Positions 1 to 36,066 of a stretch of DNA of 36,066 nucleotides are shown here, in pieces (the stretch's first letter is position 1; the number at the start of each line of letters is the position of its first letter). The stretch is taken from contig JACIWU010000026.1 of assembly GCA_014360805.1 (NCBI GenBank), forward strand, positions 1 to 36,066, read 5' to 3'. The position numbers and the translations under genes were made by a program. The notes beneath the pieces were generated by a model. That model was not told where the DNA came from, did not search any database, and saw only the letters and a list, made by a program, of their open reading frames with translations. Source of the stretch: Chloroflexota bacterium (GTDB lineage: Bacteria > Chloroflexota > Anaerolineae > DTLA01).

Positions 1-972
1 TTGCCGTCGTGGGTGCGCGGCGGCGTGCCCTTCTGGTCGTGGCGCGACGCCCGCTCGCCCCAGGTGCGCACGCTCGTCGGCGCCAGCCTCATCATGATTC
101 CGGTGCAGGCGAATCTGTACCTGTACCTCATCGTGGACCGGTTTCTGGGTTCCATGCTCCCGCAGGGCACCATCGCCGTCTTGAGTTACGCGGACAAGGT
201 CATCAAGGCGTTTTCGGGCGTTACCATCGCGGCGCTGGGGGTGGTGATCTTCCCGTACCTCGCGGAGATGGCCTCCGGCGACCGCCGCGAGGATTTGGAT
301 CGGCTGATTCGTTTTGCCATATGGCTGACGGCACTCATCATCCTGCCGGTGCAACTGGGGCTTATGGCCGCCGGACAGCCCCTCGTGCGCCTGCTGTTTG
401 AGCGCGGGGCCTTCCGCCCCGAAGACACGGCGCTGACCACCGTGGCGATGAACTACCAACTCATCGGGCTGTTCGCGTCGGCGTTGAGCCTGGTGTTCTA
501 CCGGGTGCAGTTCGCGTTTCAGAGGTACAAGACGGCGCTGGGCGTTTCGGTGCTGGCCATCGTCGTCAACATTGCACTGAAGGCGGCGCTCATGCCCATC
601 CTGGGCTACATCGCGATGCCGCTGGGCACGTCTATCGCTGCGATTGTGGAGGTGCTCGTGGTGGCCTACACGCTGCGCCGCGATGTGCGCTGCTTCCGCG
701 AGGCGGGCCTCTACCGCGACGTGGCGAAGGTGCTTGGGGCGGCGCTGGCCGGCGGGGCCGCCGCGTACCTGGCGGCGGGGCGGCTCGGCCACCTGGCGGG
801 CCTCTGGGCCGCTGCGTGGGTCCAGGTGCTGGTGCTTGTGGCGGTGTGTGGGCTGGTTTACGTGGCCGCGCTGGCGCTGCTGCGGGTGGAGGATGTGAGG
901 AGCGCCGTCGCGGCCCTGGGCCGGTTCGTGAGGCGGCAAACCCACCCCGCCGGCGAGGAGGTGCAGGCATGA
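1..972 (+). CDS. murJ: Lipid II flippase MurJ-like protein, C-terminal part (truncated by window edge)
   Basis: This is an integral membrane protein of the MurJ/MviN branch of the MOP flippase superfamily, which moves lipid-linked glycan precursors across the cytoplasmic membrane. Only the last 323 residues are present. Whole MurJ proteins are about 500 residues, so the true start lies upstream and the TTG at position 1 is probably an internal codon. Visible family features are repeated hydrophobic helices, the stretch LFERGAFRPEDT around residues 132-143, and YRVQFAFQRYKTAL around 167-180. It overlaps the next gene by ATGA and leads a run of glycan genes, so it may export the repeat unit made by this operon (a Wzx-like role) rather than, or besides, peptidoglycan lipid II. 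The family assignment is firm; the substrate is not. Confidence 0.85.
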   Translation: MPSWVRGGVPFWSWRDARSPQVRTLVGASLIMIPVQANLYLYLIVDRFLGSMLPQGTIAVLSYADKVIKAFSGVTIAALGVVIFPYLAEMASGDRREDLDRLIRFAIWLTALIILPVQLGLMAAGQPLVRLLFERGAFRPEDTALTTVAMNYQLIGLFASALSLVFYRVQFAFQRYKTALGVSVLAIVVNIALKAALMPILGYIAMPLGTSIAAIVEVLVVAYTLRRDVRCFREAGLYRDVAKVLGAALAGGAAAYLAAGRLGHLAGLWAAAWVQVLVLVAVCGLVYVAALALLRVEDVRSAVAALGRFVRRQTHPAGEEVQA

Positions 973-2432
973 CGGCGCATGCGTGCACGGGCGGGCAACC
1001 GACGGCCATCCGCAACGTCCTGCCGCTGGCGGGCGCTGCGGTTGTGGGCGTGTTCATCGGCGCGGCGGCCCTTTTCGCCTCGCGCAACGGCGTGGGCCTA
1101 CAGGTCTTCGTCGCGGCGCTGGGCGGGCTTGGGGTGCTCGTGCTCGCTCTCGTCAAGCCCCGCGCCGTCATGTACGGCCTCATCCTTCTGCTGCCGGTGG
1201 AGACCATCGGCCCGCTCTCGCTGATGCAGAGCAAGGTCATCAAACTGGCGGTGATGGCGCTGTTGCTGGGCGTGGAGTTGGCCCGCCGTTGCATCCGCCA
1301 TGACGCGAGGTGGCGACGCTCGCCCTACGACCTGTTCATCCTGGCGTTTCTGGCGTCGGCGACGTTCTCCACCTTGCTGTCCCGCGACCCATTGGGCAGC
1401 GCGCGGAGCGTGGTGCAATCCGCGCTCATCTTCGGGTTCTTCGCTCTCATCGTGAATCGGGTGGAAGGCGGCAGAACCGTGGTGCGGCTCATCTACGCGA
1501 TGCTGGGCGTGGCGGCGTTCGTAACGGTGTACGGGATTTTGCAGAAGCAGTTCGGCTACGGCCTCTTCGGGTCGGCCTACATTCGGCAGAAAATCGTCGC
1601 GTTCTACGAGGTGATCGGGCGGCGGCTGTTTTCGGTGCTGAACAACCCCAACGCCCTGGGCGGATACCTGGGCACGATGTTTCCCATTGCGCTGGCCGTG
1701 CTCCTGCTCGGGAAGATACGGGGATACTGGCGGGCGGCGCTTGCCGTGTTGCTCGCGCTGATGGGGCTGGTGATGCTTTGGGCGGGGTCGCGGGGCGCGC
1801 TGATGGGGGTGGCCGCGGCGGCGGGGATCATGCTGCTCCTCCTGCGCCGCAACCGCGCCTTCCTCATCCTGCTGGCCGTCGTCCTCTTGCTCTGTCTGGC
1901 GGGTATCCTATATACTTACCAGCAGGAGGCGCTGTCGCGTTACCTGCGCATCTACGACTCGCTGGACGTTACGCTGTCGGGCCGATGGGAAATCTGGCAG
2001 AAGGCGGTGGAGATCGCGCGCGACCATTGGCTCACGGGCATCGGGTTCTACACGTGGACATCCACGTATCCGGAATACGGCTTGAGTTTCTGGAAGACCG
2101 TGGACAACCCGCACAACCTGCTGCTCAACATGGCGGTGGAGCAGGGGGTCGCGGGCGTGGTGCTGTACTTCTGGTTCGTGATCCTGTTCCTGGCGTCGTC
2201 CATGCGGTTTGTGAAGCAGACGCGCCGCGTGGCGTGGGCCTACCCGCTGATGGTGGGCATTTTGGGCGCGGGGGTGAGCCGCATCGTGCACGAGATCTTT
2301 GAGGCGGACACGTTGCTGGGCGTGAGTTCGGTCGCGGAGGTGTTCTGGGCGCTGCTGGCGCTACAGGTGGTGGCAATGCGCGCCGTGCGCAGCGAGCGGG
2401 CCGCCCGCGGCGGGAGCGGAGGGGGAGCATGA
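969..2432 (+). CDS. O-antigen ligase / polysaccharide polymerase family membrane protein (Wzy_C)
   Basis: A 487-residue polytopic membrane protein of the O-antigen ligase/polymerase (WaaL/Wzy) family, which transfers or polymerises undecaprenyl-linked glycan on the outer face of the membrane. There are about ten hydrophobic helices. A large loop in the C-terminal half holds the family signature: SGRWEIWQKAVEIARDHW, then GIGFYTW, then DNPHNLLLNMAVEQG. The ATG at 969 is chosen because it overlaps the upstream stop as ATGA, the pattern used throughout this operon; the same frame runs open further upstream but inside murJ. It sits beside a flippase and several glycosyltransferases. Sequence alone cannot separate ligase from polymerase. 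Confidence 0.88.
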   Translation: MTAHACTGGQPTAIRNVLPLAGAAVVGVFIGAAALFASRNGVGLQVFVAALGGLGVLVLALVKPRAVMYGLILLLPVETIGPLSLMQSKVIKLAVMALLLGVELARRCIRHDARWRRSPYDLFILAFLASATFSTLLSRDPLGSARSVVQSALIFGFFALIVNRVEGGRTVVRLIYAMLGVAAFVTVYGILQKQFGYGLFGSAYIRQKIVAFYEVIGRRLFSVLNNPNALGGYLGTMFPIALAVLLLGKIRGYWRAALAVLLALMGLVMLWAGSRGALMGVAAAAGIMLLLLRRNRAFLILLAVVLLLCLAGILYTYQQEALSRYLRIYDSLDVTLSGRWEIWQKAVEIARDHWLTGIGFYTWTSTYPEYGLSFWKTVDNPHNLLLNMAVEQGVAGVVLYFWFVILFLASSMRFVKQTRRVAWAYPLMVGILGAGVSRIVHEIFEADTLLGVSSVAEVFWALLALQVVAMRAVRSERAARGGSGGGA

Positions 2433-3598
2433 TTCTGGCGGTCGCATGGTGGGTGCTTGCCGCATTGGTGGCCTACACGTATGTGGGGTATCCGGCCCTC
2501 TTGGGCATCCTCGCCCGCATTCGGCCCAAGCCGCTCCCGCGCGCCGAAATCCAGCCCACCGTGTCGCTCATCATCGCCGCGCACAACGAGGAGATGTGCA
2601 TCCGCGACAAGTTGGAGAACTCGCTGGCCCTGGCGTATCCGCGCGACAAGTTGGAGATTCTGGTCGCTTCGGATGCTTCCACAGACCGCACCAACGAGAT
2701 CGTGGCCGAGTTCGCGGAGCGCGGCGTTCGGCTCAATGCCATCCCCGAGCGACGCGGCAAGTCGTATGCGCAGAACCGGACGGTGGAGATGGCGACGGGC
2801 GAGGTGCTGGTGTTCTCGGACGCCAACTCCATGTACGAGCCGGACGCGGTGGCGAAGTTGGTGCGGAATCTGGCCGATGCTTCGGTCGGGTACGTGAGCG
2901 GCGAACTCCGATACCGCAAGCCGCGCTCGGCCATCGGGGCAGGCGAGGGGCTGTACTGGCGCTACGAGACCTGGATCAAGCGCAAGGAGAGCGAGACCGG
3001 CAACATCATCAACGGCAACGGCGCTATCTACGCGGTGCCGCGCCGCCATTTCGTGCCGGTGCCCGATCACACCGGCGCCGATCTGTGGCTTCCGTTGACG
3101 CAGATTCGCCGCGGGCTGCGCACGGTGCACGAGGCCGAGGCCGTCGCCTACGAGGAGACTTCCCTCACTGCCGCCGACGAATACGGGCGCAAACACCGTA
3201 GCACCGTGCGCGTGCTGCACGTGCTCACCGAGCACGCGGGCGTGCTCAACCCGTTTCGCTACGGCTTGACCTCGCTCAAACTTCTCTCGCATCGCTATCT
3301 GCGCTACGTGGTGCCCTATCTCATCGTGGCGCTGTTGGTGGTGAACGCATTTCTCCTGTCGTCGGTCTTCTTCCGCGTTACGATGGGGCTTCAGTTGGCG
3401 TTCTACGCGGCGGCGTTGGTCGGGGCCTGGCTGCAAAAACGGGGCAAGCGCGTTCTCCTCTTCTACGTTCCCTACTACTTCTGCGTTGTGAATCTGGCGG
3501 CGGTGCAGGGGGCTTTGCGGTTCCTGCGCGGCGAACGGGTGCGGGTCTGGGAGAAGGCGGCCACAACGCGCATCCGCACCGACAAGGAGGGCCCATGA
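2429..3598 (+). CDS. Family 2 glycosyltransferase, membrane-anchored (BcsA/IcaA-like)
   Basis: A 389-residue GT2 glycosyltransferase with the GT-A fold. An N-terminal membrane helix (about residues 2-28) precedes the catalytic domain. That domain shows the nucleotide-sugar motifs VSLIIAAHNEE (about 47-57), SDASTD (about 86-91) and the DXD-type FSDAN (about 129-133). Near residues 250-260 is a basic EYGRKHRSTVR segment typical of processive-type GT2 proteins, followed by two or three membrane helices. It probably adds sugars to a lipid-linked acceptor on the cytoplasmic face. It overlaps both neighbours by ATGA, so expression is coupled to them. The donor and product cannot be read from sequence. 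Confidence 0.87.
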   Translation: MILAVAWWVLAALVAYTYVGYPALLGILARIRPKPLPRAEIQPTVSLIIAAHNEEMCIRDKLENSLALAYPRDKLEILVASDASTDRTNEIVAEFAERGVRLNAIPERRGKSYAQNRTVEMATGEVLVFSDANSMYEPDAVAKLVRNLADASVGYVSGELRYRKPRSAIGAGEGLYWRYETWIKRKESETGNIINGNGAIYAVPRRHFVPVPDHTGADLWLPLTQIRRGLRTVHEAEAVAYEETSLTAADEYGRKHRSTVRVLHVLTEHAGVLNPFRYGLTSLKLLSHRYLRYVVPYLIVALLVVNAFLLSSVFFRVTMGLQLAFYAAALVGAWLQKRGKRVLLFYVPYYFCVVNLAAVQGALRFLRGERVRVWEKAATTRIRTDKEGP

Positions 3599-4092
3599 GC
3601 GCGCCTGTGGATGACCGCACGCTCGTCTCGCGCCCGCGGGCGGCCTGGGCTTCGTGGGCGGCGCTTGCCATTTTGCTCGTGCTGCTGCTCTATCCGTCGC
3701 CCGCCTTCCCCTGGTCGCCGCTGGACGTTGAGCCCTCGGACATCGTGGAAGCCGACTACCGCGAGATCGGCGCGTTCCTCCAGGCCAACACCCCGCCCGA
3801 CGCCGTCGTCGCCAGCGATGCCTACTGGCTGGTCTCGTGGTACGGCGACCGCACCAGTTTGTGGTTTCCCGTGGACACGGAGGCGCTGGCGGAGATAGAG
3901 CGGCGCTTTGTGCGCGTGGACGCAGTCTTCCTCACGCCCACGTACCTGAACGCCGCGGCGAAGACCAATCCCGTTTGGCGCAACCTCTACGCCAAGCCCA
4001 AAGCCTTCGGCGAATTCCAGGTCATCAAGGAGTACGTTAGCACCCACGGGTTGCGGGCGGTGCTCTTCCTGAAGCAGGAGACGCGGCCATGA
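3595..4092 (+). CDS. Membrane-anchored soluble domain resembling the C-terminal domain of GT39 proteins
   Basis: A 165-residue protein with one N-terminal membrane helix (about residues 17-37) followed by a soluble alpha/beta domain. The soluble part (YREIGAFLQANTPPDAVV, then YWLVSWYGDR, then a late VFLTP segment) resembles the extracytoplasmic domain that normally follows the last membrane helix of GT39/ArnT-like glycosyltransferases. The next gene encodes a GT39-like membrane part that stops just after its last helix and lacks this domain. My inference is that the two form a split enzyme with the order reversed. ATGA overlaps on both sides imply coupled translation. No catalytic motif is visible, so it is more likely an acceptor-binding or structural subunit. 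Confidence 0.7.
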   Translation: MSAPVDDRTLVSRPRAAWASWAALAILLVLLLYPSPAFPWSPLDVEPSDIVEADYREIGAFLQANTPPDAVVASDAYWLVSWYGDRTSLWFPVDTEALAEIERRFVRVDAVFLTPTYLNAAAKTNPVWRNLYAKPKAFGEFQVIKEYVSTHGLRAVLFLKQETRP

Positions 4093-5258
4093 GGCATCGG
4101 CGCTGGGAGACCTGGCTGCTTGCGATTCTCGTTGTGCTGGTTGCGGGCCTCGCCCTGTACGCCTACGGCGCGCGCGCGTTCACCCGCATCTCGTCGCCGG
4201 ACGCCATGCGCTACGCCTCGGTCGCCAGGGCCTACCTGCGGGGCGAGGGGTTCGCCTGGAATCAGTACCTGCCCTACGAACTGGCGACGGAGGGCTACAA
4301 CCCCGCGAAACGCTATCCCCATTTCCTGCATCCGCTGGTCATCGCGGGGGCCATGCGCCTGTTCGGAGAGAGCGACAGAGCGGTGGCGCTGGCGTCGGCG
4401 CTGCCGACCGTATTGGCGGCGCTGTTGGTGTTCGCGCTGGGCCGCAGGTGGTTTGACCTGCGGGTTGGGTTCGTGGCGGCGCTGGCCTTCGCCCTGAACG
4501 CCGATACGCTGTACTACGGATTGTCGGGGCTTACGGAGCCGCTGTTCACGGTGGTGCTGCTGGCATGCGTGTTCTGCTATGCACGGGGGCTGGGCTTGCC
4601 CGGGCGCGCGGGCATGGCGTGGATGGCGGCGGCTGGGGCGGTGCTGGGCCTGGGACAGGCCGTGCGGCCGGTGGGCGTGTTGTACGCCCTGCCCTTTGCG
4701 CTCGTGGCGCTGATTGCGAAGGGGCCGCGCTGGCAACGGGCAGGCGCGTTCGTGCTGGGCTTCGCGCTCCTATTCGCGCTCACGACATGGGTTGGCGCGG
4801 GGCGCTTCCTTCCGGTGGGAGACCCGTCCTTTGGCCTGCTGACGGGCGTTGGCGAGTTCAAAGAGAAGTACGACTTCCATCGGATGCTGGCGTTGCCCGC
4901 CGACCCCTGGGCCTACGTCTTCGCGCACTGGGGGGACTTCTGGGGTAAGGTCCTGTCGTCGGCCCATCACTATGTCAAAGACATCCTGCTGGTCCTCGGG
5001 AGCGGTAGCGCTGTCATCGGGGCGCTGTTTGTGGCGTCCTTGCTGGTGCGCTACCGCGACGACGCCCTGAACAAGATGCGCCTGTTGCTGTTGTTGCTCA
5101 TGGCGGCGCAGTTGGGCGTCAACCTGCTCCTGTGGCCCACGGATCGGTATTTCTTCCCATTCTTGCCGCTGGTGGTGCTGTTCGCCGGCGACTACCTGTG
5201 GCGCATCATGGATACGCTGCGCATGCCGTCGCAGAAGGAAAGGACACAAGGGCTGTGA
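4089..5258 (+). CDS. GT39-like (ArnT/PMT family) membrane glycosyltransferase, lacking its usual soluble C-terminal domain
   Basis: A 389-residue polytopic membrane protein of the GT-C fold, which uses polyprenyl-phosphate sugars on the outer face of the membrane. After the first helix comes the loop with the putative catalytic acidic residue, in SSPDAMRYASVARAYLRGEGF (about residues 35-55; Asp at about 38). About ten helices follow. The protein ends at FFPFLPLVVLFAGDYLWRI plus a short basic tail, whereas most relatives continue into a soluble domain of 100-200 residues. A matching soluble domain is encoded by the gene immediately upstream. It overlaps the neighbouring genes by ATGA and GTGA. 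The role is glycan or protein glycosylation; the substrate is unknown. Confidence 0.82.
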   Translation: MRHRRWETWLLAILVVLVAGLALYAYGARAFTRISSPDAMRYASVARAYLRGEGFAWNQYLPYELATEGYNPAKRYPHFLHPLVIAGAMRLFGESDRAVALASALPTVLAALLVFALGRRWFDLRVGFVAALAFALNADTLYYGLSGLTEPLFTVVLLACVFCYARGLGLPGRAGMAWMAAAGAVLGLGQAVRPVGVLYALPFALVALIAKGPRWQRAGAFVLGFALLFALTTWVGAGRFLPVGDPSFGLLTGVGEFKEKYDFHRMLALPADPWAYVFAHWGDFWGKVLSSAHHYVKDILLVLGSGSAVIGALFVASLLVRYRDDALNKMRLLLLLLMAAQLGVNLLLWPTDRYFFPFLPLVVLFAGDYLWRIMDTLRMPSQKERTQGL

Positions 5259-6133
5259 TCAGTGTGGTGATTCCCGCGTACAACGAGGAACAGGCCATCG
5301 GCGACGACCTGCGGGCGGTGCAGGCGGCGATGGACAGCACGGGGCTGGAGTACGAGATCATCGTCGTGGACGACGGCTCCACCGACCGCACGGCGGAGAT
5401 CGCGCGCGGGTTCCCCAACGTGCGGCTCATCTCGCATCTCCGCAACCGAGGCACAGGCGCGGCCCGCACCACGGGCGTGAAGGCCGCGCGCGGCGACATC
5501 ATCGTGATGACGGACGCCGACGGCACGTATCCGAATCACGACATGCCGCGACTCCTCGCCGCGCTGGAGGGGTACGACATGGTCATCGGCGCGCGGAAGA
5601 AAGAGGCCGGCACGATGCGCTGGCTCCGCACGCCCGCCAAGACCTTCATCCGACTCTTGGCGTCCTATCTCACGGCGACGCGGATTCCGGATTTGAATTC
5701 GGGCTTCCGCGCCTTTCGCAAAGCCCCCGTCATGCGGTTTCTGAACGTCCTGCCCGCCACGCATTCCTGGGTCAGCACCATCACCATCGCGTTCCTCACC
5801 AACGGCTACACGGTCAACTTCATTCCCATTGACTACTACCCGCGCAAGGGGCGCTCCACGTTCCACCCCCTGCGCGACACGTACAACTACCTGACGCTCG
5901 TGGTGCGCGCCATCGTGTACTTCAACCCGCTCAAGGTGTTCCTGCCCATCAGTTTGTTTCTGCTGCTGTTCGGGGGCGCAAAGGTGATCTACGACATCAT
6001 CACCTACAACTGGCACTTCGCGCCCTCTACCGTTACGCTGATTCTGACGGGGGTGCAGGTCGGCGCGCTGGGGATGCTGGCGGATTTGATCGTCAAGCGG
6101 CTCAACGGGCCGCAGGGCGGCGCGGGTGAGTGA
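5255..6133 (+). CDS. Family 2 glycosyltransferase, DPMS/GtrB-like
   Basis: A 292-residue GT2 enzyme starting at a GTG that overlaps the upstream stop as GTGA; translation then begins directly with the beta-strand MISVVIPAYNEE, as is usual for the family. DDGSTD (about 39-44) and MTDADGTYP (about 84-92) are the donor and metal motifs, and SGFRAFR (about 150-156) is typical of dolichyl-phosphate mannosyltransferase/GtrB-like enzymes. Two hydrophobic helices at the C terminus (about 230-280) anchor it in the membrane. Such enzymes make polyprenyl-phosphate-linked sugars, the donor type that the GT39-like enzyme just upstream would need, so the two probably act in series. The same frame is open further upstream, but only inside the preceding gene. 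Confidence 0.87.
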   Translation: MISVVIPAYNEEQAIGDDLRAVQAAMDSTGLEYEIIVVDDGSTDRTAEIARGFPNVRLISHLRNRGTGAARTTGVKAARGDIIVMTDADGTYPNHDMPRLLAALEGYDMVIGARKKEAGTMRWLRTPAKTFIRLLASYLTATRIPDLNSGFRAFRKAPVMRFLNVLPATHSWVSTITIAFLTNGYTVNFIPIDYYPRKGRSTFHPLRDTYNYLTLVVRAIVYFNPLKVFLPISLFLLLFGGAKVIYDIITYNWHFAPSTVTLILTGVQVGALGMLADLIVKRLNGPQGGAGE

Positions 6134-6878
6134 GTGGGGTCGGCTCGTTTCCCTGGCGCGACGCCGCGCCGAGTCGCCTGAAGCCTACAGGCGGTTTCAG
6201 GCGCAGCAGGGGCGGATGGTCCTGGCCCGCCTGGAGGCCAAAGGCTTGAGCGTCGCGGGCCGCCGCGTGCTGGACCTGGGATGCGGCCTGGGGGGATACA
6301 CAGAGGCGCTGCGCGAGCGGGGCGCGTGGGTTGTGGCCGCCGACCTGTCCGCGCGCACCCTGGCGGAACTGGACAGCACGTCGCCGCGGGTGTGCGCCGA
6401 CGCGCTGGCCCTGCCGTTCGCGGACGATACGTTTGACCTGGTGTTCTGCGCGAGCCTGATAGAGCATGTGGACGACGGCCCCGCGCTGCTGCAAGGGGTG
6501 CTGCGCGTGGTGCGCGCCGGCGGATACGGCTACGTGAGTTTTCCCCCGTTCTACAGCCCGCGGGGCGGCCATCAGTTTGCGCCCTATCACTTGCTGGGCG
6601 AGCGCGTCGCCACGTGGCTCTACCTGCTTACGCGCGCCCGCCGGATTCCGGCGTGGCAGCGGAGCATCGTGGCCGAGGGCGGTTCGTACAGCCGCGCGTA
6701 CCACGGGTTTGGGCTTCACCGCGTAACCATCGCCGCGGCCCGACGGTGGGCCGTCCATGCGGGTTGGGAAGTGGTATCTCTGTCCACGCGATTCTCGCCG
6801 GTGAACACGGCCCGATGGCTGGTCATCGGCGAGTTCCTCACCTGGCACGCAGAGTTTTTGCTTCGGAAGCCGCCATGA
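6126..6878 (+). CDS. Class I SAM-dependent methyltransferase
   Basis: A 250-residue methyltransferase of the Methyltransf_11/25 type. The SAM-binding motif I VLDLGCGLGGYT lies at about residues 48-59, the acidic end of strand 2 in VAADLS at about 70-75, and FDLVFCASLIEHV around 105-117. A later GGHQFAPYHLL segment is common in methyltransferases of polysaccharide clusters. It presumably O-methylates a sugar of the glycan made by this operon (inference). It starts at a GTG and overlaps the upstream gene by 8 bases (GTGAGTGA) and the downstream gene by ATGA. Confidence 0.82.
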   Translation: MSEWGRLVSLARRRAESPEAYRRFQAQQGRMVLARLEAKGLSVAGRRVLDLGCGLGGYTEALRERGAWVVAADLSARTLAELDSTSPRVCADALALPFADDTFDLVFCASLIEHVDDGPALLQGVLRVVRAGGYGYVSFPPFYSPRGGHQFAPYHLLGERVATWLYLLTRARRIPAWQRSIVAEGGSYSRAYHGFGLHRVTIAAARRWAVHAGWEVVSLSTRFSPVNTARWLVIGEFLTWHAEFLLRKPP

Positions 6879-8590
6879 TTCTGTTCATCACGCGGAAGTA
6901 CCCGCCGTCGGTGGGCGGGATGGAGAAACTGAGTTATGAGATGACCCGCGCCGTGAGCGCCATCGTTCCGGCCCGCGTGATCGCGTGGCGCGGGCCGCGC
7001 TGGGGATGGCCGCTGTTCGCGGCGATGGCCTTCGCGCGCGGCCTGTGGGCGTGCATGACCGGCCCCGTGCGCTTCATCCACGTGAGCGATCCGGTGCTGG
7101 CGCCGTTGGGCCTGGCCCTGGCACGCCTGACGGGCCGCAGGTGGGGTCTCACCGCTCACGGGCTGGACATCCTGTACCCGCGGCGAATCTACCAGGCGGT
7201 GGTGCTCCCGTGCGTGCGCCGCGCGGATGTGGTTGTCGCCATCAGCCAGGCCGCGCGCGAAGCGTGTCTCGCGAAGGGCGTGGCCCCCGCCCGCTGCCGC
7301 GTGATTCCCATCGGCGTGCACGCGCCGGAGGAGCCGCCCGACCGCTACCTGGCGCGTGAGCGGCTTCGCCTGGCGCTGGCCCTGGAACTCCGCGACCGCC
7401 CCGTGCTCCTGATCGTCGGGCGGCTGGTGCCGCGCAAGGGCGTGGCCTGGTTTGTGTGCCAGGTGTTGCCCTTGCTGGCCCAGGTGCAGCCCGACGCGAT
7501 TTGCCTCGTTGTGGGGGATGGCCCCGAGCGGCACACCGTGCGCCGCATCATCCGCGAGGGCAAGATGCACGAGCGCGTGGTGCTCCTGGGGCGCGTGTCG
7601 GATACGATCCTGGCCGACCTGTACGCGGCCGCCACGCTGTTCCTGATGCCCAACGTCCCCGTGCCTGGCGACATGGAGGGATTTGGCATCGTGGCGTTGG
7701 AGGCGGCGTCGCGCGGGCTGCCCGTGGTGGCCTCGCGGCTGGAGGGCATTCCCGACGCGGTGGTGGACGGCGAGAACGGCGTGCTTGTTCCGCCGCTGGA
7801 CGCGCAGGCTTGGGTGTCGGCGATCCACCGTCTGCTCTCCGATGGCGCGGCGCGGGCAGACCTGGCGGCGCGGGCGCGGGAGTTCACACGGTCGCGCTAC
7901 CGCTGGGATACCCTGGCGCGGGAGTACGTCCGGGCCTTCGGGTTGGAATCCGAGCGCGGGCAGGCCCAGTGGGATGAGGCCTACCTTCACGTGCGGCGCG
8001 GCGAAGGGCGCAGACTCCGACGGCTGCGCGCCTTCGGGTTCTCGCCCGAATGGCGGATTCTGGACTACGGGTGCGGCGACGGCATCAATACGCGCCTGCT
8101 GGTCGGCTTGGGCTGCCGCCGCGTGGTGAGCATGGACTATTCGCTGCGCCTGCTCCGTGCGGGCCGCCCGCCCTGCCCCGTGGCAGCCGACGGGATGCGC
8201 ATGCCCTTCGCCGATGGCGCGTTTGACGCCGTGCTGGTGGACGGCGTGCTGCATCACCTGGACGCACAGGCGGCGCTCGCCGAGATCGCCCGCGTGCTGC
8301 GCCCTGGGGGGATGCTGGGCGTGGTGGAGCCGGCCGGGTCGTGGGCGCGCCGTGCGTTGGACGCGCTCACCTTCTCGCCGCTGGGCTTGCTGTGGAGCGA
8401 GACGCGGCACCGACGCACGAGCCTGGCCGAGGAGTGGGCTACGTACCAGGCATGGCTGCAGGTGGAACGCGCCCTGCCGGACTGGGTGCGGGCCGCGGGG
8501 CTGGAGGTTCGCTCCGTGCGCCGTACCGCGCTGAATGTGATGCTTGTGGCCGTGCGTCCAGGCCCGGCCGCGCAAGAGGACGCGAGGTAG
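6875..8590 (+). CDS. Bifunctional fusion: GT4 glycosyltransferase plus class I SAM methyltransferase
   Basis: A 571-residue two-domain protein. Residues 1-355 are a GT-B fold family 4 glycosyltransferase: the N-terminal YPPSVGGMEKLS loop (about 9-20), LIVGRLVPRKGV (about 179-190), VVGDGPE (about 212-218) and the donor-binding EX7E motif EGFGIVALE (Glu268 and Glu276). Residues 375-571 are a methyltransferase with motif I ILDYGCGDG (about 395-403), SMDYS (about 419-423) and a VLRPGG motif (about 474-479). There is no stop or frameshift at the junction, so the fusion is real in this sequence. The likely role is to transfer a sugar and methylate it or a neighbour, perhaps capping the chain (inference). 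It is the last gene of the operon; a strong hairpin follows 16 bases after its stop codon. Confidence 0.87.
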   Translation: MILFITRKYPPSVGGMEKLSYEMTRAVSAIVPARVIAWRGPRWGWPLFAAMAFARGLWACMTGPVRFIHVSDPVLAPLGLALARLTGRRWGLTAHGLDILYPRRIYQAVVLPCVRRADVVVAISQAAREACLAKGVAPARCRVIPIGVHAPEEPPDRYLARERLRLALALELRDRPVLLIVGRLVPRKGVAWFVCQVLPLLAQVQPDAICLVVGDGPERHTVRRIIREGKMHERVVLLGRVSDTILADLYAAATLFLMPNVPVPGDMEGFGIVALEAASRGLPVVASRLEGIPDAVVDGENGVLVPPLDAQAWVSAIHRLLSDGAARADLAARAREFTRSRYRWDTLAREYVRAFGLESERGQAQWDEAYLHVRRGEGRRLRRLRAFGFSPEWRILDYGCGDGINTRLLVGLGCRRVVSMDYSLRLLRAGRPPCPVAADGMRMPFADGAFDAVLVDGVLHHLDAQAALAEIARVLRPGGMLGVVEPAGSWARRALDALTFSPLGLLWSETRHRRTSLAEEWATYQAWLQVERALPDWVRAAGLEVRSVRRTALNVMLVAVRPGPAAQEDAR

Positions 8591-8605
8591 TTCAAGAGCA
8601 GCGCA

Positions 8606-8640
8606 AAGACCCCAAGCGTCTCCGAGACTCTTGGGGTCTT
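8606..8640 (+). terminator. Strong hairpin at the end of the glycan operon, probable terminator
   Basis: A perfect 11-base inverted repeat (AAGACCCCAAG at 8606-8616 and CTTGGGGTCTT at 8630-8640) encloses a 13-base loop that can itself form a small GTCT/AGAC stem. It begins 16 bases after the stop of the last glycan gene. There is no long T run on the + strand, so termination may rely on the stem alone. Confidence 0.7.
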
Positions 8641-8655
8641 CACACTCGTGGGGTG

Positions 8656-8744
8656 CTTGACCTCACCTATCTCCTTCCACGCCCTCCCCTTCCCTTACTG
8701 CGCGCGAAGAGGGAAGGGCCGGGGTGGAGATGCGTGAGGTCAAG
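8656..8744. repeat. Imperfect palindromic intergenic element with 11-base perfect ends
   Basis: CTTGACCTCAC at 8656-8666 is matched by its reverse complement at 8734-8744. The interior is also partly self-complementary: a C/T-rich left half (about 8671-8697) faces an A/G-rich right half (about 8706-8730). The unit is therefore one long imperfect hairpin of 89 bases. A related piece (ACCTCACC followed later by GGAGATG) occurs at the end of the window near 36001-36055, which suggests a dispersed repeat. Confidence 0.6.
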
Positions 8745-8810
8745 CGTGTAGGGTAGCTTTCCATACCCGCCGGAGGGAGAGGGCAGGCACGGAAACCTGC
8801 CCCGACGCAC
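8745..8810. repeat. Degenerate member of the two-armed palindromic repeat family
   Basis: The order GTAGGG, TTTCCATACC, a G-rich spacer, then GGCAGG, ACGGAAA, CCTGCC follows the two-hairpin layout of the copies at 14538, 14628 and 20573. Arm 1 is GGGTA/TACCC (8751-8755 and 8764-8768). Arm 2 is GGGCAGG/CCTGCCC (8781-8787 and 8796-8802). The sequence is diverged, with the arms partly exchanged. Confidence 0.5.
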
Positions 8811-8859
8811 TGCCTTATTCTCGCCCCAGGACGGCAATGCGCCCAAGGGCCTCCCCTCG

Positions 8860-8889
8860 TTGACAAACGCGGCGCACCTGTGTTACGAT
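8860..8889 (+). promoter_or_regulatory. Sigma70-type promoter for the 8928-11583 cassette
   Basis: A perfect -35 TTGACA lies at 8860-8865. A -10 TTACGA at 8883-8888 gives a 17-base spacer; reading it one base later (TACGAT, 8884-8889) gives an 18-base spacer. Transcription would start near 8896, about 30 bases before the GTG at 8928. This placement supports the short start over the longer open frame from 8880, which would begin inside the promoter. Confidence 0.65.
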
Positions 8890-8927
8890 ACCCTCGCAGG
8901 TTTGGACGCATACATAGGGGGTGCGTC

Positions 8928-9983
8928 GTGAGGCGACCGGTCGCGCGGGGTCCGTATAGGGCTGCCATCAGAATCACAAGCGGAGCGCTGGTATCTGGCG
9001 CGGCCTGGACGGACGTCCTCCGCCGCTGGCGGGATGAGGCTGCCAGCGCGTTGGACAATGCGGGAAGGCTGCTCGGGGGAATGTGGGCGCGCCATCACCC
9101 CTCGGCTGCGACTGTTCTGCGCCTGCCTTTGGTGCGCCATTTCTCGGCCTGGTATGCCGCGCAGCCCAATTACGTGCAGATGGGCCTCAACGTCATCTCG
9201 CTCGCCATGGCATTGCTGCTGGCCGTGGCCGCGGGGTATCTCGGCTTGCGCCCGCCCTCCGCGCTCACGGCCAAGGCCCAGGCCCCCACGCACGAGTTGG
9301 CCGCCATCCTGTACGGGTGGATGGATCAGCGGCCCGCCCTGCCGTCCGCCGACTGCGGCCCATTTGAACCCGCTGCCGCATGTCGGGCGCGGCAGGCCGC
9401 CGACGTCGCGCAGTGGGAAAGCCGCTTTGCCGAGTACGTGCGCATAATCCAGGCGGAACAGGAGCGCGCGGAGTGGGTTCACGATGGCAAGGACTTCCCC
9501 ACCTACAACCGAGACACTGGCGTTATCACCTTCACGCTCGCTTTGCAAGGCGCGGTGCGGGCCGACGAGAAGAATTGTCTCCCGTTCCGAATCATCGCGC
9601 AGGTGCCTTCGGGGATCACCACAGGCCCCTGGCCCGACCAGGGGGGCCAAGCGAAGGCCAACACGGACATACGGCAACGATTGCGGGAGGTGGCCGTCAA
9701 GCCCAAACCGTTCCCGCACCCATGCCTGCGCACGGCGCAGTGGACGGCGTGGGCGCGCGTGGAACCCGAGACGGCGCAGGTGTGGGCGGCCTGGGCCAAG
9801 GACAAGGGCTGGAAACTGGAGATGTTCTTCCACCTGGACAACGCGGAATGCCCCCTCGCGCCCAACTGGGACGAGGACGCTCGCCTGACCAAGCAGGACT
9901 TTGCCGAGGAGCAGCGCATCTGGCTGTGGGTAGATGAGGTGCGGCTGGCCATCGGCGACGCGATCGTGCAGCGGTGGCGGTGA
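8928..9983 (+). CDS. Single-pass membrane protein of unknown function
   Basis: A 351-residue protein that I do not recognise. A basic N-terminal region of about 80 residues precedes one clear membrane helix (about residues 86-107). A soluble C-terminal domain of about 240 residues follows, rich in Trp and charged residues, with several Cys (CGPFEPAAAC at about 143-152, then NCLPF, HPCL and ECPL) that could form disulfides if the domain lies outside the membrane. The start is GTG 8928, preceded by AGGGGG at 8916-8921 with suitable spacing; the frame is open from 8880 but that would begin inside the promoter. It overlaps the next gene by GTGA and is first in a coupled three-gene unit. Confidence 0.65.
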   Translation: MRRPVARGPYRAAIRITSGALVSGAAWTDVLRRWRDEAASALDNAGRLLGGMWARHHPSAATVLRLPLVRHFSAWYAAQPNYVQMGLNVISLAMALLLAVAAGYLGLRPPSALTAKAQAPTHELAAILYGWMDQRPALPSADCGPFEPAAACRARQAADVAQWESRFAEYVRIIQAEQERAEWVHDGKDFPTYNRDTGVITFTLALQGAVRADEKNCLPFRIIAQVPSGITTGPWPDQGGQAKANTDIRQRLREVAVKPKPFPHPCLRTAQWTAWARVEPETAQVWAAWAKDKGWKLEMFFHLDNAECPLAPNWDEDARLTKQDFAEEQRIWLWVDEVRLAIGDAIVQRWR

Positions 9984-10696
9984 GGCGCATGAGACCAGGG
10001 GCGAAGACCCTGCGGGTGTTGACCCTCAGCGACGAGGTGGTGCAATCCATCCACACTCCCGCCGTGCGCGAGCGCTTCGGCGACGTGGACATCGTCATCG
10101 GCTGCGGCGACCTCCCGCACGAGTACCTGGAATACGTGGTGAGCGTCCTGAACAAACCCCTGTTCTTCGTGCGCGGCAACCACACCTGCGTCGTGGAATA
10201 CTCGGAGACCGGCGAACGCCCCCTTGTCCATGGCGGCGTGAACCTGCATCGCCGCGTCGTCAACTACCACGGGTGGCTGATCGCAGGCGTGGAGGGGAGC
10301 GTGCGCTACAATCGGGGGATGTTCCAGTACACGCAGATGGAGATGTGGGGGCACGTGCTGCGCCTTGTGCCGGCCCTCCTGCGCAACCGCATCCGGTACG
10401 GCCGCTACCTGGACGTTTTCGTTACGCACGCCCCACCGTGGGGTATTCACGACCAGCCCGACCCCGCGCATCGCGGCATCAAGGCGTTCCGCTGGTTTGT
10501 GCGGGCCTTTCGCCCTGCGGTGCACTTTCACGGTCACAGCCACGTGTACCGCTCGGACACGATCACGGAGACGCAGTTCCACGCCACGCGCGTGATCAAC
10601 ACGTACCCCTATCGGGAGACGGAACTGGGACATCCTACGACGCGGCCTGCCCTGCCACAGTTTGCAGGCGGCCGCCAGAAGCGAGGCACACGATGA
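9980..10696 (+). CDS. Calcineurin-like metallophosphoesterase with a variant first metal motif
   Basis: A 238-residue phosphoesterase of the calcineurin-like superfamily. The ordered motifs are visible: GCGDLP (about 41-46), RGNHT (about 65-69), VTHAPPWG (about 148-155) and HFHGHSH (about 182-188). The first motif, normally D-x-H, is SDEV here (Asp18, with Val20 in place of His), so one usual metal ligand is missing or supplied differently. The substrate (nucleotide, phospholipid or protein phosphate) cannot be told. GTG 9980 overlaps the upstream stop as GTGA. ATG 9989 is a possible alternative, but its GAGG is only three bases away. It ends with an ATGA overlap. Confidence 0.8.
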   Translation: MRRMRPGAKTLRVLTLSDEVVQSIHTPAVRERFGDVDIVIGCGDLPHEYLEYVVSVLNKPLFFVRGNHTCVVEYSETGERPLVHGGVNLHRRVVNYHGWLIAGVEGSVRYNRGMFQYTQMEMWGHVLRLVPALLRNRIRYGRYLDVFVTHAPPWGIHDQPDPAHRGIKAFRWFVRAFRPAVHFHGHSHVYRSDTITETQFHATRVINTYPYRETELGHPTTRPALPQFAGGRQKRGTR

Positions 10697-11583
10697 CCTT
10701 GGACCATCTAGCCCAAGAGGACTTTCAGCGCGCCCGAAGCAAAGCCTTCTGGAATCGGATCGTGGGCTGGCTCATGGGCGAACAAACCGACTTGCTCCCG
10801 CTGGACGCCGTCAAGGCGCACCTGCCCCTCCAGGGGCAGCACGACCTCGGCCTTCAGGCCGTGCCCATCCGCCAGATTGTCGGCAGCGAGAGCCGCTACC
10901 GCGACTTTGACCGCGCCTTCCTCCCGCGCCAGACGCACACGCGCGACCGTTGGGTTAACATTGATCGGCTGCACTACCAGCAGGTTGAATTGCCACCGGT
11001 GAGTCTGTACAAGGTTGGCGACATCTACTTCGTGCGCGACGGCAACCATCGCGTTTCCGTCGCCCGCGAACGCGGCCAGGAATTCGTGGACGCCTACGTA
11101 ACCGAACTGGCCACGCCCGTGCCCCTGACCCCGGATACAGATTTGCACAGCCTCATCCTGGAGCAGGAGCGGGTCATTTTCCTCCAGCAGACCGGACTGG
11201 ATAGAATACGGCCCGACGCGGATGTGCGCCTGACCCTCCCCGGCCAGTACGCGAAACTTGCCGAGCATATCCAGGTGCACCGCTGGTTTCTCGGCCAGGA
11301 GCGCGGCGGAGACGTGCCCTACGAGGAAGCCGTGGCGTCATGGTACGATCACGTGTACCTGCCGCTGGTGCAGATTATTCGCGAGCATCAGATTCTGAAC
11401 GAGTTCCCAGGCCGCACCGAGGCCGACCTCTACCTGTGGATCATTGAACACAGTTGGTATCTGCGCGAGGCGGGCGGCGAGATTCCCATGGAGCAGGCAG
11501 CCACCGACTTCGCCCGCGCCTATTCCCGCAGGCTGCTCACCAAACTCAAGAACCTTCTGCGACGTGCCGCTCGCAAGCGATGA
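10693..11583 (+). CDS. ParB/sulfiredoxin-fold domain protein (DUF4032-like), function unknown
   Basis: A 296-residue cytoplasmic protein. Residues about 95-140 hold a ParB/Srx-type core, with the diagnostic YFVRDGNHRVSVARERG (DGNHR at 116-120) followed by a strand VDAYVTEL. In ParB the equivalent motif binds and hydrolyses CTP; in sulfiredoxin it binds ATP. The C-terminal half is mostly helical, with EFPGRTEADLYLWIIEH around residues 240-256 and a strongly basic tail (KLKNLLRRAARKR). It resembles DUF4032-type proteins, from memory only. No helix-turn-helix of a chromosomal ParB is evident and no parA is nearby, so plasmid partition is unlikely. It overlaps the phosphoesterase gene by ATGA. 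Confidence 0.65.
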   Translation: MTLDHLAQEDFQRARSKAFWNRIVGWLMGEQTDLLPLDAVKAHLPLQGQHDLGLQAVPIRQIVGSESRYRDFDRAFLPRQTHTRDRWVNIDRLHYQQVELPPVSLYKVGDIYFVRDGNHRVSVARERGQEFVDAYVTELATPVPLTPDTDLHSLILEQERVIFLQQTGLDRIRPDADVRLTLPGQYAKLAEHIQVHRWFLGQERGGDVPYEEAVASWYDHVYLPLVQIIREHQILNEFPGRTEADLYLWIIEHSWYLREAGGEIPMEQAATDFARAYSRRLLTKLKNLLRRAARKR

Positions 11584-11636
11584 GATTTTCGGCCTGCATG
11601 GGAAGGGCCGCCGCGCAGTGGGGCCGGCCCTGCGTT

Positions 11637-11653
11637 CGGGCCTGCGAGGCCCG
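11637..11653. other. Short GC-rich hairpin ahead of the 11675 gene
   Basis: CGGGCCT and AGGCCCG form a perfect 7-base stem with a GCG loop. It lies between the ParB-fold gene and the following ribosome binding site (AGGAGG, 11663-11668). It could be a weak terminator or an RNA-stabilising element. There is no T run. Confidence 0.4.
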
Positions 11654-11674
11654 CGAGATTCCAGGAGGTGAGGC

Positions 11675-12550
11675 ATGGTCATATCCAGTTCGTCCATGGA
11701 GCGGACGGCGCAGACCGCCGCCAAGTTGGAGGCAGTCAAGACGCTAGACCGCCTGGTGGAGGAAGGCGCGAAGACTCCGGAGGAAGTGGCCGCGGAGAGG
11801 GAGCGCCTGCTGAAACAACCCGCCCGCAAGCGATGGCGGGTGAACATGCGCGTCCTGCTGGGAACGCTGCTGTTCATTGCCTTGGCGATGGCGGCGTTGC
11901 GGGCGGCTGCCGAGCCGAACGGCCTGGCTTGGCTGTTCGCCGTGGTCCCTGCGGCAGCCGTGGCCGGAGACATCGCCACCGTGCTGGGGCCGCTGCTCGC
12001 CGTGTCGGTGGCGGTGGAGCGGCTCCTGGAGACCGCATTTGACGCCTTTGAGCAGTCGTCGCGGGCGGTGGCCGATGTGCTGGCGGCCCCCAAGGAGGCG
12101 CTGGACTGGATCGGGCGCGAATACCAGGCCGCATACGAGGCGGCTGCGGCAGCGGCAAGCGCGGTCGGGGAGGGAGCGTCCGACGAGGCGCTGGCCCGGC
12201 TGGCCGCCGCCGAATCGCGCCTGGCGCAGGCCGAGGCCCGCGTGCGCGCCTGGACCTCCGCGCCGGAATACATCGCCTGGAAGCGCGCGTTGTGCATCTG
12301 GGCCGGCCTGGTCGTGGGGTTGGGCGTGGCCATCTTCGGCGACCTGGGGATGCTGCACATCATCGGGGCCCCGACCCCGCGCCTGCTGGACATGATCGTT
12401 ACGGGCTTGGTCATCGGCGCTGGCCCCGGGCCGATGCACGCGCTCATCGGCATCATCCAGAGCGGCAAGGACGCGGCCAACAACCTGGCGGATCTGGCGA
12501 AGAGCAAAGCGGCGGAACTGAAGGCGGCCGCCGACGCGCTGAAGAAGTAG
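11675..12550 (+). CDS. Polytopic membrane protein of unknown function with central coiled-coil segment
   Basis: A 291-residue protein that I do not recognise. A charged N-terminal region (residues 1-56) precedes a hydrophobic helix at about 58-78 and a longer hydrophobic stretch at about 86-113. Residues about 115-205 are Ala/Glu/Arg-rich and probably coiled coil. Two more hydrophobic segments lie at about 205-222 and 238-262, followed by a Lys/Ala-rich amphipathic tail. The start is well supported by AGGAGG at 11663-11668, six bases before the ATG. It lies 91 bases after the ParB-fold gene and converges with the minus-strand gene that ends at 12570. It may be part of the same transcription unit as the 8928 cassette, but the hairpin between them weakens that. 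Confidence 0.65.
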   Translation: MVISSSSMERTAQTAAKLEAVKTLDRLVEEGAKTPEEVAAERERLLKQPARKRWRVNMRVLLGTLLFIALAMAALRAAAEPNGLAWLFAVVPAAAVAGDIATVLGPLLAVSVAVERLLETAFDAFEQSSRAVADVLAAPKEALDWIGREYQAAYEAAAAAASAVGEGASDEALARLAAAESRLAQAEARVRAWTSAPEYIAWKRALCIWAGLVVGLGVAIFGDLGMLHIIGAPTPRLLDMIVTGLVIGAGPGPMHALIGIIQSGKDAANNLADLAKSKAAELKAAADALKK

Positions 12551-12569
12551 CGTACAGGCTGCCGCGCCC

Positions 12570-13148
12570 TTATTCCAGACCCTGCGACAGCGACGGGAAG
12601 CGGTCGGCGATGCGCGCCAACACGTTGCGGGCCTCAACGGGCGTCAGTCCTGCGCCGAAGCGCACCGCGCTGCCGCCGTAGTCAAACGTCAGCGCGCCGG
12701 CCCACGGCCCTCGGGAACCGCCGTAGTCCTCGGAAACGCGCAGGCGGTCCACGTAGGCCGCCTCATACCGCTTGCGCGGGCCGATGCCCAGCACGGCCTT
12801 CTGGATGGTCAGCGACTCGCCGTCAATGACGACGACTTCCTTGCCCGCCAGGTTCCACAGCCAGACGAGCAGGGCGAACCCGCCGCCCACGGTCCACAGC
12901 GCAAGCCAGATGCCGATGAAGAGCAGGCCGGCCCCGCTGCCCATGTCGGGCGCTCGCCCCGCCAGGATGGCGGCCAGGCCCTCCACGAGTGTGGCTCCCA
13001 CGACGAGTTCGCCCGTCGCCCAGCCCGCAAGCCAGAACCCCAGGAACAGGACGATGAGCCAATGGCGGCGCGCCGGAATCGCGATTCGCAGCGCCGCAAA
13101 GGAGTCCTCTATCGTGTATCGCGGGGCGTCGGGCTGGAACTCGGCCAT
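12570..13148 (-). CDS. Two-helix membrane protein with PH-like C-terminal domain, function unknown
   Basis: A 192-residue protein. Two hydrophobic segments (about residues 30-48 and 74-98) sit before a compact beta-rich domain (about 103-185) that starts KEVVVIDGESLTIQKAVLGIG. This pattern is seen in small bacterial membrane proteins with PH-like domains (YdbT/DUF304-like); the match is by pattern only. The start is supported by AAGGA upstream on the minus strand. It lies 23 bases downstream of the DsbA-like lipoprotein gene on the same strand and probably shares its transcript. No catalytic motif is visible. Confidence 0.6.
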   Translation of the reverse strand: MAEFQPDAPRYTIEDSFAALRIAIPARRHWLIVLFLGFWLAGWATGELVVGATLVEGLAAILAGRAPDMGSGAGLLFIGIWLALWTVGGGFALLVWLWNLAGKEVVVIDGESLTIQKAVLGIGPRKRYEAAYVDRLRVSEDYGGSRGPWAGALTFDYGGSAVRFGAGLTPVEARNVLARIADRFPSLSQGLE

Positions 13149-13171
13149 GTGCGTTCCTTGCTCTGCGCCGG

Positions 13172-14443
13172 CTACTTCTTCGCCAGTTCTTCCTCAATCA
13201 GTTCCTGGAACGCCTCAAACGGCTGCGCGCCGGTCAGTTTGATGCCGTTGACAAAGAACGCGGGGGTCCCGGTCACGCCATACGCTTGGCCGTCCGCCAT
13301 GTCCCCGGCCACCTCCTCGGCCATCGCGCCCGAATCCAGACAGGCGTCAAACTGGGCCGAGTCCAGGCCCAGGTCTGCGGCGTACTGCTTCAGCGACGCC
13401 ACGTCCAGCGCGTCTTGGTGCGCAAACAGCAGGTCGTGATACTCCCAAAACTTGCCCTGCTGGGCGGCGCACCCCGCGGCCTCGGCAGCCTTCTGCGCAT
13501 TGGGGTGGATGGACGTCAAGGGGAAGTCACGGAAGACGTACTTTACCTTGCCCGTCTTGATGTAGGCCTCGTCAATCTGTGGAAAGACCTCGCGCACGTA
13601 GTACCCGCAATAGGGGCACTGGTACTCGCTGAACTCCACAATGGTTACCGGGGCGTCGGGCGACCCTTTGACCGGGTCATCGTCCAGGCTGACCTCATGC
13701 CGCCGGGGCGGGATAAACCTCAGGCTCGTCCCGATGCCGCGGAAGACCGCCGCATACCGATCGGCGATGTCGGCGTTGGTGGATAGGGTAACCACGTACA
13801 AGTCCGTCTTGCGCAAGGCCAGGTACTGAAAGATCTGCAATTCCAGCGGAGCGCCGCTCCTGTCGGTAACGCTGGCGCGGAAACTGACCTCCAGCGCCTG
13901 CCCTCCGGCTGCCAGGTCCGTGATCTGCGTCGCCACGGGTTTCTGGATGCTCTCGGTGTTTTCCAGTTGCGTCAGGACAAGTTGCCGAACCTGTTCCAGC
14001 GTAACGGTGGTGCCCATGCGCTGGCGCTGGACGCTGGCATCGGTCGCGCCGCCTGCCTTCAACGCCTCGGATGTGGGGTCAAACCCGAAGAACGACACGC
14101 CCGCGTTGATCAGCGCGATGGCTTCTCCCTGCACCAGGTCAGCCACATCGGGGTACTTCTCCTGGACGGCGGTTAGGCTCGCCTGGAAGTTCGCCGGGTC
14201 CATGTCCACGTTGCCCCATGTCGGGGGCAGGGCGATGGCAAACCGCTCGTCGGGGACCTCGTAAACGGGCCAGCCTTCGGTGGATGCGGACGGCGGCATG
14301 GTGGGGGTGGCCGCGGGTGCCGTCGCCGCTGGCGCGGGGGTGGGGGTGAGCGTGGGAGTCGGCGTCGGTGTGGGCTGGGCGCGGCAACCCGCCAGCAGGG
14401 CCAACAGGAGACCGGTGGCAATCAGCGCAAGTCGCTTGTTCAC
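13172..14443 (-). CDS. DsbA-like thiol-disulfide oxidoreductase lipoprotein
   Basis: A 423-residue exported lipoprotein. The signal peptide ends in a lipobox LLAGC (Cys20). A Thr/Pro-rich linker (about 24-50) leads to a domain of unrecognised family (about 57-245), then a thioredoxin-fold DsbA/Thioredoxin_4 domain (about 255-423). The redox motif is CPYC (Cys276 and Cys279), and TGTPAF (about 391-396) carries the cis-proline. It probably introduces or isomerises disulfides at the outer face of the membrane. The start is GTG 14443: it follows AAAGGA and begins the signal peptide directly, whereas the open frame to 14524 would prepend a non-signal stretch lying over the promoter. Two of the four GTCAC words in the window fall in this gene. 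Confidence 0.85.
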   Translation of the reverse strand: MNKRLALIATGLLLALLAGCRAQPTPTPTPTLTPTPAPAATAPAATPTMPPSASTEGWPVYEVPDERFAIALPPTWGNVDMDPANFQASLTAVQEKYPDVADLVQGEAIALINAGVSFFGFDPTSEALKAGGATDASVQRQRMGTTVTLEQVRQLVLTQLENTESIQKPVATQITDLAAGGQALEVSFRASVTDRSGAPLELQIFQYLALRKTDLYVVTLSTNADIADRYAAVFRGIGTSLRFIPPRRHEVSLDDDPVKGSPDAPVTIVEFSEYQCPYCGYYVREVFPQIDEAYIKTGKVKYVFRDFPLTSIHPNAQKAAEAAGCAAQQGKFWEYHDLLFAHQDALDVASLKQYAADLGLDSAQFDACLDSGAMAEEVAGDMADGQAYGVTGTPAFFVNGIKLTGAQPFEAFQELIEEELAKK

Positions 14444-14495
14444 AGTTCGTTTCCTTTCAGGCAGGTGTGGGTGTGGCAAATCCGCAAGCGTTGCT

Positions 14496-14524
14496 ATCTT
14501 ACCATGCGCGCACCGCCGCGTCAA
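14496..14524 (-). promoter_or_regulatory. Sigma70-type promoter for the DsbA-like lipoprotein gene
   Basis: On the minus strand, TTGACG (14524-14519) is separated by exactly 17 bases from TAAGAT (14501-14496). Transcription would start about 45 bases before the GTG. The -35 hexamer lies inside the left copy of the 22-base direct repeat at 14515-14536. Confidence 0.6.
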
Positions 14525-14536
14525 AACGCCGTTGAG
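14515..14536. repeat. 22-base direct repeat, left copy
   Basis: An exact 22-base match to 14694-14715; the sequence starts GCCGCGTCAAAACG and ends CCGTTGAG. The two copies bracket the pair of palindromic repeats and diverge immediately outside the match. Confidence 0.9.
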
Positions 14537-14537
14537 G

Positions 14538-14601
14538 GAGCGTAGGGCAGGTTTCCATACCTGCCCTTGTCTCGGGCGGCTACGGAAAGCCGCCCTACGT
14601 G
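14538..14601. repeat. Two-armed palindromic repeat, copy A
   Basis: A 64-base element identical to copy B at 14628-14691. Arm 1 is GGGCAGGT/ACCTGCCC around loop TTCCAT. Arm 2 is GGGCGGCT/AGCCGCCC around loop ACGGAA. An outer CGTAGGGC...GCCCTACG pairing can join the two arms into a cruciform-like fold. Its right flank (GGCATTGTGCCAC, to about 14620) also resembles that of the copy at 20573. Confidence 0.9.
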
Positions 14602-14627
14602 TTTCGGCATTGTGCCACTAACCCCGC

Positions 14628-14691
14628 GAGCGTAGGGCAGGTTTCCATACCTGCCCTTGTCTCGGGCGGCTACGGAAAGCCGCCCTACGTG
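14628..14691. repeat. Two-armed palindromic repeat, copy B
   Basis: Identical to copy A over 64 bases, in the same orientation, with 26 bases between the two. It is followed two bases later by the right copy of the 22-base direct repeat. It lies just upstream of the pdxS promoter and could insulate the divergent dsbA-like and pdxS transcripts. Confidence 0.9.
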
Positions 14692-14693
14692 CT

Positions 14694-14715
14694 GCCGCGT
14701 CAAAACGCCGTTGAG
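14694..14715. repeat. 22-base direct repeat, right copy
   Basis: An exact match to 14515-14536. Here the sequence does not form part of a recognisable promoter. Confidence 0.9.
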
Positions 14716-14730
14716 CCTCGCTGCAAGGAC

Positions 14731-14759
14731 TTGTCAACGCCGCTCAAAGCGTATAGAAT
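14731..14759 (+). promoter_or_regulatory. Sigma70-type promoter for pdxS-pdxT
   Basis: TTGTCA (14731-14736), a 17-base spacer and TAGAAT (14754-14759). Transcription would begin near 14766, leaving a leader of about 40 bases with GGGAGG at 14791-14796 before the ATG at 14806. Confidence 0.7.
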
Positions 14760-14805
14760 AGGTTGGAAACGAAAGCAAGCGTTAGCCGTAGGGAGGTATG
14801 ACGAT

Positions 14806-15696
14806 ATGGAGCCGAGAGACACGGGCACAGTAGCAGTAAAACGTGGCCTGGCGCAGATGCTCAAAGGCGGGGTGATTATGGATGTTGTTACACCTGAGCA
14901 CGCCCGCATCGCCGAGGATGCCGGAGCGGTGGCGGTCATGGCGCTGGAGCGTGTGCCCGCCGACATACGGGCGCACGGCGGCGTGGCCCGCATGAGCGAC
15001 CCGGAGTTGATACTCAAAATCATGGACGCCGTAACGATTCCGGTGATGGCGAAATGCCGCATCGGGCACTTTGTGGAGGCCCAGGTCTTGGAGGCGCTGG
15101 GCGTGGACTATATTGACGAGTCCGAAGTGCTGACGCCCGCCGACGAGGAACACCACATTGACAAGCACCAGTTCAAAGTGCCCTTCGTGTGCGGGTGCCG
15201 CAACCTGGGCGAGGCGCTGCGCCGCATCGCCGAGGGCGCCGCCATGATCCGAACCAAAGGCGAGGCCGGCACCGGCAACGTGGTGGAGGCCGTGCGGCAT
15301 GCGCGCGCCGTCATGGGCGAAATCCGCCGCCTGAAGTCCATGGCGCCGGAGGAACTAATGAAGGCCGCCAAGGAGATGGGCGCCCCCTACGAACTCGTCA
15401 AGGAAGTGGCGCAGTTGGGCAGGCTTCCGGTGGTCAACTTCGCCGCGGGGGGCATCGCGACGCCGGCCGACGCCGCCCTGATGATGCAACTGGGCATGGA
15501 CGGCGTCTTCGTCGGCTCGGGCATCTTCAAGTCCAGCGACCCGGCCCGCCGCGCCAAGGCCATCGTGGAGGCCACCACCCACTACAACGACCCGAAGATC
15601 ATCGCCGAGGTGTCCAAAGGGCTGGGCGAGGCCATGCCCGGCCTGGAAATCGGCGCGATCCCCCAGGAGCAACTCCTGGCGGGGCGCGGCTGGTAG
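14806..15696 (+). CDS. pdxS: Pyridoxal 5'-phosphate synthase lyase subunit PdxS
   Basis: A 296-residue (beta/alpha)8 enzyme that builds PLP from ribose 5-phosphate, glyceraldehyde 3-phosphate and ammonia supplied by PdxT. The length and sequence are typical. Catalytic residues are recognisable: Asp26 in GGVIMDVV, Lys83 in VMAKCRIGH (Schiff base with ribose phosphate) and Lys151 in [11 protein letters not shown] (second site). The C-terminal LLAGRGW ending is usual for the family. ATG 14806 gives the standard N terminus; the nearer ATG at 14798 is out of frame and the open frame from 14599 runs through the repeats. pdxT follows 34 bases downstream. Confidence 0.97.
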
Positions 15697-15730
15697 GCGC
15701 ATCGCAGAACACAACCCACAGAGGACGCGT

Positions 15731-16318
15731 ATGACAATCGGCGTTCTGGCTTTGCAGGGGGCATTCATTGAGCACCGCAAGGCGCTGGAGCGACTTGGGG
15801 TGGACACGCGCGAAGTCCGCCTTCCGGAGCATCTGGAGGGCCTGTCGGGTCTGATCATCCCCGGCGGGGAGAGCACGACCATCGGCAAACTGGCCGTAAC
15901 CTACGGCCTGATCGGGCCGATTCGGGAGAGGGCCGCCGCCGGATGGCCTGTGTGGGGGACGTGCGCGGGGATGATTTTGCTGGCCAGGGACATCGGCGGC
16001 CTCGCGCAGCCGCTCATCGGACTCATGGACGTGGTGATACGGCGCAACGCCTTTGGCCGCCAGGTGGACAGTTTTGAAACCTGGCTGGACGTGCCGGAAC
16101 TGGGCGGGGACGCTCCCTTCAGGGCCGTGTTCATCCGAGCGCCTGTGATTGAGCGGGTCGGGCCTGAAGTGCGGGTGCTGGCTCGGCTTTCCGATGGGGC
16201 GATTGTCGCGGCGCGCCAGGGGAATTTGCTGGCGACGGCATTTCACCCGGAACTCACGGACGACCTGCGGTTTCACCGGTACTTCTTGCGGATGACCGAA
16301 GAAGCGACGAAGGCGTAG
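15731..16318 (+). CDS. pdxT: Pyridoxal 5'-phosphate synthase glutaminase subunit PdxT
   Basis: A 195-residue class I glutamine amidotransferase that hydrolyses glutamine and channels ammonia to PdxS. The triad is visible: nucleophile Cys78 in WGTCAGMI, and His172 and Glu174 in FHPEL. PGGEST (about 44-49) forms the oxyanion-hole loop typical of PdxT. The length is normal for the family. It lies directly downstream of pdxS, as in most bacteria with the DXP-independent PLP route, and there is no internal promoter or terminator. Confidence 0.96.
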
Positions 16319-16396
16319 CATTCGCTCGCGTCACGGCTGCATCATCCCACATGCCGCGTGCATGCCCCGCCTCCGCGTAAAGGAGCGGCGGGTACG

Positions 16397-17374
16397 ATGA
16401 TGAGCGTAAGGCCCTTTGGGCTACAACACATTCCGATCCTATATCGGTTGCAGCGCGGCAGTACGGTGCTGGACTTGGAGCACGCGCTGATGCGTGCGCG
16501 CAGTCCGCTCTGGGCCGCGCTCCTGGGGCACGGCTCCCTGGCCGAAGGCCCATTCTGCACGGTGGTGCTCACGGAACCCGCGGACGACTTCGCGCTGGAG
16601 GGGTTCGCGCAGGCCAGGTTGCGGCCCGGCGCCCAGGAAGCCGACCTGGTGCGCCTGGCCCCGACGCTGGATGAGCCCGAGGCCGAACGCATCTGGCGGA
16701 GCCTGCTGTTAGGACTTGGGTTGCATCTGGCGCGGCTCGGCGTGCAGCGCATCTTCGCCCGCCTGTCCGACGAGTTGGAGGCGGCGCAGGTTTTCCTGGA
16801 TTCGGGCTTCGTCCTCTACACGCGCGAGGACGTGTTCCAACTTCGGCAGGTGCCCGCGCAGGGCGCGGTCGGTCTGCTGGAGCCTGCGGATGAAGACTGC
16901 CGCTGGGGCATCGGGCGGCTGTACGCGGCGGCCACGCCGAAGGCCGTGCGGCTGGCCGAGGGTTTGGCCAACGCGAGCGCGGCCCCCGGGTTCGTGCCCG
17001 GTGATGTCTCCTACGTGTGGAGGCAGGGCAGCGACATCCTGGCCCACGTGAGCATCGCCCACGGCTCCGGCATCTGCTGGGTGCGGATGCTCATGCACCC
17101 GGACCATGCCGACAGGGCCGCCGATGTGATTCGGGATGTGTTGAACCGCTTGCCGCACCGCACGCAGACGGTCTACTGCAGCGCGCGGGCGTACCAGGTG
17201 AACCTGCGCGGGCCTTTGCAGGACGCCGGGTTCCGATTCGTAACCAGCCAGTCGGTGCTGGTGCGACAAAACGCCTTGCCGGTTCGGGAGGCCCAGACGG
17301 CGCCGGCGGTGGCCTTTGAGAAGCGGGCCGAGGCGCGCACGCCCACGGCCGCACGGCACGATGTTTTGACATAA
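16397..17374 (+). CDS. GNAT-like (possible tandem acetyltransferase fold) protein, substrate unknown
   Basis: A 325-residue protein with the alternation of strands and helices seen in GCN5-related N-acetyltransferases. The N-terminal half (about 1-150) includes IFARLSDELEAAQVFLDSGFVLY, resembling the end of a GNAT domain. The C-terminal half (about 155-305) has WVRMLMHPDHADRAADVI and ends in a similar 'GFRFVTSQSVLVRQ' strand. This suggests two GNAT-like units, the first probably degenerate. Starts ATG 16397 and ATG 16400 are adjacent; AGGAG at 16381-16385 is slightly distant. It lies 78 bases after pdxT and 48 bases before the AAA-R3H gene. I cannot assign a substrate. Confidence 0.6.
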   Translation: MMSVRPFGLQHIPILYRLQRGSTVLDLEHALMRARSPLWAALLGHGSLAEGPFCTVVLTEPADDFALEGFAQARLRPGAQEADLVRLAPTLDEPEAERIWRSLLLGLGLHLARLGVQRIFARLSDELEAAQVFLDSGFVLYTREDVFQLRQVPAQGAVGLLEPADEDCRWGIGRLYAAATPKAVRLAEGLANASAAPGFVPGDVSYVWRQGSDILAHVSIAHGSGICWVRMLMHPDHADRAADVIRDVLNRLPHRTQTVYCSARAYQVNLRGPLQDAGFRFVTSQSVLVRQNALPVREAQTAPAVAFEKRAEARTPTAARHDVLT

Positions 17375-17378
17375 TGGA

Positions 17379-17399
17379 CGCGGGAGAGACCCTCCCGCG
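17379..17399. terminator. GC-rich hairpin between the GNAT-like gene and the R3H ATPase gene
   Basis: CGCGGGAG (17379-17386) and CTCCCGCG (17392-17399) form a perfect 8-base stem with a 5-base loop, just after the stop at 17374. There is no T run. It could be a terminator or an RNA processing or stabilising element. Confidence 0.5.
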
Positions 17400-17422
17400 C
17401 TGAGAGGAATGAGAACGATTCT

Positions 17423-18972
<1,550 letters not shown>

Positions 18973-18976
<4 letters not shown>

Positions 18977-19617
18977 GCCTGTTCATCACCTTTGAGGGGC
19001 CTGAGGGTTCCGGCAAGACGACGCAATTGCAGGCGCTTCGGGGCCATCTGGAAGCCCGCGGGTTCCACGTGTATGCCCCCCGCGAACCCGGAGGCACGCG
19101 CATCGGCGACCTGGTGCGCGATATCGTGCTGAACCCGGAGCACACGGAGATGCAGCCCGCGGCGGAGATTCTGCTCTTCTCGGCGGCGCGGGCGCAATTG
19201 GTGGGGCAGGAGATTCGCCCGCGGCTGGCCCAGGGGCAAATCGTGCTCTGCGACCGCTACGCCGATTCCACCCTGGCCTACCAGGGGTACGGCCTGGGGC
19301 TGGATTTGCAGACGCTTCGCGTCATCACGGCCTTCGCCACCGGCGGGCTTCAGCCCGATCTGACGTTCCTGCTGGACGTGCCCGTGGAGGTGGGGCTGGC
19401 GCGCAAGCGAGGGCAGGCCGCCAACGAGTGGAACCGAATGGAGCGCCGCCAACGCGAATACCACGAGCGGGTTCGGGCCGGCTATCGGGAGATGGCCCAG
19501 GCAGAGCCGGCCCGCTGGCGCATTCTGGATGCGACGCGGGACTTTGACGATGTCCAGTCGGCCATTCGCGCCGAGGTGGACAGGCTTATCGGCAGCCTGC
19601 CGCAGAGTCGGAAATAG
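18973..19617 (+). CDS. tmk: Thymidylate kinase
   Basis: A 214-residue dTMP kinase that makes dTDP for DNA synthesis. P-loop GPEGSGKTT is at 9-17, the substrate-binding REPGGT at about 37-42 and the DRY motif in [15 protein letters not shown] (Asp94, Arg95, Tyr96). Length is typical. The start is TTG 18973, overlapping the upstream stop as TTGA and preceded by GGAGGGG (18962-18968); no ATG or GTG fits the conserved N terminus. darA follows after 90 bases, a gene order also known from Firmicutes (tmk-yaaQ). Confidence 0.95.
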
Positions 19618-19662
19618 GTTGGGTATCGGCAGTTTCCCTACGCCACACCCGCGAGGCTGGGT

Positions 19663-19682
19663 CGGCATGAACGTACATGCCG
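19663..19682. other. Hairpin between tmk and darA
   Basis: CGGCATG and CATGCCG form a perfect 7-base stem with a 6-base loop, 25 bases before darA. It is followed by the ribosome binding site AAGGAGGAAGGG. It could be an attenuator or processing site. No T run follows the stem. Confidence 0.4.
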
Positions 19683-19707
19683 CACAATCGTAGGCAAGGA
19701 GGAAGGG

Positions 19708-20037
19708 ATGAAACTCATCATCAGCATTGTGAACTCGGATGACGCACGGCCTCTCGTGGATCAACTGCTCCGCAAGGGCCACCGCGCCACCGTCATCAGC
19801 ACCACGGGTGGCTTTTTGCGCGAGGGGAACGCCACGATCCTGGTCGTAACGGAAGACGAGAAGGTACCCGAAGTGCTGGACACCATCCGCCAGAACTGCC
19901 ACACGCGCACCCAGTTCGTGAACCCGCTGCCGCCGATCATGGAGCCAGGCGAATTGTACATGCCTACGCCGGTGGAGGTGCAGGTGGGCGGGGCCACGGT
20001 GTTCGTCGTCAACGTGGAACAGATGGCGAGGTTCTAG
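19708..20037 (+). CDS. darA: Cyclic-di-AMP receptor of the DarA/PstA (YaaQ) family
   Basis: A 109-residue PII-like protein. The whole length aligns with DarA/PstA of Bacillus, Listeria and Staphylococcus: the opening MKLIISIVN strand, TTGGFLREGN (about 33-42) at the c-di-AMP site, and the ending PVEVQVGGATVFVVNVEQ (about 87-104). Homologues bind c-di-AMP as trimers; their output is unresolved. The position after tmk matches the Firmicutes arrangement. It implies c-di-AMP signalling in this organism, though no cyclase is visible here. It converges with the FmdB-like gene, and the two stop codons share the bases CTAG. Confidence 0.92.
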   Translation: MKLIISIVNSDDARPLVDQLLRKGHRATVISTTGGFLREGNATILVVTEDEKVPEVLDTIRQNCHTRTQFVNPLPPIMEPGELYMPTPVEVQVGGATVFVVNVEQMARF

Positions 20038-20426
20038 TCAGCGCCCATGGATGCATCGGTGCCCAGCCCCAGTTCGGGCATGTCCTTCTCAATCTGTTCG
20101 GGGGTCTGGCCGGCTTCCAGTCGGTCAACGACCTCTTCAAACTCTTCGCCTGCGTCTTCGCCGATTTCTTTGCTCATCTTGCGCATCCAGCGGGCGATGC
20201 TTTTCGGGTCGTTCTCGTCTACGTCTCCCAGGCTATCGGTGTCCATGAGGGCATCCAGGCGCGCTTCTTCGGACCGCAGCACGGCCACCCGCGACACCAG
20301 TCGGGTCAGGCGTGTCCCTCCACAGCGGGGGCAGCGGGCCTCTGCCGTCTGCGCCTCGGAGAGGGTTCGCCACAGGATGGAGACGCGCCGTCTGCAATCG
20401 GCACATCGGTACTCGTAGATAGGCAT
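20034..20426 (-). CDS. FmdB-type zinc ribbon protein
   Basis: A 130-residue protein opening with the standard FmdB/CxxC_CxxC zinc ribbon MPIYEYRCADC, with Cys at 8, 11, 32 and 35 (CPRCG). It is followed by an acidic C-terminal half rich in Asp/Glu that contains a helical segment and a repeated 'EEFEEVVDRLEAGQTPEQIE' type pattern. The function of this family is unknown; nucleic-acid or protein binding is likely. The start is fixed by the family N terminus and by GGAGGG just upstream on the minus strand, although the frame runs open to 20525. The last bases overlap the end of darA on the other strand. Confidence 0.88.
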   Translation of the reverse strand: MPIYEYRCADCRRRVSILWRTLSEAQTAEARCPRCGGTRLTRLVSRVAVLRSEEARLDALMDTDSLGDVDENDPKSIARWMRKMSKEIGEDAGEEFEEVVDRLEAGQTPEQIEKDMPELGLGTDASMGAD

Positions 20427-20468
20427 ACGGCCCTCCGGATTCGTCAGGGTATCATCCGCGACGCCTAT

Positions 20469-20495
20469 ATTATACAGAGGTTCATCGGCAGGCAA
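20469..20495 (-). promoter_or_regulatory. Promoter for the FmdB-like gene
   Basis: On the minus strand a perfect TATAAT (20474-20469) lies about 45 bases before the start codon. The best upstream hexamer is TTGCCT (20495-20490), only 15 bases away, so the -35 is weak. The local A+T-rich stretch stands out from its surroundings. Confidence 0.5.
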
Positions 20496-20572
20496 AGTGG
20501 ACAGGGAGTGCGGTAGTGTATACATTTCGGTGGAACCTTGTCAGACCGATGAGCGACAGCATGAAACGCATA

Positions 20573-20637
20573 GAGCGTAGGGCAGGTTTCCATACCTGCC
20601 CTCTGCCTTCGGCGGCTATGGAAAGCCGCCCTACGTG
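20573..20637. repeat. Two-armed palindromic repeat, copy C
   Basis: The same element as at 14538 and 14628, with changes confined mainly to the junction between the arms (CTGCCTTC versus TTGTCTC) and one loop base. Both stems are intact. The similarity continues about 20 bases to the right (TTGGCATTGCGCCACCAAACC against TTCGGCATTGTGCCACTAACC), so the true unit is about 85 bases. Confidence 0.88.
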
Positions 20638-20662
20638 TCTTGGCATTGCGCCACCAAACCAC

Positions 20663-20697
20663 CACGTGCGACGCACCTCGGAGGTACGTCGCACGTG
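20663..20697. repeat. Long palindrome upstream of remA
   Basis: CACGTGCGACG (20663-20673) and CGTCGCACGTG (20687-20697) are perfect inverted repeats. An inner ACCT/AGGT stem around CGG extends the hairpin after one mismatch. It lies 25 bases before the remA ATG and immediately after copy C. A weaker hairpin with the same GCGACGC/GCGTCGC core lies at 31350-31375. It may be a dispersed repeat or an operator for the remA-gmk unit. Confidence 0.75.
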
Positions 20698-20721
20698 AAT
20701 CATGGCGTGTAGGAGGTTTCC

Positions 20722-20982
20722 ATGCGAGCGGAAATGCTACACATCGGTTTTGGCGGGGTCGTGGCGGCCAACCGTATCCTGGCCATCGTCAGCCCCGACT
20801 CGGCTCCGGTCAAGCGGATGATCCGCGAGGCCAACGACGCCGGCCGCATCATTGACATGACCTACGGCCGCCGCACCAAGTCGGTCATCGTGCTGGACAC
20901 CGGCCACCTGGCGCTGGCGGCTCTCCAGCCCGACACCATCGTGGGGCGCTTGCGACAGCAGCGGGAGAGGGAAGCGGAGTGA
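20722..20982 (+). CDS. remA: RemA-like regulator (DUF370)
   Basis: An 86-residue protein matching the RemA/DUF370 family from end to end: IGFGGVVAANRILAIVSP, then SAPVKRMIREANDAG, then IDMTYGRRTKSV. In Bacillus RemA is a DNA-binding activator of biofilm matrix and osmoprotection genes. The RGR-type basic stretch (here GRRTK) contributes to DNA binding. AGGAGG at 20711-20716 places the start firmly. It overlaps gmk by GTGA, the same neighbour as in Firmicutes. Confidence 0.9.
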   Translation: MRAEMLHIGFGGVVAANRILAIVSPDSAPVKRMIREANDAGRIIDMTYGRRTKSVIVLDTGHLALAALQPDTIVGRLRQQREREAE

Positions 20983-21611
20983 GCGGCGAACCGGTCTCCA
21001 ACAAGGCGTTGGCCCCATCGGCGCCGCCACTGCTGGTCGTCATCTCCGGCCCGTCGGGCGTGGGCAAGGATTCGGTCGTGCGCCGCATGGCCGAATTGGG
21101 CTACCCGTTCCACTTCGTGGTTACGACGACGAGCCGCCCCCGCCGCGAAAACGAGGTGGATGGCTGCGACTACCACTTCGTAACCCCTGCCGAGTTTGAG
21201 GAGATGATCCGCAAAGACGAACTGCTGGAATACGCCATCGTGTACGGCCAATACAAGGGAATCCCCAAGGCGCACGTCCTCGCGGCGCTGGCCAGCGGCA
21301 AGGATGTCATCCTGCGCCTGGACGTGCAGGGAGCGGCGACCGTCCGCCGCCTGATTCCCGACGCCATCACCATCTTCCTCACGGCCGGCTCCGAGGAGGA
21401 ATTGTTCCGCCGCCTGCGGATGCGCAAGACCGAAGACCCCGAACAACTCCGCAAGCGCATGGAGACGGCGCGCGAGGAAATGAAGCATCTGCCGGAATTT
21501 GACTACGTGGTGGTCAATTCGGACTGCCACCTGGACGACGCCGTGCGCGCCATCGCGGCCATCATCACGGCGGAGAAGTGCCGCACCCGACCGCGACGCG
21601 CGCACCTGTGA
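20979..21611 (+). CDS. gmk: Guanylate kinase
   Basis: A 210-residue enzyme that phosphorylates GMP and dGMP. The P-loop is SGPSGVGKDSVV (about 23-34), with Asp where Ser or Thr is more usual after the Lys. The GMP-binding region TTTSRPRRENEVDGCDYHF (about 49-67) is intact, and the LID/core segment RMRKTEDPEQLRKRM is present. A short unrelated extension (residues 1-17) precedes the first strand. The GTG start overlaps remA. It is followed closely by the rhomboid gene. Confidence 0.95.
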   Translation: MSGEPVSNKALAPSAPPLLVVISGPSGVGKDSVVRRMAELGYPFHFVVTTTSRPRRENEVDGCDYHFVTPAEFEEMIRKDELLEYAIVYGQYKGIPKAHVLAALASGKDVILRLDVQGAATVRRLIPDAITIFLTAGSEEELFRRLRMRKTEDPEQLRKRMETAREEMKHLPEFDYVVVNSDCHLDDAVRAIAAIITAEKCRTRPRRAHL

Positions 21612-21619
21612 GGATTGCC

Positions 21620-22753
21620 ATGCTGCCCCCCGCAGAAGACCCAACCCAGACGACCCCAAGCCCGCCGCGGACGGTGTCCCTGCCGCTGCCTGTGGCCCGA
21701 CCTGTCCTCACGTGGGCGATTCTCGCCATCAACCTGCTGGTCTTCCTGGCGATGACCCTGGCCGGCGGCTCCGAGAACGCCGCTGTCCTGGTGCAGTTCG
21801 GCGCCAAGGTCAACGGGCGCATCGCCGCGGGCGAGTATTGGCGGTTCTTCACGCCGATGTTCATCCACATTGGCATCATGCACCTGGCGTTCAACTCGTA
21901 TGCGCTGTTCGCGCTGGGCACCGAGGTGGAGCGCCTCTTCGGCAACGTCCCCTTCGGAGTTCTCTATCTCCTGTCGGGCGCTGCGGGCGTCGTCGCCAGT
22001 TTCGCTTTCAACGATCACCTTTCGGCGGGGGCATCGGGCGCGATCTTCGGGTTGATCGGGGCGCTGGGCTACTTCTTCGCGCGCTACCGCAACCTGCTGG
22101 GGCGGGCCGGGCGGCGGCAGTTTGTCAACATCGTGTTGGTGGCCGCGTATAACCTGGCCTTCGGGTTCTTGTATCCGGGCGTGGACAACCACGGCCATCT
22201 GGGCGGCCTCATCGCGGGCGTGGCGCTGGGTTGGGCGCTGTGCCCCGACTACGGCGTCGTGCGCGACTGGCAGGGAACGCCCGCCCAGGTAGTGAACACG
22301 CGCACGCGCCAACGCCGCCTGCTCCTCACGCTGCCGCTACTGGTCGCGCTCGTCGGCGGCGCGGGGGCCGCCGTGCGCGCGCAGAGGGATTCCTTCGCCG
22401 TGCGCATGGAGCGAGGCGCCGCCCGCCTAGACGCCGGCGACCTGAACGGCGCGCTGGCCGATTTCTCCCAGGCGGCGCAGGCGCGCCCCGATTCGGCCGA
22501 AGCCCACTTCATGCTGGGCTATGTGCAGTTTGCCCAACAGGACTACGCGGGCGCAGCCAATTCCTTTGAGAAAGCCGTGGCCCTGCGCGAAGACTGGAGC
22601 GAGGCGCACTGGAACCTTGCCCTGGCCTACGTGCGGCTCGGTCAGTATCAGGACGCGGCGAGCCACCTGCAGGTGTATTTGTCGCTTGTCGGCTCCGATG
22701 CGGAACGGAGGGAAGCGCAGCGCCTCCTGGGCGAGTTGAGCCAGTTCCGCTAG
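21620..22753 (+). CDS. Rhomboid family intramembrane serine protease with C-terminal TPR domain
   Basis: A 377-residue membrane protease. Six or seven helices (about 30-235) carry the rhomboid signatures: WRFFTPMFIHIGIMHLAFN (His88 and Asn92, oxyanion side), catalytic Ser139 in GASGAIFG and catalytic His193 in HGHLGG. The C-terminal third (about 260-377) contains two to three TPR units, for example AHFMLGYVQFAQQDYAGAANSFEKA written in two halves around residue 300, likely a docking surface. ATG 21620 has GAGGA five bases upstream. GTG 21608 overlaps the gmk stop as GTGA and would add four residues. The substrate is unknown. Confidence 0.88.
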   Translation: MLPPAEDPTQTTPSPPRTVSLPLPVARPVLTWAILAINLLVFLAMTLAGGSENAAVLVQFGAKVNGRIAAGEYWRFFTPMFIHIGIMHLAFNSYALFALGTEVERLFGNVPFGVLYLLSGAAGVVASFAFNDHLSAGASGAIFGLIGALGYFFARYRNLLGRAGRRQFVNIVLVAAYNLAFGFLYPGVDNHGHLGGLIAGVALGWALCPDYGVVRDWQGTPAQVVNTRTRQRRLLLTLPLLVALVGGAGAAVRAQRDSFAVRMERGAARLDAGDLNGALADFSQAAQARPDSAEAHFMLGYVQFAQQDYAGAANSFEKAVALREDWSEAHWNLALAYVRLGQYQDAASHLQVYLSLVGSDAERREAQRLLGELSQFR

Positions 22754-22769
22754 CGGGCATTTAGGAGCG

Positions 22770-22863
22770 GGTAGTCTCCCTGTAGCGTGAAGGGTGAAAA
22801 GAGGATAGAACGCTTGCGTACTCAGCGTTGACATTCCCCGTCAACGCTCGCGGGGAGACTACC
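22770..22863. repeat. Nested inverted repeat, MITE-like element of 94 bases
   Basis: The ends are perfect 11-base inverted repeats (GGTAGTCTCCC at 22770-22780 and GGGAGACTACC at 22853-22863), extendable inward by two pairs. Inside is a second perfect hairpin (AGCGTTGAC / GTCAACGCT, 22824-22832 and 22840-22848, 7-base loop). It fills most of the gap between the rhomboid and Memo-like genes. No protein is encoded. It could be a non-autonomous mobile element or a terminator-plus-leader structure. Confidence 0.7.
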
Positions 22864-22886
22864 GAGGAGTGAAAGGAGGGACGACT

Positions 22887-23711
22887 ATGGCAGGCGAAAC
22901 CGTGCGTCATTCGGTGATTGCGGGGACCTGGTATCCGGGCTCGCCCCCGCAGTTGCGGCGCATGATAGACGGGTTCGTGGAAAAGGTGCCCCCTGTGGAA
23001 ATCCCCGGCCGCCTCGTCGCCTTGATCGCGCCTCACGCGGGGTACATCTACTCCGGCCCCGTGGCCGCCCACGCCTATGCCCTAGTGCGCGGGCGCACCT
23101 ACGATTTGGTCGCCATCGTGTCGCCGGTGCACCGCATGTGGGTGGGAGAGGTTGCCTCCACCAGCGCCGACTTCTACGAGACGCCTCTCGGCCGGGTGCG
23201 CGTGGACCGCGAGGCGCTGGCCGCGCTGGAAAAGGAGATTCGGCTGCAGTACATCGGCCAGGACAACGAGCACTCGCTGGAGATTCAGTTGCCCTTCCTG
23301 CAACATCTCCTGGCGGGGGAGTTCGGCCTGCTGCCCGTGATGATGGGATCGCAGGAGTGGGACACATGCAAGGCCCTGGCGAGTGGCCTGGCGAAGGTGC
23401 TACAGGGCCGCAACGCGCTGCTGGTCGCCAGCACTGACCTGTCGCACTTCCATTCGCAACTCCAGGCCCAGCGGCTGGATCGCATCGTCGTGGACAAGGT
23501 GAACGCCTTTGACCCGGAAGGCCTCGCGCGCGAACTGGCGTCGGGGGCGACGGAAGCCTGCGGCGGCGGGCCGGTGGTAACCACCCTCCTCGCGGCCAAG
23601 GCCTTGGGCGCGACTGGGGCCCGCGTGCTGAAGTACGCCACGTCGGGCGACGTAACCGGCGACTACAGCGGCGTGGTGGGGTACATGGCGGCGGCCATCT
23701 TCGCGACCTAG
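22887..23711 (+). CDS. Memo-like protein (AmmeMemoRadiSam system protein B family)
   Basis: A 274-residue protein of the MEMO1/LigB-like dioxygenase fold. The predicted metal-site residues are present: His50 in IAPHAGYIYSGP, His82 in SPVHRM, His129 in NEHSLEIQLPFLQ and the STDLSHFH strand (about 182-189). A Cys in EACGGGPV (about 221-228) matches the conserved Cys of Memo. In many bacteria this protein is encoded with an AMMECR1-domain protein and a radical SAM enzyme; neither is visible in this window. ATG 22887 is preceded by AAAGGAGGG (22873-22881), which favours it over the GTG at 22869. The function is unknown; a redox or metal-dependent role is plausible. Confidence 0.85.
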   Translation: MAGETVRHSVIAGTWYPGSPPQLRRMIDGFVEKVPPVEIPGRLVALIAPHAGYIYSGPVAAHAYALVRGRTYDLVAIVSPVHRMWVGEVASTSADFYETPLGRVRVDREALAALEKEIRLQYIGQDNEHSLEIQLPFLQHLLAGEFGLLPVMMGSQEWDTCKALASGLAKVLQGRNALLVASTDLSHFHSQLQAQRLDRIVVDKVNAFDPEGLARELASGATEACGGGPVVTTLLAAKALGATGARVLKYATSGDVTGDYSGVVGYMAAAIFAT

Positions 23712-23750
23712 CGGACAGGGCGCGGGCGGCCCGCCTCGTGTGGAGCAGGA

Positions 23751-26699
23751 ATGCCGGAGTTTGCAGAAGTTGCCGTCAACCAGACGTTACGTCGGACGCG
23801 CGCCTCGGAACGGGCGGTGCCGGAGATCTTCGCCCCCTCGGCCCAGGGGGTGTTCCACTACCGCATCCCGCCCCACCTGGCCGCCGTGGTCAGCGTGGGG
23901 CAGATGGTGTGGGTTCCCTTCGGGCCGCACCGCGTGCAGGGGGTGATCCTGGGGTTCTCCGACACGGCCCCCGTGGAGAACGTGCGCGAACTGGACGGCA
24001 TCGTAGAGGCCGAGCCTGCGCTCTCGCCTGCGCACATTGCCCTGGCGCGCTGGATTAGCGATTTCTACGTGTCGCCCCTGGCCGACGCGGTGCGGCTGAT
24101 GCTCCCACCTGGCATGAGCCAGCGGCTGGAAACCGTTGTCCATCTGAAGGCAAGCCCGCCGTGGCCCGACGACTTGACCGCGAGCCAGAAGGCGCTGCTG
24201 GACTACCTGGCGCGGCGCAGCCCTCGCCGATGGGCGCTCCTGCGTCGCCGTTTCCCAACGTCGGAGTTGCGGCGCGACCTCAAGGCCCTGGAGGGGCGGG
24301 GACTCGTCGCCCGCGCGCGGCAACTGTCCCCACCGCGCGCCCAGCCGCGCTCCGAACGCTACGTGCGCCTCACCGCCACCGAGGCGCAGATTGCCTCGGC
24401 GCTGCCGCGCCTGGGGAAGTCCACCGCCGCGTCCCGCCTGCTGGCGCTGTTGGCCCGCAGCGAGCAACCCGTCTGGCCGCTGGACAAGGCATGCGAGCAG
24501 GCTGGCGCCTCTCCTGCGGCCGCGCGCAAACTGGCCGCGGGAGGCTGGGTGGCCCTTCAGCCGCGCCGCACGCTCATCGTGCTCGCCCAGCCGCCCGACA
24601 GCGCGCCTCCTGCCCGCCCCTCCCACGCCGCTGTCGTGGACTTCCTGCGGAAGGAGGGCGGCGTCGCGGAACAGGACGCCCTGATGCGGGAGGCCCGCGT
24701 CTCCGCCGCCGTCCTCCGCACGCTTGTGGACAAGGGGTGGGTGCGCCGCGTAACCGAAGAGCCGCGCATCCACCTGGCCGTGCCCCGCGACAGGGCGCTG
24801 GAGCAGGTCGCGGAGATGCAGGGCGTGGCGAAGTACCGCGCCATCCTGTCCGTGCTCCAGCAGGCCCAAGAGCCGCTCTGGCTGTCGTGGGTCTATGCCG
24901 AGACCGGCTGCGACCTGGACGACATCCGCGCGCTGGAGGAGCAGGGGCTTGTACAAATCGGCTACAAGGACGTGGAGCGTTCGCCCCTGGCCGACCGCCG
25001 GTTCCCGCCCGAGCCGCCGCCCACGCTGACGCCCGACCAGGAGCGCGTGTGGCGGGGCGTGTCCGAAGCCATGCGCGCCGACGCGAGTCAGGTGGTGCTC
25101 CTTCACGGCGTTACGGGCAGCGGCAAAACCGAAATCTACCTGCGCGCGCTGGACGAGACCCTTCGCGTCAACAAGCAAGCCATCGTCCTCGTGCCCGAAA
25201 TCTCGCTGACGCCCCAGACGGTGCAACGGTTTGCATCCCGCTTCCCGGGCAAGGTTACCGTGCTGCACAGTGGCCTGTCGGAAGGCGAGCGGTTTGACCA
25301 GTGGCAGGGCGTGCGCGCGGGCAAGTACCCGGTGGTTGTGGGCGCGCGGTCGGCCCTGTTCGCGCCGGTGCGGCGCCTGGGGCTTATCATCCTGGACGAG
25401 GAACACGAGCCCTCGTACAAGAACGACCACACGCCTCGCTATCACGCGCGGGATGTCGCCGTGCAACTGGGGCAACTGACGGGCGCCACGGTGATCCTGG
25501 GCAGCGCGACGCCCGACGTGGTTACGTACACCCTGGCCAAGCAGGGCCGCTACCGCCTGCTGGAACTCCCCCAGCGCATCCTGTGGAGCCGCCAACGCAT
25601 GGAGGAAGCCCGCAGGGGGTTGCCGGCGTCGCGATTGCACGCCCCCGAAGCCGCGTCGGTGATCTTCAGCGACCTGCCTCGCGTGGAAATCGTGGACCTG
25701 CGGCGCGAACTGCTGGAGGGGAATCGGAGCATCTTCAGCCGCGCCCTTCAGGCGGGATTGCGCGAGACGCTGGCCGCCGGCCACCAGGCGATCCTGTTCC
25801 TGAACCGTCGCGGCGCTGCCTCCTTCGTGATCTGCCGCGACTGCGGCTACGTGGCCCAGTGCAAGCGCTGCGAACTGCCGCTCACGTACCACAGCGCGGC
25901 CAGCGCCCTGGTGTGCCATCACTGCAACCGCCGCGAGACGGCGCCCACCACGTGCCCGGTCTGCGGCAGCACGCGCATTCGCTACTTGGGCCTGGGCACG
26001 CAGAAGGTGGAAGAGACGGTGCGGGAGATGTTCCCCAGCGCCCGCACGCTGCGCTGGGACCGCGACACCGCCGGCCAGCCCAGGGCCTACGACGAACTGC
26101 TGGAGCACTTCATCCGCGGCCGCGCCGACATCCTCATCGGGACGCAGATGATTGCGAAGGGGCTGGATTTGCCCCGCGTTACCCTGGTGGGTGTCGTCAG
26201 CGCGGACACGGCGCTATACCTGCCCGACTTCCGCGCTGCCGAGCGAACGTTCCAACTGCTGGCGCAGGTGGCGGGACGGGCAGGGCGGAGCATCCTGGGC
26301 GGGCGCGTGATCATCCAGACCTACACGCCCCAGCAGCCGTGCATTCAGGCGGCCGGCCGCCACGACTACGCTGCCTTCTACGAGCACGAGATCGCCTTCC
26401 GGCGCGAGCACGGCTACCCTCCCTTCTCGCGCATGGCGCGCCTGCTGTACACCGACAGCAGCCTCCGCCGATGCCGCGAGGAAAGCGCCCGCATGCGCGA
26501 ATACCTGGACGACCGCGTTCGGCGGCTTGGCCTCCCCTGGGTGGACATCGTAGGCCCCGCGCCGTGCTTCCTGCCGCGACTGCGGGGGGAGTTCCGCTGG
26601 CACATCATCATCCGCACCGACGACCCCTACACGCTGCTTGCGAACCTGGCCTACGACGCGCGTTGGCGCGTGGACATAGACCCCGTGGACTTCGTCTAG
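23751..26699 (+). CDS. priA: Primosomal protein N' (replication restart helicase PriA)
   Basis: A 982-residue 3'-5' superfamily 2 helicase that reloads the replisome at stalled forks. The N-terminal 3'-DNA-binding domain starts MPEFAEVAVN and continues GVFHYRIPPHL; about 20 residues seem inserted between these conserved pieces. The helicase core has Walker A GVTGSGKT (453-460), the PEISLTPQT segment, DEEH (549-552) and later GTQMIAKGLDLPRVTLV. Eight Cys (about 695-755: CRDCGY, CKRCELP, CHHC, CPVCGS) bind two zincs. It is far longer than E. coli PriA (732 residues) because of a roughly 270-residue insertion (about 140-410) that looks like tandem winged helices. AGGA precedes the ATG. Confidence 0.95.
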   Translation: MPEFAEVAVNQTLRRTRASERAVPEIFAPSAQGVFHYRIPPHLAAVVSVGQMVWVPFGPHRVQGVILGFSDTAPVENVRELDGIVEAEPALSPAHIALARWISDFYVSPLADAVRLMLPPGMSQRLETVVHLKASPPWPDDLTASQKALLDYLARRSPRRWALLRRRFPTSELRRDLKALEGRGLVARARQLSPPRAQPRSERYVRLTATEAQIASALPRLGKSTAASRLLALLARSEQPVWPLDKACEQAGASPAAARKLAAGGWVALQPRRTLIVLAQPPDSAPPARPSHAAVVDFLRKEGGVAEQDALMREARVSAAVLRTLVDKGWVRRVTEEPRIHLAVPRDRALEQVAEMQGVAKYRAILSVLQQAQEPLWLSWVYAETGCDLDDIRALEEQGLVQIGYKDVERSPLADRRFPPEPPPTLTPDQERVWRGVSEAMRADASQVVLLHGVTGSGKTEIYLRALDETLRVNKQAIVLVPEISLTPQTVQRFASRFPGKVTVLHSGLSEGERFDQWQGVRAGKYPVVVGARSALFAPVRRLGLIILDEEHEPSYKNDHTPRYHARDVAVQLGQLTGATVILGSATPDVVTYTLAKQGRYRLLELPQRILWSRQRMEEARRGLPASRLHAPEAASVIFSDLPRVEIVDLRRELLEGNRSIFSRALQAGLRETLAAGHQAILFLNRRGAASFVICRDCGYVAQCKRCELPLTYHSAASALVCHHCNRRETAPTTCPVCGSTRIRYLGLGTQKVEETVREMFPSARTLRWDRDTAGQPRAYDELLEHFIRGRADILIGTQMIAKGLDLPRVTLVGVVSADTALYLPDFRAAERTFQLLAQVAGRAGRSILGGRVIIQTYTPQQPCIQAAGRHDYAAFYEHEIAFRREHGYPPFSRMARLLYTDSSLRRCREESARMREYLDDRVRRLGLPWVDIVGPAPCFLPRLRGEFRWHIIIRTDDPYTLLANLAYDARWRVDIDPVDFV

Positions 26700-26700
26700 G

Positions 26701-29700
26701 TCAGGGCTTGCCGACGCGGATGAAAGGCAGGCCCAGCCGGTAGCGCGTGGGCACGCGCGTGCTCGTGGGCACCGGATTCGCCGTCGGCGTCCGTGTGGGC
26801 GTGGCCGTGGCCGTGGGAGAGGGCATGGCCGTGGGGGATGGGGTCGCCGTGGGTGTCGGCGTGCGTGTGGGCGACGGCGTCGGCGAGGCCGTGCGGGTCG
26901 GCGAGGCGGTCCGCGTCGGCGTCGGCGATGGCGTTTGCTGCGCGGCGCACTGCACCAGCACCTCGGAGTAGGACAGGGCCTCGGGCGCCTCGTTGGCGCG
27001 GACGCGGACGGTGTTGGTGATCGTGGTCCCCTCGGTCAGGTACAGGGCTGTGGACACCTCAAGGTACAGCGTCAACCGCGAATGCGCATCCAAAGTCTCT
27101 ACAATCCAACCCACCTCGCGGTCCGAGAAGATCTGCGCGCCCGGGCTGGAGCCGCCAGCGGAGAAAAACGACCCGTTGGGCAGGATGTCGCGCACCAAGA
27201 GGTTGGTGAGGATGGTGTCGCCGGTGTTCTCCACCGTGATCGTGAACCGCAAGGGCCTCCCCGCGCAGATGATCGTCTGCCAGGGTTCGTTCTGCACGGT
27301 CAACGCATTGTAGAACTCCACGGTGATCTGGTCGGACCCGGCCCCCGATTCGGCCCGCACGTGCGCGGTGCCGGTGGACATGCCGGATGTGAGGTGGATG
27401 CGGGCCGCGCCATCGGTCGTCGTGGCCACCGCAATCGTCCCGCCGTTGAGCGTGCCCAAGTCCGTGGAGAACGTTACCAGCGTCCCGTCGGCGACCGGGT
27501 TGCCGAATCGGTCCGCGACGTGCGCGACCAGTTCCGCGCTGTAGCCGCCCACGGCGATGCGAGGCCGGTCGCTGGACAGGGCCAACGTCGCGGGCGCATC
27601 GGGCACGAACGTAACGTACACGGCGCGGTAGGCGGATGCGCCCGAGCGCACCCCTACCGTCGCCGTCCCCGCCCGTGTGGACGAGCGAAGGGTGGCGAAC
27701 GCCTGGCCGCCCGCGGTGGTCGTGCTGACGCTGGGCTGGCCGTTGAAGTCCCCCAGGTCTGTGGTGAACGTAACGGGCGTGCCGTCGGCGACCGGGTTGC
27801 CGAATCGGTCGGTGATGCGCGCCCTTACCTGCGTTGTCGCGCCGCCCACGGACACAATCGGCGGGGCCGCGTCGCCGCTGATGGCCGCGGGGGGGCCGGG
27901 GACGAACTGGATGCGGATGGCGTCCGAATCGCCCACGACCTGCGCGCGGACGGTCGCCGTAGCCACCTGCGTGCTGGACAGAAGGTAGGCCTCCGCCTCC
28001 CCGTTGACGGTTCCGGTGATGTACGTTGTGCCCGTGCCGAAGGAGCCGTGGTCGGTCTCAAAGGTTACCACCGTCCCGTCGGGCACCGGATTGGAGTTGT
28101 TGTCCGTTACGATGGCGACAAGCCTGGCGCGCTGGCCGCCCACTTCCACCGCCGTGGGGTCCGCGCCCAGCCGCACCGTGGCGGGGGACCCGCCGGTGGA
28201 CGTTGCGGTGAACCGCACGGGCGAACCCTTCGCGCCAGGGACGGAGGCGGTGATTTGATACAGCCCCACCTGGGGGCCGAAGGTGAACGTGGTGCTGGCC
28301 AGCCCGGCGGCATTTGTAACGGCGACGGGGTTGGAGAACTGGTACCCTTGCGCGCCGGCGGGGCCGCTTTCCACGGCGAATTGCACCGGCACGCCCGCCA
28401 CGGGGTTGCCGCAGGCGTCGCGCACCCGCACGACGAGCGGGTTGGGCAGGCTGGAGCCCACCTGCGCCGCCTGCCCGTCGCCGGAAACCAGGGCCAGGCT
28501 GTCCGCCGGGTTCAACTGCGCGTAGCCGATGGCATAGGCGCTCTGCCCCTGAAGCCCCACCCGCCACATCTTGTAGAAGGCGGCTGGCCCCTTGCCGTCA
28601 AACTGCTCGGCGTGGAACACCACCGCGGGGGCGAAGTTGCCGTTGGCATTCCAACTGCCTGGCGCACCCCTTCGCCCCGCGCCCCAGATGGGCGCGCTGC
28701 CGCCGAGCCGAGTCCAGTTGACCAGGTCGGTGGAGATGGCGGTCCCGATGCCTTCCGTTACCGAGGTCTGCCCGCCGGAATACCACAGGCGATACACGCC
28801 ATCGCCGCCCAAGATGACGCTGGCCAGGCCCACTTGGCCGCTGTCCCACGCGCCCGCGGGGCCTGGGCCGAACACCGGCGCGCCCGTGCCGCTCCACAGC
28901 AGGCCGTCGGCCGAATACGCCAGGCCGAGCCTGCGCGTGCTGCCGTCGGTGGCGTCGTAGAGCATCACGAACCGATAGTTGCGGGGGTCGGTTCCGCTGT
29001 TCGGGGCCGATGGGTTGTACAGCACCGCGGACGGCCCCAGCGTCCCGCGGTTCCAGCCCGCCGTGCCGATGACCAGCGGGTTGGCGGCGTCTTGGGCAAT
29101 GGCCTGGTCGTTGCTCCACGCCAGGCCGTTGTCGGACTCGGCGTAGCGGATGGCCGATGGCAGGAAGGTGATGGTGGAATCTCGGTACCAGATGCGGAAG
29201 GGCGCGCCCCCGCCAAATCCGCCCGGGTCGTACAGCACGCGGCCCTGGCGGGCGTTTCGCAGGCCGGTTACCAGGCCCTTCTGCAGCCAGGCGATGCCGT
29301 CATACGACTCGGCGTAGGCGATGCCCGCAGCCGTGGAGTACCACATGCGGTAGGGCGTGCTCCACGCCGGGTTGAACAGCACCGACGGCGCGGCGGTGTC
29401 GCCATCGGCGATGGTGAAAACGGGATTGGGCGTCGGCTCTTGCCACGTCTGGTAGCCGCACGGCGCGAAGAAGACCTGGCCGGAGACGCTTATGCCGCGC
29501 ACTGTGTCGCTGACCACGACCGTCGCCGTGCCGGGCGTGCCGTCGGCGTACAGTTTGGCCGACGCCACGCCGTCCTGCGCCGTTGTCGTGTACTCGTTCG
29601 TGCCGCTGATGAAATGCCCCAGGTTGGTTCGGAAGACGACCTCGCCGCCCTGGATGGGGCGCAACTGGATGTCGCGTAGCGAAGCCGTGAGCAGGCTGTA

Positions 29701-30990
29701 TCCGCTCGTGTCCGCGCCGACGGAGGGAGGCTCGGCCCACACCGACAACAGGAGCACCGGGTAGGCATCCACCGCGTGGGCAAGCCCGTCCACGGCGTAG
29801 GGCGTGTCGCCGATGCCGTCGGCGTTCGCGTCCGGGCCGGAGTAGTCGTCCCAGAAGTTGCCCAGGCGGGTCGCGGCGCTGTACCAAACGTTGCCGGCGC
29901 TATCGTCCCGCGCGGGTCTCGCGTTGCCCGAGAATTGATTGCCGTACAGGGTGCAGTTGGTCGCGCTTTCTATGAGCAGGGCCGGCTCCGAGAAGGCGAA
30001 GCCGTTGCCGGTGATCCTGTTGTTGAGAATCCGAACCGACGAGAGAGGAGCGCCCACGAGGGCGATGCCCCGACGGCCGTTGCCGGTGATCGTCTGGGCG
30101 TCCACGGTGGAGCCGCTGGCGCCGCTCACCAGTCGGATGCCGTCGCCGGTGTTGTCCGCGATGGTGTTCTCGCGCAGGGTGTTGTTGGGGCCTGCCACCA
30201 GGATTGCGCCGGCCAGGTTGTTGTCGTGGATGCGGTTCTGGGTAATCGTGTTGCTCTCGGAACCGCCGATGATGGCGATGCCCCACTGGGCGGGGGCGTC
30301 GGCCTGGGCAATCTCGTTGTACGCGACCAGGCTGTACCTGCTCCGTTCCAGCGACAGGGCCGTTCCCTGAACCCGGAGGAACTGATTGAAGGACACGGTG
30401 GCGTTGTCGGTGCCCTGGATGTACACGCCTTCGCCGCCGATGTCGGCGATATCGTTGGCCAGGACGACCGTCTGCGTAGAGGCTGTGCCAAAGACCGCCT
30501 CGCCGAGGAAGCCCACGACGCGGGAGTTCCCAAATGTTGCGCGGTTGCCCGTGATGCGCACGCCCGTCGTGGCCACGCCTTCGTTGACGACGCCAACGCC
30601 GTCCACGACGACATCCGAGGCAGCCACGGTGATGGCCGTGCCCGACGTGGCGTAGAGGATGGTGGCGAAGCGCCCCTCGCCGCGCAGCCTCACGGGCTTG
30701 GTGATGGTGATGGGCGCGGCGTATCGGCCGCGGGCCACGATGACCTCCCCGCCGTCCGCGACGGCCGCCAGCGCCGGGGGTATGGACGCGAAGTGGGTGG
30801 TGCCCCAGCCGGGCGTCGCCGCCGAGTAGTCGTCGTCCACCCAGACTTGGGAGGGGGCCGCCGTCGTTACGCGGGCAAGCGGGAACGCCCAGGCCACCAG
30901 CAGCGCCACCATGCACACAACGCTGGCGACCACGTGTGCCCTTTTCCGCGCAGTAAGGGTGCGACTGTTTTCAGAATGGATGCATCCCAC
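26701..30990 (-). CDS. Large secreted mosaic surface protein: beta-helix, propeller-like repeats, Ig-like domains, DUF11, TP-rich tail
   Basis: A 1429-residue exported protein. A signal peptide or anchor is at about 16-45. It is followed by a right-handed parallel beta-helix (about 60-415, NosD-like, with N-x-I-x-x-N turns), an Ig-like unit (about 420-505), and repeats of the type YRMWYSTAAGIAYAES / YRLWYSGG (about 520-825) that suggest a five-bladed propeller as in GH43/GH32 proteins. Then come four bacterial Ig-like (Big_1/invasin) domains (about 832-930, 937-1028, 1034-1130, 1132-1226), a DUF11-type domain (about 1230-1347), a Thr/Pro/Ser linker (1351-1415) and the C-terminal tail YRLGLPFIRVGKP. 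The role is probably carbohydrate binding or adhesion. The start is GTG 30990, with only a weak ribosome site. Its stop lies one base from the end of priA, converging. Confidence 0.85.
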   Translation of the reverse strand: MGCIHSENSRTLTARKRAHVVASVVCMVALLVAWAFPLARVTTAAPSQVWVDDDYSAATPGWGTTHFASIPPALAAVADGGEVIVARGRYAAPITITKPVRLRGEGRFATILYATSGTAITVAASDVVVDGVGVVNEGVATTGVRITGNRATFGNSRVVGFLGEAVFGTASTQTVVLANDIADIGGEGVYIQGTDNATVSFNQFLRVQGTALSLERSRYSLVAYNEIAQADAPAQWGIAIIGGSESNTITQNRIHDNNLAGAILVAGPNNTLRENTIADNTGDGIRLVSGASGSTVDAQTITGNGRRGIALVGAPLSSVRILNNRITGNGFAFSEPALLIESATNCTLYGNQFSGNARPARDDSAGNVWYSAATRLGNFWDDYSGPDANADGIGDTPYAVDGLAHAVDAYPVLLLSVWAEPPSVGADTSGYSLLTASLRDIQLRPIQGGEVVFRTNLGHFISGTNEYTTTAQDGVASAKLYADGTPGTATVVVSDTVRGISVSGQVFFAPCGYQTWQEPTPNPVFTIADGDTAAPSVLFNPAWSTPYRMWYSTAAGIAYAESYDGIAWLQKGLVTGLRNARQGRVLYDPGGFGGGAPFRIWYRDSTITFLPSAIRYAESDNGLAWSNDQAIAQDAANPLVIGTAGWNRGTLGPSAVLYNPSAPNSGTDPRNYRFVMLYDATDGSTRRLGLAYSADGLLWSGTGAPVFGPGPAGAWDSGQVGLASVILGGDGVYRLWYSGGQTSVTEGIGTAISTDLVNWTRLGGSAPIWGAGRRGAPGSWNANGNFAPAVVFHAEQFDGKGPAAFYKMWRVGLQGQSAYAIGYAQLNPADSLALVSGDGQAAQVGSSLPNPLVVRVRDACGNPVAGVPVQFAVESGPAGAQGYQFSNPVAVTNAAGLASTTFTFGPQVGLYQITASVPGAKGSPVRFTATSTGGSPATVRLGADPTAVEVGGQRARLVAIVTDNNSNPVPDGTVVTFETDHGSFGTGTTYITGTVNGEAEAYLLSSTQVATATVRAQVVGDSDAIRIQFVPGPPAAISGDAAPPIVSVGGATTQVRARITDRFGNPVADGTPVTFTTDLGDFNGQPSVSTTTAGGQAFATLRSSTRAGTATVGVRSGASAYRAVYVTFVPDAPATLALSSDRPRIAVGGYSAELVAHVADRFGNPVADGTLVTFSTDLGTLNGGTIAVATTTDGAARIHLTSGMSTGTAHVRAESGAGSDQITVEFYNALTVQNEPWQTIICAGRPLRFTITVENTGDTILTNLLVRDILPNGSFFSAGGSSPGAQIFSDREVGWIVETLDAHSRLTLYLEVSTALYLTEGTTITNTVRVRANEAPEALSYSEVLVQCAAQQTPSPTPTRTASPTRTASPTPSPTRTPTPTATPSPTAMPSPTATATPTRTPTANPVPTSTRVPTRYRLGLPFIRVGKP
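26746..26940. repeat. Low-complexity tandem-like repeat encoding the Thr/Pro/Ser-rich linker
   Basis: On the + strand this is a run of GTGGGCGTGCG/GTCGGCG-type hexamers and nonamers. On the minus strand it codes for TPTPTRTASPTRTAS-like residues 1351-1415 of the large surface protein. Such slippage-prone DNA probably varies in length between strains. Confidence 0.75.
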
Positions 30991-31214
30991 TTCTCTGGCC
31001 CCTGGAGCCGAATCTGGGCAAAGGCCCCAAATACAAGCGAACCAACCCTACGGATTCGCGCTATCCCGCAAGGTTGGTCTCCACGCGCAAGGCAGCAGCG
31101 AGGCGACGCCACCACGGCTGCCTTAGGGTGCCGCCACGATGATTTGCCGACGAGTCTGCCAAGCCGCGGGAGACTGACAGGGCACGCCGTTGCCAACGCC
31201 GTACTTGCAACCCT
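30991..31214 (-). promoter_or_regulatory. Long structured leader of the large surface protein gene
   Basis: About 224 untranslated bases separate the predicted transcription start (near 31214) from the GTG at 30990. Two long-stem hairpins are visible: AAGGCAGC/GCTGCCTT (31089-31096 and 31117-31124) and ACCAACC/GGTTGGT (31041-31047 and 31072-31078). I do not recognise a known riboswitch. No open frame in the leader looks like a gene. Confidence 0.45.
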
Positions 31215-31220
31215 GGGCCG

Positions 31221-31249
31221 ATTCTAGCATACAGCCCCGTATCTGTCAA
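31221..31249 (-). promoter_or_regulatory. Strong sigma70-type promoter for the large surface protein gene
   Basis: On the minus strand a perfect TTGACA (31249-31244), exactly 17 bases, then TAGAAT (31226-31221). This is the best promoter match in the window and places the start of transcription about 220 bases before the coding region. Confidence 0.75.
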
Positions 31250-31284
31250 CCCGCCGCCGAGGGCGTGGCGGGCGGACATCGCGC

Positions 31285-31377
31285 AGGCAGCGCCCTGCCT
31301 CACTGCCGATAACGCAGCGGGCGGGCGGCGGATACCGCCGAGTCCAGATGCGACGCGTTTCCGAAAGTGCGTCGCGC
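31285..31377. repeat. Cluster of three hairpins in the divergent intergenic region
   Basis: AGGCAG/CTGCCT (31285-31290 and 31295-31300), CGGCGG/CCGCCG (31326-31331 and 31335-31340) and GCGACGC/GCGTCGC (31350-31356 and 31369-31375) follow one another between the two divergent promoters. The last shares its core with the palindrome at 20663-20697. The cluster is probably REP-like. Confidence 0.5.
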
Positions 31378-31423
31378 CTTGGTCGCCAACACAAGACGAA
31401 GCCGAATCTTCCCCTGCCTGCAT

Positions 31424-31452
31424 TTTACGGAACCGCTTCCTCGCGCTATACT
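31424..31452 (+). promoter_or_regulatory. Promoter for the penicillin-binding protein operon
   Basis: TTTACG (31424-31429), a 17-base spacer and TATACT (31447-31452). Transcription would begin near 31459, about 50 bases before the ATG at 31508. Confidence 0.6.
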
Positions 31453-31507
31453 TGTCCTGAATCAGGGAGTGCCTGTTGCAGATTCATCGGTCGTATTGGA
31501 GATGCCC

Positions 31508-33577
31508 ATGTTCCGGCTGCGCGCGTTCGTTCCTGCACTGCTGGTTGTCCTGTTGGCGGCTTCGGCCTGCAAGGCGCGGCCGACCACTTCGGCGACGCCC
31601 GCGGCGGCCAATGACCCCGCCGAGGTGGTGAGCACGTTCCTGACCGCATGGAGCCAAGCGCGCTACGCCGACATGTACCGCCTGCTGTCGCCGGATGACC
31701 AGGCCGCCTACGCCGAGGATGCCTTCATCTCGGCCTACCGGGACTTCGCCAGCGCCGCCAAACTCACCGCCGTAACGCCGCAGGTCATCTCGCTCTTGGT
31801 GGACAAGGATCAGGCGCGGGCGCGGTTCCGCGTGGCCTACAGCAGCCAGGCGGTCGGCGACTTTGAGCGCGAGAACGTGCTGACGCTGGCCCTGGCCGCA
31901 AACGAGTGGCGGGTGCGGTGGTCGCCCGCCGCCATCCTGCCCGAAATGCAGCCAGGGGACACGGTGCATGTTCTGTACCAGGCCTCGGTGCGCGGGAACA
32001 TCTACGACCGCGCGGGGCACGCGCTGGCCGCTCAGGACACGTATGTAACCGTTGGCGTCGTCCCGGCTCTGATTCAAGACGAGCGCACGCTCCTCGCCAC
32101 GCTGAGCAGGGTGCTGGGCCAGCCGCCTTCCGCCGTTCAGGAGAAGTACAAGAATGCGGCCCGCGCCGACTGGTTCATGCCCGTCGGCGACCTCTCGCCG
32201 GAGCAGGCCCGGGCATTCTACGACGAACTGCGCGCCGTGCCCGGCATAGAACTGCGGGAGACGTTGCGCCGCGCCTACCCCGACGGGGCGCTCTTCGCCC
32301 ATGTGGTGGGCTACCTGGGTCGTATCAGCGAGGACGAACTGCGGACCCTGCACGCCAAGGGCTACCAGAGCGACGACTTCATCGGCAAGAGCGGCCTGGA
32401 AGCCTGGGCCGAGTCCTATCTGGCCGGGCAGCGCGGCGCGCAACTGATAGTCCTCACGAAGGACGGGCAGGTGCGCACCATCGCCGCCCAACGCCCAGCC
32501 CTGCATTCGCGCAACGTCATCGTTACGCTCAACACGGCGCTCCAACAGGCCGCAACCGAGGCCCTCGGCGACCGCCAGGGCGCGATTGTGGCGTTGGACC
32601 CGCGCGACGGTGCGGTGCTCGCCATGGTGAGTTACCCCGCCTTTGACCCCAACGACTTCGCCGCGGGCGTATCCGCCACGGTGTGGAGCGCCCTTACCGG
32701 GGATGCGCGAAAGCCCCTGCTCAACCGCGCGACGCAGGCGGTGTACCCCGCAGGTTCCATCTTCAAGGTGGTTACCATGGCGGCGGCGCTGGAGAACACG
32801 GGGTTCACCGCCGGCAGCACCTTCACCTGCACGGGCGCTTGGTCTGCCTACAACCGTACCTGGAAGTGCTACGGCGTGCACGGGACATTGGACCTGGTGC
32901 GCGGGCTGACGCAATCGTGCGACGTGGTGTTCTACACGCTGGGGAAGGCGCTCTACGAGGCGGACCCAGATGCGCTGTCGCGCATGGCCCGCGCGTTCGG
33001 CCTGGGCGCGCCCACGGGGATTGACCTCATCGGCGAAGCGCCCGGCCTGGTGCCCGACGATGCCTGGAAGCAACGAGCGCGCGGCGAACCCTGGTACCCC
33101 GGCGACAGCATCAATCTGGCCATCGGCCAGGGCGACCTGCTGGTAACCCCGCTCCAGATCGCCACGCTCTACGCCGCCATCGCCAACGGCGGCACGCTCT
33201 ACCGGCCCCACGTGGTGGCCGAGATTCCCGCCTGGACCGAGGGCGAGCCGGACATCCGCATCCAGCCGGAGGTCATCGGCAGGCTCCCTGTGTCCGCCGA
33301 GCACCTGGCCGCCATTCGGCGCGGGCTGGAAGGCGTAACACAGCCGCCCTACGGGACCTCGTGGCGCGTGTTCCAGGGGATGCCGGTGTCGGTTGCGGGC
33401 AAGAGCGGCACCGCCGAGAATATCTACGAACTGCCGCATTCGTGGTGGGTGGGCTACGCGCCGGCGGACAATCCGGAGATCGTCGTCGCGGCTATCGTGG
33501 AGAATGTGGGCGAGGGCAGCCGGTATGCGGCGCCCATCGTGCGGCAGGTGCTGGAAGCGTGGCTACAGTTGAGGTGA
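31508..33577 (+). CDS. Class B penicillin-binding protein (PBP2-like transpeptidase) predicted as a lipoprotein
   Basis: A 689-residue peptidoglycan transpeptidase. The N terminus (MFRLRAFVP, then LLVVLLAASAC) reads as a signal with a lipobox-like ASAC (Cys21) rather than a plain membrane anchor. An NTF2/MecA_N-like domain (about 35-145) precedes the dimerisation region that starts RGNIYDRAG (162-170). The transpeptidase motifs are SIFK (Ser417, Lys420), SCD (470-472, in place of SxN; an SxD form also occurs in E. coli PBP2) and KSGT (632-635). ATG 31508 has GGAG six bases upstream; ATG 31502 is the alternative. It heads a four-gene unit. The exact role (elongation or a MecA-like accessory) is open. 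Confidence 0.9.
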   Translation: MFRLRAFVPALLVVLLAASACKARPTTSATPAAANDPAEVVSTFLTAWSQARYADMYRLLSPDDQAAYAEDAFISAYRDFASAAKLTAVTPQVISLLVDKDQARARFRVAYSSQAVGDFERENVLTLALAANEWRVRWSPAAILPEMQPGDTVHVLYQASVRGNIYDRAGHALAAQDTYVTVGVVPALIQDERTLLATLSRVLGQPPSAVQEKYKNAARADWFMPVGDLSPEQARAFYDELRAVPGIELRETLRRAYPDGALFAHVVGYLGRISEDELRTLHAKGYQSDDFIGKSGLEAWAESYLAGQRGAQLIVLTKDGQVRTIAAQRPALHSRNVIVTLNTALQQAATEALGDRQGAIVALDPRDGAVLAMVSYPAFDPNDFAAGVSATVWSALTGDARKPLLNRATQAVYPAGSIFKVVTMAAALENTGFTAGSTFTCTGAWSAYNRTWKCYGVHGTLDLVRGLTQSCDVVFYTLGKALYEADPDALSRMARAFGLGAPTGIDLIGEAPGLVPDDAWKQRARGEPWYPGDSINLAIGQGDLLVTPLQIATLYAAIANGGTLYRPHVVAEIPAWTEGEPDIRIQPEVIGRLPVSAEHLAAIRRGLEGVTQPPYGTSWRVFQGMPVSVAGKSGTAENIYELPHSWWVGYAPADNPEIVVAAIVENVGEGSRYAAPIVRQVLEAWLQLR

Positions 33578-33581
33578 TTTC

Positions 33582-33839
33582 GTGAGAACGGATACACTAC
33601 AAACGACGCATGCCTTTGACAATGTGGTGATCCCCGAATATGATATCGCCGCAGGCGCGCTGGTTCGCGTGCGGCATGGCGACGCCGAAATCGTGCTGCA
33701 CGTGCTGGACGACGTGCCCTTCGGCTGCCTGCTGGCCGTGCGCGACATCCCCAGAGGCCACCCGATTGTGCGAGGCGGCGTGCAGGTTGGCGTGGCCGCC
33801 GTGCACGTCCGCGCCGGGCAGCGGGTGGACATTCGCTGA
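33582..33839 (+). CDS. Stand-alone SAF-domain protein (UxaA/altronate dehydratase small-subunit type)
   Basis: An 85-residue protein matching the N-terminal SAF domain of UxaA-type hydro-lyases: DNVVIPEYDIAAG, then VPFGCLLAVRDIPRGHPIVRGG, then VGVAAVHVRAGQRVDI. In two-subunit altronate/galactarate dehydratases this small subunit works with a large catalytic subunit, which is absent here. The GTG start follows the PBP stop by four bases, with GAGGTGA as ribosome site, so it is tightly coupled to a cell-wall gene. It may be a solitary substrate-binding module or a relict; the function is unknown. Confidence 0.8.
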   Translation: MRTDTLQTTHAFDNVVIPEYDIAAGALVRVRHGDAEIVLHVLDDVPFGCLLAVRDIPRGHPIVRGGVQVGVAAVHVRAGQRVDIR

Positions 33840-33857
33840 GCGTGAGGAGGGCGCATC

Positions 33858-34775
33858 ATGGGAGCCAACATCGGGCTGATGGATATTCTCTTCCCCATCT
33901 TTGACCTCGTGTTTGATTTCTGGCCTGTGGCGCTGGTTACGTCGGTGCTCGGCGCGCGCAGACACTTCCTTCGCGTTGCCCTGGCGATGTGGGCATTCTT
34001 CGGGCTGATGCGCGCGATCCTTCTCTTCAATCCCACCCCCATCAAGCAGTCGCTCCTCATCCCCGAGCCGCAAAGCACGGGCTGGTTTCTTGTGGTCGGC
34101 GCCGTCTTGGGCCTCGTGCAGTTGGGCCTGATCGCGCGGGACGCATTGCGCACCCCAGGTGGAAGATTCAGCCACGTCGCAACGGTGGACGACCTTCTGA
34201 AACTGTCGCCCCGCGCGTTTGAGGAGATGGTAACCGAACTGTATCGGGCCTATGGGCACGACGCGAAGCGCACGGGGGCCACCGGCGATCACGGCGTGGA
34301 TGTGCGAGTTCGCGCCGCGAACGGCGAGAAATGGGTGGTGCAGTGCAAACGCTGGCGCACGCCCGTGGGCGAGCCGATCGTCCGCGATTTCTACGGGATG
34401 ATGCAACATGAGAAGGCGGACAAGGGGGCCATCATCGCCATTCGCGGATTTACCCCGCAGGCGCGGGATTGGGCCCAGGGCAAGCCCATCATCCTCTACG
34501 ATGGGAACGAATTTCTGAAGGCGTGGAAGCGCGCCGTGAAACCGGCGGAACCCAAGAAGACGCCGTCCGCGCCCGCCAAAGACGCCGCCGGGCCATCGCC
34601 TGCCCCCACCCGCGCCGCCGACCCGCCGCTATGCCCGAACCGCGGCGTGCCCATGGTGCTTCGCGTCGCCTCAAGAGGGGAACACCAGGGCAAGCCTTTC
34701 TACGGCTGCCCCAACTACCCACGGTGCCGCGAGGTCGTGCCCATTCCGGACGGCGCGGATGTGTCCGCCGAGTAA
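33858..34775 (+). CDS. Membrane-anchored Mrr-like endonuclease with degenerate topoisomerase-type zinc ribbon
   Basis: A 305-residue protein. Two or three hydrophobic segments (about 8-55 and 75-95) tether it to the membrane. Residues about 110-225 form an Mrr_cat nuclease domain with the PD-(D/E)xK-type residues Glu123 or 124 (FEEMV), Asp148 (GDHGVDV) and QCK (Gln162, Lys164). A Pro/Ala linker leads to a topoisomerase C4 zinc ribbon (about 257-297): Cys259, Cys284 and Cys290 remain, but the second Cys of CPxCG is Arg262. Mrr proteins often cut modified DNA; a membrane form may instead act in DNA uptake or quality control (inference). AGGAGGGC precedes the ATG. It lies 18 bases after the SAF gene. 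Confidence 0.82.
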   Translation: MGANIGLMDILFPIFDLVFDFWPVALVTSVLGARRHFLRVALAMWAFFGLMRAILLFNPTPIKQSLLIPEPQSTGWFLVVGAVLGLVQLGLIARDALRTPGGRFSHVATVDDLLKLSPRAFEEMVTELYRAYGHDAKRTGATGDHGVDVRVRAANGEKWVVQCKRWRTPVGEPIVRDFYGMMQHEKADKGAIIAIRGFTPQARDWAQGKPIILYDGNEFLKAWKRAVKPAEPKKTPSAPAKDAAGPSPAPTRAADPPLCPNRGVPMVLRVASRGEHQGKPFYGCPNYPRCREVVPIPDGADVSAE

Positions 34776-34799
34776 ACCACTTTGCATAAGGAGGGTCGG

Positions 34800-35795
34800 A
34801 TGTCAGCTTCGGTTCGCGTAATTCAATACGGCCTGGGCCCTATCGGCAGCGCCATCGCGCGCCACGTTACCGAACGCGAGGGCCTGCGGCTGGTCGGGGC
34901 GGTGGACGTGGACCCGGCCAAGGTGGGCCGAGACGCGGGCGAGGTCATCGGCCTGGGGAGGCCGTTGGGCTTCCCGGTTGCGGCCACGCTCGCCGAGGCG
35001 CTGGCCCGCGCGGAGGCCGACGTGGCCTTGCACGCCACCAGTTCCTACTTTGACCGATTCAAGCCCCAGATTCTGGGACTCCTAGACGCCGGCCTGGACG
35101 TCGTCTCCACCGCCGAGGAACTGTCGTTCCCCTGGTTGGCGCACCCCGCGGAAGCGCGGGAGATAGACGCCGCCGCGAAACGGGCGGGGAAAACGGTGCT
35201 CGGAACCGGCATCAACCCTGGGTTCCTCATGGACTCGCTGCCCCTGTTCCTGACGGCCATCTGCCAGCGAGTGGATCACATAGAAGTCCGGCGGGCACAG
35301 AACGCCTCGCTGCGGCGCGGGCCGTTCCAGGCCAAGATCGGCGCGGGGCTGACAGTGGACGAATTCCAGGAGCGCATGGCCGCCGGACGCATGGGACACG
35401 TGGGCCTGCCGGAGTCCGTCGGCATGGTGTTCCACACGCTGGGGCGCACGCTGGTGCGGTACGAATCGGCCGTGGAGCCGGTGGTGGCCACGAGGCGCGT
35501 CGTTACCGAGTTCTTTGACGTGCCGCCGGGCCGCGTCATCGGGCTGAAGCAGACGGCCCGTGGGTTCGCGCCCGAGGGTGAATTCGTGGCCCTGACGTTC
35601 CTGGCCGCGCTGGACGCCGAGGAGAACGCCGACACCATCCGCATCAAGGGGGTGCCCGAACTGGAGGTCAGGCTCCAGGGCACCAATGGCGACGCGGCCA
35701 CCGTTGCCATCGCCGTCAACGCCATCCGGCGCGTGCGTGAGGCCGCGCCTGGACTGGTAACGATGCCCGACCTGCCCCTCATCACGCACGGGTAG
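34800..35795 (+). CDS. NAD(P)-binding dehydrogenase, dihydrodipicolinate reductase-like (2,4-diaminopentanoate dehydrogenase family)
   Basis: A 331-residue oxidoreductase. A Rossmann domain opens IQYGLGPIGSAIA (GLGPIG at 11-16), followed by a DapB-like core and TGINPGFLMDSLP (about 138-150), which is typical of the 2,4-diaminopentanoate dehydrogenase (Ord) group. That enzyme deaminates 2,4-diaminopentanoate oxidatively in ornithine fermentation. None of the other ornithine-degradation genes are nearby, so the substrate here is uncertain. The start is ATG 34800, preceded by AAGGAGGG (34788-34795); the frame is open from 34782. It is the last gene of the PBP unit, or is separately expressed. 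Confidence 0.78.
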   Translation: MSASVRVIQYGLGPIGSAIARHVTEREGLRLVGAVDVDPAKVGRDAGEVIGLGRPLGFPVAATLAEALARAEADVALHATSSYFDRFKPQILGLLDAGLDVVSTAEELSFPWLAHPAEAREIDAAAKRAGKTVLGTGINPGFLMDSLPLFLTAICQRVDHIEVRRAQNASLRRGPFQAKIGAGLTVDEFQERMAAGRMGHVGLPESVGMVFHTLGRTLVRYESAVEPVVATRRVVTEFFDVPPGRVIGLKQTARGFAPEGEFVALTFLAALDAEENADTIRIKGVPELEVRLQGTNGDAATVAIAVNAIRRVREAAPGLVTMPDLPLITHG

Positions 35796-35820
35796 CCGGC
35801 CCGCGCCGGTGAGGAATGCT

Positions 35821-35846
35821 GCGCGCGGGGCTAAACCCCCGCGCTG
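35821..35846. repeat. 26-base repeat, copy 1
   Basis: A 26-base element built on GGGGCTAAACCCCCGCGCT, differing at one base from 35900-35925. Its core (GGGG-CTAAA-CCCC) is self-complementary. The spacer between the copies holds short repeats of GCGCGAA. Confidence 0.8.
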
Positions 35847-35899
35847 GGGGCGTCTGGAGCGCGAAGGACGCGAAAGGGCGCGAAAACCGCGTCCGGCTG

Positions 35900-35925
35900 G
35901 CGCGCAGGGCTAAACCCCCGCGCTG
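35900..35925. repeat. 26-base repeat, copy 2
   Basis: Matches 35821-35846 at 25 of 26 bases, in the same orientation. It lies just before a strong terminator-like hairpin. Confidence 0.8.
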
Positions 35926-35933
35926 AAAGAACA

Positions 35934-35950
35934 AAGCCCCTTCGGGGCTT
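35934..35950. terminator. Terminator-like hairpin downstream of the 34800 gene
   Basis: AAGCCCC (35934-35940), a TTC loop, then GGGGCTT (35944-35950): a perfect 7-base GC-rich stem with a very stable UUCG-type closing. It lies about 140 bases after the last gene. No T run follows. Confidence 0.55.
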
Positions 35951-35960
35951 CGCCCGTTCA

Positions 35961-36066
35961 GCCCGATGCTTCAGCGTCGGGCGGGGCGGGGTGAAGGCGC
36001 ACCTCACCCCCGGCCTTCGGCCTCCCCCTCGCCGTGGGCGGAGATGTGGAGCAAATTGCCAATTTG
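35961..36066. repeat. Gene-free palindromic repeats at the window end
   Basis: GCCCGATGC and GCGTCGGGC (35961-35969 and 35974-35982) form a 9-pair stem with one G-U pair. GGCC-TTC-GGCC (36012-36022) forms another hairpin inside a CCTCACC...CCCCCTC tract that resembles the element at 8656-8744. From 35796 onward I see no open frame with a plausible start or family match. Confidence 0.55.

Follow-up and report, generated by a model that had tools for sequence, protein, structure and literature searches.

A variant metallophosphoesterase gene paired with a ParB-fold gene across bacterial phyla, probably encoding a nucleotide-handling module

A gene for a variant metallophosphoesterase (MPE) and a gene for a ParB/Srx-fold protein are kept side by side in at least four bacterial phyla. 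Together they probably make up a module that handles nucleotides, is so far undescribed and plays no part in chromosome segregation. We describe it from a contig of a Chloroflexota bacterium (JACIWU010000026.1), of which the whole 36,066-nucleotide stretch analysed is termed the window. Here the MPE gene (P2) is followed directly by the ParB-fold gene (P3) and preceded by a gene for a membrane protein (P1). This three-gene cassette is an arrangement at the level of the genus only; the conserved unit is the P2–P3 pair. Recent work recognises the ParB-CTPase fold as a general module for NTP binding, most of whose roles beyond partition are not known. A pair present in four phyla, with a specific single-copy phosphoesterase and swapped nucleotide-linked domains, offers a testable route to one function of the ParB fold, and a functional lead for DUF4032, the C-terminal domain family of P3. 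Literature searches found no paper describing the MPE–ParB pair, none relevant to the combination of ParB, BMP and MPE, and none on DUF4032 or on the defence candidate PDC-S10 considered below.

P2 (238 aa; 9980–10696, forward strand) is by its sequence a variant within the calcineurin-like metallophosphoesterase superfamily. It matches the Pfam family Metallophos, PF00149 (E 5.5e-9; 37.2 bits against a gathering threshold of 21.5), and Foldseek matches of its AF2 model (pLDDT 90.9) include aq_1956, MPPED2 and TT1561 (E 5e-9), which bears out the class assigned to it in the initial annotation, with a variant motif I. The five canonical motifs of PF00149 (DxH / GDxxD / GNH / H / GHxH) are not all present in the P2 subfamily: the motif-I His is replaced by V, E, I, A or R, and motif II mostly lacks its second Asp, while the remaining metal ligands are kept. 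P2 itself has V in place of the His and retains D18, D44, N67, H68, H150, H186 and H188. Among 57 relatives the first six of these are kept and H188 mostly so, and the motif-I His is never present. MPPED2, aq_1956, TT1561 and YfcE share the fold and most metal ligands with P2; the subfamily differs from them in lacking the motif-I His throughout and in having the additional invariants C42, Y49, Y110, D145, H164, H184, T203 and N207, of which C42 and T203 are absent from some members in other phyla. MPPED2 was the only match when PDB sequences were searched with an MPE profile, and P2 scores 12 bits against the YfcE phosphodiesterase model TIGR00040, below the NCBIfam cut-off of 56.25.

P3 (296 aa; 10693–11583, forward strand) combines two domains. 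The first, a ParB/Srx-fold domain at approximately residues 48–140 (10834–11112), is delimited by AF2 secondary structure and Foldseek; the model (pLDDT 95.7) matches Noc/ParB, sulfiredoxin and SbnI, and a PDB sequence search gave no significant relative. The DGNHR motif (Box-II GxxR; residues 116–120, 11038–11052), which had been called intact from the sequence together with the fold, is indeed so: in 68 of 68 Chloroflexota homologues D116, G117, H119 and R120 are invariant and position 118 is N or H. Lack of a nucleotide pocket in this domain had been named as grounds for abandoning the nucleotide idea; the pocket appears to be retained, with an invariant Box-II GxxR and a fold that matches CDP-, CTP- and ATP-bound structures. 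G117 and R120 are invariant across phyla as well. The motif reads EGNKR instead of DGNHR in the relatives from Collinsella and Subdoligranulum, so pocket chemistry is not uniform in the family. The second domain, helical and DUF4032-like, covers approximately residues 151–280 (11143–11532) and had gone unmentioned. It is divergent and matches the C-terminal part only of the PF13224 profile (E 3.2e-9; 37.3 bits against a cut-off of 23.8), with further support from a match in the same genome and from helices in the AF2 model. Pfam searches of 51 P3 homologues found DUF4032 in 36, a weak ParB_N match in two and an HTH family in none.

Several described proteins resemble P3 in part. The orphan ParB-CTPase-fold fusion proteins presented in the main text of Kaljevic et al. 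2025 (PMC12704722) likewise have a ParB/Srx fold with a GxxR Box II, lack a ParA, are fused to lineage-specific domains and are expected to bind CTP, ATP or GTP. That text reports binding of CTP, ATP or GTP by those proteins of this fold that were tested, with a specificity not predictable from sequence. P3 is set apart from the proteins it describes by a dedicated partner, the MPE; the main text makes no mention of Chloroflexota, phosphoesterases or universal stress proteins, and DUF4032 is not among the DUFs it names. Sulfiredoxin shares the fold (2.7 Å over 83 columns, Foldseek); P3 was rejected as a sulfiredoxin since the catalytic Cys of GCHR is absent, position 118 being N or H in all 68 sequences. 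Other DUF4032 proteins, such as one with a Kdo/WaaP-kinase-DUF4032 architecture (locus L084), share the C-terminal helical domain. In P3, by contrast, the ParB fold replaces the kinase-like N-terminus, and the alignment to PF13224 is confined to the C-terminal part of the profile.

Of the named Chloroflexota loci that could be scored, 65 of 79 have the MPE gene immediately upstream of the ParB gene. They come from a set of 80 that was selected in a GTDB scan for resemblance to P3 and is thus biased towards its clade; those with the pair include Bellilinea, Chloroflexus islandicus, Herpetosiphon, a Roseiflexaceae MAG and Thermoflexus. Genome surveys, in which many genomes are MAGs, found P3 relatives in 144 of 301 genomes of the phylum and 47 of 60 of the class, and the MPE subfamily in 43 of those 60, with one copy per genome. 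Both genes occur in 42 of the 60 class genomes, ParB alone in five, MPE alone in one and neither in 12 (Fisher p 5e-8); with one genome per family the corresponding counts are 29, 4, 1 and 8 (p 3e-5). A comparison of match coordinates in the 42 genomes with both genes places the MPE gene immediately upstream, on the same strand, in 21; in the other half the two are not adjacent. The MPE-linked label can be mapped onto the ParB tree with 7 changes, where shuffled labels take 42, and the P3 of the window falls inside the MPE-linked clade; the UspA-fused relatives require 3 changes and form mostly separate lineages. The co-occurrence expected initially for all three genes fails for P1, which is confined to the genus, and clearly holds for P2 and P3.

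In two loci (L093 and L103) the MPE–ParB pair converges on a ParB-UspA fusion gene, placing two versions of the protein side by side. In four more loci (L056, L057, L065 and L085), pyruvate kinase is encoded immediately downstream of other ParB-DUF4032 relatives.

Outside Chloroflexota an MPE of the same subfamily adjoins a ParB-like gene in Tsukamurella and Collinsella (Actinomycetota, the latter in Coriobacteriia), two Cetobacterium (Fusobacteriota) and Subdoligranulum (Bacillota). This cross-phylum set is small, comprising five plasmid records, four of them found with P3 (at least 60% of P3 covered) and Subdoligranulum through the MPE. The motif-I His is missing from every MPE in it. The ParB-BMP gene comes first in Collinsella and Subdoligranulum and overlaps the following MPE gene by 4 bases; the ORF upstream of the Subdoligranulum MPE encodes the same ParB-BMP protein as in Collinsella. 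In Tsukamurella and Cetobacterium the pairs belong to sugar-uptake/alpha-glucan operons, a context that could indicate a sugar phosphate substrate.

At the window locus the cassette has, as initially noted, a near-consensus promoter of its own: TTGACA (from 8860), an 18-nt spacer and TACGAT with an extended TG, ending at 8889, on the forward strand. It is the sole sigma-70-like site in 8400–12700, where 0.4 are expected. The promoter is conserved in two sister species (loci L031 and L032), making three species of the genus in all; the DNA further upstream in the sister species is unalignable. No RNA families were found in the region. The exact four-base overlaps reported between the genes stand for P2/P3 (ATGA, 10693–10696); for P1/P2 the overlap (GTGA, 9980–9983) depends on P2 starting at GTG 9980, and an in-frame alternative start, ATG 9989, gives none. 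Overlapping starts at both junctions are also available in both sister species.

P1 (8928–9983, forward strand; 351 aa) probably starts at GTG 8928 and not at 8880, since the latter start would overlap the −10 box. It was first described as an unrecognised single-pass membrane protein, and that description is upheld: one transmembrane helix is predicted at approximately residues 82–106, no match was found in Pfam, NCBIfam, PHROG or PADLOC, and a PDB sequence search gave no significant relative. Its N-terminus is Arg-rich, and the charge before the helix (12 K+R, 4 D+E) suggests a topology that is probably N-in/C-out. The C-terminal half, including Cys 143, 152, 217 and 266, is conserved in the three species. 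A search of 249 class genomes found the three genus members, one marginal match (E 7e-4) and no convincing relative outside the genus. On these grounds P1 was rejected as a core member of the module and is regarded as a genus-level addition to the older P2–P3 pair. The following gene, P4 (11675–12550, forward strand), encodes a predicted membrane protein that is a syntenic neighbour in the genus. It had been suggested as a possible member; a 56% identical relative in another genome (G016) is not adjacent to ParB or MPE genes, which argues against membership, and P4 is probably outside the module.

Fusions and recurrent neighbours point to the chemistry of the pair. Domains fused to P3 relatives are a pair of UspA domains (in two loci, L034 and L045), a LOG-type Lysine_decarbox/SLOG domain (L044), an alpha/beta hydrolase (L075) and, in two other records, a PnrA-like BMP; two relatives (L051 and L155) have a repeated DUF4032. 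One further locus (L099, 5263–6906) carries MPE and ParB-DUF4032 in a single ORF, which may be two overlapping proteins because a Shine-Dalgarno-like sequence precedes an internal ATG. Where the MPE has no adjacent ParB gene, LOG and/or prolyl-tRNA synthetase (ProS) is next in 11 of 20 loci. The LOG proteins score just under the TIGR00730 cut-off, and in the window's own genome LOG and ProS are on other contigs. The order MPE-LOG-ProS, with no ParB gene, occurs in L206–L219 and L225, from several Chloroflexota families. Characterised UspA, LOG and PnrA members bind or cleave nucleotides or nucleosides, LOG being a nucleoside-monophosphate phosphoribohydrolase family. Because P3 relatives are fused to UspA, LOG and PnrA-like domains and MPE genes often precede LOG, a nucleotide or a phosphate derived from a nucleoside is the most plausible kind of substrate. 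To this extent the partner domains agree with the original idea of membrane-tethered nucleotide signalling, in its nucleotide part and not in its membrane part.

From the genes, their folds and kept residues, the pairing across phyla and the partner domains, we infer nucleotide binding, a shared substrate and a direction of reaction. The nucleotide-linked partners, taken together with the NTP-binding ParB fold, lead us to favour an NTP-binding P3 with a phosphoesterase that shares its substrate. Quite possibly, although we hold this tentatively, P2 and P3 form a dedicated enzyme pair of ancient origin, in which a cytoplasmic NTP-binding ParB-fold sensor or enzyme and a phosphoesterase would act on a common nucleotide-type substrate. 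P3 would most likely bind an NTP (ATP or CTP) through its invariant DGNHR/GxxR pocket and couple binding to the helical DUF4032 domain, as a sensor or switch or as a phosphotransfer enzyme, with no role in DNA partitioning. P2, metal-dependent, would have as its substrate the small phosphorylated molecule that P3 handles, or the product of that molecule, and would thereby reset or complete the reaction. A bolder extension, which we consider distinctly unlikely, is a pan-bacterial nucleotide-signalling module, unrecognised until now, in which a ParB-fold protein with exchangeable UspA, LOG or PnrA-like sensors would make or sense a specific nucleotide and a dedicated phosphodiesterase with a His-less motif I would erase it; if true, the ParB fold would here serve outside partition, in a writer/eraser-like role.

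The main rival is that P3 is a SerK/SbnI-like kinase for a metabolite (an amino acid or a sugar) whose phosphate P2 removes. SerK (PMC5120207, PDB 5x0b) and SbnI (5ujd) share the ParB/Srx fold, with DGHHR in place of DGNHR, and small-molecule phosphotransfer by P3 is conceivable. SbnI is a close single-domain structural match (2.0 Å, 86 columns, 23% identity), SerK DGHHR aligns with P3 DGNHR in a profile alignment (22 columns, probability 39%), and the sugar operons of Tsukamurella and Cetobacterium would suit such a kinase. What weakens it is that, in sequence alignments, P3 relatives have no conserved acidic residue around the place of SerK Glu30, a residue present in the crystallised wild type and A or Q in other PDB entries: D71 is acidic in 63 of 68 Chloroflexota sequences and Ala in Collinsella and Subdoligranulum. 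P3 further differs in its MPE partner and in its C-terminal DUF4032, of which no counterpart was found in SerK, and we regard the kinase as unlikely. That P1 holds P2 and P3 in a complex at the membrane and relays an outside signal, close to the initial annotation, draws on the single promoter and overlapping starts conserved in three species and on the conserved C-terminal half of P1 with its four Cys. The near-absence of P1 outside the genus and the MPE–ParB pairs elsewhere with no membrane partner of its kind tell against tethering, which is improbable.

An alarmone module is very unlikely. In it, a ParB/UspA-type protein would sense by-products of ProS such as Ap4A, a compound that aminoacyl-tRNA synthetases produce, or another unusual nucleotide; the MPE would then cleave it and LOG would complete the process. 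The MPE-(ParB)-LOG-ProS gene order in several families and the UspA and LOG fusions fit this scheme, but ProS may be a mere stable neighbour, LOG and ProS are unlinked to the pair in the window's genome, and the ApaH-like nature of the MPE is only putative. We give little credence to P3 as a true ParB-type partition or transcription factor with P2 as an unrelated neighbour, despite its fold and the database name 'chromosome partitioning protein ParB' of the Tsukamurella relative. P3 has neither an HTH DNA-binding domain nor the ParB C-terminal dimerisation domain, DUF4032 being the only domain that Pfam finds, no parA was seen among the flanking genes scanned in the window or in the annotated plasmid neighbourhoods, and the pairing with an MPE in four phyla also tells against this reading; P3 was rejected as a canonical ParB. 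Equally hard to credit is anti-phage defence, suggested by a match of P2 to the PADLOC candidate PDC-S10 (E 4e-13), a model that also matches other MPE family members. The match is weak and superfamily-level, and the one-copy, vertically clustered gene pair is unlike defence islands. A phage or defence origin was likewise rejected: no P3 relative was found in 50,697 phage records, and four viral contigs match over short segments only.

The flanks of the cassette carry further features. One frame at 6614–8590 encodes a glycosyltransferase group 1 domain and a Methyltransf_11 domain, and is closed by a terminator-like hairpin at 8606–8640 on the forward strand (17-nt arms, 94% complementary; RNA fold −25.3 kcal/mol, z −4.3). 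On the reverse strand at 13172–14524 lies a gene for a DsbA-like thioredoxin domain protein, near the Cys-containing P1. Just upstream of the cassette, at 8655–8745, is a palindrome with 36-nt arms (81% complementary; fold z −5.9); it is REP/MITE-like, with about 10 more dispersed copies or fragments in the genome at 71–92% identity over the matched parts.
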